Of a DNA stretch of 64,000 nucleotides, positions 1-64,000 are shown in pieces. A program made the position numbers and the translations under genes. The stretch's first letter is position 1; each line of letters begins with the position of its first letter. Under the pieces are notes generated by a model. That model had not been told where the DNA came from. It worked only from the letters and a program-made list of their open reading frames with translations, and did no database searches. The stretch is from Alishewanella jeotgali KCTC 22429. GTDB taxonomy: Bacteria > Pseudomonadota > Gammaproteobacteria > Enterobacterales > Alteromonadaceae. The stretch lies in assembly GCF_000245735.1 (NCBI RefSeq), contig NZ_AHTH01000023.1, forward strand, positions 1-64,000, read 5' to 3'.

Positions 1-93
1 TTTAGCTGGATCACCAGTCGCTCCCGACATCCGAAGCAACAACAAAGCGTCCAGGACGCATATATAAAACTTCCAACTGGAAACGATCCTTAA
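1..93 (+). CDS. IS630 transposase, N-terminal frame, 3' end only
   Basis: Open from the first base to a TAA at 91-93. The residues (SWITSRSRHPKQQ then QDAYIKL) resemble the region just before the catalytic core of IS630 transposases. The remainder of the protein continues in the +1 frame from about base 68 (NFQLETILNIPGT). Either the family expresses the protein by frameshifting or this copy carries an indel around 65-72; the sequence alone does not decide. Confidence 0.5.
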   Translation, partial: FSWITSRSRHPKQQQSVQDAYIKLPTGNDP

Positions 94-106
94 CATTCCC
101 GGCACA

Positions 107-643
107 GTGCGCTTGGAAAATGTGGATGTGTGGTTTCAGGATGAAGCGAGAATTGGTCAACAAAATACGACTACCCGTTTATGGGCTAAAACCGGCTCGC
201 GTCCCCGCGCAGTGAAACAACAACAATTTGAATATGCGCATCTATTTGGTGCCGTGTGTCCGGCAACGGGCGCGACAGAAGCACTGATTGTCCCGTTCCT
301 GAGCAAAGAGATGATGAAAAAGCACTTAGCGCAGCTCTCTGCTGCAACAGCAAAAGGCCGATTTGCTGTTGTGATCATGGATGGCGCGGGTTGGCATACG
401 GATGATATTGCTGACGATTTTGATAATCTGGCTATTTTAAAACTGCCACCGTATTCGCCAGAGCTCAATCCGATAGAACAGGTGTGGAGTTGGCTGCGGC
501 AACATCATTTAGCGAATCGTTGTTTTGAAAACTATGAGGCGATTGTGGATGCGTGTAGCGAAGCCTGGAACAGCTTTATCAGCGATACCGCTCGGGTGAT
601 CAAGATGTGCTCAAGAGATTGGGCGATACTGAACAAACTTTAA
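107..643 (+). CDS. IS630-family transposase, catalytic DDE part
   Basis: DDE transposase domain of an IS630/Tc1-mariner-like element. The three catalytic positions are visible: the first Asp in FQDEARIG, the second in VIMDGAGWHT, and the Glu in PYSPELNPIEQVW. The GTG at 107 is only the first start codon in this frame. Homology-like residues extend upstream to about 68, so the true protein probably joins to the preceding frame. Whether this copy is active depends on how the frames are joined, and half of the element is missing from view. Confidence 0.75.
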   Translation: MRLENVDVWFQDEARIGQQNTTTRLWAKTGSRPRAVKQQQFEYAHLFGAVCPATGATEALIVPFLSKEMMKKHLAQLSAATAKGRFAVVIMDGAGWHTDDIADDFDNLAILKLPPYSPELNPIEQVWSWLRQHHLANRCFENYEAIVDACSEAWNSFISDTARVIKMCSRDWAILNKL

Positions 644-772
644 GATGGAATGGTATTACGCCATGCCGGAGCCAAGTCCGGCAATTTGAAAGATGAGCGC
701 AATGGTGAACTGCTGGCTAATCTGAATTACAAACCCTTTACCTGGCAGCTTGGCTTTTCCTATCTCTTCTGA
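644..772 (+). pseudogene. C-terminal remnant of an outer-membrane protein
   Basis: After the transposase stop the same frame stays open for about 42 codons and ends in QLGFSYLF followed by TGA at 770-772. An alternating polar/aromatic pattern finishing in a terminal Phe is typical of the last beta strand of outer-membrane barrels. There is no start codon context of its own, so I read it as the 3' end of a gene cut by the IS630 insertion. The family is not identifiable from this short piece. Confidence 0.4.
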
Positions 773-794
773 ACACATACCAATCAAGTAAAGC

Positions 795-820
795 AAAAAA
801 ATGCCCGCAAAGCGGGCATT
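795..820 (-). terminator. Intrinsic terminator of the TonB receptor gene
   Basis: Perfect stem AATGCCCGC/GCGGGCATT with a short loop, followed on the minus strand by a run of seven T. It lies just past the stop of the receptor at 848. It also lies downstream of the plus-strand remnant, but the T-run serves the minus strand. Confidence 0.85.
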
Positions 821-847
821 AAAGACAACCAGGGAGTAGCACAACAG

Positions 848-3808
848 TTAGAAGCGGTAACGGGCACCTAAGGTATAACGCGGGCCATATTGCCGGGCGA
901 ACAGGAACTGTTCTTCATAACGGCCGTAACCTTGCTCGGTCTCATTGGTCAGGTTGATCCCTTCAAAGAATACCGTAAAGTTATCGGTCACATCATAGTT
1001 CACACTCATATCCCACTGTCCGTAGGCTTTAGCAAATTGTGGTGGATTGTCTGAAGAACCCTGGCCCTGGCCAACCCCAATTAGATAACTGTCACGCCAG
1101 GCATAAGTCAGTTTCACTGACCAACCATACTGCTCATAGAACAGTTGCAAGTTGGCCGAGTCACTAATCCCTTCTAGCGGGGCTTGCTGCACCAGACTAT
1201 CGCGATCAAACTCGACATCGCCATTTACGAAGGTCGCATTCACCCCAAAACCAAAACCGGTTTCACCTAACAGATGCTGCCAGGCTACTTCAACACCCTG
1301 AACTTTTTTGCGATCGGTGTTCTTCGGTTCAGTGATACTCCAAACGATCAGCGGGTCTTGACTGGTTGGTGAGATTTTATTATTTGCATCACCGTGGCCA
1401 TTAGCTAACATTTGTTGATAAATAGCCGTAGTATCTGCTTGCTCTCCCCTTGCGATAATTTGCGCTACTGCTTCACGATATCTGGGACCATCCAGGATAT
1501 CGTGCAAACCTGGGATTGTCGTAGTCGTCAGGCCACGACTGATAAAGTTATCTACGCTCTTGTAGAAATAGCCAACCGCAGCATAACTGCCCGGGGCGTA
1601 GTAATACTCTAAGCTTAGATCCAGGTTAGTTGACTCATATGGCAACAAATTGGTATTGCCCTGGCTACCGCTTCTGGAGCCAGGTTTCGGACTGCCGGTT
1701 AAGCTGCGGCCGCCAGCCAGATCGCCAAGTGGGGCACGGCTAATGGTTTTACCGATAGAGAAACGACTCACCAGCTCATCAGTCAGGTCAACTCTTAAAT
1801 CAATACTCGGTAACAAGACGTTATGCTTACCTGTAAACTGAGCATAATTATCCTCACCACCTTCCTCGTACTGCATAATCCATTCAGATTCACTTTCCCA
1901 ATTAACCTGACGTTCTACCCGCTGCCGCACTGTACTGGTGACATCTGTGCGCTCATAACGTACACCCGCATTTAACTGCACCGGTAAATTTGCGACTTCA
2001 AATTCCCAGGCAGATTGCAGATAGAGGCTATCCGTTACTTCACCCACACTGCTGGCACCGGTTAAGCCGTTAAAATAAGCATCCGGTACATAGGCGTCAG
2101 TGCCCAGCAAGGCTTCCGTCAGGTACGCCATCTGTCGAGCTACGGCTTCGTCAAAGCTATAGGTGTAATAGTAATTGCTCACCAGATCTCTGCCACCGCC
2201 TTTAAATTGATCAAGGAAGTTGCCGGTATCACGCCGGGTAAACATACCGTCCGGAAAAATAAAGGTAAAACTTGGATTAAAGCCCGGACCACCACGTAGC
2301 CCACTCCAGGCGTTAGTGCCACCCATTGTTTGATCGGTACGGGCTATACCACCTTTTACCGACACCAGTGGGATTTTAAAACGCGAGTTAAACCAGGTTC
2401 CATCCAGCTGATATTGCTTAATTTCTGTTTCACCTGGTGAGTGAATAAACTGGCTAAAGTTAGAGTCAATCTCTGATGGTAACAATTCACGGGTACCGTT
2501 ACGCCACAGCACATAGGCCTGAGGAATTTCCCCGTTACGATAATCGTAGATTTTTGTCCGCAGACGATCTGAACCCAGAATAACCTGGCCGGCACTGCCC
2601 AGACCTTTATCCACACCATTATCGGTTTTGTTGTTTGAATCGTGGAAATCGAAACTTAGCTTGAAGTCATCCGTCAGCTGCCACGCCATATTAAAACCAA
2701 TAGAGGCCGCTTTGACTTCTGTAGTATCCCGGTTGGCGGTAAAAGAGCCATCGTTACCGCTGATATCGGCAAACACCGCTGTGCCGTTTTTATCTAATTC
2801 GTAAGCATTGATATTGCCCCCGAATTCGTTCCAGATCCCCCAACCAATGCTGTTGGTACCAGTCAAGGTGCGGCTGCCGGTATAATCCAGCGTAAACGTC
2901 AGATCGTCTGTTGCCGCATACTGAAAGGTTAGCTGACCATTGGTGCGTTCGCGCTGAAAGTCAGCAATACTGTAGTTCATATCTTTTGGGAAGAAATGGT
3001 TACCGATTGGTAAACCGTCTGCTCCGACTGGGCGGCGGTCAACTACATACTGTGAATCCAGATTAGGCAGTGGCACATTCGCCTGCCAGCCCTGAATATT
3101 CGCCTGCTGGATTTGGAAATCTCGCCGCGAGTGAGAGAACGAGAAAGCCGCTCCAAAGCGATCGTCAGCGAAAGTGTTGCTATACACTGCCGCAAACTCC
3201 GGTGTGACATCTTTCCCGGCTTCATTTGAACTATCATGCAAGCCACGACCCATTACCGCAAATTTCTGACCTGGGCTGTTTAATGGCTTGGAGGTCACAA
3301 TATTCACCGTAGCACCTAAACCGCCGCTAGGTTTATCGGCTCGTGCAGTTTTATAGACTTCTAGCGCACTCACCCCCTCAGACGACAAATTTTCCAGGTT
3401 ATACGAACGGGTATAACCTGTACCAGGCATCTGCCGGCCATTTAACGTAATCAGGTTAAACGATGGCCCAAAGCCACGCACCGTGATCTGACTACCTTCG
3501 CCATTGACCCGACTAACCGAGACCCCAGTGATCCGTTGTAACGACTCTGCCAGGTTAGTATCCGGAAATTTACCCATCTCTTCGGCCGAGATAGCGTCCA
3601 TTACGCCATAACTTTCACGTTTAACATCCATCGAGCGGGCTAAACTACCGCGAATACCTTTAACCTGAATAATCTCGATCTTCGGTTCAGCATTGTCATC
3701 AGACGTCATGCTGTCTTGTGCCATTAGCGGTAAACTTATTCCGGATAACAGCACCATTGACACTGCGGTAGCGACCCGGCTTTTGCTAAAAGTTGTTGTT
3801 TTCATCAT
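848..3808 (-). CDS. TonB-dependent receptor, carbohydrate type
   Basis: 986-residue outer-membrane receptor. It has a signal peptide (hydrophobic run ending LPLMA-QDS), then a TonB-box-like stretch (IEIIQVKGIRGSLARSMDVK). The plug follows (DAISAEEMGKFPDTNLAESLQRITGV, then VRGFGPSFNLITLNGR), and the barrel ends in a terminal Phe (LGARYRF). This is the arrangement of the large receptors that Caulobacterales, Xanthomonadales and Alteromonadales use for oligosaccharide import. It sits 22 bp downstream of a secreted GH16 glucanase on the same strand, so the two are probably one operon and the likely ligand is a beta-glucan oligosaccharide such as laminarin fragments. The substrate is inferred from the neighbour, not from the receptor. 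Confidence 0.9.
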   Translation of the reverse strand: MMKTTTFSKSRVATAVSMVLLSGISLPLMAQDSMTSDDNAEPKIEIIQVKGIRGSLARSMDVKRESYGVMDAISAEEMGKFPDTNLAESLQRITGVSVSRVNGEGSQITVRGFGPSFNLITLNGRQMPGTGYTRSYNLENLSSEGVSALEVYKTARADKPSGGLGATVNIVTSKPLNSPGQKFAVMGRGLHDSSNEAGKDVTPEFAAVYSNTFADDRFGAAFSFSHSRRDFQIQQANIQGWQANVPLPNLDSQYVVDRRPVGADGLPIGNHFFPKDMNYSIADFQRERTNGQLTFQYAATDDLTFTLDYTGSRTLTGTNSIGWGIWNEFGGNINAYELDKNGTAVFADISGNDGSFTANRDTTEVKAASIGFNMAWQLTDDFKLSFDFHDSNNKTDNGVDKGLGSAGQVILGSDRLRTKIYDYRNGEIPQAYVLWRNGTRELLPSEIDSNFSQFIHSPGETEIKQYQLDGTWFNSRFKIPLVSVKGGIARTDQTMGGTNAWSGLRGGPGFNPSFTFIFPDGMFTRRDTGNFLDQFKGGGRDLVSNYYYTYSFDEAVARQMAYLTEALLGTDAYVPDAYFNGLTGASSVGEVTDSLYLQSAWEFEVANLPVQLNAGVRYERTDVTSTVRQRVERQVNWESESEWIMQYEEGGEDNYAQFTGKHNVLLPSIDLRVDLTDELVSRFSIGKTISRAPLGDLAGGRSLTGSPKPGSRSGSQGNTNLLPYESTNLDLSLEYYYAPGSYAAVGYFYKSVDNFISRGLTTTTIPGLHDILDGPRYREAVAQIIARGEQADTTAIYQQMLANGHGDANNKISPTSQDPLIVWSITEPKNTDRKKVQGVEVAWQHLLGETGFGFGVNATFVNGDVEFDRDSLVQQAPLEGISDSANLQLFYEQYGWSVKLTYAWRDSYLIGVGQGQGSSDNPPQFAKAYGQWDMSVNYDVTDNFTVFFEGINLTNETEQGYGRYEEQFLFARQYGPRYTLGARYRF

Positions 3809-3830
3809 GTTCTACTCTCGTCGCACCGTA

Positions 3831-6470
3831 TTAGTTATTTGAAATTTCAACATTATCAATCTGATATACGGCACCCTGGCCGGTACCCCAAGCCGGGAAT
3901 ACCATCAGCACGCTGATATCACTGATATCTAAACCGGCATCAAATAAACTTTGTAGCGAGAAGCTGTAGCGTTGCCACTCACCAGTAACCGGCGCCACGC
4001 CATTGTTACCCGCACTTAGCGCCAACTCGACTGCCGTCGCTGCACCACTGGATTCAATTTTGAAGAACCAGCTGCTGTTTGGATTGGTTGGCGCAGATAC
4101 GACGCGCATATCAAAGCTGACGCTACCATTGGCCAATAAGGCACTTGCATCAAAGGCTTCACCTTCGTCAGCCAGGAAACCCAGTACGGTCTCTGGCCAA
4201 CCCAGAATTTCAAACTGCGCGACCTTGCCGTATGGCGCTCCTACATCAACTACCTTAGGTGTTGAACCGGCACAGCAGTCCCATAATTCCCAACCTGCTT
4301 TCACAGCGTCACGGAACAGCACCAACTGGTTATTGCCGGCATTAGGGTTAAAGATTTTCACTTCATTCACGCGGAATACCGCACCTTCGCCAGTACCCCA
4401 GGCAGGGAAGATCATCAGTACGTCAATAGCGCTAATGTCCAGACCCGCATCGAACAGCGATTGCAAACTAAAGGTATAAGTTGCCCACTGACCTGTAACG
4501 GGGGCCTGGCCGCCATTACCGGCACTTAGAGGTAACTCAACTGCTGAATCACCGCCTGCGGCTTCAATTTTAAACAACCAGGTTGAGGCAGGATTCGCCG
4601 GAGCGTTTACAACCTTGACGTTAAATTGCACCACACCATCGGCTAATAGTGCCGACGCATCAAACGGATTACCGCCACCTAGCGGACTTCTGTTATAGAA
4701 GCCCAGCACTGTTGGTGAAGCACCTACAGTGAATTGTGCGGCCAAACGATCGGTTTCCTCATCCAGTACTTCAATCGGGGTACTGCCACCACAACAATCC
4801 CACATTGGCCAGTCAGCGTTAGCGCCATTGTTAAAGATCACCAGTTCCGGGAACTCCGCAGGCTGAGAAATTTTCACATTAGTCACCCGGTATACCGCAC
4901 CTTCACCCGAACCCCAGGCCGGGAAAATCATCACTACATCGATTGCCGACAAATCTAAACCCGCTGCATCCAGCATACTTAGAGGGAAAGTGTAGCTTTG
5001 CCATTGCCCTGTTACCGGGGCAACACCTTCGCTGCTGGCAGTAAGCGGCAATTCAACAGCGCTAGAGTTCTCGTTACTTTCTACTTTAAATAGCCAACTG
5101 GAACCCGGATTTGCCGGGGGGCTAACCACCAACATATCAAAACTGATGCTACCTTTATCTTTTAACGGAGATGCATCAAAAGGACTGGCCACCCCGGGTG
5201 GGGTAACAAAGGCAGAGCGGCTAATAAAACCATTAACGGTAGGTGACGCACCCACGACAAACTCGTAAACATTGCCACGGCTGGCATCCTGCACTATGGC
5301 TGGAGTAGAACCACCACAGCAATCCCAGGCTGGCCAGTTTGGATTGGGTGTACCATCAAAAATGGTCAGATTCTGTGCCACTCCTGTGGAAGGCGGTACA
5401 GGAATAGGCGCTTGCCCTGTTACCAGGGTATCACTATCCAGGTAGCCAGCCCGAATAGTTTCACAACCTTTACCATTGCGGGGATTAGCCTGACATTCAT
5501 AGACACGAACCCAATCCACTTCGAAAGTCTGGCCGTTTTCAAATGCCGCAGCGTCAATGCCCAGATTATTTACGTTCTCTGGCCAGTTTCCGCCAACAGC
5601 TAAATTCAGAATCAGATAAAAACGCTGATCAAAGGGAGCTGCGTTATACTGGGTTTCAAGCTTACCGGTGGCGATATTAAAATATTCGGCGAACCAACCG
5701 CGATGGTTTAGACCGATTAACTCCCCGCGACTATTGGTGCGCACCCGGGAAGCCTGCTGGGTTTGATAAAGATAGCCATTAACATACCAACGAATTTCAC
5801 CCTCCTGCCATTCGATAGCATAGGTATTAAAGCTATCAGCAGGATTAGCTCCGTTCGGTAAAGTGTAAGACTTACCACTACTGGCATTGTTAGGCCAATC
5901 ACGTCCGTAATGCAAAGTACCGTAAACTTTAGCTTCTACATTACCTTCAGCATCAACGGTTTTAAGATTAACGGCTTCAAAAATATCGATTTCGCCTGAT
6001 TTGGGCCAACCACCATACACTTCATCAGTTGGCATCATCCAGATTGCAGGCCAAGAACCCTGGCCTGATGGGGCTTTCGCCCTAACCTCGATACGCCCGT
6101 ACTTCCAGTCCCCCTGATATCGGGTATTTAAACGTGCCGACGTGTAAGGTAAAGGGGCGCCTTCGGCCGCTGGCCTGGCAACAATTTTCAGGGTGCCATT
6201 AGAGACAAAAGCATTTTCCGGACTATCGGTATAACATTGTTTTTCCTGATTGCCGCCACCACGACAGTCAATTTCAAATGTCCATTTTCGCCGATCAATA
6301 CTATTGCCTTCGAATTCGTCACTCCAAACTAACTTCCAGTCACTGACCGGCTTAGTTGTATCTACAGCGGAAAAGTTTGAATTGGTGTTTACATCCCCGC
6401 CACAGCCACTTAGCCCCACTGCCAATAGTGCTGCGGCCAGGGGGGTTGCTGTTTTCATTTTAATGGTCAT
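3831..6470 (-). CDS. GH16 endo-beta-1,3-glucanase lipoprotein with three tandem C-terminal domains
   Basis: About 879 residues. I chose the ATG at 6470 because AGGA lies about 9 nt upstream; an earlier in-frame start exists at 6500. The signal peptide ends in a lipobox (VGLSGC, Cys23), so this is a lipoprotein. Residues about 40-325 are a GH16 domain, with WSDEF at the start, the catalytic motif EIDIFE, and NLAVGGNWP near the end, resembling the laminarinase-like subfamilies. Three repeats of about 150 residues follow. Each begins with a W(D)CC(G/A)GSTP motif, continues with VGASPTV or similar, and ends with VLMIFPAWG-G-GAV; they resemble the galactose-binding-like ExoP C-terminal domain. The role is likely extracellular beta-glucan hydrolysis feeding the downstream TonB receptor. 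Exact linkage specificity is inferred. Confidence 0.88.
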   Translation of the reverse strand: MTIKMKTATPLAAALLAVGLSGCGGDVNTNSNFSAVDTTKPVSDWKLVWSDEFEGNSIDRRKWTFEIDCRGGGNQEKQCYTDSPENAFVSNGTLKIVARPAAEGAPLPYTSARLNTRYQGDWKYGRIEVRAKAPSGQGSWPAIWMMPTDEVYGGWPKSGEIDIFEAVNLKTVDAEGNVEAKVYGTLHYGRDWPNNASSGKSYTLPNGANPADSFNTYAIEWQEGEIRWYVNGYLYQTQQASRVRTNSRGELIGLNHRGWFAEYFNIATGKLETQYNAAPFDQRFYLILNLAVGGNWPENVNNLGIDAAAFENGQTFEVDWVRVYECQANPRNGKGCETIRAGYLDSDTLVTGQAPIPVPPSTGVAQNLTIFDGTPNPNWPAWDCCGGSTPAIVQDASRGNVYEFVVGASPTVNGFISRSAFVTPPGVASPFDASPLKDKGSISFDMLVVSPPANPGSSWLFKVESNENSSAVELPLTASSEGVAPVTGQWQSYTFPLSMLDAAGLDLSAIDVVMIFPAWGSGEGAVYRVTNVKISQPAEFPELVIFNNGANADWPMWDCCGGSTPIEVLDEETDRLAAQFTVGASPTVLGFYNRSPLGGGNPFDASALLADGVVQFNVKVVNAPANPASTWLFKIEAAGGDSAVELPLSAGNGGQAPVTGQWATYTFSLQSLFDAGLDISAIDVLMIFPAWGTGEGAVFRVNEVKIFNPNAGNNQLVLFRDAVKAGWELWDCCAGSTPKVVDVGAPYGKVAQFEILGWPETVLGFLADEGEAFDASALLANGSVSFDMRVVSAPTNPNSSWFFKIESSGAATAVELALSAGNNGVAPVTGEWQRYSFSLQSLFDAGLDISDISVLMVFPAWGTGQGAVYQIDNVEISNN

Positions 6471-6537
6471 ACCCTGAATTCCTGTTTTTTGCCTTGTCAC
6501 GCCAGCGGCAGGCTACGCCATACCGCCCACTTAAAAA

Positions 6538-6551
6538 TGTAAGCGCTTACA
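6538..6551. promoter_or_regulatory. LacI-family operator-like palindrome
   Basis: TGTAAGCGCTTACA is a perfect 14-bp palindrome with the central CG typical of LacI/GalR-family operators. It lies 67 bp upstream of the GH16 start and about 147 bp upstream of the divergent regulator gene. No LacI-family gene is in the window, so the cognate repressor would be elsewhere. Confidence 0.7.
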
Positions 6552-9500
6552 TAAGGTAGAACAAGAATTTTCAGCCGTCAATGCACTGTGTAAAAAAAGC
6601 TCAGATTTAATTCCGCAGCAATGGTAGGAAAGTTGCACAAACCCCGGGCTATTCGGCAACAATACTTTGTCGCTAAACAAATCAACAACAGCGTGTTATG
6701 GTTGATTCCAGCCCTGCGATGACCACGAATAACAACGCCCTTATTATGCAAAACATCTTCTTTTTTGGTGAATGGCAAATTAACCCGGCAGCGAATACGC
6801 TGCTAAAGCAAAAGCTCCAATACCAATTGGAGCCCAAAGCCATGGAGTTATTATTACTGTTATGCAGCCACGCCGGCGAAGTGGTCACGACCGATGAAAT
6901 TATTAACCGCTGCTGGTCCAGGCTGGACACCGGCGATAACCCCTTACATAAAACCCTGGCGCAGTTACGCAAAGCCCTTGGCGACAGCGCTACTCAACCC
7001 CGTTATATTGAGACCATCCGTAAACGCGGTTATCGCGCCATTGCAGAGGTGCGCTTCCCGGTTGGGCAAGAGCAGAGTGTTAACGAGCTGAGCTGGCAAC
7101 AAGGCTCGCCGTTTCCGGGCTTACAAGCCTATGGCGCCCGCTACGCCAGTGTATTTTTCGGCCGCGGCGCACAAATCAGCACTTTGCTATCGCGCATTGC
7201 ACAACAGGTAAAATTTGGCAGGGCGTTTTGTTTGTTACTGGGGCCTAGCGGAAGCGGCAAATCGTCACTGGTGCATGCTGGTGTGCTGCCTAATTTAATG
7301 CAAACAGGTGGCTATCATGGTATCGAAGTACTAAGTTACTCCAGCCTGGATTTAGCCGATGTCGCGCCCAGGCAACTGTTGCTTAATCTGGCCAGCACCC
7401 TGTTAGACTGGGAATTGCAGGATGAACCCGTGTTGACAGGTTACAGCGCCGAACAGCTAGCCGCCGCACTAACCGCAACCCCAGAGCTGATTCTGAATAT
7501 GTTAAGCCAGGCCCTGCAAAATGGCCGGCAGGGCTTAAAGCGCCTGGCACTTTTTGTCGATCGCCTGGAAGTGTTGCTGTCGTCGCCGCTGTTTAATGAA
7601 ACCGAGCGCAGCCAATTTATCAGCCTGCTGGAGCAGCTAGCCTGTAGCAACAGTGTGTTGGTGCTGAGTGCCTGCCGCAATGAGTTTTACCCTTTGCTGG
7701 TTAATTACCCTACGCTGATGGCCGGCAAAGCCAGGGGGGCACATTTCGATTTGGCCGCTCCCACTCGTAACGACTTGCTACAGATGATCAGGCTGCCGGC
7801 GCTTGCTGCCGGGCTGGGTTTTGATATCGACCCCGATACCGCCATTCCGTTAGACGAAATACTCTGTAGCGAAGCCGCCAGCAACCCCGACGCCCTGCCA
7901 ATGCTGCAATACACCTTGCAACAACTTTATTTACAGCGTAGCAGCGACAATAAGCTGCAAGTGGCGACCTATAAAAAGCTGGGCGGTATTGAGGGCGCTA
8001 TCGGTAAAAATGCCGAGCAAGCCATTTGCACCTTAACGGAAACCGAGCAAGCCAGCTTGCCGGCCGTACTCTCGTTGCTGGTGACACTGCGTGAAGATGA
8101 GCAAAGCATTACCAGCCGCACCGCCCGCTTTAGTCAGCTAAATACCGATGCTGAGCGCACCCTGGTACAAACGCTGGTAGAACAACGCCTATTTGTATCG
8201 CACTTACAACAAGGCGAGCCCTGCTTTAGTGTGGCACACGAAGCGCTACTGCGGCGCTGGCCGCGCGCCACCGCCTGGATTAGCGAGCACCACGACAGCT
8301 TACGCATTAAGAGCCGTCTGCAACATTTGCAGCAGCGCTGGCAGGTCGAACAGGGCAATAGCGCTTATTTATTGGCCCCGGGCAAACCGCTACAAGAAGC
8401 GCTGCAGTTAAAACGAAACCCGTTATTTCAGCTCGATACCGCCGAACTGGCCTTTATCGAGGCATCCGCTCAAAAAGCCCGGCAAAAACGCTGGCTACGC
8501 CATGGCACTATCGCCGCGCTGTGCTTGTTAACCGTTACAGCCTTTGCCATGAGTTTTAAAAGCTATAACGCCGAACAACAAGCGCAGCAAAAACGCCTGG
8601 CTGCCGAAAATCTGCTGGGGTTTATGGTAGGCGAATTTGCCGACAAGCTGCGCAGTATCGGCCGGATGGATCTACTGGATGGTATTAGCAATAAGGCGTT
8701 GGAATACTTCACCGACTTTAGCAATAGCAGCACCTTACAAAGCACTGCAGCCATGCTGCAGCACGGACAAACTCTGACTGCCATGGGCGAGGTGGCTTAC
8801 TCGCGCGGTAAAATAGATGAAGCCAGCGCCGCCCTGCAAGCCGGCCGCAGTCAGTTAGAAGCCGCACTCAAACTACAACCAACAAATCTCGAGCTGCTGA
8901 AGACCCTGGGCGCCAATGCCTTCTGGCTGGGACAGATCCAATACGACGCCAGTAACTGGCAGGGCACCCAGCACGAGTTTCAGCGTTATTATCAGTACAG
9001 TGAATTAATGTACGAACTGGCGCCCGACAGCCTTGATGCCATTATGGAGTTATCCTACGCCACCAATTCTCTAGGCTCGCTGGCGATAAAACAGCAGCAA
9101 TTTGCTATAGCGCGGGAAAACTTCGAAGAATCGCTGCGGCTAAAATTACTGGCGCAGGCAAAACAGCCGGAAAATACACAGCTACTAGCCGATATTGCCG
9201 ATACCCGCTCCTGGCTCGCAAGCGCAACGCTGGCTGAAGGTAATTTACTATCGGCGATAACAATTCACAAAGCGTTACAAAATGACCTTGTCCTGGCTGA
9301 AGTAAAAGAGCCGTATTTATTAGACATATTATCCAGCAGTTACCAAATTCTTGCTGATTTTCTCAGTTATCAAGGAGATTTCGAAACTGCACGTGCATTT
9401 TATTTAGAGGGTTATCGGACATTAGCAAAGGCGTTAGAGCAAGATCCTGACAACAGTCGTTGGCAGAGAAGAAAACATCTGTTGGATATCAACGCGCTAA

Positions 9501-9869
9501 ACTTTTCAATTAACGACGATATAACAGCAATTGAGCAACACGTGAGTTCACTCAAACACATCTTAACTTCAGGCCCTACTCAACTATCAGATTCGCAACG
9601 TAAAGAGCTTTTATCGAGGTTGTGGCTGACAACCGGAGTAAAATTACATCAAATCAATCAGATCGCCTTGAGCGAAAATTATACCGATCTGGCTGTCTCC
9701 GGCTATTCAGAGCTAAGTGAAAACTTTCCACTAAATCGAGCACATTATATTGCGTTACTGGAGAGCCAATTATTGCAAGCCAAAACGCGTTCTGTACTGC
9801 ATGGGCAAGATAAGGCAGTAGTAATTTGTAGAAACATCAAAGAGAGACTTGCTGACATTATCGAAAACA

Positions 9870-9874
9870 ACAAG
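9870..9874. repeat. 5-bp target duplication of the IS21 element, left copy
   Basis: ACAAG directly precedes the left terminus of the IS and is repeated at 12470-12474 after the right terminus. The reading frame of the host gene is restored when one copy is removed. Confidence 0.9.
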
Positions 9875-9975
9875 TGCGTATTTCGGTTTGTCCGGCCACC
9901 TGTTCCGGTTTCATCCGGCCAGGCGTTTCGGTGTGATCCGGCCAGCATGATCTGACCTTCGTTTATCCTCTCTTT

Positions 9976-10722
9976 TTACCCGACTTCTTCACCCTGAACC
10001 AGTGTTTTTTTACGTTGTGACTCACCTGTTAATTCCAGTCGGTGGGCATTGTGGATCACTCTGTCTAACAGCGCATCTGCAACAGTTGGATTATCCATTA
10101 AGCCGTACCACTCCGAGACCGGTAACTGACTGACGATGATTGTGCTGCGTTGCTCGTAGCGATCTTCAATCACGTCCAGTAAATCGCTCACTTGTTTACC
10201 TTTAAATCCCTCAAGGCCCCAATCATCCAAGATCAACATATCTACCTTTTGTAGCTGTACCAGTTGTTTAAGATAGCTACCATCAGCATGCCCCATTTTC
10301 AGGCTTTCCAGTAACCGACCTAACCGATAATACAGCACGCGTTTATTCTGTCGGCAAGCTTGCTCACCTAAGGCGCAGGCAAGATAGGTTTTGCCGCTGC
10401 CGGTGGGCCCGGTTATCAAGATATTCTGGTGGTACGTCAGGTGATGTCCTTGCATAAGTGGTGTAATTTGTTCAGCTCGCAAGCCGCGCTTTGCCGGATA
10501 GCGTAAGCCTTCTGGTGTCGCTTTAAGGCGCAGATTGGCTTGTTTGCGCAAGCGTTGTAAGCGGGTGTTATCCCGCGCCAGATGTTCTTGCTCGACCAGC
10601 AATCCCAATCGTTCATCGAAGCTAAGTTCGGCATAGGTATGGGGCGCCAGGCGTTGTTGCTCCAGCGCACTGGCCATAGCCGCCAGCTTAAGCTGGCGTA
10701 GTTGGATAAGCAGTGAGTCCAT
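9976..10722 (-). CDS. istB: IS21 helper ATPase IstB
   Basis: 248-residue AAA+ helper of IS21 transposition, related to DnaC. Walker A GPTGSGKTYLA and Walker B MLILDDWG are intact, and the N-terminal helices (LRQLKLAAMASALEQQ) are typical. It follows istA by 11 bp and belongs to the same transcript. IstB binds DNA and activates the IstA transposase at the target. Confidence 0.93.
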   Translation of the reverse strand: MDSLLIQLRQLKLAAMASALEQQRLAPHTYAELSFDERLGLLVEQEHLARDNTRLQRLRKQANLRLKATPEGLRYPAKRGLRAEQITPLMQGHHLTYHQNILITGPTGSGKTYLACALGEQACRQNKRVLYYRLGRLLESLKMGHADGSYLKQLVQLQKVDMLILDDWGLEGFKGKQVSDLLDVIEDRYEQRSTIIVSQLPVSEWYGLMDNPTVADALLDRVIHNAHRLELTGESQRKKTLVQGEEVG

Positions 10723-10733
10723 TGGTGTTGTCC

Positions 10734-12287
10734 TTATTGGTAGTATTTTGAGCCACGGATGTTGGTGTGCGGGCCAGGGATAATGGTTTTAGTTTCATCC
10801 GGTTGCCAGCGCATATCTTCACCGTTTTTAAGCAGCTTTTTGATGACCGGTATATAAGGTAGTTGGCGACTGATGGCCAGTGCGCAGGCCTTTTCTAGTC
10901 GGTCACTGCCGTAGCGTTTTTGCTCGCTCAGGAGTCCCAGGCAGGTGCGCTGCGCTTGGATAAGATGGTCTTTGTTACGCTCAACCGCTAAGACCACCGC
11001 CAGCGTGTTGGTGCCGATATGGGTTGCCCAGCTGCGAATGCGCTCAGGGCTCCATTCCAGATGGGCAGCATGGTTTTCTGGCATGTGCGCTATATCAGTC
11101 GTGTGCCGGTAGCGGGTATAGCTGCGCGGATGCTGAGCGACGCATTTCGCCTGATGGTAAACCTTTATCAGCGTTTGCGTGGCACTGATTTCAACCCGCT
11201 CACCGACTAAACGGTGTGGCACCGAGTACCAGTGATAGTCGTATTGTACGTGGTAGTCTTTGGCGACTTTGGCAATGCGATAATCGGTGTACTCATAAGC
11301 GTAAGGCGGCAGTGGTTGTAATGCAGGCGCATCCAGCAAGTTAAACAACTGCTCACGGCTGGCACCGTTGTAATGCTTCATGGGCCGCTGATTGAGTTCA
11401 GTATTCAACTCCCGGATAGCCTGATTTAACGCTGCCAGTGAGTGAAATACCTGATGGCGCAGCCGGGCTAATACCCAGCGCTCCACAATCAGCACCGCAG
11501 ATTCGACTTTACCTTTATCCTGCGGTTTGCGTGGTCGGGTGGGCATCAACGCACAGCCATAATGTCTGGCCAGCGCTTTGTAATTGTCGTTAATCACCGG
11601 CTCGAACTTATCCGCTTTATCAACGGCGGCTTTGAGATTGTCGGGTATCAATAATGCGGGTACGCCACCTAAAAAGGTCAGGCAACGACTGTTCGCCATC
11701 AGCCAGGATTCCCTATCCTGACCTTTACAGGCTTCAATATAGGTGTAGTTAGATGCGCCCAGGGTGGCGACGAAGATAGCGGCCGGTTTTATCTCACCTG
11801 TTTCTGGGTTCACAATCGGCACTGTCGGGCCACAGAAGTCGATAAACAGCTTCTCACCGGCTTCATGATGCTGTCGCATCGAGCGTTTTTGTACAGCACA
11901 CCAACGCCGGTAATGTTCACAGTACTGCGTGTAGCCAAGCGCTTTACTGCCGTGCTCTGCCTGATACTCCTGCCATAACAGCAGTTTGGTGACGCCTTTT
12001 CTACGCAGCTCAAGATGTACCTGCACCCACGACGGCAAGACCCGCTGCGTACTGTAATCACGGCCAGGAAATAACAGTTTGTCGAGGCTATCAAGCGGAT
12101 AGTCGGCTGCCAGCGGCCAACTGAGGCCTAAGTTGTTAAAGCGGATAACCAAATCACTGATGGTTGCCCGGCCAATATTTAGCGCCTGAGAGATTTGCCT
12201 GTCACTTAACTTGGCCTCAAATTTGAGGCGGAATATATCCAGATAAGTTTGCATATCTGTCCTTACCATTTTCTTTTTACGTGTCAT
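10734..12287 (-). CDS. istA: IS21 transposase IstA
   Basis: 517-residue DDE transposase. The N-terminal helix-turn-helix (LSDRQISQALNIGRATISDLV) binds the terminal repeats. Catalytic residues sit in KLFIDFCGP (D), LIPDNLKAA (D) and DKGKVESAV (E). Length and order match the family, and no frameshift is visible, so the element may be active. It is transcribed from near the right end of the IS, against the direction of the gene it interrupts. Confidence 0.93.
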   Translation of the reverse strand: MTRKKKMVRTDMQTYLDIFRLKFEAKLSDRQISQALNIGRATISDLVIRFNNLGLSWPLAADYPLDSLDKLLFPGRDYSTQRVLPSWVQVHLELRRKGVTKLLLWQEYQAEHGSKALGYTQYCEHYRRWCAVQKRSMRQHHEAGEKLFIDFCGPTVPIVNPETGEIKPAAIFVATLGASNYTYIEACKGQDRESWLMANSRCLTFLGGVPALLIPDNLKAAVDKADKFEPVINDNYKALARHYGCALMPTRPRKPQDKGKVESAVLIVERWVLARLRHQVFHSLAALNQAIRELNTELNQRPMKHYNGASREQLFNLLDAPALQPLPPYAYEYTDYRIAKVAKDYHVQYDYHWYSVPHRLVGERVEISATQTLIKVYHQAKCVAQHPRSYTRYRHTTDIAHMPENHAAHLEWSPERIRSWATHIGTNTLAVVLAVERNKDHLIQAQRTCLGLLSEQKRYGSDRLEKACALAISRQLPYIPVIKKLLKNGEDMRWQPDETKTIIPGPHTNIRGSKYYQ

Positions 12288-12614
12288 GACTACTCCGGCA
12301 AACAGTTAAAAAACTGTTATGCCAAAGACCGTAAAACGAAGGAAGAACAAACTGGCCGGACGATACCGAAACAGGTGGCCGGATGAGGCCGAAATCAGTG
12401 GCCGGATGATACCGAAATGGGTGGCCGACTCATGCCGAAATCGCTGGCCGGATCATCCCGAAATACGCAACAAGGAACCGCGGTATCTTATCAACTATGC
12501 AAAAGCGTTAGACTGTTTAAATAAAATAAGTGAACACTCAGTGCTGATATCCTTGCTACAACACAATGCGATTACCAATTTCCACTTTTGATCAACACAA
12601 CCAAGGAAAAGACG

Positions 12615-12989
12615 ATGCCCATTCCCAACGCCTCTCTGATGATCAATGTCATTGTAAATCTAGAACAAGGTGAGCCCACTTTTAGTTACCAAAGCACAAG
12701 CGGTGAACCTTTACCCAGTGGCGATATAACCGTTACGGAAGCCAGTACTATTACTTACCGACTGATCGATAATACCGGGAAAGGTTTAAAATTTGTCGGA
12801 GCCGGTTTTAGTACGCCATTTGATGGCGTTATCGACGCTGTGACTGTAAGCAGTGATGGCCAATACCTGCAACTGCTGGATACAGATCAAACGGCAGGCG
12901 ATACTAAATTTCAATTTGTACTATCAAACTCAACGAACTCTTTATTCGTGTTAAGTCCAGATCCGCAAGTTAAAAATGAACCAGATTAA
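12615..12989 (+). CDS. Small DP-EP-like protein of unknown function
   Basis: About 124 residues from the ATG at 12615, which has AAGGA 8-9 nt upstream; an earlier ATG at 12588 overlaps the end of the broken regulator gene and lacks a ribosome site. The protein is rich in beta-forming and Thr/Ser residues, has no signal peptide or membrane segment, and ends near [11 protein letters not shown]. It resembles what is annotated as DP-EP family protein in Alteromonadales, whose role is unknown. It is followed by an intrinsic terminator, so it is probably expressed alone or with the regulator. Confidence 0.6.
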
Positions 12990-13033
12990 GGTCAACGCAA
13001 CTACAGATACGCGCGATCTTTAACTTCTGAGCT

Positions 13034-13052
13034 AGCCCCAACCGGGGCTTTT
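13034..13052 (+). terminator. Intrinsic terminator after the DP-EP-like gene
   Basis: Stem AGCCCC/GGGGCT with a four-base loop, followed by TTTT on the plus strand, 45 bp past the stop at 12989. The rest of the gap to 13287 shows no gene. Confidence 0.7.
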
Positions 13053-13286
13053 AACCTTATCAATACGTTCCTGTTCCAACCCGGCTTATACCAATCACTG
13101 CCAACGCCAGCAGCCGAGACGGCATTTAATGCCCGCTTATTGCCTATTACTTCCTAATCAGGCCAACAAATAATAAAAATAATCAAACAGAATCAGAAAC
13201 TTAAAAAGTAAGGTTACCGAAAGGTTCTGGCGCAACCAAGGCTCTATAGTGAGTCATAACAAAACTCACTACTGCGGAACACCAAG

Positions 13287-14249
13287 ATGAGCGTAGCGCC
13301 TTTCAAAAGCACTTTATCAGCCGAAGGCAACAGCGGCTTGTCAGTAAGTCGTGACGAAAATACGGCCGACTTTAATATCAACCGCTTTATTCAATATCTG
13401 GCCGAAGCGGTTCTGGTGGTGAATACCGATGGGGTAATAGAGTGTGCTAATGCCAAGGCTGCGTTGTTATTAAACAGAATAGAGCGGCCTTTACTTGGTG
13501 AATCCTGGCCGGACTTTTTACATGACCGTTGCGTAGCGCAATATCAGGGACTGGTCAAAATAGTAGCGAAACAAGTGCTATCGCTGCAAACTGGCCCCAC
13601 AGAGATGGTTATTCGCTGCGCCAATGGTGAACTAAAAGATATTGAGCTATCTGTGTCCTTTTTATCAGAACCTGAGGCCAGACTGTTACTGATTTTACGC
13701 GACCTAACCCGCCAAAAAGCCGAGTTTGAGCAACTACGCCGCCAGGCGGCAACGGATGCCTTAACCGGCCTGGCAAATCGCCGCAGTTTTGACGAACAAT
13801 TATTGCACCATTGGCTACAGTGCACGGCAGCAAAAAGACCTCTTAGCGTCATCATTATCGATATCGACTTTTTTAAGCAGTTTAACGACAGTTACGGCCA
13901 TATTCAGGGTGATGCCTGCTTACGTAAAGTCGCGCGCGCTATTCTGCAAGCAATGCCATTAGACGCACAGCTGGCCGCCCGCTATGGCGGTGAAGAATTT
14001 GCGTTGATTTTGCCTAACTATAATGAAATTAAAGCATTAGCCGTAGCCCGAGAGGTTCAGCAAGCGGTCAGGCAATTACAATTTACCGATGCAGCTTTAC
14101 CTGCTTCTGTTGGCATTACAGTAAGTCAGGGCATAGCCAGTGAAATTAACGGCCAGTTTCGCACCAGCACAGCGCTATTATGCGCCGCGGATACCGCGCT
14201 ATACCGTGCCAAAGCAGATGGCCGCGACTGTATTAATACCAGTTGCTAA
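13287..14249 (+). CDS. PAS-GGDEF diguanylate cyclase
   Basis: 320 residues. A PAS-like sensor (about 35-145, beginning RFIQYLAEAVLVVNTDGVIECANAKA) is linked by a short helix to a GGDEF domain starting at DALTGLANRRSFDEQL. The active-site loop reads GGEEF (ARYGGEEFALIL) and the metal-binding DIDFFK is present, so it should make c-di-GMP from two GTP. No membrane segment or signal peptide is visible, so it is cytoplasmic. It stands alone between a terminator and a convergent gene pair. The PAS ligand cannot be told from sequence. Confidence 0.9.
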   Translation: MSVAPFKSTLSAEGNSGLSVSRDENTADFNINRFIQYLAEAVLVVNTDGVIECANAKAALLLNRIERPLLGESWPDFLHDRCVAQYQGLVKIVAKQVLSLQTGPTEMVIRCANGELKDIELSVSFLSEPEARLLLILRDLTRQKAEFEQLRRQAATDALTGLANRRSFDEQLLHHWLQCTAAKRPLSVIIIDIDFFKQFNDSYGHIQGDACLRKVARAILQAMPLDAQLAARYGGEEFALILPNYNEIKALAVAREVQQAVRQLQFTDAALPASVGITVSQGIASEINGQFRTSTALLCAADTALYRAKADGRDCINTSC

Positions 14250-14377
14250 AACATGACACCGATATTTGCAATTGTCGGTAGCACTAAATTGTGTATCCAA
14301 GTTGCATACCATTTTTGGCATATTCACTTGCTAGATACGGCAAATCTTAGAAGTTTTAAGCTTCCGATTGGGTAGAA

Positions 14378-15214
14378 TTACTGAAGTTTAAAACCATCTG
14401 GTATTAATGCCTGTTTGGCAAAACAGCTAATGCCGGCTTTATCTTTATAATCCAAAGTTTGCACGCCAAAGGCTGCCAATTCACGCTCTACTTCTCTGAA
14501 TGCACCGAGCAATTTGCTGTCGCTAACTTTTGGCCCCTGTAATGGCAACAAAATATGCTCTTTATGTAGCACATGATGATTTACCAGTCGCCGAAAACGA
14601 CCAAGCCATTGTTCAGCATGGTCAAACAGCCTAATAGCAGTTTGCTGGCGAAACGCTAAGGGTCTTATCACAAAAAGGCCGTTGGTTTTTGCCACCAGCG
14701 GCAGTGTTACTTCAATAAAATTATCCTGAATTTTCTGCTGTTTAAAGTGAGTCAGCTTTTCGTCTTTTAACTGCTGTCGAATGACTTTAACCATTAGGTT
14801 TTCTTGATACTCTTCGGTCAGAAAAGTACGGTGCACCAGGCGCTCAAACAACTGTTCAAGCACGGCAGTCGGTTTCTGGTCCAGATATAAAGAACGCAGT
14901 TCAGAGTAGCGTATCAAGGTTTCTCTTGGCCGTACCACTTCCTGCATCTGTTGTGCTAACGCCTTTGGGGTGAGCCGAGTGACATAAGTTTGTATCCGTT
15001 GTAATTCTTGCTCGACCGTCTGCAGTGTAGCCTTGTAAAGCTTGCCTTCAAGGTCTTCAAAAAAGTCTGTTACACGGGCAAACCGGCTTGGCGCCAGGCG
15101 AAAATCAAATAAGCCTAATTCTGGGGCGCACAGTACTATACCGACGTTAGCAAATTCGCCCGTCTCAACATGAGGTAGAAACCGTACTATTGCATACTGA
15201 TATAGCGTTTTCAT
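14378..15214 (-). CDS. DUF3037 protein paired with the HipA-like kinase
   Basis: About 278 residues. The ATG at 15214 forms an ATGA overlap with the kinase stop codon and has GGGAGG eight bases upstream, so I prefer it to the earlier in-frame ATG at 15229. The N-terminus (YQYAIVRFLPHVETGEFANVGIVLCAP) is the recognisable DUF3037 signature. DUF3037 genes are commonly found directly after HipA-like kinase genes, as here. Their biochemical role is not established; a toxin/antitoxin or regulator relationship is possible but not shown by this sequence. Confidence 0.8.
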   Translation of the reverse strand: MKTLYQYAIVRFLPHVETGEFANVGIVLCAPELGLFDFRLAPSRFARVTDFFEDLEGKLYKATLQTVEQELQRIQTYVTRLTPKALAQQMQEVVRPRETLIRYSELRSLYLDQKPTAVLEQLFERLVHRTFLTEEYQENLMVKVIRQQLKDEKLTHFKQQKIQDNFIEVTLPLVAKTNGLFVIRPLAFRQQTAIRLFDHAEQWLGRFRRLVNHHVLHKEHILLPLQGPKVSDSKLLGAFREVERELAAFGVQTLDYKDKAGISCFAKQALIPDGFKLQ

Positions 15215-15933
15215 ATCAGTACCTCCCAAAATTCGTCGCTGTTAAATGAAGCCAGTATGTCGTTTATTTCTGCCAGATAACCCGGCTCTTCTGCCAACCA
15301 TTCAGGCGGTAAAGTGGCAGCATACTGGGGCAACCCTTGTAACGCAATGGCGAGTTTCGCACTGTAATGCGTACGCCATAGTGCATCATGTTGCGAACCA
15401 AACCAAGCATTGTAAGCTAAGTGTAGTTTGGCATTGTCCTTGAAATTATAGTCGGTCTCAAAAGCCAGATTATGGTCTATTACTATATATTGCTTTGAAG
15501 CTGCCTGATAAAACAAGTTCGGATTGCCACCTTTTTCGGTAATAGTCCGATCCTCATTTCGGATCCAGTAATCAAAAAGAAATAGATCACGAGCGTATGA
15601 CTCAGGCATAGATAAAACACTTGTAGGTGTTACCTCCAAAAGATCGGGTACAAGTTCCGATGCAAACACTACACTGTCACCTGCTCCTAACACGCGACTG
15701 GCAACGTAATCAAAATGCAAAAGACCTTGTGGTAAGTAAGCACAACAATATGCGGGCACCTTTAATTGTAAAGCCTGACCAAGGTATGCACATACCGCCT
15801 CGTTTATCAGTCCTTTACAACCTGCTTGAGGTCCTTTTATATAGTAGTGCTTGTTGTCAGATAATCGGCAGAGATAAGGCTCTGTTCGACCTTGACTGGA
15901 CTTTTGCTGAATTTCAATTACGTCGAGCACCAA
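15211..15933 (-). CDS. HipA-like kinase-fold protein
   Basis: 240 residues resembling the compact HipA-like (HipA_2) family rather than full-length HipA. It lacks the N-terminal HipA subdomain. Visible elements are a nucleotide-lysine region (KHYYIKGPQAGCKGLINE), FDYWIRNEDRT as the catalytic-loop region with the N-x-D pattern, and YIVIDHNLAFE as the metal-binding segment. It is first in a two-gene unit with DUF3037, with translational coupling. The pair lies just outside the Tn7-like element, in chromosomal sequence that was downstream of glmS before that insertion. Substrate unknown. Confidence 0.75.
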   Translation of the reverse strand: MVLDVIEIQQKSSQGRTEPYLCRLSDNKHYYIKGPQAGCKGLINEAVCAYLGQALQLKVPAYCCAYLPQGLLHFDYVASRVLGAGDSVVFASELVPDLLEVTPTSVLSMPESYARDLFLFDYWIRNEDRTITEKGGNPNLFYQAASKQYIVIDHNLAFETDYNFKDNAKLHLAYNAWFGSQHDALWRTHYSAKLAIALQGLPQYAATLPPEWLAEEPGYLAEINDILASFNSDEFWEVLI

Positions 15934-16144
15934 AGCCCCCTTTTGATTGCGGCATTAACATCCAGAATTCTGAAACTGCTTTTAAGTTAGTCAGTTAGTT
16001 AGCAGCTCGCAAGTAATTTGCGTCAATCAAGCTGTCTTACCCTACTAAAACCAAGGCTTTGTGCATCGAGAAGCACTTTTGGAAACAAAATTAAACTGTG
16101 AGGCTTAACCGAAATTCATGATAAAGGTACAGCTAATAAAGCGG

Positions 16145-16178
16145 TAAAAAAAGGCCATCACAGCATACTGTTAATGGC
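16145..16178 (-). terminator. Distal part of the glmS terminator, separated by the transposon
   Basis: On the minus strand this reads the descending part of a hairpin (arm ATGGCCTT) followed by seven T. The matching arm AAGGCCAT is at 32019-32026, next to glmS. With the transposon and one ATGGC removed, the two join into a 31-nt near-perfect hairpin with a T-run at the expected distance after the glmS stop. This independently confirms both transposon boundaries. Confidence 0.9.
16174..16178. repeat. Target-site duplication of the Tn7-like element, left copy
   Basis: ATGGC abuts the left terminus TGT at 16179; the same five bases follow the right terminus at 32019-32023. Five base pairs is the Tn7 duplication length. 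Confidence 0.92.
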
Positions 16179-16330
16179 TGTCGTTTGAAAATAAAGATTT
16201 AACGCAAACCGCCCTACAGTACTTATTCAATGAATCGGGGAGGGTTAACCAATAAGATAAAGTACCATCTTGGGTTCATCTAGCTAAGCTTTATGGATTT
16301 TATAGGCGAAAATATAGTTTCATCACTGAT
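16179..16330 (+). repeat. Left end of the Tn7-like element with TnsB-type sites
   Basis: The terminal site (16179-16205) has core GAAAATAAAGATTTAACG. A second site at 16308-16326 reads GAAAATATAGTTTCATCAC and has a close inverted match at the right end (31952-31970). Spaced sites fit the left-end arrangement of Tn7. The stretch from 16330 to 16490 is AT-rich and holds no gene. Confidence 0.75.
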
Positions 16331-16493
16331 TGGCTAGACAATATCAAAATTAGCTAATTTTTAAACTATCCCTAAAGCAACTAATACCCCGGACAGATAA
16401 CAGCGAGTTTATTTTAGACTTCGCTAAACTAGAAAAAACAGACAGAGCTAAAAATCATCTCCCTATTTTTCACTTGGGACTCTATGAAAACTG

Positions 16494-16844
16494 CTAACCA
16501 ATATAGTTTTTGTCAATGGTTGGCTTAATGCTAATAATCATATTGCACAAAAGCTCCTCAACTTCTGGCGAGCCATCCCAAACATCCATTATCGTGTCGA
16601 TTAGCTTTTTGCTCAAGACCTTCGGCTTTTTAGCCTTTTCATTAACTGTAATATTTGCGTGTTTGCATATTTCTCTCACATTCGGACTGACTCTTACAAA
16701 GTTGCCTGCAAGTATCCTACTTACCTGAGACTGATCGATCTTTGTAGCCTCGGACACACGCTTGACAACCCCTCGCTTCGACGACTCTTTGTAATTAATT
16801 AGCTGATGCCTTATATCCTTGATTGGCCTAGCTTTTAACGTCAT
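16494..16844 (-). CDS. Helix-turn-helix regulator next to the DNA methylase
   Basis: 116 residues. A Cro/CI-type helix-turn-helix is visible at about 24-55 (VKRVSEATKIDQSQVSRILAGN). The rest is a short charged and helical C-terminus. It is divergent from the methylase at 16980, and the gap between them contains two direct repeats of AATTATTGCA. That geometry resembles controller proteins of restriction-modification systems, so a plausible job is to hold down methylase or operon expression. The protein resembles no named regulator that I recognise. Confidence 0.7.
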   Translation of the reverse strand: MTLKARPIKDIRHQLINYKESSKRGVVKRVSEATKIDQSQVSRILAGNFVRVSPNVREICKHANITVNEKAKKPKVLSKKLIDTIMDVWDGSPEVEELLCNMIISIKPTIDKNYIG

Positions 16845-16855
16845 TGTCGCACCAT

Positions 16856-16896
16856 AATTATTGCAAAAATTATATTTTTAATATAAAATTATTGCA
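16856..16896. promoter_or_regulatory. Direct repeats in the divergent regulator/methylase promoter
   Basis: AATTATTGCA occurs at 16856-16865 and 16887-16896, 31 bp apart, about three helical turns, on the same face of the DNA. The surrounding region is very AT-rich and must contain the divergent promoters. Likely operator of the adjacent regulator; this is inference. Confidence 0.5.
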
Positions 16897-16979
16897 TATT
16901 ATCATTTTTTATTCAAGTTTAACTCCAACAGTAAAAAGCTGTGGTAGATTTGCACATATGACCGGAAGGGAAATTATAA

Positions 16980-18161
16980 GTGTCAAAAATTAATAAAAAG
17001 TCGATGGGACAGTTTTTTACTCCACCTCAGATAGCTGATCGATTAGTGCAGTTGTTGGAACAGCAAGTGGGATTTGCTTTAGACTTGGGATGTGGACGTG
17101 GACAACTTGGTAAATCAATACTGAAGCGCTTTCCCTTGGCTCGATATGTCGGTATTGAAAAAGATAGGGAGCATTTTAATCATTGCGCCAATCTGCTCAC
17201 GGAGCAAACTATCATCTGTGCGGATGTTTTAGAAGAAAAAGCCTTATCACTTATTTCTGATTTTATGCCTGTTGATACAGTAGTAGGAAATCCGCCATTT
17301 CTTGAGATTCCAATTTCAAACCATTTAGTCTTAGAAGTAAAAGATGCAATTCCAAATTTCCTCTCATCCGGCTACAAAATGCGTAGCGAAATGCTTTTCT
17401 TTGCAAAGTCACTCAAACAGCTAAAATTGGGAGGACAAGCATCATTTATATTACCCAAGACCTTCTTTATTTCTGAGCAATATAGATATTTCAGAGAGCA
17501 CATAATCGATAATTTTTCGAACATTTCCCTATTTGAGTTGCCTAGTCGTATATTCTCCGGCGCAGAAGTCAGTACTTGCATCTTGTATTTCAACTACAGA
17601 AAAACAAAAAACCAACAACTAACATTAGGCTGCATAGACGCCAATGGGGATATAGAAAACTATCTGAAAATTGACTCCGCAGCTGCAGTAACACGCATGG
17701 ACTTCTCATACCATAGGCTTATGAGTGAGTCAGGTATTCGTATAGAAGAGTCCGAGACTATTGGATCTATTGGTGGCTTAATACATAGGGGTAATATGTC
17801 GAGGAATGAACTAGTCAGAAAAAGCGTTCCTCATTTTCACACGACAAGTTTTCCGATAAACGAAATAGAAATATCTTTGGATGACGACGTTAAAGATGGG
17901 ATTCGCTTCGGACAAGAAGGGGATATTCTGTTAGCCAGGGTTGGTACTAGGTGTTTGGATAGACAAGTTTTAGTCACAGCTGGGAAGAGAGCAATCACTG
18001 ACTGTATTTATACGATTAAACTGCCAGAAGCAGATATCGATACAGTTATTGCATCGCTCTCAAGCAAATATGGAAAACTGTGGAGACAAATAAATGCCAA
18101 AGGCTCCTGCGCCAAATATCTTACTAAAGAGTCTTTGTTAAACATGCCCCTATTCAATTAA
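16980..18161 (+). CDS. DNA N6-adenine methyltransferase
   Basis: 393 residues from a GTG at 16980 with GGAAGGG about ten bases upstream. An SGQFFTP-like N-terminus (MGQFFTPPQIADRL) is followed by the SAM-binding motif LDLGCGRGQ (residues 34-42) and the catalytic NPPF (104-107), so it belongs to the gamma-type N6-adenine methylases of the HsdM/Eco57I superfamily. The C-terminal 130 residues (from about SIGGLIHRGN) look like a target-recognition domain of the type I/IIG kind. It is a stand-alone methylase with no nuclease domain. It overlaps the convergent three-gene operon by 12 bp. Likely role: marking self DNA for the neighbouring system. Confidence 0.85.
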   Translation: MSKINKKSMGQFFTPPQIADRLVQLLEQQVGFALDLGCGRGQLGKSILKRFPLARYVGIEKDREHFNHCANLLTEQTIICADVLEEKALSLISDFMPVDTVVGNPPFLEIPISNHLVLEVKDAIPNFLSSGYKMRSEMLFFAKSLKQLKLGGQASFILPKTFFISEQYRYFREHIIDNFSNISLFELPSRIFSGAEVSTCILYFNYRKTKNQQLTLGCIDANGDIENYLKIDSAAAVTRMDFSYHRLMSESGIRIEESETIGSIGGLIHRGNMSRNELVRKSVPHFHTTSFPINEIEISLDDDVKDGIRFGQEGDILLARVGTRCLDRQVLVTAGKRAITDCIYTIKLPEADIDTVIASLSSKYGKLWRQINAKGSCAKYLTKESLLNMPLFN

Positions 18162-19052
18162 AATTGGGTAATGATGTGTGATGCCAATACCTTTTGAACG
18201 ATCAGTCTTTTTTGCTGGGAAGTCAAAAAGTACACTTATATTTTCATCTTCAGCGGCAGCCAATGCAACAGCTACAGATGTTGGCTTGGTGCCAAATGGC
18301 GCTAAAGTAAGATGTGCTTCATCATCAGCCTTCTTAAGACGCTGAATCAATAAATATGATTCGTATGGTTGGTTACCTGGCGTGAAAAAAGCGTCCTCTA
18401 TCTTATTGTTTTCAAAAATACGACTGTGTGCCATGAGTGAATGAGTTTCCCATCCAGCTTGGAAAGGTGGAACAGAAAAAGCGACAGATAATTTAGTAAA
18501 GGTTTCTGTCAGATCAGGATCAACAAGTCTAGCTAAACGAGTCTGCTCAAATCCCACAAAAGCCAGTAGATAGTTTTTAAGCCCCGATTCTAATGCATTG
18601 TAGAACCTAGGTATAAAGTCCAAGGGATTAATTTTGTAAGAGAGGTCAAATCCGCGAATTTCTAAAGGGGTCACAACCTTACTAGTATATTCAGCAGGCT
18701 CAGTGTAAATAAATCCGATACGCCCTACACTTTTTAGACTTAGCGAAAGCCGAAGCACAATTACTAATTCAGGAAATGATAAATTAGTTGCGTCAAATAA
18801 AACACTTCTAGCTCCCCAAATATCCTTTCTTTGCAAAAAATCAAACAAGCTTTCAGTTTTATCATCAATAGTTAGTGATAACGTTTCCTGCTCGTAGTAC
18901 AACTCAATTTGTTGAATGCTACTGGCCTTTGCAATTTCTTTCGAGAACTTACTTCTTTCATCTATAGGGCAAGAAGTCAAAGAAATATCGTACCTATAGT
19001 TAATATCAAACTCTTTCCCTGAAAATTCCTCATTAATCAAAAACTTATACAT
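18150..19052 (-). CDS. Unknown protein, third gene of the phosphoribosyltransferase-like operon
   Basis: 300 residues, no signal peptide or membrane segment, and not a family I can name. Its start overlaps the ATPase stop as TGATG, so translation is coupled. Alternating hydrophobic strands and helices suggest an alpha/beta protein (SVLFDATNLSFPELVIVLR, then GRIGFIYTEPAEY). Conserved-looking elements follow: AFVGFEQTRLARLV, PPFQAGWETHSL, LTLAPFGTKPTSVAVALA and ISVLFDFP. A Rossmann-like ligand-binding or sensor fold is possible but is only an impression. It ends 12 bp inside the convergent methylase gene. Its tight coupling to the ATPase indicates that the two proteins act together. Confidence 0.6.
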   Translation of the reverse strand: MYKFLINEEFSGKEFDINYRYDISLTSCPIDERSKFSKEIAKASSIQQIELYYEQETLSLTIDDKTESLFDFLQRKDIWGARSVLFDATNLSFPELVIVLRLSLSLKSVGRIGFIYTEPAEYTSKVVTPLEIRGFDLSYKINPLDFIPRFYNALESGLKNYLLAFVGFEQTRLARLVDPDLTETFTKLSVAFSVPPFQAGWETHSLMAHSRIFENNKIEDAFFTPGNQPYESYLLIQRLKKADDEAHLTLAPFGTKPTSVAVALAAAEDENISVLFDFPAKKTDRSKGIGITHHYPILIE

Positions 19053-21055
19053 CAGAACATCTCCTGCTGAATAGATACATCATCAGTCAGCTCCCAATTT
19101 GTTTCATATTTAGTTTCGATTCTCTTGAAATGCTCATCATTTCCTTCGAGTATGTCCATAAACTCTTGAGCTGTGAAAGTTAACTTTCTTTTCTTCCGAT
19201 AAGAGATACCAAAATATGGTGAATAAATAGGATTAGGGATGTAATCAACTGATTCTGTATCATCAGCCCCCTTATTTTTTGTATCTTTGTCCTCATATAG
19301 AACAGACCATACTCTCGCTTTGGCAAGCACACTATCCACTATCACCTGCTGTTCAGTTGTAAAACTTCCCGATATAGAGAAATGATTAACTTCCGGTTCA
19401 GACTGACCAGGTCTTTTCTGGGCTAGTTGAAATAGTTTCCCTAGTCGCCGAATCAAATGGAGCAACTCCACACCAAAATCAGAAATATTTATTAACAACT
19501 TTTCACTCGCGATTTTAGCGGCTTCAGCTTGTACATCGAAAGGTATGATAAAGACTTTATTCTTTTGAATATTCGCGGGAAAATCTGATTCAAAAATAGT
19601 AAATGACTCATGACATAGCTCTTGAAAGTATCTAAGGTTACTCCTAGCTATTTGGCAAAATCGATCAAACCCTGAATATAGCAAACATGGACGCTTGGGA
19701 AGGCCTATATATATATAGTAGAGTGCGCCGTAAAGATTGGTTTTAACCCATTCTCCATTGGTAGAGAATTTAGAAGGCAAGCCACTTTCCGCATTCTTTA
19801 GCTCTATTAGTAATTTACTTGGAACTGTTCTATCCCTATTAAGTATGCAGGCTGCAACAATACTGGCTTCTGGTGCATTCTCTTTGAGAAACTCATTAAC
19901 GGAATATTCCTTTTCTACTCGATGTTTTTTTAGTCCTTTTTCAATTAACTTAGTAAGCCTTCGCTTTAACGTTTGTTCTTCAAACACATTTTTTGCTATA
20001 TCAGATGCAGTGAGCTGCGGAAACATGTCTCTAGCAACACGCTTTACCTTATCTTGATAATCCTGAACTTGCCTCTCATCAATCCTATCTCTGTCCCGTA
20101 ATGCAGTTAAATCAGGGGCATCAGAAAACACAAATCCAGCTTGATGTAACCTCAGCAGCAAAACTTCTGCAGCTAAAAGAGAAAAAGAACTCCTACCCGT
20201 TTTCGATAAAAACTCTGCTTCCAAATCTACACGTCGATAATCGTGAATTTCAACAACTCGCTCAAAGCCACTTGTTTCAGTGCAAAAAGTAGCATTGCGT
20301 CGAGTCGCAATATTCAGACAAAAATGTTTACCAGGATGCTTTATATGATCATTCAGCAAACGTTGTTGTTGCTGTTGTAAATTTTCATATTCATCAACGA
20401 ATACTCGGAAAAAAACATTCTTTAATCGAGAGTTTGTCTCCGACAGTGATTCAGACAGGCTCTCTAAAATCTGGTCAAATTGTATGAATATAGGTTTTTC
20501 AAGCTGTGGATTTTTTGTCCACATATCGAGACGGGTTCTTTCTATAATTACGAAATCCTGCAAGTCTTTGTATGTCTCGACCCTGCCTTGAAAATACATA
20601 GATGCTTGTGGAGGGATCTTTTTATCCAAAATGGAAATTGGTCCATTTTCTAAGTTTGCCTGCTCTATGGATTTCAGCGCTCTACAAAAATCCTCAAGGA
20701 TAGCCAAAGCAGCATAATGTTGAAAAGTACGCTCTTTGTATTCATCAGGTATCCACGATGGTTTCTCTAAAAACGCACAGTATTTAACATGTGGTTTCCA
20801 ATAAATACCTATATTACCTAGCTCACTATCAGGAATATTTTCCCTCTGGAGACTGAATATAGTGTTGTGGCAGTAATAGCGTATAAACATAGTTTTACCA
20901 CAACCCCTACCTCCCTCAATGAGCACGGATTTTCTATCACTACCTAGATCAATCTTTCTAAAGTGAGCAGGAATAACGAATTCATTCCAAACATCATCTG
21001 GTAATTGTTCAGCTCGGTTATTAACAAATATGCGCCTTAAAGAAACATCACTCAT
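19052..21055 (-). CDS. ORC/CDC6-like P-loop ATPase, second gene of the operon
   Basis: 667 residues. The Walker A motif GGRGCGKT is at residues 48-55 and a Walker B with acidic pair, FRVFVDEYENL, near 219-229. A sensor-like IATRRNA follows about 30 residues later. The long C-terminal part is helical, without membrane segments. The N-terminal layout (short strand, P-loop, VDEYE) resembles the ORC-CDC6-type AAA ATPases seen in bacterial conflict systems. It lies 6 bp after the phosphoribosyltransferase-like gene and overlaps the next gene by one base. Likely the energy-dependent sensor or scaffold of the complex; the trigger is unknown. Confidence 0.75.
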   Translation of the reverse strand: MSDVSLRRIFVNNRAEQLPDDVWNEFVIPAHFRKIDLGSDRKSVLIEGGRGCGKTMFIRYYCHNTIFSLQRENIPDSELGNIGIYWKPHVKYCAFLEKPSWIPDEYKERTFQHYAALAILEDFCRALKSIEQANLENGPISILDKKIPPQASMYFQGRVETYKDLQDFVIIERTRLDMWTKNPQLEKPIFIQFDQILESLSESLSETNSRLKNVFFRVFVDEYENLQQQQQRLLNDHIKHPGKHFCLNIATRRNATFCTETSGFERVVEIHDYRRVDLEAEFLSKTGRSSFSLLAAEVLLLRLHQAGFVFSDAPDLTALRDRDRIDERQVQDYQDKVKRVARDMFPQLTASDIAKNVFEEQTLKRRLTKLIEKGLKKHRVEKEYSVNEFLKENAPEASIVAACILNRDRTVPSKLLIELKNAESGLPSKFSTNGEWVKTNLYGALYYIYIGLPKRPCLLYSGFDRFCQIARSNLRYFQELCHESFTIFESDFPANIQKNKVFIIPFDVQAEAAKIASEKLLINISDFGVELLHLIRRLGKLFQLAQKRPGQSEPEVNHFSISGSFTTEQQVIVDSVLAKARVWSVLYEDKDTKNKGADDTESVDYIPNPIYSPYFGISYRKKRKLTFTAQEFMDILEGNDEHFKRIETKYETNWELTDDVSIQQEMF

Positions 21056-21061
21056 TTAATT

Positions 21062-21985
21062 TCACCTTGCAAGTAATGGTACCCACTTTGGACTTTTGTC
21101 AGTGTAGAAAATATTTAAGCTGTTGTTTGGACTACTTAAACATGTGTAAATAGTTAAACCAAGCTTTCCATCACCGAAAGGGGTAATTGTCTCGATTCCA
21201 TAATTTTTAAGAATCGATTTATAAAAATTTTTCACATCATCAACTGTGTTTACCTTATCTTTGAACCATAATTTTGGTTCTACATCACCTTCAACAGAAT
21301 GAAAAAAATTATGCTGTATATCCAAAGTTTCCAGTGGGTGCACATGGAGATTAGGGCAGTCTCGTTGCAACTTTTTGAGGCCCTTTAAATGAGCCATAAA
21401 AGGAATGTAGATAAACTCTATTTTTCTTTCATTAGCCAAACTCGCTAGCTGATATTTAGAATAGAATTTACTAAATTGGCGACCGGTACCACACATGTCA
21501 TCAATAAACACGACATACTTCAAGTCCTCTCCCAATAACGGAATATCCTCTGGGTATTTCGTTTTTGAGTCAGGAATAGAGTTTGCTCTCTTAAACAACC
21601 GGATTATCGCATCTGAGCTTTTCCCAGGCACCGTCGACGTTACAGGAACAAATATGATTTTCTTGTCATGGTCGTTTGTTTGCACGGCACTGAGAAAATC
21701 AGAAATACTACCAAAATTACAACCTAACCCAGTTAAAATTTGAGGCAATGTTTTAGTGATGATTTGACGACAGGCAGCAACTAACATTGGCTCAGAACGG
21801 AAAATAAATGAGTCTAATAAGTGTGCAGCAAAATATTTTTCTTCAGCAGTCTTAAAGTTGTTATACCAAGCACCCAAAGTTGTCGGACTTATACCTTGAA
21901 TAACCCGCTCCCTAATCAGAGCTTCATAACACATCTTTATTTGTCGAAAATATGATTCCCATCCATCTGGAACATGAAATGCCAT
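21062..21985 (-). CDS. Phosphoribosyltransferase-like protein, first gene of the operon
   Basis: 307 residues. Residues 158-167 read VVFIDDMCGTG, the PRPP-binding loop of type I phosphoribosyltransferases (hydrophobic stretch, Asp-Asp, Thr-Gly). An upstream strand IIFVPVTSTVPGKSSD resembles the pyrophosphate loop. The N-terminal 80 residues are helical and the C-terminus (GLTIYTCLSSPNNSLNIFYT) is unlike nucleotide-salvage enzymes. That fits the conflict-associated PRTase-like families rather than pyrE, apt or hpt. It opens the operon, with an unremarkable 123-bp gap from tnsE upstream. Possible effector acting on a nucleotide or macromolecule; the substrate is unknown. Confidence 0.75.
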   Translation of the reverse strand: MAFHVPDGWESYFRQIKMCYEALIRERVIQGISPTTLGAWYNNFKTAEEKYFAAHLLDSFIFRSEPMLVAACRQIITKTLPQILTGLGCNFGSISDFLSAVQTNDHDKKIIFVPVTSTVPGKSSDAIIRLFKRANSIPDSKTKYPEDIPLLGEDLKYVVFIDDMCGTGRQFSKFYSKYQLASLANERKIEFIYIPFMAHLKGLKKLQRDCPNLHVHPLETLDIQHNFFHSVEGDVEPKLWFKDKVNTVDDVKNFYKSILKNYGIETITPFGDGKLGLTIYTCLSSPNNSLNIFYTDKSPKWVPLLAR

Positions 21986-22108
21986 GTTTATTCCTTACGT
22001 CTTAATGCTGCAACAAGAGAGCAATTATTTAGTGAATGGGCTCTCCCATACATCCAAGTTTCCATATTCCAGCCAAGATGTCCACGTTTTTATGATTGTT
22101 TTATCTCA

Positions 22109-23719
22109 CTACGGAAGCAGCCTGCTCAAAAGGCGGGACTTCCAAGACTCTAATTTTTGAATACTTAGCACTCCGGATTGATCACACTCTGGATGATGAA
22201 CTGCGGTTATCCTTAAAACCTTAACAACATGCCACCTCAACGATTTTCTTAGAGTCAAAACAAGCGTTTTTTCAAGTAACTCATCAAAATCAGGGCAGGA
22301 ATGAAGTATAAGGGTTGAAACTGCTCTGGCACCATCTGAGGTGTCGATATCCAGTATGTATCGTACCTCACCATCAGTTCGCCTGAACTTGGCCAGCAAA
22401 TAGCACCTTGGCCGTTCATCGTTCATTTTGTGATAGCTACAGCGTTTAACCACGGGCAATGGCTCAATTTTTGTTCCTAAGTACTCTAAACGCTGATCTT
22501 TTGACAGTTCCTTTATAACATCAATTAGTGCTGTAAAACGTTCTGCATAACGGTTCGTATCGCCTTCATAACCCAGCCCTAACTGATCAAAATCCCCAGC
22601 TCGCCCACGGCCATCAATAACATCATCTTTTGTGCTTACAGTTTGAATGGCTCCCGCATCTGACAAGCTTTCCCCACCGCCTTTACCGCCGGGGTATCCT
22701 TTCTGTCCTTTGTAATTTACTTTGGTTTTTATTTCCCGGTCGAAGGACAAGCTTTCGCTGGGTAATTCAATCCGAACCCTTTCATTGTCTCCGGACGGCT
22801 CATCTTCAGTATCAATCTCAACGGTAGCTGGGGAGCCGCCACCAGATCCTCCTCCGGCAGCATCTCCATTTTTTACTGGTTGTTTTAATTGCGGATGACT
22901 AAATATAACTGTGCGTAGGGTGTTGTATGGCAATCCGGAAAGCGATGCAATTTCCCAAACCAAGATCTCTTTTTCTTCATGGTTGTATATGCCACGGAAC
23001 ATTGCTTCCACTCCAACCATGCTGGTCGGCGGGTTGAAGTTAAACACCCAACGGCAGTAGCCATTTTTAATGGTTTGTTCTGCGTTTAACTTCTGCCAAA
23101 TGGATTCAAACGAATTGCGAATATCTTTATTCACCAGAAGCCACGAAAAAAACTCACGATAAGCAGGCTGTTTTAAAAAGGCTATCGGGACACCAGTGCG
23201 GCTGGGGGTAAATACATCATATGAAAGTTTGTCAGCACCTAAACGCATTTGGAACAAATTATCCAGGCCATTCGGTAAATAGGCAGCTCTAACCATAAAC
23301 CCCGCATGGAAAAACAGTTTTCGCGCGAGTTCTAGCTTTGGTAGCCATACCTTCACTCCACCAGCTATGAATACAAAACATCTTTGATTGGCGACTTCCG
23401 ATTTGGCAGCTAGGCGTTTTGCTAATTGAGGACAATCCCCAAGCAATGCTTCTTCCCATTGTTCAACAGGAGGGAAAGTGAGGGTTTGATGGAAACCACT
23501 GGATGTATACAGCTGATCTGTATTTTGCATAAACTTTCGGCCGAGCCCCATAACACAAAGGGCCTCCAGCTCGAAGTTTTCAGAATATTCCTGACGATCT
23601 AGCCTGCTGAAAAATGTTGAGAAACGCCAAAATGAAGAAGGTTCATCCCTTCTGAACTGGTTACCTAACGCGACTAACTTTGCCTCTGATGGGATTCTCT
23701 TAAAGATCTTTTTCTGCAT
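22109..23719 (-). CDS. tnsE: Transposition target selector TnsE
   Basis: 536 residues, against 538 for Tn7 TnsE as I recall it. TnsE directs insertion toward replicating DNA, especially conjugating plasmids, by binding 3'-recessed ends and the sliding clamp. It is last in the tns operon, 4 bp after tnsD. The C-terminal half (from about KVNYKGQKGYPGGKGG, through RCYLLAKFRRTDGEVRYILDIDTSDGARAVSTL) is the recognisable conserved part. A Gly/Ser-rich linker lies near residues 285-300. Intact, so the element should also be able to move onto plasmids. Confidence 0.85.
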   Translation of the reverse strand: MQKKIFKRIPSEAKLVALGNQFRRDEPSSFWRFSTFFSRLDRQEYSENFELEALCVMGLGRKFMQNTDQLYTSSGFHQTLTFPPVEQWEEALLGDCPQLAKRLAAKSEVANQRCFVFIAGGVKVWLPKLELARKLFFHAGFMVRAAYLPNGLDNLFQMRLGADKLSYDVFTPSRTGVPIAFLKQPAYREFFSWLLVNKDIRNSFESIWQKLNAEQTIKNGYCRWVFNFNPPTSMVGVEAMFRGIYNHEEKEILVWEIASLSGLPYNTLRTVIFSHPQLKQPVKNGDAAGGGSGGGSPATVEIDTEDEPSGDNERVRIELPSESLSFDREIKTKVNYKGQKGYPGGKGGGESLSDAGAIQTVSTKDDVIDGRGRAGDFDQLGLGYEGDTNRYAERFTALIDVIKELSKDQRLEYLGTKIEPLPVVKRCSYHKMNDERPRCYLLAKFRRTDGEVRYILDIDTSDGARAVSTLILHSCPDFDELLEKTLVLTLRKSLRWHVVKVLRITAVHHPECDQSGVLSIQKLESWKSRLLSRLLP

Positions 23720-23723
23720 TGAT

Positions 23724-25235
23724 TTACAAGACTTCCCTTTCTAACAACTCCATAAACTTCAATGTCAGTGGTCGAGTACGGCCAGTGGCTAATCCGCACA
23801 GCCGCTCTAATTCCCAGCATAGATGGCTTTGATTATTCTGACGATCTAACAAAACCTGATAGGCTAATCGCCGTATTTGAAATTCAGCAACAGTCTCACT
23901 GTACCTATTTAGAAAGGATTGGCAAAGGGGTAATTTTGATAAATGTTTTTCAGCGGTCGATGAGCGCATGAGCTGTTTTAAAAACCAATTCCTGCTCTGC
24001 CTTGGCGTTTTAAGCTCCAAATCCCTTAACGCCAACACCTGATACAACTGTCGTAAATAGCGCCTATCTCTGGCATGCCAGTTTGTATTGCTGTGATTTG
24101 TTCTTTTTAAATGCCATCCCTTGTTAGTCTCCAGTAACCAGGTTCGGTCATTTCGATACAATCTGGCATACAAGGCTTTGTCATACAGAACTCTTGCTTG
24201 CTTTACGCTAAGACCAGATTGCAGTAACTGAAGCCAACGATCACGGTCAGCCTGATTAATTGGCCCTTCCGGTAACACTTTCTGTGAAACGCTGGCTGAT
24301 TCAGGCAATGAGTGTACGCAAGCCAGTACCTGAGAGATTGAGAGTTGAGGTTTCAATACCTGCCAAACTAGTAAATGCTGCAGATAACTAAAAGACTTCC
24401 TGTGTTTGCGAAACATGGCTAATAACCAGGAGTTGGGGCCGACCGGCACCAGGTTCAGGGGCACTAAAAATGAATTTGGCCAGTAGCTTCTGAACTTGCT
24501 GTGAAGCTCAGTTCCTGACACCTGCATGCCATTTTGGACACCAGCTTCAGCAGCCAGTTCTCGATAGAACAACGTCCATTGGTGATATGTAGGGCTCTCG
24601 CTTTCGGTTGTGGCCAACAACTCCGTAATACTAGAAGAAAGTAATGCCAGCTTAGAACTATGATTTGTGTTTACAGTGAAGTCTTCACAATACTGAGGGC
24701 ATGCCGCCAAATATTCGTGCCGATGGATAGATCTCAGCGGCAGCTTGGAATCACAAAGCTCGCAGCCGTGGATATGGCACACCTGATAACCGGGCACCAG
24801 CCAACGCCGTAACCAGGCAAACTCGCCATACTCTTGCTGCAGCTCATTCATACACACAGGACAATATCGGAAAAACGCTGGTAACTTTACCGTACCAGCG
24901 CTCATACCTATCTCCACATACACAGCAGAACCGTCACTATTGACCAGCAAGTCAGTCAGGTGTTGCTTACGGCTTTCGGGAATAAAAAGGGCATACAGCG
25001 GGAACAGGGTTCTTTGGTAAAGAAGTTGTTTGGCGTTTAGCTGCTGTACATGTTGGAGACTGTTACACAACAATTGCAGTTGAGCGGGTAAGTCGGGTAC
25101 AGCAATGACTGTACGTTTTTGGTAGAGCAGATCTAGCAAATGCTTTGGGCTATCTATCCCCATATGTACCTTACATCTGGCGAGCATGCTGTACAACAGC
25201 TCGTCCGGATAAGGCTTGGGGAAGTAAGCCAGCAT
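23724..25235 (-). CDS. tnsD: attTn7-recognition protein TnsD (TniQ family)
   Basis: 503 residues, close to Tn7 TnsD (508). It binds the 3' end of glmS and recruits TnsC. The N-terminus (YFPKPYPDELLYSMLARCKVHMG) is typical TniQ. A CCCH zinc finger is visible as CPVC about 25 residues before CHIHGC. Middle and C-terminal stretches (FRKHRKSFSYLQHLLVWQVL, LYRNDRTWLLE) match the Tn7 protein closely. It starts 3 bp before the tnsC stop. The element sits at the glmS site, as expected for a functional TnsD pathway. Confidence 0.92.
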   Translation of the reverse strand: MLAYFPKPYPDELLYSMLARCKVHMGIDSPKHLLDLLYQKRTVIAVPDLPAQLQLLCNSLQHVQQLNAKQLLYQRTLFPLYALFIPESRKQHLTDLLVNSDGSAVYVEIGMSAGTVKLPAFFRYCPVCMNELQQEYGEFAWLRRWLVPGYQVCHIHGCELCDSKLPLRSIHRHEYLAACPQYCEDFTVNTNHSSKLALLSSSITELLATTESESPTYHQWTLFYRELAAEAGVQNGMQVSGTELHSKFRSYWPNSFLVPLNLVPVGPNSWLLAMFRKHRKSFSYLQHLLVWQVLKPQLSISQVLACVHSLPESASVSQKVLPEGPINQADRDRWLQLLQSGLSVKQARVLYDKALYARLYRNDRTWLLETNKGWHLKRTNHSNTNWHARDRRYLRQLYQVLALRDLELKTPRQSRNWFLKQLMRSSTAEKHLSKLPLCQSFLNRYSETVAEFQIRRLAYQVLLDRQNNQSHLCWELERLCGLATGRTRPLTLKFMELLEREVL

Positions 25236-25237
25236 AG

Positions 25238-26848
25238 TTAACCCGTCCTGTTACTAACTGATTTCAGGTCATATATTAGTCCCTGCTTCTTAAACAACTG
25301 ATATACATTGTTCTTATCACTACTGGCGTACAAATAACGTAAATCATTGGTTGGTAATTCCAGCCATTGAGTTCTTTTTATCCGGTTTATTTTCGGGGGC
25401 TCAACCGTCACATCCGCCGTATACTCAGTAACTTTGTGCATCAGCGCCGCCACGGATAGTTCCGGATGTCGGCTAATTACCCTATCAACCAAAGGAATAG
25501 CGATGTCTTCCGGAATATCCATTTGTGACAGCAAGGCGAGCAGTTTTTTACTTTTATCGGTTGAAATCTCTGGCCGGTCTACATACGTATCAGCCTGTTC
25601 GAGTGACGATACCATTGATAACATTCTGGCTTCTATTTCAGGCATCAGCAGATCATCGTACTGTTCCAGTAATCCCGGGTTGTTGCTGCGTAAAGCCGCT
25701 AGCATCGGATGAACCGGTTTTAATTCATCATGATAAACCTGCTTAAGCAGCTCTGATGTGATGCGCTCCATGCCGGTGACTATAGCCCTGACCTGAGCCA
25801 GCACATAAAGCTTGACCACTATATCCATTACACCCTGAGTCAGGTCGTACATTGTACCCACCAGCTCATCATTTATCGGTTCAGCACTTCGTAACCACTG
25901 ATATTGCCAAAGCAGTTTTAATAACTGACGCCACTGATGGTCATTCGGCAATCTGTCCCACAGTAAACTGCCAAATCCGGTTATACGACGCGCAGCGCGG
26001 AATGTTCGCTGAAAGAATTTTCGTGCACGGTGGGTACCCACCTGAATCACTGGCACACCGATAGTGTTCACTAAAGACACAAAGAAGTTGTGCATTTTTT
26101 CTGCACCACCGGATTTTGCTTCATTCAGGTTTTGCACTTCATCGATTATCAATACGCCCAGAGCATGCAGATTGGCGATCTGGCACATGCTGGCCATCAA
26201 ACGCTTGGTTCCCAGCTTTTTCCGGCCATGTGAGGTGCTGTACTGAGTGTGTAGCACCCGGTCCACCTCATTAAAAAAGCTCAGACAAAGCTCATCCAAA
26301 TCACCATCGACCGGGCATTCGATTTTCAGATAGGTTAGTTGAGTGATGTTGTGTTCTGGGTGAAAAATCGCTTGTTCATAAACCGAAAAAATTCGATTGA
26401 TTGTGACAGACTTGCCACAGCCGGAGCAGCCAAATAGTGACAAGCTGTTTGCGCTCGACCTTGCCTGGTCAAATACAAAAGCATCAAGATCTTCTTCCTG
26501 AATCCGCTTAAAACCATTTTGCAGATGAAGGTGATATGAGCCCTGATCAGGATTACGTCCCAGATAGCCTTGCCTGAGGATTAGCGATATTTTTTGCTCT
26601 AATTCCAGATGGTGGCTTAACGGTTGAAAAAACCGATTCAGCAACCTAGCAATAGCATGCACTCTCAGTCGACCATCCAAATTACGCTCGGCACTGTCAT
26701 ACAAGGGTTTTAACCTAAGCTTAGTAATAACCTGCTTGGTATCAAAAATTGGAGGCAGAGAAGCAATCAACGGATTATCCCGATATTCAGGTAATCCGGG
26801 ATCAATATAAACGGCATTAGGAATCCGACCTTGCGTAACGTCAGTCAT
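25238..26848 (-). CDS. tnsC: Transposition regulator AAA+ ATPase TnsC
   Basis: About 536 residues from the ATG at 26848, which has GGAGAGG nine bases upstream. The ATG at 26866 lies inside that ribosome site and is less likely. Walker A is GCSGCGKS, Walker B is LGVLIIDEVQNL, and the sensor region VIQVGTHRA follows. The C-terminus (TNDLRYLYASSDKN) matches the TnsA-binding tail of Tn7 TnsC. TnsC links the target selectors TnsD and TnsE to the TnsAB transposase and carries target immunity. It overlaps the tnsB stop by 8 bp. Confidence 0.93.
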   Translation of the reverse strand: MTDVTQGRIPNAVYIDPGLPEYRDNPLIASLPPIFDTKQVITKLRLKPLYDSAERNLDGRLRVHAIARLLNRFFQPLSHHLELEQKISLILRQGYLGRNPDQGSYHLHLQNGFKRIQEEDLDAFVFDQARSSANSLSLFGCSGCGKSVTINRIFSVYEQAIFHPEHNITQLTYLKIECPVDGDLDELCLSFFNEVDRVLHTQYSTSHGRKKLGTKRLMASMCQIANLHALGVLIIDEVQNLNEAKSGGAEKMHNFFVSLVNTIGVPVIQVGTHRARKFFQRTFRAARRITGFGSLLWDRLPNDHQWRQLLKLLWQYQWLRSAEPINDELVGTMYDLTQGVMDIVVKLYVLAQVRAIVTGMERITSELLKQVYHDELKPVHPMLAALRSNNPGLLEQYDDLLMPEIEARMLSMVSSLEQADTYVDRPEISTDKSKKLLALLSQMDIPEDIAIPLVDRVISRHPELSVAALMHKVTEYTADVTVEPPKINRIKRTQWLELPTNDLRYLYASSDKNNVYQLFKKQGLIYDLKSVSNRTG

Positions 26849-28931
26849 TGTCGGTATCCTCTCCAAAAATTAAATCAGTCATATCAGGGAAGCTATAGTT
26901 TTCAGGTTTGTTACCACGGATAGGCACAACAGGTGCTGGCGTACTCATTTCCGTTCGTTCCGGTCTGAAAGCTGTCACCTGTCGCTCTACTGATTTCTCC
27001 AACTGCTTGTTTTGCCTGATATGCTGCCCAAGTTTTTTAACTCCAGGTCGCTTAAGTTCAGTCCGCTTTTCGTCAGCTTCAGCAACGATACTTTCAATCT
27101 GCTGAATCAATTTTCCCTTGGCTACCGCAGTTGTCATCCGCACCTTGGCATCAGTTTTTCGCTCTTCTTTGGTGATAAGCCAGACATCCCAAAATGACAA
27201 ACCACGAAAACGTCTGCTCCGATCCGTCAACTCACAAACCCAGTATTCACTTAAATCGGAAGACGGCCTGATGTAGATATGATCTGCGGTTCTTGGATCG
27301 TAGGCTACCAATACCTTGCCTGGCCTTTTGGTTCCGGAGCGATGTAACCAGCCGGCTTTAATCAATTCAGGGCAAGTGTAGAAACAGTTGAACAAATTGA
27401 CGCCAAGCTCTGAAACTGTCGCCTCAAAGTGCGGCATCAGGTTAATCTGGACCAACTGCTCTGGCGCAGTGCGAAGCCTGCCAGTCAGATTCGACACACC
27501 CCAGCGCCACAATTCGATAGGAATTAAGGGTAAGTCAGTCGGCATATCCTCAGTACGGTCATATCCTTCCAAACCTTTATCGGTATTGTGATAAAGCACG
27601 CAGGCCAGAATAATTCGGGTGAACTCTGGCAAGTTCAGCGTTGCATCCTGACGATAATCATGACCACCGCGTTTTGTACTCATCACAGCTTCAACAACGC
27701 CTGGAGTGTAGGGTTTAAATTCGTCCTGAACTGTCCTGAAGGCTCGTTCGACAATACCTTTAGCATCACCACGACGGGCGGTAGCGTTTTCAATACGAAC
27801 GCCAAAAGCCTCAGCAAACTTTTCAACCTTGGTACCGTTTATTTCCCCTTTATCAGCCAGAATAACTGCAGGTAAACCTTTGGTGGGCCAATCCTCTTCT
27901 GAGATTTCAATACCAAACCGCTGACAATACGCCACTTTATCCTCAACTATATGAGCAAGAGCGATCATAGCACTAACCCATGAAGGCCCTTCAAAGCCAA
28001 TATAGAGGCCAACAACCATCCGGCTGAACACATCCTGCACTATGTAAATAACCGGCCGACCAACTATTCTGCTACGGTCATACTCAGACAACAGATAAAC
28101 GTCAGCAATGGTGGCATCAATCTGGTACCTGTGGCCTGGGCCAAAGGTTTCTGCTGTCGAGGTGCTTTTTAATGGCCGGATATCTTTGGCAAATTTGACC
28201 GCTGAATGCTGCTTTTCAACGACCAGCGTTTTGGCATAGCGGCTTTGATAGAAGTAGCGAAATTGTTCAGGTGTTGGAAGTTCTTCAGGTTGGAGCTCGG
28301 GCATCAGTGCACCGATCAAATTTAATGCACCGGCATAGGCCTGACTTACAGCCGTATTCTTTTCGATAAGTAGTTTGCTGGTGATTACCTGATGAAATAC
28401 TCTTTCGATCACTGGTGTAATGTTAGTACCCACACCTGGCCGTACAGTCCTTGGTCTGCCCAGCTTTGCTTTTCCAGACTGCCGTGGTTTGCCTTTTGCG
28501 CCTGAGTTTGCATAATCTGGCAACAACGCATTTTTACACATACCACGTTGCCAGTAGCGACGAATAAAACGGTTTATCGTCTGGTGGGTGGCACCACTTA
28601 CGGCCATCATGCGCTTAACAGCAGCGCCGCGCTCTCGAGGATAAAACAGGGCGGTACTTTCAATATCATCTTTAATAATTGACCACGCATGCTCACGCTT
28701 TTGCCAGTCAGTTGAGCCCTCCTCGACGCTACGCGCAACCAAACTGAAGCAAGGGTCGTCAACCCGAGTTATTTCCTGCTGAATTAATAATTGCTCTATA
28801 CCAGTAACAGCAATCTGCTCTGGCCATGCAGTTTTCGAATACAGATCAATCCAGAATGAAAGCTCGCCATCCAGCCACAGCAGCCGGTAATACAACTCAC
28901 CATGTTTAAAAACTTGATTAACCGGAAACAT
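26841..28931 (-). CDS. tnsB: DDE transposase TnsB
   Basis: About 696 residues. I place the start at 28931, where GGAGG lies seven bases upstream and the protein begins MFPVNQVF, as Tn7 TnsB begins; an in-frame ATG at 28985 lies inside tnsA. TnsB binds the ends and cuts and joins the 3' strands. The catalytic Asp is in YQIDATIADVYL, the second in VILADKGEING and the Glu in GDAKGIVERAFRT. The C-terminal tail (PENYSFPDMTDLIFGE) resembles the TnsC-contacting end of Tn7 TnsB. Overlaps tnsA by 14 bp and tnsC by 8 bp. Confidence 0.93.
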   Translation of the reverse strand: MFPVNQVFKHGELYYRLLWLDGELSFWIDLYSKTAWPEQIAVTGIEQLLIQQEITRVDDPCFSLVARSVEEGSTDWQKREHAWSIIKDDIESTALFYPRERGAAVKRMMAVSGATHQTINRFIRRYWQRGMCKNALLPDYANSGAKGKPRQSGKAKLGRPRTVRPGVGTNITPVIERVFHQVITSKLLIEKNTAVSQAYAGALNLIGALMPELQPEELPTPEQFRYFYQSRYAKTLVVEKQHSAVKFAKDIRPLKSTSTAETFGPGHRYQIDATIADVYLLSEYDRSRIVGRPVIYIVQDVFSRMVVGLYIGFEGPSWVSAMIALAHIVEDKVAYCQRFGIEISEEDWPTKGLPAVILADKGEINGTKVEKFAEAFGVRIENATARRGDAKGIVERAFRTVQDEFKPYTPGVVEAVMSTKRGGHDYRQDATLNLPEFTRIILACVLYHNTDKGLEGYDRTEDMPTDLPLIPIELWRWGVSNLTGRLRTAPEQLVQINLMPHFEATVSELGVNLFNCFYTCPELIKAGWLHRSGTKRPGKVLVAYDPRTADHIYIRPSSDLSEYWVCELTDRSRRFRGLSFWDVWLITKEERKTDAKVRMTTAVAKGKLIQQIESIVAEADEKRTELKRPGVKKLGQHIRQNKQLEKSVERQVTAFRPERTEMSTPAPVVPIRGNKPENYSFPDMTDLIFGEDTDND

Positions 28932-29745
28932 AGTTGGCCTCCGTGATCTCCTTTTCATGGGTAGTAGCGATGAGATTTGCTGCAATTAACTTTCGGTAGG
29001 GCAGATTAATATCAAACTGGAAATAACGTCTGGCAAGCAGATGGCGCAACCAGAACAATGCCTGACCGGGTTCCTGGTTATACGCAAGGTCCAACTGCTG
29101 AGCTATTTTGATGATTGAGTCGTTTGGTTGTTTATCAAACTGGGTTTGAAACAGCAGGAACTGATGGTGCAACTCGTCTTCAGCAACCTTTTCGCTTTCT
29201 GCAGGATAAAGCCACTGAATATTCATCACCACCTCTTTGCTGATTTCCTTCTCAGTGATGATAGCCCATGGTATCTGTTTATCTTCCCAGTATCGTTTTT
29301 CCAGTTGCAGCCGTTCAATCACTTCAGGTTTGGATAAATCACTGCTGTATTTAGCCTGAAACGCCATTAAGGGCTGAGTTTGTCGGTCGAACGTGACCAA
29401 AAAGTCTGAGCTCAACACTTGGGGTGCGCCTTTGAAGACGGCATGGCTAATACCGAGCTCATCAGCAAGACGGGTGGTATCTTCGACACGCAGTGGAAAC
29501 TGTTCACGGATATCCAACACTGAGTGTTGCCAGTCTAATGTCAAAAAAATAGCGAGTTCCAGATCTGAAAGCAGGTGATGTAACCGGCCACTGCGGTTGC
29601 CAAATATCCGGTGAGACCGGCCAAGTGAGGACACATCCCAAGTTTGAATCCAGGGTCTGTAATCTCGACCTTCGCCTTGACCACGGCCTTCTTTTATCCG
29701 TTTCTGGATTTGCTGGTCGGAAAGGCCTTTGTAACTTCCTGCCAT
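28918..29745 (-). CDS. tnsA: Endonuclease subunit TnsA
   Basis: 275 residues (Tn7: 273). TnsA cuts the 5' strands so that Tn7 moves by cut and paste. The N-terminus (RIKEGRGQGEGRDYRPWIQ) and GRSHRIFGNRSGRLHHLLSDLE are nearly those of Tn7. The restriction-enzyme-like active site is visible as the Glu in SDLELAIFL, the Asp in SSDFLVTFD and the Q-x-K in FQAKYSSD. It opens the operon. Its upstream region holds a 13-bp palindrome, and in this element an Abi gene separates it from the transposon end, unlike Tn7. Confidence 0.94.
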   Translation of the reverse strand: MAGSYKGLSDQQIQKRIKEGRGQGEGRDYRPWIQTWDVSSLGRSHRIFGNRSGRLHHLLSDLELAIFLTLDWQHSVLDIREQFPLRVEDTTRLADELGISHAVFKGAPQVLSSDFLVTFDRQTQPLMAFQAKYSSDLSKPEVIERLQLEKRYWEDKQIPWAIITEKEISKEVVMNIQWLYPAESEKVAEDELHHQFLLFQTQFDKQPNDSIIKIAQQLDLAYNQEPGQALFWLRHLLARRYFQFDINLPYRKLIAANLIATTHEKEITEANYVSG

Positions 29746-29783
29746 CGCTAAGCCATCTAGACTGTTGATTTTTATAGATTAGT

Positions 29784-29796
29784 ACAATAACATTGT
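29784..29796. promoter_or_regulatory. Short palindrome upstream of tnsA
   Basis: ACAAT-AAC-ATTGT, 39 bp upstream of the tnsA start, within an AT-rich gap that must contain the tns promoter. It may be an operator; the arms are only five bases, so chance is possible. Confidence 0.3.
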
Positions 29797-29842
29797 TTAA
29801 TAAATAGCTTCATGCTCCCTTGCATAGATTAAGTGAAGTTAT

Positions 29843-30604
29843 TTAATTTTCTTGAGCTTTCTCTTCTTCCTTTTCTGGATTCAGCAGTAATTCAAATCTA
29901 TCTAAATTTTTGATATCACATTCGTCTGTAAATTTTGCATCAAAGCCCAACAAAGAAATCAATTCACGTTTACTGGAAGAGAGCAGTTCTATAGCCTCCA
30001 TATGCTCCCCGTACATGCTGTTCAAATAACTGATAGCATCGCTACGATTTTTGGTTTGGCGTGATTTCCATGCTGGCTCATGATGAAATAATCTATTCCT
30101 GAAACGATTGAGCGTCCCCATTTTCTGAAAAATGGTATTAAGCGATACATTCTGCCGTTTAGCATTCGGAAAACATTTGTGAAGTTGAAACTGCCAAATA
30201 TTATGTTCTTTATCCCGAGGGTTGTTGTAATCCTTATGTAGCATGTGGACCCAAAAACCGAAGGGTAATCGAGAGACAAGATCACCGCTGGTATAATACT
30301 TAGCGCCAATCTCCTCAATGCATTGCTGCTCGGCAAAACTGACTTGTTTTCTGGACTCTTCGCTGATCGGGACACGTTTGTACCATTCATCGTCTTTAAA
30401 CTGAGCGGTAACTGCTTTATGTATAGAGTTTCTTAGCGTAACTTCTAATAACTGAACAACGGTAAAGAAGTGACTCATAATCCCCTGCATAGCCATGTAT
30501 ACGGCAATTACCTCACTGTCTGATTTGCATTCTAAGACTTGTCTATAAGTTTCAAGCTTTTCAGTGGATAGTCCCTGTTTTATCTCGTCTAAATCCACAA
30601 ACAT
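29843..30604 (-). CDS. Abi-type abortive infection protein with HEPN motif
   Basis: 253 residues resembling the Abi_2 (AbiD/AbiF) family. The RNase-type HEPN motif is visible as RNRLFH (Arg169 to His174, R-x4-H), with SRLPFGFWVHML about 50 residues before it, also typical of the family. These proteins are thought to cut RNA when phage infection is sensed. There is no partner antitoxin in view. It lies between tnsA and the internal Tn7-type terminus, on the same strand as tnsA, so it occupies a right-end cargo slot. Regulation not visible. Confidence 0.75.
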   Translation of the reverse strand: MFVDLDEIKQGLSTEKLETYRQVLECKSDSEVIAVYMAMQGIMSHFFTVVQLLEVTLRNSIHKAVTAQFKDDEWYKRVPISEESRKQVSFAEQQCIEEIGAKYYTSGDLVSRLPFGFWVHMLHKDYNNPRDKEHNIWQFQLHKCFPNAKRQNVSLNTIFQKMGTLNRFRNRLFHHEPAWKSRQTKNRSDAISYLNSMYGEHMEAIELLSSSKRELISLLGFDAKFTDECDIKNLDRFELLLNPEKEEEKAQEN

Positions 30605-30718
30605 TTGCCCTTATTAAATTTATTATGTATATTTGTATCCACTGAGGCATAGCCTCTTGTTGTGATAGCCCTGTCCTCTTACGCTCTAACGAGTATTGAC
30701 AACAGGTAGCGAGTTTAA

Positions 30719-30740
30719 GAGCCACCTTTTTAGGTGGCTC
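30719..30740. repeat. Hairpin-forming inverted repeat
   Basis: GAGCCACC, six-base loop, GGTGGCTC. It lies upstream of the Abi gene and downstream of the minus-strand ORF at 30950-31255. No T-run follows on either strand, so a classical terminator is not supported. Confidence 0.5.
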
Positions 30741-30839
30741 ACTTGTTTCTGGTAGTACGACACATCCTATTCTACCCCCTAAAGGTTAGGACCTGACAAA
30801 ATAACTCCGCAATAAAAAAGTACAAATAAGCCATTTTCG

Positions 30840-30886
30840 TCATAGATTTTTGTTGTCAGATATCAGAACTATTTTGTCCGGCTACA
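30840..30886 (-). repeat. Second Tn7-type right terminus, internal to the element
   Basis: Reading inward on the minus strand from 30886 gives TGTAGCCGGACAAAATAGTT. This agrees at 18 of 20 positions with the Tn7 left-end sequence as I recall it. Twenty-one bases on, a second GACAACAAAAATC follows, and then GACGAAAATGG, the overlapping spacing of Tn7 right-end TnsB sites. It is closer to canonical Tn7 than the outer ends are. No matching left end with the flanking CTTTG was found. Confidence 0.6.
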
Positions 30887-30949
30887 CTTTGTCTCTTTCG
30901 CAAAGACCGTAGCTCCTCTCCCAATCGAAACATCCAGCCAGCAACTCTT

Positions 30950-31255
30950 TTAAAGGTGATTGCCATGCACGGTTCGTGTGTATATCAAAGCAGTGTTATA
31001 AGCCAGCGCTTGGTTAGGATTCAAAAAACACGTATTCAAATCTACGGTAACGGTCAGACCATCGCCCTGGCGTTCAGCTGAAAGCCCACGCGACAGGCAA
31101 ACTCTGACGCATTGATCCACAAGATTTTGAGTTATGCGCTGCTGGTAAGAACGGAGATCAACATAAAAATAACTAACGGTCGATCCCGCTTCGCTTGAAA
31201 GGCGGTTTATCGCGGTATCAATAAAACCGTCGATCTGGTGCATTGTTAAACTCAT
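30950..31255 (-). CDS. Unknown small protein
   Basis: 101 residues (MSLTMHQIDGFIDTAINRL to VHGNHL), not recognised. No signal peptide or membrane segment. A predicted alpha/beta pattern includes VSYFYVDLRSYQQRI and LTVTVDLNTCFLNP. TAAGG lies about 12 bases upstream of the start, which is a weak ribosome site. It is located between the internal Tn7-type terminus and the IS3 relic, so it may be a leftover of an older cargo. Codon usage looks normal for the window, and I consider it a probable gene. Confidence 0.5.
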   Translation of the reverse strand: MSLTMHQIDGFIDTAINRLSSEAGSTVSYFYVDLRSYQQRITQNLVDQCVRVCLSRGLSAERQGDGLTVTVDLNTCFLNPNQALAYNTALIYTRTVHGNHL

Positions 31256-31399
31256 AATGCCATTACCTTAAACCAATTAAAGAGCAAATAGCATAGACTT
31301 AAGCATTAAATAAGTCAACAATAGTGACGAACTGTTACCCAAAATTTAAGACCATGTCTCCTCATTGGCTTCAATTAACTGAAGCCAATGAGGATCTCA
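31256..31399. other. Non-coding spacer
   Basis: Between the unknown ORF and the IS3 relic. It contains two nearby copies of TCAATTAACTGAAGCCAATGAG-like sequence in opposite orientation around 31360-31392 (CTCATTGGCTTCAATT and AATTAACTGAAGCCAATGAG), a possible hairpin. Nothing else seen. Confidence 0.4.
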
Positions 31400-31830
31400 G
31401 AATGAAAAAGCCACATCGAAGAACAAGGTATCAAAGCCATCAAACAGCATAAAGCTGATACAAGAGTTGAAGACCTTTTCCGAGAGATGGGTATATCCAT
31501 CGGCACATCTTACAATTGCCGTAACAAGTATGTAGGGCTAAGCATAAACTAAGCTTCTGGAATAGTTTTAGGAACGGCAAGCCTGAAAATGCTTGTACTG
31601 AAAGTCGAAGACATGAAAGATCTTTTGTCAAAAATGGTGACTTCAGTAGCAAAAAAATCTGTTATTAAACAAACTTCGCAAATGAACGGGTGACGTGTAA
31701 ACAGAGAGGCGCAGCAAACGGCATTGCGTTATCAGCCAAAAACGAGCACGAATTTGTAGTGGGAGGCAGATCACCAGATTTTGGAGCTTGCCTATCGAAC
31801 GATGTCTATAAAAGTTTAACGCGAAAAGTT
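31400..31830 (+). pseudogene. Relic of an IS3-family transposase gene
   Basis: Scattered frames preserve IS3 OrfA features: MKKPHR at the start, then after a frameshift EEQGIKAIKQHKADTRVEDLF and GISIGTSYNCRNKYVGL. After an in-frame stop comes LKMLVLKVEDMKDLLSKM. Fragments like TALRYQPK further on recall the start of OrfB. Several stops and frameshifts show that it is dead. No terminal repeats were identified. Confidence 0.65.
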
Positions 31831-31889
31831 AAATTGTCACAATTTGTCTCTTTAGAAATAGATTTCACACTACATGCTCCTATTTCTTT

Positions 31890-32018
31890 GTTTAAATCAT
31901 TTATTGCGTGAATTTCAAGCATAAAAAAGCGGCATCGGAAACCAGCCATTTGTGATGACACTATATTTTATATGATGTGGCTTTATTCTGTGGGGTGAAA
32001 CTTTATTTTCACCCCACA
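31890..32018 (-). repeat. Right end of the Tn7-like element with TnsB-type sites
   Basis: Terminal site 31989-32018 reads inward TGTGGGGTGAAAATAAAG and is part of a perfect 12-bp-arm palindrome. A second site at 31952-31970 (AAAATATAGTGTCATCAC) and a third at 31890-31908 (CGCAATAAATGATTTAAAC) resemble the two left-end sites in inverted orientation. The distance from terminus to glmS stop is 24 bp. Confidence 0.8.
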
Positions 32019-32080
32019 ATGGCCTTCGTATTTTAGTACCGCTTATTCGACAGTAACTGACTTCGCCAAATTACGCGGCT
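32019..32080. other. attTn7: target duplication and TnsD-recognition end of glmS
   Basis: ATGGC at 32019-32023 is the right copy of the target duplication, followed by the terminator arm next to glmS. The last glmS codons (NLAKSVTVE and TAA) form the region that TnsD reads in Tn7. The site is occupied in the standard orientation, right end nearest glmS. Confidence 0.85.
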
Positions 32081-33872
32081 GGTCTACGTCGGTGCCCTTG
32101 ATAATGGCCACATAGTAACTCAGTAACTGCAGTGGCAGGGTGTAGACGATGGGTGCCAGAATATCAGCCACATGCGGCACATTGATAACGCGCATGGTGG
32201 CATCTGATTTAAAGCGGGCGTTGGCATCGGCGAACACATACAGAATACCGCCGCGGGCACGCACTTCTTCCACGTTCGACTGCAACTTCTCCAGCAGATC
32301 GTTATTGGGAGCTACCACGATAATTGGCATATCGGCGTCGATCAGCGCCAGCGGGCCATGCTTTAACTCACCGGCGGCATAGGCTTCAGCGTGGATATAG
32401 GAAATTTCTTTTAGCTTTAACGCCCCTTCCATCGCGATTGGATACTGATCGCCACGACCGAGGAATAACGCATGGTGCTTGTCAGCAAACTCTTCTGCCA
32501 GGGCTTCAATCTGCGGCGCCAGCGTCAGTGTTTCTTCCAGCTTGGCTGGCAGGCTGCGCAGGGCAGCTGTTAGCTCACGCTGTTGCTCTGGCGTTAAACC
32601 GTTATATTTACCCACTGCCAACGTTAACATCGCCAGGCCCACTAACTGGGTAGTAAAGGCTTTGGTAGAGGCAACACCGATTTCGGCGCCGGCACGGGTC
32701 ATAAAGGCCAGATCCGATTCGCGCACCAGCGACGAGCCGGCAACGTTACAAATAGTCAGGCTACCCAGATAACCGGCTTCTTTCGCCAAGCGCAGTGCCG
32801 CCAGGGTGTCGGCCGTTTCACCGGATTGTGAAATGCTAACCAGCAGGCTGTTTGGCTGCACAAAGGATTTACGGTAGCGGAACTCAGAAGCAATTTCGAC
32901 ATTACAGGACACGCCAGCCAGCGCTTCCAGCCAGTAACGGGCGACCATACCCGAGTGGTAGCTGGTGCCGCAGGCGACGATTTGAATATGTTTTACTTTT
33001 TTAAACAGCTCAGCCGCGCCATTGCCAAAGGTTTCATCCAGCACACTGTCGCTGCTCAGCCGGCCTTCCAGCGTGTTATTGATTGCACTTGGCTGCTCGT
33101 AGATTTCTTTTAGCATAAAGTGGCGGTACTGGCCTTTGTCGCCGGCGTCATAGCTAACGTTCGACTCATGCACTTCGCGCTCGACCGCCTGACCGTTTTT
33201 ATCAAAAATGCTAACGCTGTGGCGGGTGATTTCCGCCACATCGCCTTCTTCTAAAAAGATAAAGCGGCGGGTAACAGGTAGCAGCGCCAGCTGATCCGAG
33301 GCGATAAAGTTTTCACCGATACCCAGACCAATCACCAGCGGGCTGCCCGAGCGGGCCACTACCACGCGGCTGGCATCGGTTTTATCCAGCAGCACAGTAC
33401 CATAAGCACCGTGTAATTGTTTTACCGCGGCCTGCACCGCAGTCAGTAATGAACTGTGGCTTTTCAGCTCTTCTTCAACCAGGTGGGCAATCACCTCGGT
33501 GTCAGTATCAGAAGTGAAGATATAGCCTTTGGCTTTTAAGGCGTCGCGTAATACGGCGTGGTTCTCGATAATACCGTTATGCACCACCGTAATATTGCTG
33601 GAAACATGCGGGTGGGCATTGCGCTCGCTTGGTTCACCGTGGGTAGCCCAGCGGGTATGAGCGATACCGGTACCACCGGGAACCGGCTGCGCGGCAACCG
33701 CATCCGCCAGCTCTTTAACCTTACCGAGGCGGCGCAATCGTTGCAGCTCACCACTGTCGTTAACTACTGCCACACCGGCAGAATCATAGCCGCGGTATTC
33801 CAGCCGGCGTAAACCCTCAACCAGAATATCCACCACATCCCGTTGCGCGACCGCGCCTACAATGCCACACAT
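32043..33872 (-). CDS. glmS: Glutamine--fructose-6-phosphate aminotransferase
   Basis: 609 residues, full length. GlmS makes glucosamine-6-phosphate from fructose-6-phosphate and glutamine, the first step to UDP-GlcNAc for peptidoglycan and LPS. The N-terminus [13 protein letters not shown] has the nucleophile Cys after the initiator Met. The glutaminase domain contains [18 protein letters not shown]. Two SIS isomerase domains follow ([43 protein letters not shown]). It ends in LAKSVTVE, as needed for TnsD recognition. It lies downstream of a DeoR-type regulator, 54 bp away. Its own terminator is split by the transposon, so 3' end formation may now depend on the transposon end. Confidence 0.97.
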
Positions 33873-33926
33873 AGCCTTACTCCAATAAGTTGATAAATAA
33901 ATTCTACGTTATCGCTCTCAGGTTAA

Positions 33927-34694
33927 TCAGGCCTGAACCCGGATCACCCTTACCCCTTGTGCTGCAATTTCAGCCGCTGCGCTTTCCGGCAAGCCGCTGT
34001 CGGTAACCAGTACCTTAACCAGTGACCAGGGCAGCTCCAGATTATGGATTTTGCGCCCCAGCTTGTCGGACTCCAGCATCACGATTACCTCACGCGCAAC
34101 CTCAGCCATCACCCGGCTTAAACTATACAGCTCGTTATAGGTAGTGGTGCCGCGCGCCAGATCGATACCATCGGCACCGATAAATAGCTGATCAAAATCG
34201 TAATTACGCAGCATTTGCTCTGCCAGCTGGCCCTGAAAGGCTTCCGATTGCGGATCCCAGGTACCGCCAGTCATCAGCAGCGTCGGTTCGTTTTCCAGCT
34301 CGCGCAGCGCATTGGCAATGGCCAGCGAGTTGGTCATTACCACCAAACCGCGTTTTTGCGCCAGCTCAGGTAACAAGGCCGCCGTGGTGCGGCCACTGTC
34401 GATAATAATCCGGTAATGATCTTTAATCAGCGCCGCCGCTGCTTTGGCAATCGCCAACTTTCGCTCTGAAACTTTTTCCAGGCTGCTATCGGAGACAAAG
34501 TCCTGTGGCACCGGCACAGCACCACCATAGCGGCGCAATAACAACCCCGCGGCCTCTAATGCCGTTAAGTCTTTACGAATCGTCACTTCGGAGGTTTGAA
34601 ATTGCTCGGCTAACTGCTCAACAGTCACTTCGCCCTGTTGTTGCAGGCGGGCGACGATCAGATGGCGGCGTTGTTGGGTATTACGCTTATTCAT
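33927..34694 (-). CDS. DeoR-family transcription regulator upstream of glmS
   Basis: 255 residues. An N-terminal DeoR helix-turn-helix (RRHLIVARLQQQGEVTVEQLAEQFQTSEVTIRKDLTALE, positions about 8-46) is followed by the sugar-phosphate-sensing DeoRC domain (IIIDSGRTTAALLPEL, MTGGTW, FIGADGID). Same strand as glmS with 54 bp between, so it probably controls amino-sugar supply and may autoregulate. Other gammaproteobacteria have similar DeoR genes beside glmS, but the effector here is only inferred. A Fur box and a divergent RNA promoter lie about 75 bp upstream. Confidence 0.88.
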   Translation of the reverse strand: MNKRNTQQRRHLIVARLQQQGEVTVEQLAEQFQTSEVTIRKDLTALEAAGLLLRRYGGAVPVPQDFVSDSSLEKVSERKLAIAKAAAALIKDHYRIIIDSGRTTAALLPELAQKRGLVVMTNSLAIANALRELENEPTLLMTGGTWDPQSEAFQGQLAEQMLRNYDFDQLFIGADGIDLARGTTTYNELYSLSRVMAEVAREVIVMLESDKLGRKIHNLELPWSLVKVLVTDSGLPESAAAEIAAQGVRVIRVQA

Positions 34695-34770
34695 TTCTTT
34701 CGCTTAAGTTTCGAAACGAAACATATTTTAATGATCTTTACTGTTATTGCAAGCAAATAAATTGCAGGTC

Positions 34771-34814
34771 ATTAATGATAATCATTTGCATTAACACAAA
34801 AGGAGCGCTATAGT
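34771..34814 (+). promoter_or_regulatory. Fur box overlapping a sigma-70 promoter
   Basis: 34771-34789 matches the 19-bp Fur consensus at 15 positions, with an unbroken core AATGATAATCATT. It overlaps the -35 element TTGCAT (34786-34791), which is 17 bp from the -10 element TATAGT (34809-34814). The arrangement would give iron-dependent repression of a plus-strand transcript starting near 34821. Confidence 0.75.
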
Positions 34815-34820
34815 ATCAAC

Positions 34821-34916
34821 GTCGACGGAATGAGAGGGCTTAGCCTGAATACGGATGTTCTGGTCGTTGTGAAATTTGTCCTGCATTGACGGGGAGCCCA
34901 GGCTCCCCGATTTTTT
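34821..34916 (+). ncRNA. Candidate Fur-regulated small RNA
   Basis: About 96 nt between the predicted start site and an intrinsic terminator, with no annotated gene. The promoter overlaps a strong Fur box, as for RyhB-type sRNAs. The sequence lacks the RyhB core that I know, so it would be a different family or a diverged one. A 19-codon reading frame (ATG at 34830, ending TGA before the hairpin) is present with only a weak ribosome site, so a small protein or dual-function RNA cannot be excluded. The 3' end overlaps the stop codon of the convergent kinase gene. Confidence 0.6.
34890..34916 (+). terminator. Intrinsic terminator of the candidate sRNA
   Basis: Stem CGGGGAGCC/GGCTCCCCG followed by A and six T on the plus strand. 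On the minus strand no T-run follows, so it does not serve the kinase gene. It can only end a plus-strand transcript. Confidence 0.85.
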
Positions 34917-37900
34917 ACGTTACCTGCTTAGTTAAACGCAATAAATAATGTAAACCTTGCATAGGTTGGCTACTAACTGAGATTGTACCATGTAATCTTA
35001 CTGTAACCAGGTTATAGACGATATGCGCTCCCAAACCACTACCACCCTGATTTCTTTTAGTAGTAAAGAAAGGATCAAAAAGCTGCTTCAGCTCCTCATC
35101 TGTCATGCCTTTGCCGTTATCACTAAAATGAATTAGAACCTCACTGGCTGTATCTTCCACTAGCAGCCGAATCTTAGGTGCGGGATGCCCGTCAAGGCCA
35201 TGAATTAACGCATTCATCACCAAATTAGTTACCACTTGCGCTATAGCACCAGGATCGGAATACATTATGATTGGCTGGGGACAATCAAAAGTTAGCTCGC
35301 AATGTTGTTGTTTGAGTCGCGAGCGCAACGACAGCAACACATCATTAAGATACTGGCAAAGTTCGAATTCACGATAGCTGTCGTGGCTTTGATCAACAGA
35401 TACCTGCTTAAAACTGTTTACCAAATCTGCAGCTCGCTGCGTATTAACCTGCAGTATTTTTAAACCATCACTAAGTTGTTGCATAAAGCGGTTGAACTGG
35501 CTTTGTAGCATCGTTCGGTTTGCAGCAGCCTCGGCAAGCTGTGCCTGCTCATTTTGTAAGTGGCTGGTTGCGGTAACGCAAATACCTAGCGGCGTATTGA
35601 TCTCATGAGCCACCCCCGCCACCAGGCCACCCAAAGAAGCCATTTTTTCCTGAGTAATCAATTGCTGCTGTGTTTGTTGCAAGCGCTGATAGGATAGCTC
35701 CAAGGCCTGATTTTGTTCAGCAAGCTGCGCGGTTCTTTTTTCTACTAACAGCTCTAGTTTTCGTCGTAATTGATATTCTCGCTGCAAACGCCAACGTAGC
35801 ACTACCATCACAGTTAACAGCAATAGCAAAAAGAGGATGAGCTTGAACCACCAGGTCAACCACCAGGGCGGTAAAACACGCACCGATAATTCAGTGTCCG
35901 TAGTCCATTGTCCATCCGGTAAGCGAGCCGCAACCTTGAACAAGTAATCGCCTGGTGGTAAACGGGTATAGGTTGCAACCGGACTTTGTGCCGACGTTTG
36001 AATCCAATCACGGTCAAAGCCTTTTAGTTGATAACGATATTGAATTTGCTGTGCTTGTTTATATTCAGGTGAGGCGAAACGAATGCTAAACATATCCTGA
36101 TCATAGGTCAGTACCAACTGTTCAAGATTGGCCAAGGTCTGTGGTAATAACGCCGAACCAGCCCGGACGGGTTGATTAAACAATGAAAGCGCAGTTAACT
36201 GCACCTGATTCAATGCAACTCGCTTGGGTAACTTATTGATATCAAAATAATCAAAACCTCGGGCCCCGCCACGATAAATTGTAGTACCTAAAATATCCCA
36301 GGCACCAATCCAGGTACTGCTCTGCATTCCATGCATTTCGTTCAGCTCGAGGTAAGTTTGTTGCTCCTCTAACCAATGTAGTCGGTAAAGCAAGCGAAAA
36401 AAGGGCGCTTGCTGTAATGCAGTATCATAATCATCAAGCGTTAAATAGGGTTTAAAGCCTCTAACCAGCGCGGGCTGATCTGGATCTCGTAAGACCAAAT
36501 GATTAATATTCCCTGCTCGAATCCACAGCCGTTGGGATTGATCTTCCAACATCAGTTGAATACCGTTCAGTTGCAACCCATGCTGACTGCCGGCATGCTG
36601 TAGCCAATACTCAACCTCTCCTGTTTCAGGTTGGTAACGAGCAACTCCCTGATCTGTCGAACCTATCCAGATAGCTCCGAGATAGTCTTCCGTCACATTA
36701 TTGATATCTTCAAAGCGGATTTGTTCCCTCCCGTCAGCCCGGCGATAATGCTCCAGTTGGGTGCGGTCAGGAGCTAAACGGAATAAGCCGTGCCCTCGAG
36801 TCCCAATCCACAAGTTTTGTTGCCGATCCCGATACAATAGTCTGACAAATGGCTCTGCCGCTGGATACAGACTGATATTTTGCCATTCCGATGTGGCAGG
36901 AACTAAACGATACAATCCGCGATCAGTACCAACATAGAGAGTGCCGTCATTATCCTGGTGTACCGCTTGTACTAGTGTTGGCTGCTCTGGGCCGTCAGGT
37001 AGCAGCCAATACTTTAATATGGCTGTTTGAGGATCAAAATGGGCAACGCCACCCTCTCGGTTAGCTAACCAGATACTGTTTTCAGCGACCGCATCAATAC
37101 CCAATACATTGGGTGCGGCCAGTAAACCGCTGCCAGTTTGGCCATTAGGTAAGGTTCGGATCGCTCTGGCAAAACGACTCAGCCCCCGAAAACCACCCTG
37201 ACTGACTGTCCACAAAATACCTTGTTGATCCTGAAATAGCGCCAATAAATCAGCTCGGGCCAACCCCTCGCTGAATTCAGCTTGAAAAGGATAGTGCACC
37301 CAATTACCTTGCTGATCGCGATGCCATAAGCCACCGCGGTGGTCAGCACTGTAGCTAGTAAGCCAAAGCCCTCCTTCGGCATCAAAATGCAAATCAGACA
37401 GCAATGCTTGTTTTAACGGTTCTGGTTGCCTGGCAAGTTGGAAAATTTGTTGTTCAGTATCAAACAGGTAAAGCCCCTGACCATAGGTTGCGGCCCAAAC
37501 CGTTCCATCGAGACTCTGATTGATTTTACTGACGGATGCCCTGACTGGCGCATCGCTGGCAAAGCCAACCTCCTGCCAATCACTTTGTTCATTCGCACGA
37601 TACAAGGCACCACCACGTTGCTGCCCATAAGTACGGAGTGGTGCTTCACCAATCGCTAGCCATTGGCCACCACTGGTATCAATAAATAAACTGTTAATGA
37701 ATTTAACAGCCAGTTCGCTGTAAATCGTTGGTAGTGTGACAGGTTGCAGTTGCTCATGCTGCCATTTAAACAAACCTGCACCGTAAGAAGTAATCCATAA
37801 TTGCTGCGACTGATCGAACACCAGTGCACTAATTTCAGCCGAAGACACGTCCTCAGGCCCAGGTAACTCAAAGCGAACGAAGGACTCAGTTACTGGATCA

Positions 37901-38226
37901 AAACGATTTAAACCGCCGTAACGGGTACCTACCCATAACCACCCCTGAGGATCTGACGCTAACGCAGACACCCAACCAGCTGACAAGCTACCGCTCTGAC
38001 CAGGATTGGCTCTAAATTCCTGTAAATCAGTGCCATCATAACGATAAAGGCCATGTTGGGTGCCTAACCATAAGAAACCTTGTTGGTCTTGGGTCATGGT
38101 GGTGGGAACAGGCAAAGAACGGCCAGGGACACTGAGCTGAATAAAACGGCTGAATACCCGGCTGTGTTCAATAGACTCCTGGCTTACGGCCCGCAAAGGC
38201 AGGGCAACGTAAACCAATAACATCAT
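34915..38226 (-). CDS. Beta-propeller two-component sensor histidine kinase
   Basis: 1,103 residues in the visible frame. Reg_prop repeats (GFLWLGTQHGLYRYDG, GWLWVGTRYGGLNRF and more) form a periplasmic beta-propeller over about 45-620. A Y_Y_Y-type domain (YRYQLKGFDRDWIQTS ... RLPPGDYLFKV) and one membrane helix (about 795-815) follow. After a coiled coil comes the dimerisation/phosphoacceptor region ASLGGLVAGVAHEINTPLG and an ATPase domain (VTNLVMNALIHG, DNGKGM, GGSGLGAHIV). There is no receiver domain, so a separate regulator is expected elsewhere. An ISAs1 element sits 24 bp before the ATG. The open frame continues through the restored sequence to a possible GTG at 39511, so the native N-terminus is uncertain. 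Confidence 0.88.
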   Translation of the reverse strand: MMLLVYVALPLRAVSQESIEHSRVFSRFIQLSVPGRSLPVPTTMTQDQQGFLWLGTQHGLYRYDGTDLQEFRANPGQSGSLSAGWVSALASDPQGWLWVGTRYGGLNRFDPVTESFVRFELPGPEDVSSAEISALVFDQSQQLWITSYGAGLFKWQHEQLQPVTLPTIYSELAVKFINSLFIDTSGGQWLAIGEAPLRTYGQQRGGALYRANEQSDWQEVGFASDAPVRASVSKINQSLDGTVWAATYGQGLYLFDTEQQIFQLARQPEPLKQALLSDLHFDAEGGLWLTSYSADHRGGLWHRDQQGNWVHYPFQAEFSEGLARADLLALFQDQQGILWTVSQGGFRGLSRFARAIRTLPNGQTGSGLLAAPNVLGIDAVAENSIWLANREGGVAHFDPQTAILKYWLLPDGPEQPTLVQAVHQDNDGTLYVGTDRGLYRLVPATSEWQNISLYPAAEPFVRLLYRDRQQNLWIGTRGHGLFRLAPDRTQLEHYRRADGREQIRFEDINNVTEDYLGAIWIGSTDQGVARYQPETGEVEYWLQHAGSQHGLQLNGIQLMLEDQSQRLWIRAGNINHLVLRDPDQPALVRGFKPYLTLDDYDTALQQAPFFRLLYRLHWLEEQQTYLELNEMHGMQSSTWIGAWDILGTTIYRGGARGFDYFDINKLPKRVALNQVQLTALSLFNQPVRAGSALLPQTLANLEQLVLTYDQDMFSIRFASPEYKQAQQIQYRYQLKGFDRDWIQTSAQSPVATYTRLPPGDYLFKVAARLPDGQWTTDTELSVRVLPPWWLTWWFKLILFLLLLLTVMVVLRWRLQREYQLRRKLELLVEKRTAQLAEQNQALELSYQRLQQTQQQLITQEKMASLGGLVAGVAHEINTPLGICVTATSHLQNEQAQLAEAAANRTMLQSQFNRFMQQLSDGLKILQVNTQRAADLVNSFKQVSVDQSHDSYREFELCQYLNDVLLSLRSRLKQQHCELTFDCPQPIIMYSDPGAIAQVVTNLVMNALIHGLDGHPAPKIRLLVEDTASEVLIHFSDNGKGMTDEELKQLFDPFFTTKRNQGGSGLGAHIVYNLVTVRLHGTISVSSQPMQGLHYLLRLTKQVT

Positions 38227-38240
38227 TATTGACAGGCGGA

Positions 38241-38250
38241 TAACAACCGA
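38241..38250. repeat. 10-bp target duplication of the ISAs1-type element, left copy
   Basis: TAACAACCGA is repeated exactly at 39493-39502 on the other side of the element. Ten bases lies within the 8-10 bp duplication range of the ISAs1 family. Confidence 0.9.
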
Positions 38251-39492
38251 CAGGGCGAGATCGCGAACGTTTTTTAAACAATAAACGATCAGTTTGACGA
38301 TCTGATCTAGTTGTGATCATATACTCCTTTTTTGGGAGCATGCCATGTACCTTGAACTCTTTACTACACACTTTGACACCATCATCGACAACCGTCAGTC
38401 TGCAAAAGTTACCTATCCTTTATCTGATGTTTTATTCGTGACCTTATGTGGCGTGATTGCAGGCGCAGAGGGATGGTCGGAGATCCATGATTATGCTAAA
38501 GGTCATCACGAGTGGTTTCAGAAACAAGGTTTTTTAAGTGATGGCGTCCCGGTAGATGACACGATAGCGCGTATTATTTCCAAAATTGCTCCGGAACAAT
38601 TCAGGCAATGTTTTATCGACTGGATGCAAGCGGTGCACAAGCTAACGCAGGGAGAAGTGATTGCCATAGATGGCAAAACGCTACGTAGCTCTTATGCACC
38701 AGAAGACAGAAAATCGACCATCCATATGGTGAACGCCTTTGCTTGTGCGAACAAAGTGGTGTTGGGGCAGCTGAAGACCGTGGAAAAATCGAATGAAATC
38801 ACAGCCATCCCAGAGCTGATTCGATTGCTGGATATTGAAGGCGCCCTGGTTTCAATAGATGCGATGGGATGTCAAACGGCGATAGCAGAGCAAGTGATAG
38901 AGGGGAATGGGGATTATCTGTTGGCGCTTAAGGCAAACCAGGGAACGTTATACAACGCAGTAGAAGCGTTATTTGCCGGGCAACGAAGTCGCCCTCTTGA
39001 TGGGATTGTCATAGAAAAGAACCGAGGCCGAATAGAAGCAAGAAGTTACCATGTAAAAGACGCCAGCGAACTGAAGGGAAACTTTAGTAAATGGGTTGGT
39101 CTGCAAACCGTTGGAATGAATCTAAGTTACCGGGAAGTAAAAGGAAAAAAATCGGAACTCACTTATCGTTACTACATCAGTTCAGCCAAGCTGAACGAAG
39201 TACAGTTAGCCGAGGCGGTTAGAGCTCATTGGGCCGTTGAAAATAGCCTACATTGGGTGCTGGATGTCAGCATGAAAGAAGATGCTTGCCAGATTTATCA
39301 GAATCACGCGGCGGAAAACTGGTCAATACTACGGCAATGGTCTTTAAATATGCTAAGAGCAGAGCCATCGAAAGGCAGCATCCCCGCAAAACAAAAACGT
39401 GCCTGGATGAAAACGGATTATTTGGAAGATGTCTTAAAAGCTGGTTTCAGCAGCAGAGTGTTTGAAAATTAAACACTCATGCGGGAGCCCTG
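38251..39492 (+). mobile_element. Complete ISAs1-family insertion sequence
   Basis: 1,242 bp beginning CAGGGCGAGA and ending GGAGCCCTG, giving short terminal inverted repeats with core CAGGGC. It is flanked by TAACAACCGA on both sides and carries a single intact transposase gene. It inserted between the promoter region and the coding region of the sensor kinase. Confidence 0.9.
38345..39472 (+). CDS. ISAs1-family transposase
   Basis: 375 residues, full length for the family. The catalytic Asp sits in EVIAIDGKTLRSSY, the second in LVSIDAMGCQTAI and the Glu in AVENSLHWVLDVSMKED. The N-terminus (LSDVLFVTLCGVIAGAEGWSEI) is the DDE_Tnp_ISAs1 helper region. No frameshift, so it may be active. It is encoded opposite to the kinase gene that it displaced. 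Confidence 0.93.
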   Translation: MYLELFTTHFDTIIDNRQSAKVTYPLSDVLFVTLCGVIAGAEGWSEIHDYAKGHHEWFQKQGFLSDGVPVDDTIARIISKIAPEQFRQCFIDWMQAVHKLTQGEVIAIDGKTLRSSYAPEDRKSTIHMVNAFACANKVVLGQLKTVEKSNEITAIPELIRLLDIEGALVSIDAMGCQTAIAEQVIEGNGDYLLALKANQGTLYNAVEALFAGQRSRPLDGIVIEKNRGRIEARSYHVKDASELKGNFSKWVGLQTVGMNLSYREVKGKKSELTYRYYISSAKLNEVQLAEAVRAHWAVENSLHWVLDVSMKEDACQIYQNHAAENWSILRQWSLNMLRAEPSKGSIPAKQKRAWMKTDYLEDVLKAGFSSRVFEN

Positions 39493-39513
39493 TAACAACC
39501 GATAACTGCACGA

Positions 39514-39542
39514 TTCGGATCTATATAAAAAGACTATCCGAA
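39514..39542. promoter_or_regulatory. Inverted repeat in the former kinase promoter region
   Basis: TTCGGAT and ATCCGAA arms, 15 bp apart, around a TATATA stretch that could be a minus-strand -10 element. Before the ISAs1 insertion it lay directly upstream of the sensor kinase, so it may be the operator/promoter of that gene. Inference from position. Confidence 0.45.
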
Positions 39543-39590
39543 AGTATTAGTGTAAAGCGCCCCGTTGTGCAAGCTGAGCGCTCACTTTAT

Positions 39591-40151
39591 TTAGCGGCTT
39601 TTGGGAATAAAGGCGATTTTTCCACGCTGTACCGCCATATCAAAAGGCAGTGCCGTTAACATCCGGATAGCCGGATCAGCGGTATCCAGCCGGTATACCG
39701 GTTGCGTCGCCAACATCTGGTTTACCAGCTGCAATAACTCATTGCTGACCGGGGTTAAGTTGCCGCGGTAGCCGGCCGCATCGACCGTGGAGTTTAATAG
39801 CTTAACTGAGCGCACAAACACGGCCTTTTGCTCAGCATCATAGTAGGGAACCCCCTCTACCTGTAATTGCAGACTGGCCGGATAGGTTAACCCAAACAGA
39901 TTTAAACTGGCATTGGCCGCCGTATCGATCCGCACCACATCAGAGTTATCGGGGCCAATCTGCACCGCCATCCGCTCTACCGCCATTTTCAACGGGATAC
40001 CGGCCACATTAGCCTGTCGGGTTAATTGCGGAATTTGCTGCCGGAGCACCTGCTCCAGCTGCGCTTCTGAGACCGAGTACACCGCGACCTGATTCAGTTG
40101 ACTACAGGCAACCAATACCAGCGAGAGGATTAAAAGCAAGATATTACGCAT
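39591..40151 (-). CDS. DUF1439 lipoprotein, YceB-like
   Basis: About 186 residues from the ATG at 40151, chosen because it gives a clean lipoprotein signal (MRNILLLILSLVLVAC); an upstream in-frame start at 40247 would place this signal internally. The mature part (VYSVSEAQLEQVLRQQIPQL, then SLQLQVEGVPYYDAEQKAVFVRSVKLL) matches the DUF1439/YceB family of small periplasmic lipoproteins with an SMP-like lipid-binding fold. Function unknown. Single gene, divergent from the GGDEF-EAL operon. Confidence 0.8.
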   Translation of the reverse strand: MRNILLLILSLVLVACSQLNQVAVYSVSEAQLEQVLRQQIPQLTRQANVAGIPLKMAVERMAVQIGPDNSDVVRIDTAANASLNLFGLTYPASLQLQVEGVPYYDAEQKAVFVRSVKLLNSTVDAAGYRGNLTPVSNELLQLVNQMLATQPVYRLDTADPAIRMLTALPFDMAVQRGKIAFIPKSR

Positions 40152-40338
40152 CTGAGTTTCCGGTTTCTGCTCACCGACAGGTGAGGCTGCTGCTAGAGTT
40201 TGCATAAGGTACCGCTCTGACCTTAGCAGAACCTGAACAAGCTGCAAGCTTGTGCTGGATCAACTGTCATGCAAAGCGAATTGAGTTTTAGCAAAAAGCG
40301 CGTATTCTTAAATTAGATTAATCAAATTAAGCTTATTG

Positions 40339-43239
40339 ATGCCAGCCAGTAATCATACCGCTTCGTCGCCATTTCCCATGCGCTCCGTAATATTACTCGG
40401 GTTGTTTTTACTGGCATTAACCGCTTTGACGTTTGGACCTCTGTGGCTACAACCAACCCTGCCCAGTATTGCCAGCCATTACTATTTGCCGCTGCACACG
40501 ACACTGGAAATTATTGCTGTCACCATCAGCGCACTGATTTTTACTGTGGTACGTGAGCAGGCTCGTTACCAACTAAGCCGGCGCAGTGTCGTCCTGGCCG
40601 CCGCATTCTTTGCCGTATTTTGGCTCGACCTGGCGCATCTGTTATCCTTTGAAGGTATGCCAGCCTACTTCACAGCGAATTCGCCGGCAAAAGCGATTAA
40701 TTTTTGGTTAGCCGCCCGCCTGGTTGTCGCCTGCGCCCTGTTGTACGTATTATTACCCCAGGCGGATAAAGCTGCGCGGCGATTTCAGCTCTGGCTGGCA
40801 ATTAGTGGCAGCGCGTTACTGGTGCTGGCTTGCCACCTGTGGTTTATTGGTTATCCGGAGTCGGTGCCAGCTACCTATCAGCCCGGTGCCGGCCTGACGC
40901 CCTTTAAAATCTTGGTCGAGTACCTGGTTATTGCCATTTGCCTGCTTTGTCTCGGTTTTATCTGGCATTTCCGGCACCAACCTCGCCCCTATCATGCGCC
41001 AGCGCTTATCGCCGCGCTGATCACCACTATACTGTCAGAGTTTTTCTTTACCCTATATCAGAATACCAATGATCTATATAACTTAAGCGGCCATTTGCTT
41101 AAGGTACTGTCTTACTTGTTTTTGTATCGCGCGCTGGTTTATGAAAATCTGGCCGAGCCGTTCCGCAAACTCAGTCTTTCCTCAGCAGAACTGACCGCTA
41201 CCCTGAATGCCGTACCTGACTTACTGTTTGATGTCGACCTAAACGGTCGTTTTTATCAGGCTCATACCGGGCAAAACCAACAGCTGCTGTTCCAGCCTGA
41301 ACATTTCCTCGGCAAGACCATGGCTGAAGTCTTGCCGGAATCCGCCGCCAGTGCTGGCCAGCAGGCGATTCGGGAAGCCTGGAACAACAAGGGGCTATCC
41401 AGCCCCAAACAATACACACTAGATTTAAACGGTGAGATCCAATGGTTTCAGGTGATAGCTTCACTAAAACCCGCCAGCCGCGATTCGGTATTACCACGTT
41501 TTGTGCTGGCCGCCCGCAATATCACCGAACAAAAGCTGGCCCAGGCAACCGAACAGCTTAATGCATTGGCATTTCATACCCGCGAAGCCATTATGATTAC
41601 CGATGCCCAGCGGCGGATAGTACGTGTTAATCCGGCCTTTACCGAGATCACCGGCTATAGCGAGCAAGATGTTTGCGGTAAAACACCGGCGATATTGCGC
41701 TCAGGACTACATGATGAGCAGTTTTACCAGCAAATGTGGCAGCAGCTTTATCAGCAAGGTGTTTGGAGTGGTGAGCTGTACAATAAACGCAAAAATGGCG
41801 AAATCTATCCGGAACAGATAATCATCAATGCCATTACAGGCAGTAACGGTGAAATCAGCCATTATATTGCCTGTTTTAACGATATCAGCGCCAGTAAATC
41901 TGATCAGCAGCGGATCTACAAACTGGCTTATTATGACCCTCTTACCCAGTTGCCCAATCGTCGTCTGTTACTGGAGCGGATCACCGACATCCAGCATGAA
42001 GCGGATCGCAACGGCTTCTATGCCGCGCTACTCTTTATCGACCTCGATCACTTTAAACGCCTGAATGATACGCTGGGACATTCCTATGGTGATGAGTTAC
42101 TGCAACAGCTTTCCACACGTCTACAACATAGTTTGCGCCAAACCGATACTCTGGCACGGCCAGGTGGCGACGAATTTATCCTGCTGGCGCCAACCTATAA
42201 GGCGACTATCGAAGAAGCCGCTGCCGACGCCCAACAGTTGGCCGCTAAGTTACTGACCCAGATCCGCGAACCTTTTTTACTGAAAAACCGCCAATATCAG
42301 ATTACCGCCAGTATCGGCATTGTATTATTTAATAGCAGTAACAAAACCACAGATGAACTGATGTCATCTGCAGATCTGGCAATGTACCACTCGAAAGAGC
42401 AAGGACGAAACCAGCTGTATTTCTTCGAACCTGGTATGCAGCAGCGCAGCTTGTTGCGACAACAGTTGGAATCGGAAATGCATCTGGCATTAAGCCAACA
42501 GCAGTTCAAATTGTTCTTTCAGCCTAAGGTCAATAACAAAGGCAAGCTGACCGGTTATGAGGCTCTGTTGCGCTGGCTACACCCTGAGCGCGGCATGATC
42601 AGTCCGGAGCAGTTTATTCCGGTGGCCGAAACCTCCGGCTTTATTACCGTACTGGGGCAATGGATACTGGCAGAAGCCTGTAATGCACTTAAACACCTTA
42701 CCGACCCTCAACTGACCATAGCCATTAATGTCAGCAAACGACAATTACAAACTCCTGATTTTGTTGCACAAACACTACTACAAATTAAAACTGCCGGCGT
42801 TAAGGCTTCTCGTCTGGAGTTTGAAATTACCGAAAGTATGCTAATGACGGATGTTGAACAAACCCGGCATAAGCTGCAACAACTGAATCAGCAGGGGATC
42901 CGCTTTGCACTGGATGACTTTGGTACCGGCTATTCGTCGTTGGCTTTCTTAAAAAATGTTCCGATCCAGGTGCTGAAAATAGATCGCTCCTTTGTCCGTG
43001 ATTTTCTGAGCGACCAAACCGATTACGCTATCGTCGATACCATTATCAGTATGGCTAAAACGCTAAAGCTAACCGTGGTGGCGGAAGGTGTGGAAACCAC
43101 GGAACAATTTAAGATGCTTTCCTGGCTAAAATGCGACCTGTTTCAAGGGTTTCTGTTCGGTAAACCCGCGCCCGGATTCTGCCAGCCACAGCCTATTGAG
43201 CAGTTGTTAACCTTACCCATAGCAGATCATCCGATATGA
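40339..43239 (+). CDS. MASE3-PAS-PAS-GGDEF-EAL c-di-GMP enzyme
   Basis: About 966 residues. The N-terminal 250 residues contain about seven membrane helices ending VLSYLFLYRALVYENLAEPF, the MASE3 sensor signature. Two PAS domains follow (about 285-395 and 400-520), then a GGDEF domain (DPLTQLPNRRLL, GGDEF intact) and an EAL domain (GYEALLRWLHPE, ESMLMTD, DDFGTGYSS, LKIDRSFV). Both catalytic motifs look intact, so it could make or break c-di-GMP. It overlaps the next gene by 4 bp (ATGA), tying c-di-GMP turnover to a GspE-like ATPase. The start may be the TTG at 40336 or the ATG at 40339. Confidence 0.92.
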   Translation: MPASNHTASSPFPMRSVILLGLFLLALTALTFGPLWLQPTLPSIASHYYLPLHTTLEIIAVTISALIFTVVREQARYQLSRRSVVLAAAFFAVFWLDLAHLLSFEGMPAYFTANSPAKAINFWLAARLVVACALLYVLLPQADKAARRFQLWLAISGSALLVLACHLWFIGYPESVPATYQPGAGLTPFKILVEYLVIAICLLCLGFIWHFRHQPRPYHAPALIAALITTILSEFFFTLYQNTNDLYNLSGHLLKVLSYLFLYRALVYENLAEPFRKLSLSSAELTATLNAVPDLLFDVDLNGRFYQAHTGQNQQLLFQPEHFLGKTMAEVLPESAASAGQQAIREAWNNKGLSSPKQYTLDLNGEIQWFQVIASLKPASRDSVLPRFVLAARNITEQKLAQATEQLNALAFHTREAIMITDAQRRIVRVNPAFTEITGYSEQDVCGKTPAILRSGLHDEQFYQQMWQQLYQQGVWSGELYNKRKNGEIYPEQIIINAITGSNGEISHYIACFNDISASKSDQQRIYKLAYYDPLTQLPNRRLLLERITDIQHEADRNGFYAALLFIDLDHFKRLNDTLGHSYGDELLQQLSTRLQHSLRQTDTLARPGGDEFILLAPTYKATIEEAAADAQQLAAKLLTQIREPFLLKNRQYQITASIGIVLFNSSNKTTDELMSSADLAMYHSKEQGRNQLYFFEPGMQQRSLLRQQLESEMHLALSQQQFKLFFQPKVNNKGKLTGYEALLRWLHPERGMISPEQFIPVAETSGFITVLGQWILAEACNALKHLTDPQLTIAINVSKRQLQTPDFVAQTLLQIKTAGVKASRLEFEITESMLMTDVEQTRHKLQQLNQQGIRFALDDFGTGYSSLAFLKNVPIQVLKIDRSFVRDFLSDQTDYAIVDTIISMAKTLKLTVVAEGVETTEQFKMLSWLKCDLFQGFLFGKPAPGFCQPQPIEQLLTLPIADHPI

Positions 43240-45485
43240 CTTATCAGATTGATGAGAGCATGCTGCACCCGGCGATAGCCGCTACACCTCGGCAACACTA
43301 TGTTGCCGACCGGAGTCGTGAAGCCCTGATCTCCGGACACAGCCTGCCAACCCAGGCAGCTTTACAACGCTTGCTAAATTTACTGCCACCACTCAATCCC
43401 GGCAGCGCCATTTTGCACGTCGGTGGGGGCAGTGGCTATGTCGCAGCCGTGCTGGCAAAGCTGGTGCGCCGGGTTTATGTGGTCGAACGCGACCAACAGC
43501 GGCTGGATCAGGCGGCACAACGACTGGCTGCTGATGGCCAGGAAAATATTGAACTGATCCATGCCGATGCCAATAGTGCTTTTAGTGTGCGTGAACCCTG
43601 CCAGCTGATACTCTGTACCTGCCAGCTAACGGAACTGCAGTATCTGGAGCCCTGGTTAACAGAACACGGTTATTTGGTGCTGCTGGAGCAAGAACAGGCC
43701 GCATTTTCCAATCTGGTACTGTATCAAAAGGTCGCCGGCAAACTGGAACGACGGCAAAATCTGGGCTGGATTGATTTTAGCCGCCGTTTGCAGCAGAGCA
43801 TTATCGATTTAGGACTGGCCGACGAGCAATTACTGCGTGAAGCCAGCCTGGAAGCCAAAAAACAGCATAAACCGCTGCTGCAGGTGCTAACCAAGAAACT
43901 TAATTTGGATGAACGCAAACTCTATGCGTCGCTGGCGGCAGAGCGTCAGTTGGCGTTGCAGGATTTTGACGAGCTGGTAAAGCGGATCGACTGCCAGTTG
44001 TTCAACCAGTTCTCCCATACATACCTCGACAGTCAGCATGTGTTACCTGTTGCCTATCAACAGCAGCAGCTGTTACTGGCCACTGATAATCCTGATATTC
44101 AACTGGACGAGCTGTCGGGAATGAATGGCAGCGGTGGCATCCGCTGTGTATTGGTCACGCCAACCGACTTCAAACGTCTTTGGTCACATCTGGATGTCGC
44201 TCAGCGCAGCAATTTTGCCCGACCGGCCACTAACCCTGAACCGGCCGAGAACCGTGAAGCCAATGCCGATACGGTAAATCCTTATCTGGTTGCCTTGTAT
44301 GAAGCCATTCTGCTGGAGGCAGTTAGCGAAAATGCCAGCGATATCCATCTGGAGTTTTATAATAATGCCGCCAGAGTCCGGCTCAGGGTAGACGGCGATT
44401 TACATAACGTACCACATTTTCAGTTTAGCCTGGCGGAGATGGCGGGCCTGGTCAACATCATCAAAATCCGGGCAGAACTCAATATTGCCGAGCGCCGCTT
44501 ACCCCAGGGCGGACGCTCACAATTAAAACATGGTAATAACACCTACGACCTGAGGATCCAGACTCAGCCAGCATTACATGCCGAACATGTGGTGATCCGG
44601 CTGCTAAAACACACCGGCCGCGCTCTGACCATGCAGGAGCTGGGCATGTCGCCCAAGGTCGCCAGCTATTATCATCGCTTACTGAACAACCCGGCCGGTT
44701 TAGTGCTGGTCGTAGGGCCAACCGGTTCCGGTAAGTCAACCACACTCTATGCCGGTCTACAGGAGCTGGCTGATGACGGCACCCGTAAAGTAATCACGGT
44801 GGAAGACCCTATCGAATATTCGATTGATAATATTCAACAAACCCGTATCCGCAGCGATATTGGCTTTGATTTTCCGGAGGCATTACGGGCCTTTGTACGG
44901 GAAGATCCCGATGTGATTCTGGTTGGCGAAATTCGCGACCACCCAACCGCCTTAGAAGCGATCCGCGCTTCGCAAACCGGCCATTTGGTGCTATCTACAC
45001 TGCACTGTAATGATGCGGTGGACGCGCTGCAACGGCTGTATGATTTGAATATTCATCCCAATTCGCTGGCCAGCGAATTACTGGCGGTGATTGCCCAGCG
45101 TCTGGCCAAACGCATCTGCCCGCACTGTAAAACAGAAGCCAGCCCGGACCCGGCCATTTTACGTGAAGTCTTTCCGCAAGGTGTACCAGCCAGTTTCCGC
45201 TGCTACGAGGGTAAAGGCTGCAGCCATTGTCATGACCGCGGGACCAAAGGGCGTACCGCTGTGGTGGAGTTTATGCAGGTTAATACCGATATTCGCAGCG
45301 CCATTTCGCGCCAACCCCCGATCACCGAAATTCGCTGGCAAGCCCTCGATGCCGGCTTGATCACCATGCGGGATAGTGCACTGGATCTGGTAATTAACGG
45401 CATTATTCCGCTATCTGAACTACCCAAAATTCTGCCGCAAGATCGGATGGCACCTGAAGCCCGCGGCGGCACCCGGAGAAGCTGA
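43236..45485 (+). CDS. Fusion of a PCMT-like methyltransferase domain with a GspE/PilB-type ATPase
   Basis: 749 residues. Residues 1-180 resemble protein-L-isoaspartate methyltransferase (RQHYVADRSREALISGHSLPTQ, then LHVGGGSGYVAAVLAKL and VYVVERD). Around 190-300 is a MshEN-like region (LLQVLTKKLNLDERKLYASLAAERQLAL), a fold that binds c-di-GMP in MshE. Residues about 345-735 are a secretion ATPase with Walker A GPTGSGKSTT, VEDPIEY, the Walker B ILVGEIRD, the His-box TGHLVLSTLHCNDA, and the zinc tetracysteine CPHC/CSHC. The PCMT active-site sequence is altered (GGGSGY instead of GTGSGY). No pilin or secretin genes are nearby. The middle member of a three-gene overlapping operon. Confidence 0.85.
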   Translation: MTYQIDESMLHPAIAATPRQHYVADRSREALISGHSLPTQAALQRLLNLLPPLNPGSAILHVGGGSGYVAAVLAKLVRRVYVVERDQQRLDQAAQRLAADGQENIELIHADANSAFSVREPCQLILCTCQLTELQYLEPWLTEHGYLVLLEQEQAAFSNLVLYQKVAGKLERRQNLGWIDFSRRLQQSIIDLGLADEQLLREASLEAKKQHKPLLQVLTKKLNLDERKLYASLAAERQLALQDFDELVKRIDCQLFNQFSHTYLDSQHVLPVAYQQQQLLLATDNPDIQLDELSGMNGSGGIRCVLVTPTDFKRLWSHLDVAQRSNFARPATNPEPAENREANADTVNPYLVALYEAILLEAVSENASDIHLEFYNNAARVRLRVDGDLHNVPHFQFSLAEMAGLVNIIKIRAELNIAERRLPQGGRSQLKHGNNTYDLRIQTQPALHAEHVVIRLLKHTGRALTMQELGMSPKVASYYHRLLNNPAGLVLVVGPTGSGKSTTLYAGLQELADDGTRKVITVEDPIEYSIDNIQQTRIRSDIGFDFPEALRAFVREDPDVILVGEIRDHPTALEAIRASQTGHLVLSTLHCNDAVDALQRLYDLNIHPNSLASELLAVIAQRLAKRICPHCKTEASPDPAILREVFPQGVPASFRCYEGKGCSHCHDRGTKGRTAVVEFMQVNTDIRSAISRQPPITEIRWQALDAGLITMRDSALDLVINGIIPLSELPKILPQDRMAPEARGGTRRS

Positions 45486-46576
45486 TGCATACTACCGCAG
45501 ATAAACAACGCCTGCCGGCTGAGCAGAGCTTTGCCGAAGAATTACAGCGTTTACAGCACTGGGATCCGGCACCCGTGCCGCCGGGTTGGCAGCTATCGCC
45601 GATCGCCGCTGAAAAATTTATCCTCGGCGATCCGGCACTCGGGATCCATAAAAAATTTATTGCCGCCCCCAATGTCGTGACCCGGGTCATAATCTCGCTA
45701 TGTACCCAACGCGGCTGCTTGTTAATTGGTGAACCCGGTACTGCCAAATCCTGGTTATCAGAATTACTGTGTGCCGCTATATCCGGCGACTCTTCACTGA
45801 TCGTGCAGGGCGGGGCGGTAAATAGCGTCGATCAGTTGCTCTACAGCTGGAATCAGGCCATTTTGCAGCGTGAAGGACCCAGTCTGGCGGCTTTAGTCCC
45901 AAGCCCGCTGTACAGGGCGATGCGTGACGGCAAATTTGTGCGCTTTGAGGAGATGTCACGTTGCCCACAACCACTGCAAGATGCCGTATTGTCGCTGCTA
46001 TCCGACCGGGTAATTACTATTCCTGAACTCAGCGGCGAGCAGGGCGTGCTGTATGCGAAAAAAGGCTTCAATATTATCGCCACCGCCAACAGTGTCGATG
46101 AAGGCTTACATAAAATGAGCGCCGCCCTGAAACGCCGGATGAACTTTGAACATATTAAACCGATCAGCCATATTGACGATGAAATCAGTGTCGTGATGTG
46201 GGAAACCGCCAAGCTGAATGCTGCAGCCGGTATCGACATCACGCTCGACCCATTGTTGTTCGAAATGCTGGCGACCATTTTCCATGAACTGCGCAATGGC
46301 CAAACACTGGACGGACGCAGCACCGACCGGCTGGCTGCGGCGGCAATGTCGACCGCCGAAGCCGTGGTGGTAGGTCATACGCTTTGCGTACATAGTTACT
46401 ATTATCAGCAAGGCCAGCTGGAATATGGCCAGTTGCTGCATTTCTTACTGGGTTCGGCCTTAAAAGATAACCCCGAAGATCGACGCCGTTTACTGCACTA
46501 TTTTGATAGCGAAATCAGTAACAAAGCCGGTAGCCATTGGCAGCAATTGTATCGGCACCGCGAATTAATTTTATAG
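45485..46576 (+). CDS. MoxR-type AAA+ ATPase
   Basis: 363 residues. Walker A is LIGEPGTAKSW and the Walker B is FVRFEEMSRCPQPLQDAVLSLLSD. An IIATANSVDEGLHKMSAALKRRMNFE segment holds sensor 1 and the arginine finger. This places it in the MoxR/AAA_5 group of chaperone ATPases. Such genes usually pair with a VWA-domain gene, but none is here. Its ATG overlaps the preceding stop as TGATG, so it is translated with the PCMT-GspE fusion. The partner and substrate are unknown. Last gene of the operon. Confidence 0.85.
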   Translation: MHTTADKQRLPAEQSFAEELQRLQHWDPAPVPPGWQLSPIAAEKFILGDPALGIHKKFIAAPNVVTRVIISLCTQRGCLLIGEPGTAKSWLSELLCAAISGDSSLIVQGGAVNSVDQLLYSWNQAILQREGPSLAALVPSPLYRAMRDGKFVRFEEMSRCPQPLQDAVLSLLSDRVITIPELSGEQGVLYAKKGFNIIATANSVDEGLHKMSAALKRRMNFEHIKPISHIDDEISVVMWETAKLNAAAGIDITLDPLLFEMLATIFHELRNGQTLDGRSTDRLAAAAMSTAEAVVVGHTLCVHSYYYQQGQLEYGQLLHFLLGSALKDNPEDRRRLLHYFDSEISNKAGSHWQQLYRHRELIL

Positions 46577-46619
46577 AAATGTAAATTTTTCTCGTTAACC
46601 GCTTGCAGATCCGCCACTA

Positions 46620-46641
46620 CTGTATTAGTGTATTAATACAG
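46620..46641. promoter_or_regulatory. Operator-like inverted repeat of the ABC exporter operon
   Basis: CTGTATTA and TAATACAG, six bases apart, 20 bp before the ATG at 46661 and within the likely promoter (TTGCAG at 46602-46607 as a possible -35). This type of AT-rich dyad fits YtrA-subfamily GntR repressors, and one is encoded at the end of the same operon, which suggests autoregulation. Confidence 0.65.
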
Positions 46642-46660
46642 TTATGATGGAGACAAGGAT

Positions 46661-47536
46661 ATGCCAGCAGTGATCGAAATTAACGCCTTAAGCCGCAACT
46701 TTAGCGGCCGTACCGTCCTGCACCAACTGCAGGCCAATGCCAACGAAGGCGATGTGGTCGCGCTATTGGGCAAAAACGGGGCCGGTAAAACGACCTTACT
46801 GGAAACGGTACTTGGTTTTGCAGTGCCGCAGCAGGGTGAGGTGAAGTTATTTGGTACGCCAAGCACCGAAATCGGTGCCAGAGAAAAGCAATTGATTGGC
46901 TTTGTACCCCAGCAAGACGAACTGCTGGAGCAACTGACCCCGTACGAGCAACTTGAGTTATTCGCCCGCTTTCAACCGAACTGGGACCCACGGCTGGCAG
47001 ATCGCCTGAGTAGCAGCTGGGAAATCCCTCTGACGACCCGTATTAGCAAGCTGTCACTCGGGCAGCGACAAAAACTGTCTATCATGCTGGCGCTGTGTCA
47101 CAAACCCCGGTTACTGATTCTGGATGAACCCGTTGCCAGTCTGGATCCGCTGGCACGGCGGCAGTTCCTGACCGAGCTGGTAAATATTGCTGCCGATCAG
47201 CAAACAACGATTATCTTTTCCTCCCATATCGTTACCGATATGGAGCGGGTGGCGAATAAAGTCTGGCTATTAAAAGATCAGCAGTTTTTATGGCAGGGCG
47301 AACTGGATGAACTAAAAGAGTCCGTGGTACGGTTGCATCTGAGCACCGAACAAAGCTTGCCGGCATCGCTGCCACCACTGCAGATATTACATCAGCAACA
47401 ACAGGCATCTCAATACACTGTTACCGTAACCAACTGGCAACCAGAATGGCAGGCCGGCTTAGAACAGCAGCTGGCCGCCAGTATCCGGGTTGAACACCTG
47501 AATCTGGAAGAAATTTTTCTGGAGCTGCACCGATGA
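46661..47536 (+). CDS. ABC transporter ATP-binding protein
   Basis: 291 residues. Walker A is LGKNGAGKTTLLE, the signature motif is LSLGQRQKLS and the Walker B is LLILDEPVASLD, with the H-loop in SSHIVTDMERV. The layout and the YtrA-like neighbour resemble the YtrB-type exporters of the drug/antimicrobial peptide group. It is the first of five overlapping genes and is joined to the first permease by an ATGA overlap. The exported substrate is unknown. Confidence 0.92.
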   Translation: MPAVIEINALSRNFSGRTVLHQLQANANEGDVVALLGKNGAGKTTLLETVLGFAVPQQGEVKLFGTPSTEIGAREKQLIGFVPQQDELLEQLTPYEQLELFARFQPNWDPRLADRLSSSWEIPLTTRISKLSLGQRQKLSIMLALCHKPRLLILDEPVASLDPLARRQFLTELVNIAADQQTTIIFSSHIVTDMERVANKVWLLKDQQFLWQGELDELKESVVRLHLSTEQSLPASLPPLQILHQQQQASQYTVTVTNWQPEWQAGLEQQLAASIRVEHLNLEEIFLELHR

Positions 47537-48798
47537 GCGCCTGGTTTGCCTTGCTTGGCCGCCTGTTATGGCCAAGTATCGTGATCAAAGTTGTTTGGGG
47601 CCTGCTAGTACTGCTGCTAATTGCTACTTTGCTCAGCCCTTACCCTAAAGCCATGGTAGTACCTCTGGCTTGCCTGATGTTATTGCTGTTTTGTATTCCG
47701 TTGCAGTTTATGACGCTCTGCCGACGTGGCAGCTGGCGCTTACTGCCCAATTTCCGCCGCCATAGCCGGCAGCAGTTGTTACTGAGCGCGGTACTATTCG
47801 GTTGTTTAGCCGGCACCCTGCTGGGGTTGGCAGAGCAAAGCTTTATGCTGGGGTTGCAATTAGGCGTACTGGCCTTTGCCAGCTTGATCCTGCCATGTCT
47901 GGTGCTGGGCCATTTGCGGCCACTTTGGTTTGGCAGCAGCTTACTGATCCTGATATTGGCCGCTGAGCTACCGCAACAATTGCCCCTGTTTAGCCTGCCA
48001 TTGCTATTAACGCTGCTTGGCCTGCTTAATATGTTGCTACTCGCCTGGTTTGCCCTGAATTGGTTAACCCCGGACAAGCGCTATCAGAGCAGCACTGGTG
48101 CCCGTACTCCCTGGCTTGCAATGCAGCGCCTGACCCGCCGCGCAGGTTCACTTTCCGGTACCTTATTACTGGGACAGGGCGATAGCTGGCTTTCGCGCAG
48201 CTTACGCTATCTGGCTTATTGCTGGTATCTGCCGGCGGCAATGTGGCTTTGGGGTGCCTTATTTGGCAATAACGGCTTGCCCGAAGATCTGCTACTTCGA
48301 GCCTTATATATTTTCTTACCCGCAGTGTTGCTGCTGGAGCAACTGACCCTGATGCTAAAACGCGTCAGACGTGCCTGGTTACAACTGCCGGTCAGCCGGG
48401 AGCAACTTTATCCACTGCTGGAACAACAGGCAGCGCAACATATCCTGCTTTGTACCCTGATTTTAGCGCCGCTGGTGCTGCTGTTGGCACCGGATTTGGT
48501 CGCTGCCGCCTGCACTTTGCTGCTATGGCCAAGCCTGCTGGCGTGTTCGGTATTACTAAACTGGCGTTTGATCAATCAGCCATTGTGGCAAAGTGGCCTG
48601 GTGTTGGTAAGCTTGCAATTTGCCGGTGTCATCCTGTTGCTGACGCACTGGTCCAGTTCCTGGCTGTTACTGTTGAGCACCGCAGGGCTATGGTTGCTGG
48701 CAGCTGCATTGCGCCGCCATGTTAAAGCCCAGCTGCAGCAATTGGACTGGGGACAACTTAAGTTAATCAACCCACAAGCTATCAGGAGTGGGTTATGA
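47533..48798 (+). CDS. ABC transporter permease, first subunit
   Basis: 421 residues, almost entirely hydrophobic, with about ten or more membrane helices (for example WGLLVLLLIATLLSPYP and LLLTLLGLLNMLLLAWFALNWL). It has no recognised conserved motif. It overlaps the ATPase gene upstream and the second permease downstream by 4 bp each, so a stoichiometric complex is likely. Assigned as permease by topology and position. Confidence 0.75.
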   Translation: MSAWFALLGRLLWPSIVIKVVWGLLVLLLIATLLSPYPKAMVVPLACLMLLLFCIPLQFMTLCRRGSWRLLPNFRRHSRQQLLLSAVLFGCLAGTLLGLAEQSFMLGLQLGVLAFASLILPCLVLGHLRPLWFGSSLLILILAAELPQQLPLFSLPLLLTLLGLLNMLLLAWFALNWLTPDKRYQSSTGARTPWLAMQRLTRRAGSLSGTLLLGQGDSWLSRSLRYLAYCWYLPAAMWLWGALFGNNGLPEDLLLRALYIFLPAVLLLEQLTLMLKRVRRAWLQLPVSREQLYPLLEQQAAQHILLCTLILAPLVLLLAPDLVAAACTLLLWPSLLACSVLLNWRLINQPLWQSGLVLVSLQFAGVILLLTHWSSSWLLLLSTAGLWLLAAALRRHVKAQLQQLDWGQLKLINPQAIRSGL

Positions 48799-50069
48799 GT
48801 AATAAAGCTGCGCTACCTGTCGCTGTGAGCAATTGTGGCCGGCTACTCACCCTTACCCCCCTGGGAAGCTTCGTCTGGGGTGTGATCGGTTTTTTTTGGT
48901 TACTGGGCTTTGCCGCTCCCTTTAGTTTTGTGCTGGCAAACTTACTGTTGCTGCCCTATTACTACGGCAACCTGTTACCAAAAGCCTTATATTTTATGCG
49001 CAGTAGTTATGGCCGGTTATTGCTAAGTCAGACTGAACGTCTGGTAGGTCTGACACTGCTGGCGTCAGTGGTTGTTCTGTTACCTATTCCGGGTCTACTT
49101 CACGTCACTGGCGAGCAGTTAAGCGCAGTTCCGCTATGGCAACTGATACTAATATTGGCCGGCATCCATGCACTAATGCATATTCTGGCGTTATGGTTAA
49201 CCAAGCAAAAAGCCGAAGCAGGTCTGGCGATGCTGGTTGTAACTCTATATTTACTGCCAAACGGATTTTTTCTGCTGTTTTTTGGCCAGAAACAATGGTT
49301 TGGTATCGCTTTGGCGATAGCGAGTCTGAGTGTCGCCACCGTTGTTAGCAAAACCTTGTTAGCATCAGGTAAGCTATCTCAACCCGACTTTAAATTTTAC
49401 TGGCCGCAGAGGATTTTCCAGCCATCCTTAGCGCTTAGCCTGCACCTACAACAAAATGGGCACTGGATCTATCGGCTCTTTTTCTACTGTTGTTATTGCT
49501 TTGCATTACCTGTTATCGGCAGCACCATCCACCTGTTTATCTCTGGTCAGTGGCAGTGGCAGCCGGCAGATAATTGGTCGATCTTTAAAAATATGCTGCT
49601 AGTTAGCCCGCTGCTATGTTGGCTGCTGCAGATTCGGCAACAACAAAGCAATCTTAGTAAAGCCTGGTTATTTTATCCTTTTAGCCGCCAGCAACTATTT
49701 TACTATATAGAACGCTACTATCTGCAGCAGCAGTTGCTACTGCTACTACCACTATGCAGCTTAATGCTCAGTCTTGGCTTGAACCAGACTGAACTGCTGG
49801 TTGCTTTACTACTTAGCCTAACTTTGTTGTTAATTAGCACTTACCTGTTATTAGGTGCCCAGACGAAATTAGGCTTCTATTTCGGCTATGGGCTTATCTT
49901 TGCTTTCGCCATCGAAATCTGGCCTGTATCTACCCAGGCCAGCACCCAAAGTTGGCTGTTAACAGGCCTATTACTAATGGCACTGCTATTACGTAGCTGG
50001 GCAATTAAAAGCTGGCAACAATTGGATTTTACCCAGGCCGCCAAAGCAGTGAGGCAGCAGGATGTTTAG
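48795..50069 (+). CDS. ABC transporter permease, second subunit
   Basis: 424 residues with a similar profile to the preceding protein: many membrane helices, a cytoplasmic loop with QQQSNLSKAWLFYPFSRQQLFYY, and no catalytic motif. The loop PFSRQQLF recalls LPVSREQLY in the first permease, so the two are probably paralogues from duplication. Together with the ATPase at 46661 it would form the exporter. It overlaps the regulator gene by 8 bp. Confidence 0.75.
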   Translation: MSNKAALPVAVSNCGRLLTLTPLGSFVWGVIGFFWLLGFAAPFSFVLANLLLLPYYYGNLLPKALYFMRSSYGRLLLSQTERLVGLTLLASVVVLLPIPGLLHVTGEQLSAVPLWQLILILAGIHALMHILALWLTKQKAEAGLAMLVVTLYLLPNGFFLLFFGQKQWFGIALAIASLSVATVVSKTLLASGKLSQPDFKFYWPQRIFQPSLALSLHLQQNGHWIYRLFFYCCYCFALPVIGSTIHLFISGQWQWQPADNWSIFKNMLLVSPLLCWLLQIRQQQSNLSKAWLFYPFSRQQLFYYIERYYLQQQLLLLLPLCSLMLSLGLNQTELLVALLLSLTLLLISTYLLLGAQTKLGFYFGYGLIFAFAIEIWPVSTQASTQSWLLTGLLLMALLLRSWAIKSWQQLDFTQAAKAVRQQDV

Positions 50070-50448
50070 TATTAACCCCAATAGTGGCGAACCCATATAC
50101 CGGCAGCTTACCGAGCAGGTTAAACGCATGGTGGCCGGAGGTCAGTTGCTGCCTGGAGCCGAGCTTCCCTCAGTGCGGGAATTAGCCGCGCAATATGCAA
50201 TTAACCCGATGACCATCTCCAAAGCCTATAGCCTACTGGAGGCTGAAGGCCTGTTAGAGCGCCAGCGCGGCAAGCCGATGACGATAGCCGCAGCCAGCGC
50301 GCCGAGCCAAACTGAAGCCAGCCGCCTGCAGCAACTGTTGCCGCAATTGCAACAGCTGGCGCTGGCCGCAGATCAGTTGCAACTTTCAAAAGAAATTGTA
50401 ATATCCACGTTATCAAACCTACTCGACAGGATGTCAGATGATGCTTAA
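50062..50448 (+). CDS. GntR-family regulator, YtrA subfamily
   Basis: 128 residues. The GntR winged helix is residues 5-70 (SGEPIYRQLTEQVKRMVAGGQLLPGAELPSVRELA split over positions 8-42, then NPMTISKAYSLLEAEGLLERQRG). Only a short helical tail follows, which defines the YtrA subfamily; the usual length is about 120-130. Such repressors control their own ABC exporter operon, and a matching dyad lies before the operon at 46620. It overlaps the permease by 8 bp and the following gene by 11 bp. Confidence 0.9.
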   Translation: MFSINPNSGEPIYRQLTEQVKRMVAGGQLLPGAELPSVRELAAQYAINPMTISKAYSLLEAEGLLERQRGKPMTIAAASAPSQTEASRLQQLLPQLQQLALAADQLQLSKEIVISTLSNLLDRMSDDA

Positions 50449-50887
50449 ACACCTCTCACCACTGCTGAAAATCCGTAACTTTTGCCAACGCCACCCATTA
50501 CGTGTATTGCTTGCGACTATTTTTGCAATTGCAACAGTACATTATGCCCTGCAGCATGAGGTTATCTTCACGATTGCGGCATTAAATGGTCTGCTGCAAA
50601 GCCTGTTGTTAGGCCTAAAGCCCAACCCTTCGCACGAGCCAGAATGGGTAGCCGATATTTTTACTCAGCTAAAGCGCGAGCATGATGTGCTCCACGTGAA
50701 ACAACGTCAACTTAAAGTGCAGAAGATTAAAAAGGTGGCGCTCAGTAAGCTGGATGAGCAGCAAGCGCTGCTGGACTTCCCGTTTAACCTTTACCGCGTC
50801 ACCGCAATGCTGTTTCCGGCTGCGCAATTAGCTGCCTTGCAAGCCTGGCTGGCGACGGAACTACCGCAGGCTGAGATTATCGACTAA
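50438..50887 (+). CDS. Unknown protein ending the ABC exporter operon
   Basis: 149 residues, not recognised. An N-terminal hydrophobic stretch (LRVLLATIFAIATVHYAL) may be a membrane anchor. The rest is charged and helical (KREHDVLHVKQRQLKVQKIKKVALSKL). It overlaps the regulator by 11 bp, so it is expressed with the exporter. It might be an accessory or quality-control factor; there is no direct evidence. Confidence 0.6.
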   Translation: MMLKHLSPLLKIRNFCQRHPLRVLLATIFAIATVHYALQHEVIFTIAALNGLLQSLLLGLKPNPSHEPEWVADIFTQLKREHDVLHVKQRQLKVQKIKKVALSKLDEQQALLDFPFNLYRVTAMLFPAAQLAALQAWLATELPQAEIID

Positions 50888-50933
50888 CTGGCTAAACCAG
50901 CCAGAGCAGCTAAGGCGCGCCAGAGTGTGATAT

Positions 50934-50963
50934 GCTCTGCCCTGGGGAACAACCGGGCAGAGC
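50934..50963. repeat. Inverted repeat upstream of the symporter gene
   Basis: GCTCTGCCC and GGGCAGAGC, perfect 9-bp arms with a 12-base loop, in the 115-bp gap between the exporter operon and the symporter. No T-run follows. It could end the upstream transcript weakly or sit in the leader of the symporter mRNA. Confidence 0.45.
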
Positions 50964-51002
50964 GCCCCGTGCTCTGACAAACCAGAATAACGAGAATCAC
51001 CT

Positions 51003-52139
51003 ATGTTACTGATCCTGAAATTAGTCGCCGGCATAGTGCTGGGGATGCTGATGGGGCTGTATGCGCCACATTGGCTAACGCAAATCCTGATCACCTTTAA
51101 AGCCTTATTTGGTCAGTTGCTGTTTTTTACTATTCCACTACTTATCCTGTTTTTTATTACCAGTGGTATTGCCGCCCTGCCGCGTAATTCCGGCAAGTTA
51201 TTGGGCCGCACTCTGGGCATAGCCTATTTATCGACTATCGCGGCCGGTAGCTTCGCGTTTTTAATTGCGGCCGGGGTTATTCCTTTGCTGGCGCCAGCGG
51301 CGGCCGATCTGGCCAGTACTGCCGGTGTTAACTTAACACCTTATATCGAACTGAATATCCCACCGCTATTTAACGTGATGACGGCGTTGGCACTGGCCTT
51401 TATCTTTGGCCTGGGTATCGCCAGTACTCAGGCGACCTCATTGAAGCAACTGTCGGATCAGGGCCGTGATATTATTCAGTTGTTACTGACCCGGATTATT
51501 ATTCCGTTGTTGCCGTTATACATTGCAGGTGTCTTTGCACAGATGGCTGCCGCAGGTAGTGTTTTTGTTACCTTAAAAACCTTTGGCATAGTGCTGATTA
51601 TGGCGATAGTACTGCACTGGTTATGGATTATTGCGCTCTTTCTGATTGCCGGCCTGAAAGCCGGTAAGTCACCACTGAGCTTAATTAAGAATATGCTGCC
51701 CGCTTATTTTACTGCGCTGGGGACTATGTCGAGCGCTGCCACCATTCCGGTATCGCTGCAAGCCACCAAAAATAATGGTGTAAAAGAAGATGTCGCCAAC
51801 TTTACCGTGCCGCTGTGTGCAACCACGCATTTAGCAGGTTCAACCATTACCATTGTATCCTGCGCTGTTGCGGTGATGATGATGAAGAGCAATCTCGAAA
51901 TCCCGTCTCTGCTAACCATGCTGCCCTTTATTCTGACCTTGGGTGTAGTGATGCTGGCAGCACCGGGCGTGCCTGGCGGAGCTGTGATGTCGGCCGTCGG
52001 ATTATTGGGCTCAATGCTGGGCTTTGGCGAAGGCGCCATAGCACTGATGATAGCGCTTTATATGGCGCAGGATAGCTTCGGTACCGCCTGTAATGTCACC
52101 GGTGATGGCGCCATAGCAGTGCTGGTAGATAACAGTTAA
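51003..52139 (+). CDS. Dicarboxylate/amino acid:cation symporter (DAACS family)
   Basis: 378 residues, somewhat shorter than the usual 400-430, with the N-terminus beginning directly at the first helix. Helices and hairpin loops match the SLC1/GltP fold: the serine-rich re-entrant loop ALGTMSSAATIPVSLQA, then the TTHLAGSTITI segment, PGVPGGAVM and QDSFGTACNVTGDGAIAV, which lines the substrate site. Inner-membrane uptake of a dicarboxylate or amino acid with Na+ or H+. The exact substrate cannot be told. It is monocistronic, with its own terminator. Confidence 0.88.
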   Translation: MLLILKLVAGIVLGMLMGLYAPHWLTQILITFKALFGQLLFFTIPLLILFFITSGIAALPRNSGKLLGRTLGIAYLSTIAAGSFAFLIAAGVIPLLAPAAADLASTAGVNLTPYIELNIPPLFNVMTALALAFIFGLGIASTQATSLKQLSDQGRDIIQLLLTRIIIPLLPLYIAGVFAQMAAAGSVFVTLKTFGIVLIMAIVLHWLWIIALFLIAGLKAGKSPLSLIKNMLPAYFTALGTMSSAATIPVSLQATKNNGVKEDVANFTVPLCATTHLAGSTITIVSCAVAVMMMKSNLEIPSLLTMLPFILTLGVVMLAAPGVPGGAVMSAVGLLGSMLGFGEGAIALMIALYMAQDSFGTACNVTGDGAIAVLVDNS

Positions 52140-52145
52140 AGCAGC

Positions 52146-52173
52146 TGCTGGCCGGGGCTCCCCGGCCAGCTTA
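52146..52173 (+). terminator. Intrinsic terminator of the symporter gene
   Basis: A GC-rich stem GCTGGCCGGGG/CCCCGGCCAGC with a short loop, followed by TTATTT, directly after the stop at 52139. Confidence 0.8.
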
Positions 52174-52195
52174 TTTGGCTAAAGATAAGCGTCAG

Positions 52196-52447
52196 ATGAT
52201 CGAATCTCCCTGTGTCGCCTGCTGTAAGTTAGATAGTGCCAAGGTCTGCATTGGCTGTTATCGGCATATCAGTGAAATTGTCGACTGGAATCGTCGCTCA
52301 GAGGCGGAGCTGGCAGCTATTATGCAGCAGGTGGCGGCACGTAAAGCCGCTTATCAGCAACAAGATATCTTCAATATCACAACCAGCCCAATAACGCAGG
52401 CCGAGTGGCAGGCAGCAAAACAAGCATCAAAACGATCACAAGATTGA
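52196..52447 (+). CDS. DUF1289 small protein
   Basis: About 83 residues from the ATG at 52196. An in-frame TTG at 52175 lies directly after the upstream terminator and is less likely. The N-terminus SPCVACCKLDSAKVCIGCYRHISEIVDW has the conserved Cys spacing and GCxRxxxEIxxW of DUF1289, probably a zinc or iron-sulfur binding protein. The C-terminal third is a polar tail. It lies convergent to glmU. Function unknown. Confidence 0.85.
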   Translation: MIESPCVACCKLDSAKVCIGCYRHISEIVDWNRRSEAELAAIMQQVAARKAAYQQQDIFNITTSPITQAEWQAAKQASKRSQD

Positions 52448-52477
52448 GCCTTACACAAAGCCTGTCCCGACATAAAA

Positions 52478-52503
52478 TTAACCCCACGACTTGGTGGGGT
52501 TAA
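52478..52503 (-). terminator. Intrinsic terminator of glmU
   Basis: Stem TTAACCCCAC-like on one side and GTGGGGTTAA on the other, followed on the minus strand by TTTTAT. It lies 10 bp past the glmU stop. Confidence 0.8.
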
Positions 52504-52512
52504 TAACAGCGA

Positions 52513-53877
52513 TTACTTTTTAATTTTCACCGGCCGTTGCCAGCCTTCGATATGCCTCTGCTTGGCGCGGGCTACCACCAGCTCGCCATCGGCGGCATCG
52601 CGGGTTAGCACTGAACCGGCACCGACAGTCGCATTCACGCCTACCGTAACCGGTGCGACCAGTGAGCTGTTAGAGCCAATAAAGGCGCCATCTTTAATGG
52701 TGGTAACAAATTTATTAGCACCATCATAGTTACAGGTAATGGTACCAGCACCAACATTCACTTTATCGCCAATCACCGCATCGCCTAAATAAGTAAGATG
52801 GTTAGCCTTAGAGCCTTTGCCAAGGGTGGTTTTTTTCATCTCAACAAAGTTGCCAACATGGCTGTCGTCCAGCATTACGCTGTCTGGCCGTAAACGGGCA
52901 TAAGGGCCGACGGAACAGTCGCTGCCGACCGTCGCTTTTTCTATCATCGAATTGGGTTTAATTTCAGTGTTATCACCAATAGTGCAGTCTTTAAGAATAC
53001 AGTTGGCACCAATGGTCACGCCTTTCCCCAGCAACACTTTGCCTTCAAAAATAACGTTGATATCGATCATCACGTCATTGCCCACTTCAACCGTACCACG
53101 CACATCAATGCGCGCCGGATCGCGCAGGTTAGCGCCAGCCAGCATCAGCTCTTCGGCTTTGCGTTGCTGATAGGCGCGCTCTAACGCGGCTAACTGCACG
53201 CGGTTATTGGCACCCTCGACTTCCATCGGGTTTTGCGGCTGAGCAGTGGCTATTTCAACACCTTCACTATGCGCCATGGCAATCACGTCAGTTAAGTAAT
53301 ACTCGCCCTGGGCATTACTATTCGATAACCGGCTCAGCCAGCCTTTTAGCTGTTTACCCGGCAGCGCCATAATGCCGCTGTTAACTTCTTGAATTTTCAG
53401 TTGTTCTGGCGAAGCATCTTTTTGCTCGACAATACCGACTACCTTGTCGTTTTCGCGCACAATACGGCCATAGCCGGTTGGGTTCGGCAGATTGACGGTA
53501 AGAATGGCTAAACCGTTAGCCGGTTTTGCTGCCAGCAGTTGCTGCAGTGTTTCCAGCCGGGTTAACGGCACATCGCCATACAGCACTAATACGGTATCTT
53601 CGTCAGCGATATTCGGGATGGCTTGCGCCACCGCATGGCCGGTGCCCAGCTGCTCCGCCTGTAATACCCAATGCAGTGGCTGCTCGCCCATAGCGGCTTT
53701 TAACGCCTCGGCACCATAACCATAAACCAGCTGTGGCTTGTCGGCCCCGAGCGCGCGGGCAGTATCAATCACATGCTGCACCATCGGCCGCTCGGCCACT
53801 TTGTGCAATACCTTAGGTAAGTCCGATTTCATCCGTGTGCCTTTACCGGCGGCTAAAATGACGACATTTAAACCCAT
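52513..53877 (-). CDS. glmU: Bifunctional GlcNAc-1-P uridyltransferase / GlcN-1-P acetyltransferase
   Basis: 454 residues, full length. GlmU acetylates glucosamine-1-phosphate and then makes UDP-GlcNAc for cell-wall and LPS synthesis. The N-terminal nucleotidyltransferase has [20 protein letters not shown] and VLYGDVPL. The C-terminal left-handed beta-helix shows hexapeptide repeats, and the acetyltransferase region has [19 protein letters not shown] and GTITCNYDG. It acts after GlmS in the same pathway; here the two genes are about 18.6 kb apart because of intervening genes. It has its own terminator. Confidence 0.97.
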
Positions 53878-53947
53878 AATAACGATCCTGTTGTGTAAGA
53901 TGCCGGTATTTTAACAAGGATAGGCTGCGATGTAAGCCAACCCTCAG

Positions 53948-53971
53948 AAAAAAGGGAGCCTGCCGGCTCCC
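53948..53971 (-). terminator. Intrinsic terminator of the S9 peptidase gene
   Basis: Stem GGGAGCC/GGCTCCC with a four-base loop and a run of six T on the minus strand, 23 bp past the stop at 53994. Confidence 0.85.
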
Positions 53972-53993
53972 TCTTTATAGCAGCTATCGCTGG

Positions 53994-55937
53994 TTAATTG
54001 GCGGCGCGGCCGTCACCAATATACTTATCGAAGAAGGCTAACATCTTTTGCCAGCGTTCGACGTTATTTTCCGGCTTGTAAAAGCCATGGCCTTCTTTTT
54101 CTTTAACCAACCACTCAAACGGGTGATTGCGCTTTTCCAGCTCGGCCCGTAAACGCTCGGCATGAATAATAGGCACCCGCTGATCTTCCTTACCATGGAT
54201 AATAAATACCGGTGCTTTAAGCTTGTCTAAGTGCTTGATCGGTGACTGGGCATCAAGCCGCTCTTTATCACGACCAATCGCCATTTCCAGATAGTTAATC
54301 CCGCTTTTGCGTTGTGGAATATCACCATCGGTGTACATCAGATTCAAATCAAAGACCCCAACAAAACCGACAGTACATTTATATAAGTCCGGCTCCCGCA
54401 CCGCACTCATTAACGCTGCATAGCCACCGTAAGAGCCACCATAGGCACATACCCGACTTTGGTCGACGATACCCTCTTTGACCAGATGTAACACGCCATC
54501 CGTCATATCATCGATCATTGTCGTGCCCCAATTCAGATAGCCGGCCTGTAAAAAGCTGCGGCCAAAACCACCCGAACCACGGAAGTTAGGCTGTAAAACA
54601 GCATAACCGTGTTGCGCTAAAACCTTAGCATCACTGTCGTAATCCAGGTAGTCGCGAGGACCATGCGGGCCACCATGCGGTAACATAATCAGCGGTAGAT
54701 TTTTAGCTTCTTTGTTGTTGGGTAAGGTTAGGATGGCGTGAATATCCAGGCCGTCACGACTCTTATAAAAAATCGCCTGGGTTTGCGCCAGCTGCTCAGC
54801 TTTAAGCCAGGGGCTGGCATTGAGCAAATAACTTAATTGCTTATTTTTTAGATCATAGATATAAAATTCCACTGGGTGGTTGGCAGAGCGCACCGAAAGT
54901 ATTGCCAGACTATTGTCACGGGTGCCTGACGTAATGCCTATGCGACGGCCGGGAAAGACTGCACGCAATCCCTGTAAATGCGCGCTGAATTCCTTACTCT
55001 GTATATCGGCGAAAAACACTTCGTTATAAATATCATAATCATAGGAGGCACCTATCACTTCATAGATCAAACCATTACGAAAGCTAAAGATTGGGCTGAT
55101 ATCGACATTAGGATGATGAGCCAGGATTTCTTCTTCATTGGTTTGCGGATTAAAGATACTAATGGCTTTGGTATCAGTCTGCGTATCACTTAAGCCGACG
55201 ATGCGGATATTATCCGCCATAAAACCCAAGGGTATAAAATTACCATCGCGTTGGCCGTAGCGACGTAAAGTTTGCCATTCACTACGTTCATTCTGGCGAT
55301 ACATCATCACCATTTCATTATCGTTGTTCTGATCAACACCAACCGCAATACGGGCCACACCGTTACCATCGGTGATCATATCCGACGAACGCATCGGCGC
55401 CCGCGCAATCTGCCGGGTACGTCCGTTATCAATATTCAGCCGCTTAATTAAACTAAAAGAACCTACCCGGTTTGGCGTAGCACTGACGATAAGCACAAAG
55501 TTATCTTCATCTGGCAGATAGTTAATAACGACCGCCGGATCTTTATCGTTATCAGCCCGATAACCGGTTAACATCCTCGGATTAGAGCCATCAGCATTAA
55601 CCGCAAAAATCTCACCGGTTGGTACCGGCGATTCCAGCGAGCCGATGTCCCGTACCAGGTAAATCAAAATCCGTTCAGCATTGGCCCAGTTAATGGCGCC
55701 AATTGAATCCTTACCGGTAAAATGACGAATACTAAGGATTTTATTGGTTTTGATATCGATAACCTGCAGGTAAATATTGCCTTCATCGCTTCGCGTGGTT
55801 GCAGCCAGATATTTACCGGTTGGCGAGATCTTTATTTCCAGAAACTGAGCCTGTCTGGCGTAATCCTCCAGGGTCAGGGTTTGAGCCGCTACACCAAACT
55901 GGCATAGCATAAACAGGGCGGCTATCAGCAAGCGCAT
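53994..55937 (-). CDS. Secreted S9 family peptidase (prolyl oligopeptidase type)
   Basis: 647 residues with a signal peptide (RLLIAALFMLCQFGVAAQ). The N-terminal part is a beta-propeller. The C-terminal alpha/beta-hydrolase has the nucleophile in CAYGGSYGGYAA, the Asp in IIHGKEDQRVPI and the His in KEKEGHGFYK, so the catalytic triad is complete. It likely cleaves peptides in the periplasm or outside the cell. It has its own terminator and sits between glmU and atpC, which are neighbours in many relatives. Confidence 0.92.
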   Translation of the reverse strand: MRLLIAALFMLCQFGVAAQTLTLEDYARQAQFLEIKISPTGKYLAATTRSDEGNIYLQVIDIKTNKILSIRHFTGKDSIGAINWANAERILIYLVRDIGSLESPVPTGEIFAVNADGSNPRMLTGYRADNDKDPAVVINYLPDEDNFVLIVSATPNRVGSFSLIKRLNIDNGRTRQIARAPMRSSDMITDGNGVARIAVGVDQNNDNEMVMMYRQNERSEWQTLRRYGQRDGNFIPLGFMADNIRIVGLSDTQTDTKAISIFNPQTNEEEILAHHPNVDISPIFSFRNGLIYEVIGASYDYDIYNEVFFADIQSKEFSAHLQGLRAVFPGRRIGITSGTRDNSLAILSVRSANHPVEFYIYDLKNKQLSYLLNASPWLKAEQLAQTQAIFYKSRDGLDIHAILTLPNNKEAKNLPLIMLPHGGPHGPRDYLDYDSDAKVLAQHGYAVLQPNFRGSGGFGRSFLQAGYLNWGTTMIDDMTDGVLHLVKEGIVDQSRVCAYGGSYGGYAALMSAVREPDLYKCTVGFVGVFDLNLMYTDGDIPQRKSGINYLEMAIGRDKERLDAQSPIKHLDKLKAPVFIIHGKEDQRVPIIHAERLRAELEKRNHPFEWLVKEKEGHGFYKPENNVERWQKMLAFFDKYIGDGRAAN

Positions 55938-56046
55938 GGTGAATTTTCCTGTGTTAATAATATCTATCGCGTAGCCGTTTTACTATAGGGAGGTTTACTG
56001 CTTGGTACAAGTTGTAACAGGGCCGTTACAAGGAATTTTTTGACGT

Positions 56047-56073
56047 AAAAAAACCACCCGCAGGTGGTTTTTT
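56047..56073 (-). terminator. Intrinsic terminator of the atp operon
   Basis: Stem AACCACC/GGTGGTT flanked by T-runs on both strands, 14 bp after the atpC stop. On the minus strand it is followed by seven T. Confidence 0.88.
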
Positions 56074-56086
56074 AAACTCGCAAGAC

Positions 56087-56503
56087 TTATTTCTTCCGCA
56101 TTTTCTGAATAACGCGCAGCTGGGCAATGGCTTCCGCCAGTTGTGCCGCAGCTTCGGCGTAATTAAAGTCAGCGCTGGCATGCTGCATGGCTTCTTCAGC
56201 ACGTTTTTGTGCGTCTAAAGCAGCCTGCTCATCTAAGTCTTCGCCACGTACCGCTACATCGGCCAGCACTGTAATGTTGTCGGGTTGTACTTCTAATACA
56301 CCACCAGCAACATAAATCAGATGCTCTTCGCCAAACTGCTTCACGATACGGACCATGCCAGGTTTCAGGGTGGTCAGTAAAGGGGCGTGAAAGGGTAACA
56401 CACCCAACTCGCCCTCACTGCCTGTGACCTGCACGGATTCGACAAGGCCGGAGAAGATTTTTTCTTCGGCACTTACTACATCCAGTTGCACTGTCATCGC
56501 CAT
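56087..56503 (-). CDS. atpC: ATP synthase F1 epsilon subunit
   Basis: 138 residues. The epsilon subunit links the gamma shaft to the c ring and inhibits ATP hydrolysis. The N-terminal beta-sandwich ([33 protein letters not shown] over residues 4-36, [11 protein letters not shown]) and the C-terminal helical hairpin are present. Last gene of the operon, 22 bp after atpD. Confidence 0.96.
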
Positions 56504-56525
56504 CTCGCTCTCCTAAAGCCTGAAC

Positions 56526-57920
<1,395 letters not shown>

Positions 57921-57943
57921 TCAATTTTGCAAAACTCTTTACC

Positions 57944-58807
57944 TTAGCCTACAGCAGCCGCGCCCGCGACGATTTCACTGAGCTCTTGGGTAATCGCAGC
58001 CTGACGTGCCTTGTTGTAAACCAACTTCAGGTCATCCATCAGGTTTCCGGCGTTATCGGTTGCGGCCTTCATCGCCACCATCCGTGCTGCCTGTTCACTG
58101 GCAGAATTTTCTACAACGCCTTGGTACACTTGCGATTCAATATAACGAGACAGCAACATATCCAGGATAGGTTTTGGATCCGGCTCGTAAATATAATCCC
58201 AGCTGTGCTCACGCTTCGCGAGGTCTGTTTTTGGCAGAGGTAACAGTTGATCGATCACTGGCTCTTGCTTCATGGTGTTAACAAACTTGTTGTACACCAG
58301 GAATAAGCGGTCAATCCGGCCTTCGTCAAATGCTTTCAGCATGACCTGTACCGAACCAATCACGTCCGCCAGCCGTGGTACATCACCTGAACCGGCCTGG
58401 GCAGCTACTACCTTACCACCAAACCGCTTAAAGAACGCCGCAGCCTTGTTACCAATGATGGCAAACTCGGTATCCACGCCTTTTTCTTTCCAGCTTTTCA
58501 GCTCAATAGCAACTTTCTTAAACTCGTTGGTGTTCAGGCCACCGCAAAGACCACGGTCGGTTGAAATAACGATGTAACCAACCCGCTTAACTTCGCGCTC
58601 CGCTAAATACGGATGGCGATATTCCAGCGAGCCTTGTGCCACGTTACCGATCACTTTGCGCATACCTTCAGCGTATGGGCGAGTTGCAGCCACGCGGTCC
58701 TGCGCTTTGCGCATTTTACTGACCGCAACTTTTTCCATAGCACTGGTGATCTTGCGAGTATTGTTAATACTCCCGATCTTACTTTTTATCTCTTTACCAC
58801 CGGCCAT
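57944..58807 (-). CDS. atpG: ATP synthase F1 gamma subunit
   Basis: 287 residues. Central rotor shaft. The N-terminus ([32 protein letters not shown], positions 5-36) and C-terminus ([26 protein letters not shown]) form the coiled coil that turns inside the alpha/beta ring. [11 protein letters not shown] is conserved. Lies 54 bp after atpA. Confidence 0.97.
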
Positions 58808-58861
58808 GACTGTATCTCCGATTTATTCAACGAATGGGGTGGCACAGGCCACCCACATTGC

Positions 58862-60403
58862 TTACCAGGTCTGCGTTGCCTTGAATTTCTCAATAGCGGC
58901 TTTAAACGTAGACTCGATTTGGTCGTTGTAGTTACCGGTTTTGTCGATCTCAGCCATCAGCTCAGCGTGTTCGGCTTTCATAAAGGCAATCAAACCGGCT
59001 TCAAAGTCCAGGACTTTAGCCACGTCGACGTCTTTCATAAAACCTTTTTCGATAGCGAAAATAGACACGCCCATCTCAGCAACTGACATCGGGCTGTACT
59101 GCAGCTGTTTCATCAGCTCAGTAACCTTCTGACCGTGCTCTAACTGGGCACGGGTTGCATCATCCAGGTCAGAGGCGAACTGCGCGAACGCAGCCAGTTC
59201 TGAGTACTGGGCCAGGGCCAGACGGATACCGCCACCCAGCTTTTTGATGATCTTAGTTTGGGCTGCACCACCTACCCGTGATACCGAAATACCGGCGTTA
59301 ACCGCTGGACGGATACCGGCGTTGAACAAGTCAGTTTCTAAGAAGATCTGACCGTCAGTAATCGAAATTACGTTAGTAGGTACGAACGCAGAAACGTCAC
59401 CGGCTTGGGTTTCGATAATTGGCAGCGCGGTTAATGAACCGGTTTTACCTGTTACCGCACCTTTGGTGTAGCGCTCTACGTAGTCAGCATTAACGCGTGA
59501 TGCGCGCTCCAGCAGACGAGAGTGAAGATAGAATACGTCACCTGGGTAAGCTTCACGGCCTGGTGGACGACGTAACAGTAACGAGATCTGACGGTAAGCT
59601 ACAGCTTGCTTCGACAGGTCATCGTATACGATCAGAGCGTCTTGACCGTTGTCACGGAAGTATTCACCCATGGTACAGCCAGAGTAGGGTGCCAGGAACT
59701 GCAGGGCAGCAGCTTCAGACGCTGACGCAACCACAACGATAGTGTGGGCCAGGGCGCCGTGCTCTTCCAGCTTACGTACTACGTTAGCGATGGTAGAAGC
59801 CTTTTGACCTACAGCGACATAAACACACTTAACGCCTGTACCTTTCTGGTTGATGATGGCATCGATCGCCAGTGCCGTTTTACCGGTCTGACGGTCACCG
59901 ATCAACAATTCACGTTGACCACGGCCGATTGGAATCATCGCATCAACCGATTTGTAACCGGTTTGCATTGGCTGGTCTACCGATTGACGGTCGATTACGC
60001 CCGGTGCAATCTTTTCTACCGGCTCATAGCCAGCAGCATCGATTGGGCCTTTACCATCAATAGGGGCACCCAGCGTATTTACTACGCGGCCTAACAGACC
60101 AGGACCTACTGGAACTTCCAGGATCCGGCCAGTGCTTTTAACTTTAGTGCCTTCCGTCAGATCCGCATACGGACCCATTACTACCGCGCCCACTGAGTTA
60201 CGTTCTAAGTTCAGTGCGATAGCATAACGGCTGCCAGGAAGCTCAATCATCTCGCCTTGCATACAGTCTGCCAGGCCATTGATGCGAATGATACCGTCAG
60301 TTACCTGAACGATAGTACCTTCATTACGAGCTTCGCTGACCACATCAAACTGAGCAATACGTTGTTTGATCAGTTCGGATATTTCAGTGGAATTCAGTTG
60401 CAT
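58862..60403 (-). CDS. atpA: ATP synthase F1 alpha subunit
   Basis: 513 residues. Non-catalytic nucleotide-binding subunit, with P-loop [13 protein letters not shown] and the [20 protein letters not shown] segment containing the region next to the arginine finger. The N-terminal delta-binding helix is present ([15 protein letters not shown]). It follows atpH by 14 bp. Confidence 0.98.
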
Positions 60404-60417
60404 ACTCTATTCCCCAA

Positions 60418-60951
60418 TTAGGACTGTAGCGCGGTAACAAGACGATCCAATTTACCTCGGACCGTACCATCAATAACCATGTCACCCGCTTTAATTATCA
60501 TACCGCTCACGACTGAAGCATCTACACTGCAAAGTAATTTAACTTTACGATCAAGACGTTTAGACAACGCCGCAACAAGTTTTTCTTGTTGCGCTGCATT
60601 CAATTCAGTGCCAGACGTGACTTCTACAACTGCTTCACGCTCATATTCACTTTTCAGTTCAGTGAATCTAGCAAACACTGCTGGTAAAGCGAGCAATCTC
60701 TGATTTTCAGCCATTACATGAATTAGATTATGGGCAGCACTGTCTAAGTACTCACCACAAATTTCCTTCATAAGCTCAGCTTGAGCAGTTGCGGTAGTGT
60801 TGCTACGCAAGAAGGCAACCATATTAGCGTCGCTTGCAACTTCTGCTGCAAAGGCTAACATCTGTTGCCAAGCGGCTAGAGTATTCTGTTCAACAGCATA
60901 CTCAAAAGCCGCCTTTGCATAAGGACGAGCAATATTCGTCATATCAGACAT
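60418..60951 (-). CDS. atpH: ATP synthase F1 delta subunit
   Basis: 177 residues. It joins F1 to the peripheral stalk. The N-terminal helical bundle (NIARPYAKAAFEYAVEQN) and the C-terminal signature (SVVSGMIIKAGDMVIDGTVRGKLDRL) are typical. It lies between atpF and atpA, 12 bp after atpF. Confidence 0.96.
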   Translation of the reverse strand: MSDMTNIARPYAKAAFEYAVEQNTLAAWQQMLAFAAEVASDANMVAFLRSNTTATAQAELMKEICGEYLDSAAHNLIHVMAENQRLLALPAVFARFTELKSEYEREAVVEVTSGTELNAAQQEKLVAALSKRLDRKVKLLCSVDASVVSGMIIKAGDMVIDGTVRGKLDRLVTALQS

Positions 60952-60963
60952 AGCCCGCTCCTA

Positions 60964-61434
60964 TTACAATTCCTGAACCAATTTTTCCAAAATGTCGCTG
61001 TGAGCAGCGTCATCAATTTCGCGTTGCAGAATGCGTTCAGCACCTGCTACCGCCAGAGAGGCAACTTGTTTACGCAATTCTTCGCGTAAACGGCTACGGT
61101 CCGCTTCAACTTCAGCACGAGCTTGTTCAAGAATTTGCTCACGCTCAGCATTGGCTTTGGCAACCGCTTCATCAATCATCTTGCTTTCACGCTTACGCGC
61201 TTGTTCGATAATGGCTGAAGCCTGTTCTTTTGCCTCACGCAGATATTCTTTAGCTTTATCTTGCGCTAAGTGCAGATCTTTTTCTGCACGATCAGTCGCG
61301 GCTAAACCATCTGCTATTTTTTTCTGGCGCTCTTCAATCGCTGCATTGATTGGTGGCCACACAAATTTCAGTGTAAACCACACAAATACGGCCATTGCAA
61401 TCGACTGACCTAATAGGGTTGCGTTAATATCCAC
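60964..61434 (-). CDS. atpF: ATP synthase Fo subunit b
   Basis: 156 residues. One N-terminal membrane helix ([21 protein letters not shown]) followed by a long charged coiled coil, the peripheral stalk. Length 156 is standard for enterobacterial-type b subunits. It follows atpE by 39 bp. Confidence 0.97.
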
Positions 61435-61473
61435 AACGAGCCTCCTTAAAAATTACGTTATTGGGGACTCAAA

Positions 61474-61731
<258 letters not shown>

Positions 61732-61759
61732 TTAATGTTAAAGGTTAAAACAAAAATTA

Positions 61760-62605
<846 letters not shown>

Positions 62606-62616
62606 TCATCCTAACT

Positions 62617-62991
62617 TTAATGTTTAAAAAAAACTGCTGCGGACCATTGCGCCACGGTTGCTAAGCTAAAGCCAATGATAAAAGCACTGGCTGCAACCTC
62701 TTGTTTTAATACAATGACAAACAAGACAATGGTTAAAATAAGTTTAAACGAATGCCCTTTTACCAGAGCCATTTTCGCTTGTTGTGCGTTGCTCAGTGCA
62801 AATTTGCTAAAGGCAATCAACGCAAAAACTAAATTTGTTACTGCTGCAATAATACCACCTTTCAAGGCAGATAAAGCAGCGAGAGCATCACTGTATAACG
62901 CAAAAAGCAGAGCCGCAAAAGCCGCTACAACAAATTGAAAAAGGACTAGCTTGTAAGCAGCAAGTCTAACTTGTTGCGGTTCTGGTTGCAT
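62617..62991 (-). CDS. atpI: ATP synthase subunit I
   Basis: About 124 residues. I take the ATG at 62991, which has TGGAG close upstream, rather than the earlier in-frame start at 63018. Four hydrophobic segments (LVLFQFVVAAFAALLFAL, GGIIAAVTNLVFALIAF, and two at the C-terminus) match AtpI, the poorly conserved first gene of the operon, which is thought to help c-ring assembly or Mg2+ supply. Confidence 0.88.
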   Translation of the reverse strand: MQPEPQQVRLAAYKLVLFQFVVAAFAALLFALYSDALAALSALKGGIIAAVTNLVFALIAFSKFALSNAQQAKMALVKGHSFKLILTIVLFVIVLKQEVAASAFIIGFSLATVAQWSAAVFFKH

Positions 62992-63044
62992 TACAACTCC
63001 AGTTTCACAATTTGCCATTTAATCAGGGCAAAAAAACTGCGGCA

Positions 63045-63072
63045 AGTATACTGAACTGGCCTTGTTTTGCAA
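63045..63072 (-). promoter_or_regulatory. Sigma-70 promoter of the atp operon
   Basis: On the minus strand TTGCAA (63067-63072), 16 bp, TATACT (63045-63050), 54 bp upstream of the chosen atpI start. It lies in the 133-bp gap after parB, so the atp genes have their own promoter. Confidence 0.65.
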
Positions 63073-63124
63073 CAAAAAGCGGCTACAACTATAGTCCTGT
63101 CGCTGATTTGTAAACAGAACGCCA

Positions 63125-64000
63125 CTAGTCGTTTTGCTGGGCTTTCAGTTTCTGCAAAATGCCGTCCAGTTCATCCAGACTGTTATAGCTGATCAGTAAA
63201 CTGCCTTTACCTTTCTTGTTGTAATCAATTTGTACCGGTGCCGCAAAATGTTCACTCAGTTTCAGCTCCAGCGCGGCAACATCCGGATCCTTTTCACGCG
63301 GCGTTTTCGCCGGTGCCGGCTCCAGAATGCGGCGCACCAGATTTTCGGTATCGCGCACTGTCAGCTGCTTTGCTGCCACCAATCTGGCAGCGTCAGACTG
63401 GGCATCACCGTCCAGTGCTAACAGCGCACGGGCATGCCCCATCTCGATATCGCCATGCTCCAGCAGTAGTTTCACATCGTCGTTTAACTGATTTAGCCGT
63501 AACAGATTACTCACTGCGGCGCGGGATTTACCGACCGCATCAGCGACTTGTTGGTGGGTTAATTCAAATTCGGTCAGTAAGCGCTGCAGCGCCACGGCTT
63601 CTTCCATGGCGTTCAGATCTTCACGCTGGATATTTTCAATCAGCGCTATGGCGACTGCGGCTTCATCCGGCACATCCTTGATCAAACAAGGCACCTCGGC
63701 CAGTTGCGCCAGCTGCGATGCCCGCCAGCGCCGTTCACCGGCAATAATTTCATAGCGGTTTTCAGCCAAGGGCCGCACCACTATCGGTTGGATAACACCC
63801 TGGGCTTTAATTGAATTGGCCAGATCTTCCAGCGCATCCTGCGACATATCTTTGCGAGGCTGATATTTACCGGGCTGTAAAAACTCAACCGGGATCTTTT
63901 GAAGCTCCGAATGTTCGCGGGCAGGGGCGGCAGCGGCAGGTTTACTGGCAGTCAGCAGCGCATCAAGTCCACGACCTAAACCACGTTTTTTCAAAGACAT
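63125..64000 (-). CDS. parB: Chromosome partitioning protein ParB
   Basis: 291 residues, with the start codon on the last three bases of the window. ParB binds parS sites near the origin and loads SMC. The N-terminus (KRGLGRGLDALL), the CTP-binding motif region GERRWRASQLA, the helix-turn-helix (LTHQQVADAVGKSRAAVSNLLRL) and the C-terminal dimerisation domain are all present. parA is expected just beyond the window edge. I saw no consensus parS site in the window. Confidence 0.97.
   Translation of the reverse strand: MSLKKRGLGRGLDALLTASKPAAAAPAREHSELQKIPVEFLQPGKYQPRKDMSQDALEDLANSIKAQGVIQPIVVRPLAENRYEIIAGERRWRASQLAQLAEVPCLIKDVPDEAAVAIALIENIQREDLNAMEEAVALQRLLTEFELTHQQVADAVGKSRAAVSNLLRLNQLNDDVKLLLEHGDIEMGHARALLALDGDAQSDAARLVAAKQLTVRDTENLVRRILEPAPAKTPREKDPDVAALELKLSEHFAAPVQIDYNKKGKGSLLISYNSLDELDGILQKLKAQQND

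Follow-up and report, generated by a model that had tools for sequence, protein, structure and literature searches.

Relation to known iron-responsive sRNAs

RyhB is transcribed from a Fur-box promoter as an RNA of about 90-100 nt that ends at a terminator. PrrF1 and PrrF2 of Pseudomonas are Fur-controlled and encoded in tandem. E. coli RyhB binds the ribosome-binding site of acnB and is able to block translation initiation (PMC4150767). BrrF is reported to resemble no known Fur-regulated sRNA in sequence and to have no Fur box directly upstream (PMC7377471).

We analysed a stretch of 64,000 nt from Alishewanella jeotgali KCTC 22429 (contig NZ_AHTH01000023.1, positions 1 to 64,000; hereafter the window). 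A preliminary description had proposed a candidate iron-regulated sRNA in this stretch, a reading supported by our sequence comparisons. We consider it about 85% probable that the locus encodes a Fur-repressed, trans-acting, iron-sparing sRNA that would pair with the leaders of iron-enzyme mRNAs, chiefly acnB and sodB. Its features are given below; the genus denotes Rheinheimera sensu lato, including Alishewanella and Arsukibacterium.

34771-34789, + strand: Fur-box-like operator ATTAATGATAATCATTTGC, 15/19, overlapping the -35 hexamer; a similar box in most relatives
34786-34791, + strand: -35 hexamer TTGCAT; TTTGCAT in 30 of 31 family stretches whose upstream sequence is complete
34809-34814, + strand: -10 hexamer TATAGT after a 17-nt spacer; TATAGT or TATACT in 25 of these 31 stretches
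34821-34916, + strand: predicted sRNA copy 1, about 96 nt, start placed from the -10 hexamer; 82.9 bits with covariance model R2, this copy itself being among the sequences used to build R2
34860-34870, + strand: core block 1 CTGGTCGTTGT, predicted acnB seed; complement present in acnB leaders
34877-34885, + strand: core block 2 TGTCCTGCA, also predicted to pair, with acnB and sodB leaders
34890-34916, + strand: intrinsic terminator; stem 34890-34909 of 8 pairs (7 G-C), one A, then the T-run TTTTTT (34911-34916), present only on the + strand; relatives retain the stem, with double changes
34830-34889, + strand: 19-codon frame with ATG start; not conserved, probably not coding

The predicted sRNA resembles RyhB in its size and its terminator and has a Fur-like box over its -35 hexamer, and pairing is predicted here at the acnB and sodB start regions; it differs in its core and gives no match to the RyhB covariance model. 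With PrrF1 and PrrF2 it shares the putative Fur control and, in the Alishewanella clade, the presence of two copies, but these stand on separate contigs rather than in tandem, and no Rfam match was obtained. NrrF, HrrF and BrrF are likewise lineage-specific iron-responsive sRNAs, but of other lineages. Since RyhB binds the acnB ribosome-binding site (PMC4150767), the regulatory logic would be the same as that of RyhB, while the sequence is unrelated. The sRNA described here has a Fur-like box directly upstream, which BrrF is reported to lack (PMC7377471).

No Rfam family matched at gathering or loose thresholds, and only chance-level matches were obtained (E ≤ 10 for the window, E ≤ 1 for five loci bearing copies). 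The RyhB model (RF00057) and the PrrF and NrrF models had no match in the window or the five loci. When genomes were scanned for RyhB with stricter filters, 69 candidates being scored per genome and the E. coli positive control being detected, the cut-off was exceeded in none of 31 genus genomes, none of 36 same-family genomes and 5 of 24 genomes outside the family. The remark in the preliminary description that no RyhB core is visible was thus borne out. In the literature on sRNAs of Rheinheimera, Alishewanella, Arsukibacterium and Alkalimonas, on RyhB in Alteromonadales and on RyhB-like RNAs (titles and abstract openings), no such RNA appeared among the matches listed. The best reading is that the sRNA represents an undescribed family of a known functional kind, which would be RyhB-like in action and unrelated in sequence.

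Promoter, Fur box and terminator in the window

The consensus GATAATGATAATCATTATC was used for scoring Fur boxes. In the consensus orientation, the 64 kb contain two sites of at least 15/19, where a first-order Markov model predicts 0.07; the second, at 5765, is intragenic. The consensus is not a perfect palindrome, and in the reverse orientation the sole site scoring 15, at 34777, lies within the same box. No site of at least 16/19 was found on either strand of the window. A pattern scan placed the promoter register one base earlier (9/12).

The surrounding 2 kb contained a modest excess of promoter-like sites (5 against 2.7 expected) and of terminator-like sites (6 against 2.2), and the sRNA folded no better than its own shuffles (z -0.98). 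Promoter and terminator patterns and the fold alone being weak, we judge the unit real because it is conserved.

The structural description given previously holds at its coordinates: the 15/19 Fur box overlapping TTGCAT-17-TATAGT, and a terminator with six T, with a T-run on the plus strand only, ending about 96 nt past the predicted start. The statement that a plus-strand RNA must be made was too strong; transcription is what these signals would predict.

A DeoR-type regulator gene lies divergently at 33927-34694, and the adjoining gene at 32043-33872 reads by eye as glmS. On the opposite strand, a propeller histidine kinase gene (34915-38226) ends inside the T-run of the sRNA at 34915. It is adjoined by a gene at 38345-39472 (+) that by eye has the look of an insertion-sequence transposase.

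Conservation of the sRNA unit

A DNA search of 60 relatives recovered the unit in genus genomes. A first covariance model, R1, was dropped because the terminator came out wrongly in the RNAalifold consensus, with 4 pairs; R2 was built with a hand-set 8-bp stem, and three rows from second copies that are one column off in its terminator helix were kept. With R2, copy 1 was recovered from 29 of the 31 genus genomes, at E values up to 1.1e-12. It was not found in G008 and G022, by loss or because of an assembly gap.

Among 246 family genomes (16 candidates scored per genome), R2 gave strong matches of at least 53 bits in 11 genomes of the 12 drawn from the genus and also in five from Alkalimonas, the latter being a count of genomes matched and not a fraction of those drawn; nothing above 27 bits was found beyond the genus and Alkalimonas. 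The match in one Alkalimonas genome (G205) came in two pieces, at contig ends. Among 394 order genomes (10 candidates scored per genome), there was no strong match outside the genus and none above 27 bits. We examined 23 mostly weak R2 matches by eye; three were real copies (L172-L174) and 20 belonged to coding sequence or to the terminators of other genes. One of the three, L173 (G020:C1:253500-257500, in a 3.1-Mb genome), is a copy 1 without a good Fur box and with block 1 partly gone, possibly a case of natural decay.

A search for the core pattern over named genomes gave 53 stretches, 32 from Rheinheimera, Alishewanella, Arsukibacterium, Alkalimonas and two gammaproteobacterial MAGs and 21 unrelated; the grouping was by organism, except for the two MAGs, which were grouped by their unit. 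Among the 31 family stretches whose upstream sequence is complete, 28 combine a Fur score of 12 or more with TTTGCAT and a T-run; none of the 21 others does, although three of them reach such a Fur score and two have a T-run. Contig ends truncate the family stretches L056 and L062, and L042 and L057 have weaker Fur boxes.

Alignment of 28 distinct copies gave CTGGTC(G/T)TTGT, a spacer of 4, 5 or 6 nt, (C/T)GTC(C/T)TGCA and then the terminator; the invariance of the core is partly a matter of selection, because the rows were picked by a pattern that demands it. Block 1 was exact in 27 of the 29 genus copies (not G020 and G021) and YGTCYTGCA fitted block 2 in 28 (not G018), these counts being from copies found by a model itself built on the 28-row alignment. 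In the terminator stem, 87.9% of cells were paired and 27 double-change cells were present against 8.6 in shuffles; none of 500 shuffles reached either value. Two of five covariation measures were not above shuffles, namely double-change pairs (379/500) and further pair types (85/500).

The preliminary description had named missing conservation of promoter and hairpin in close relatives as one finding that would speak against it, and had suggested a covariance search in related genera. Both elements proved to be conserved in the genus and in Alkalimonas, and the search returned the 29 genus and five Alkalimonas genomes. The unit has its own Fur-like box and promoter and an intrinsic terminator, and is conserved without a reading frame, as expected of this functional class.

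The locus could in principle be a short mRNA for a 19-residue peptide, and a frame of that size with an ATG start does exist at 34830-34889, as noted earlier. The frame is not conserved: an ORF covers the core in this frame in only 3 of the 28 distinct copies, and the reading frame is broken because the inter-block spacer is 4, 5 or 6 nt. We find such a peptide scarcely credible.

Genes flanking copy 1 in relatives

The neighbourhood was compared for 33 copies of copy 1, 29 from the genus and four from Alkalimonas. The divergent DeoR gene was recognised by its N-terminal motif in 17 of them and not found in 16. Thus, the Fur box travels with the sRNA and not with DeoR. Control of DeoR and glmS by the box was rejected, since the box accompanies the sRNA where DeoR is not found. 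The placement beside the glmS regulator, emphasised in the preliminary description, is correct for the window and incidental to the family.

A same-strand ORF begins 9-20 nt past the 3' end of the model in 18 of the 33 copies. Three such downstream genes, from a genus MAG, Arsukibacterium ikkense and Alkalimonas, were scanned, and all carry flavodoxin and NAD-binding domains; one resembles CysJ below the cut-off. This arrangement would suit a Fur-controlled 5' leader or attenuator acting in cis on a flavodoxin/CysJ-like reductase gene. However, for the other 15 copies, including that in the window, no ORF of 150 aa or longer lies within 120 nt on the same strand, yet the model match and mostly the box and promoter are kept, and the conserved core matches acnB and sodB leaders. 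We therefore regard a mainly cis-acting leader as improbable and retain the trans-acting sRNA.

The flavodoxin/CysJ-like reductase genes, whose products are possibly iron or siderophore reductases, lie immediately after the sRNA at L037:1184-2980, at L047:2454-4262 and in L048 behind 1813, all on the + strand.

Predicted pairing with acnB

Core block 1 (CUGGUCGUUGU) has its complement in the sequence AACGACC, which adjoins the Shine-Dalgarno sequence of acnB, the gene for the iron-sulfur aconitase B. In acnB leaders this heptamer, mostly as CAACGACC, stands immediately 5' of the Shine-Dalgarno sequence, usually AGAGGA. Of 31 genus leaders, 29 match it exactly; in G006 and in G019 a single C is replaced by T, and pairing is kept there as G-U. 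All four Alkalimonas acnB leaders contained it exactly, the rest of the leader having diverged with CAACGACCAAGAGGA kept; no acnB match was obtained in the Alkalimonas genome G205. The site was absent from all 24 acnB leaders outside both genera in the same family or order, among them G060 and G074, which have a more distant type of acnB. Sequence comparison thus establishes a conserved unit of box, promoter, core and terminator, conserved complementary sites and a matching distribution of the sRNA and the acnB site.

In the window's genome (G000), acnB had the strongest predicted duplex among 64 genes, at -30.7 kcal/mol against a mean of -18.0 (sd 3.6); ranks 2 and 3 were two unrelated window genes. 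These duplex energies and those below ignore accessibility. Across 29 genomes, which are related to one another, acnB beat all 218 pooled background leaders in 24. Outside these, acnB reached -31.9 kcal/mol in G017 and G027 with properly bounded cores and stood at 2.8% and 0.5% of background in G005 and G025, and G020 failed. At most one of 200 shuffled cores did as well in 24 of 33 genomes. The G020 copy, without GGUC and a good Fur box, has lost the predicted acnB pairing and retained that with sodB. Folding of the RNA on its own left part of the seed paired (mean unpaired 0.31-0.54 over five copies). Exchanging the sRNA and acnB partners across clades shifted the energy by about 1-3 kcal/mol, not always in favour of the cognate pair.

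The pattern AACGACC..AGGA..RTG was not enriched genome-wide: nine genomes yielded 20 matches to it and 36 to the reversed pattern used as control. Seven of the 20 were acnB, one was katG (G019), two were the sRNA gene read backwards and the others lay elsewhere; in G000, acnB was one of two matches. The recurrence of acnB is the only result of this search that supports the putative AACGACC site.

The acnB match might instead be a leader motif shared by these genera, the iron-regulated sRNA having other targets or another mode of action. The genomes are related, and the motif is kept in G008 and G022, where the sRNA was not detected. Against this, the Alkalimonas acnB leader has diverged except for CAACGACCAAGAGGA, the changes in G006 and G019 preserve G-U pairs, and sodB matches both blocks. 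We give the shared-motif explanation little credence and prefer pairing of the sRNA with acnB. Across the genomes examined, the sRNA and the acnB site are confined to almost the same small set, which makes the pairing open to a test by matched changes in a reporter.

Predicted pairing with sodB, katG and sdhC

Leaders of the Fe-SOD gene sodB, compared within the genus, are predicted to pair through both blocks, with a median background percentile of 1.8% and a median shuffle z of -3.06; at most one shuffled core was as good in 17 of 29 genomes. Pairing with katG and sdhC was near background across the genus, with at most one shuffle as good in 1 of 26 and 1 of 28 genomes, respectively. Both had been attractive by eye and were rejected as targets on this result. 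Thus, complementarity beyond background was found at the acnB and sodB start regions and not at those of katG and sdhC. Exact CAACGACC lies by the katG Shine-Dalgarno sequence in at least G012, G019, G021 and G023 of 28 genomes.

Besides the gene for the FELP..K Fe-SOD there is a second, different SOD gene with a Fur-box-like site a short distance upstream of its start codon, for example in G002, G003, G007, G014, G015, G017 and G027. This site suggests a low-iron swap of SODs alongside putative repression of sodB by the sRNA.

Proposed mode of action

The conserved Fur-like box points to iron control of the sRNA. Under iron sufficiency, Fe-Fur bound to the box over the -35 hexamer would block transcription of the sRNA. 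When iron is scarce, the RNA of about 96 nt would be transcribed and end at its own terminator. Block 1 would pair with AACGACC next to the acnB Shine-Dalgarno sequence, block 2 assisting, and both blocks would pair with the sodB leader. Ribosome initiation on the paired leaders would be blocked, and iron would be spared. Dependence on Hfq is assumed. Fur binding, transcription, Hfq dependence and repression are here inferred steps.

A fuller account is possible, although we put it somewhat below even odds. One branch of the family may rely on an undescribed sRNA family in place of RyhB. Alkalimonas and many Rheinheimera would have it as the terminator-ended leader of the flavodoxin reductase gene, so that a single Fur-controlled unit would give rise to the iron-sparing RNA and, through read-through, to an enzyme that may reduce iron. 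In Alishewanella, the sRNA would be uncoupled from the reductase gene and duplicated beside ferritin-family genes. The grip on acnB and sodB would be through two short blocks set apart by a variable spacer.

An iron-sparing sRNA of the kind proposed would fill this role in environmental bacteria in which RyhB was not detected, and would be a further case of unrelated RNAs converging on acnB and sodB.

Second copy of the sRNA

A diverged second copy lies elsewhere in the window's genome, on another contig (G000:C48:4870-4962, 67.6 bits). R2 detected second copies in G000, G003, G005 and G023, and a diverged one in G011, missed by R2, was found by DNA search. The duplex of the G000 second copy with acnB ranked 2 of 64, behind an unrelated gene, and pairing with acnB is therefore not claimed for it. 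Two ferritin-family genes and a ZIP transporter gene follow this copy, as does a 200-aa ORF directly behind it (L031:4979-5581, +), which had no Pfam or NCBIfam match. One of the ferritin-family genes matches bacterioferritin.
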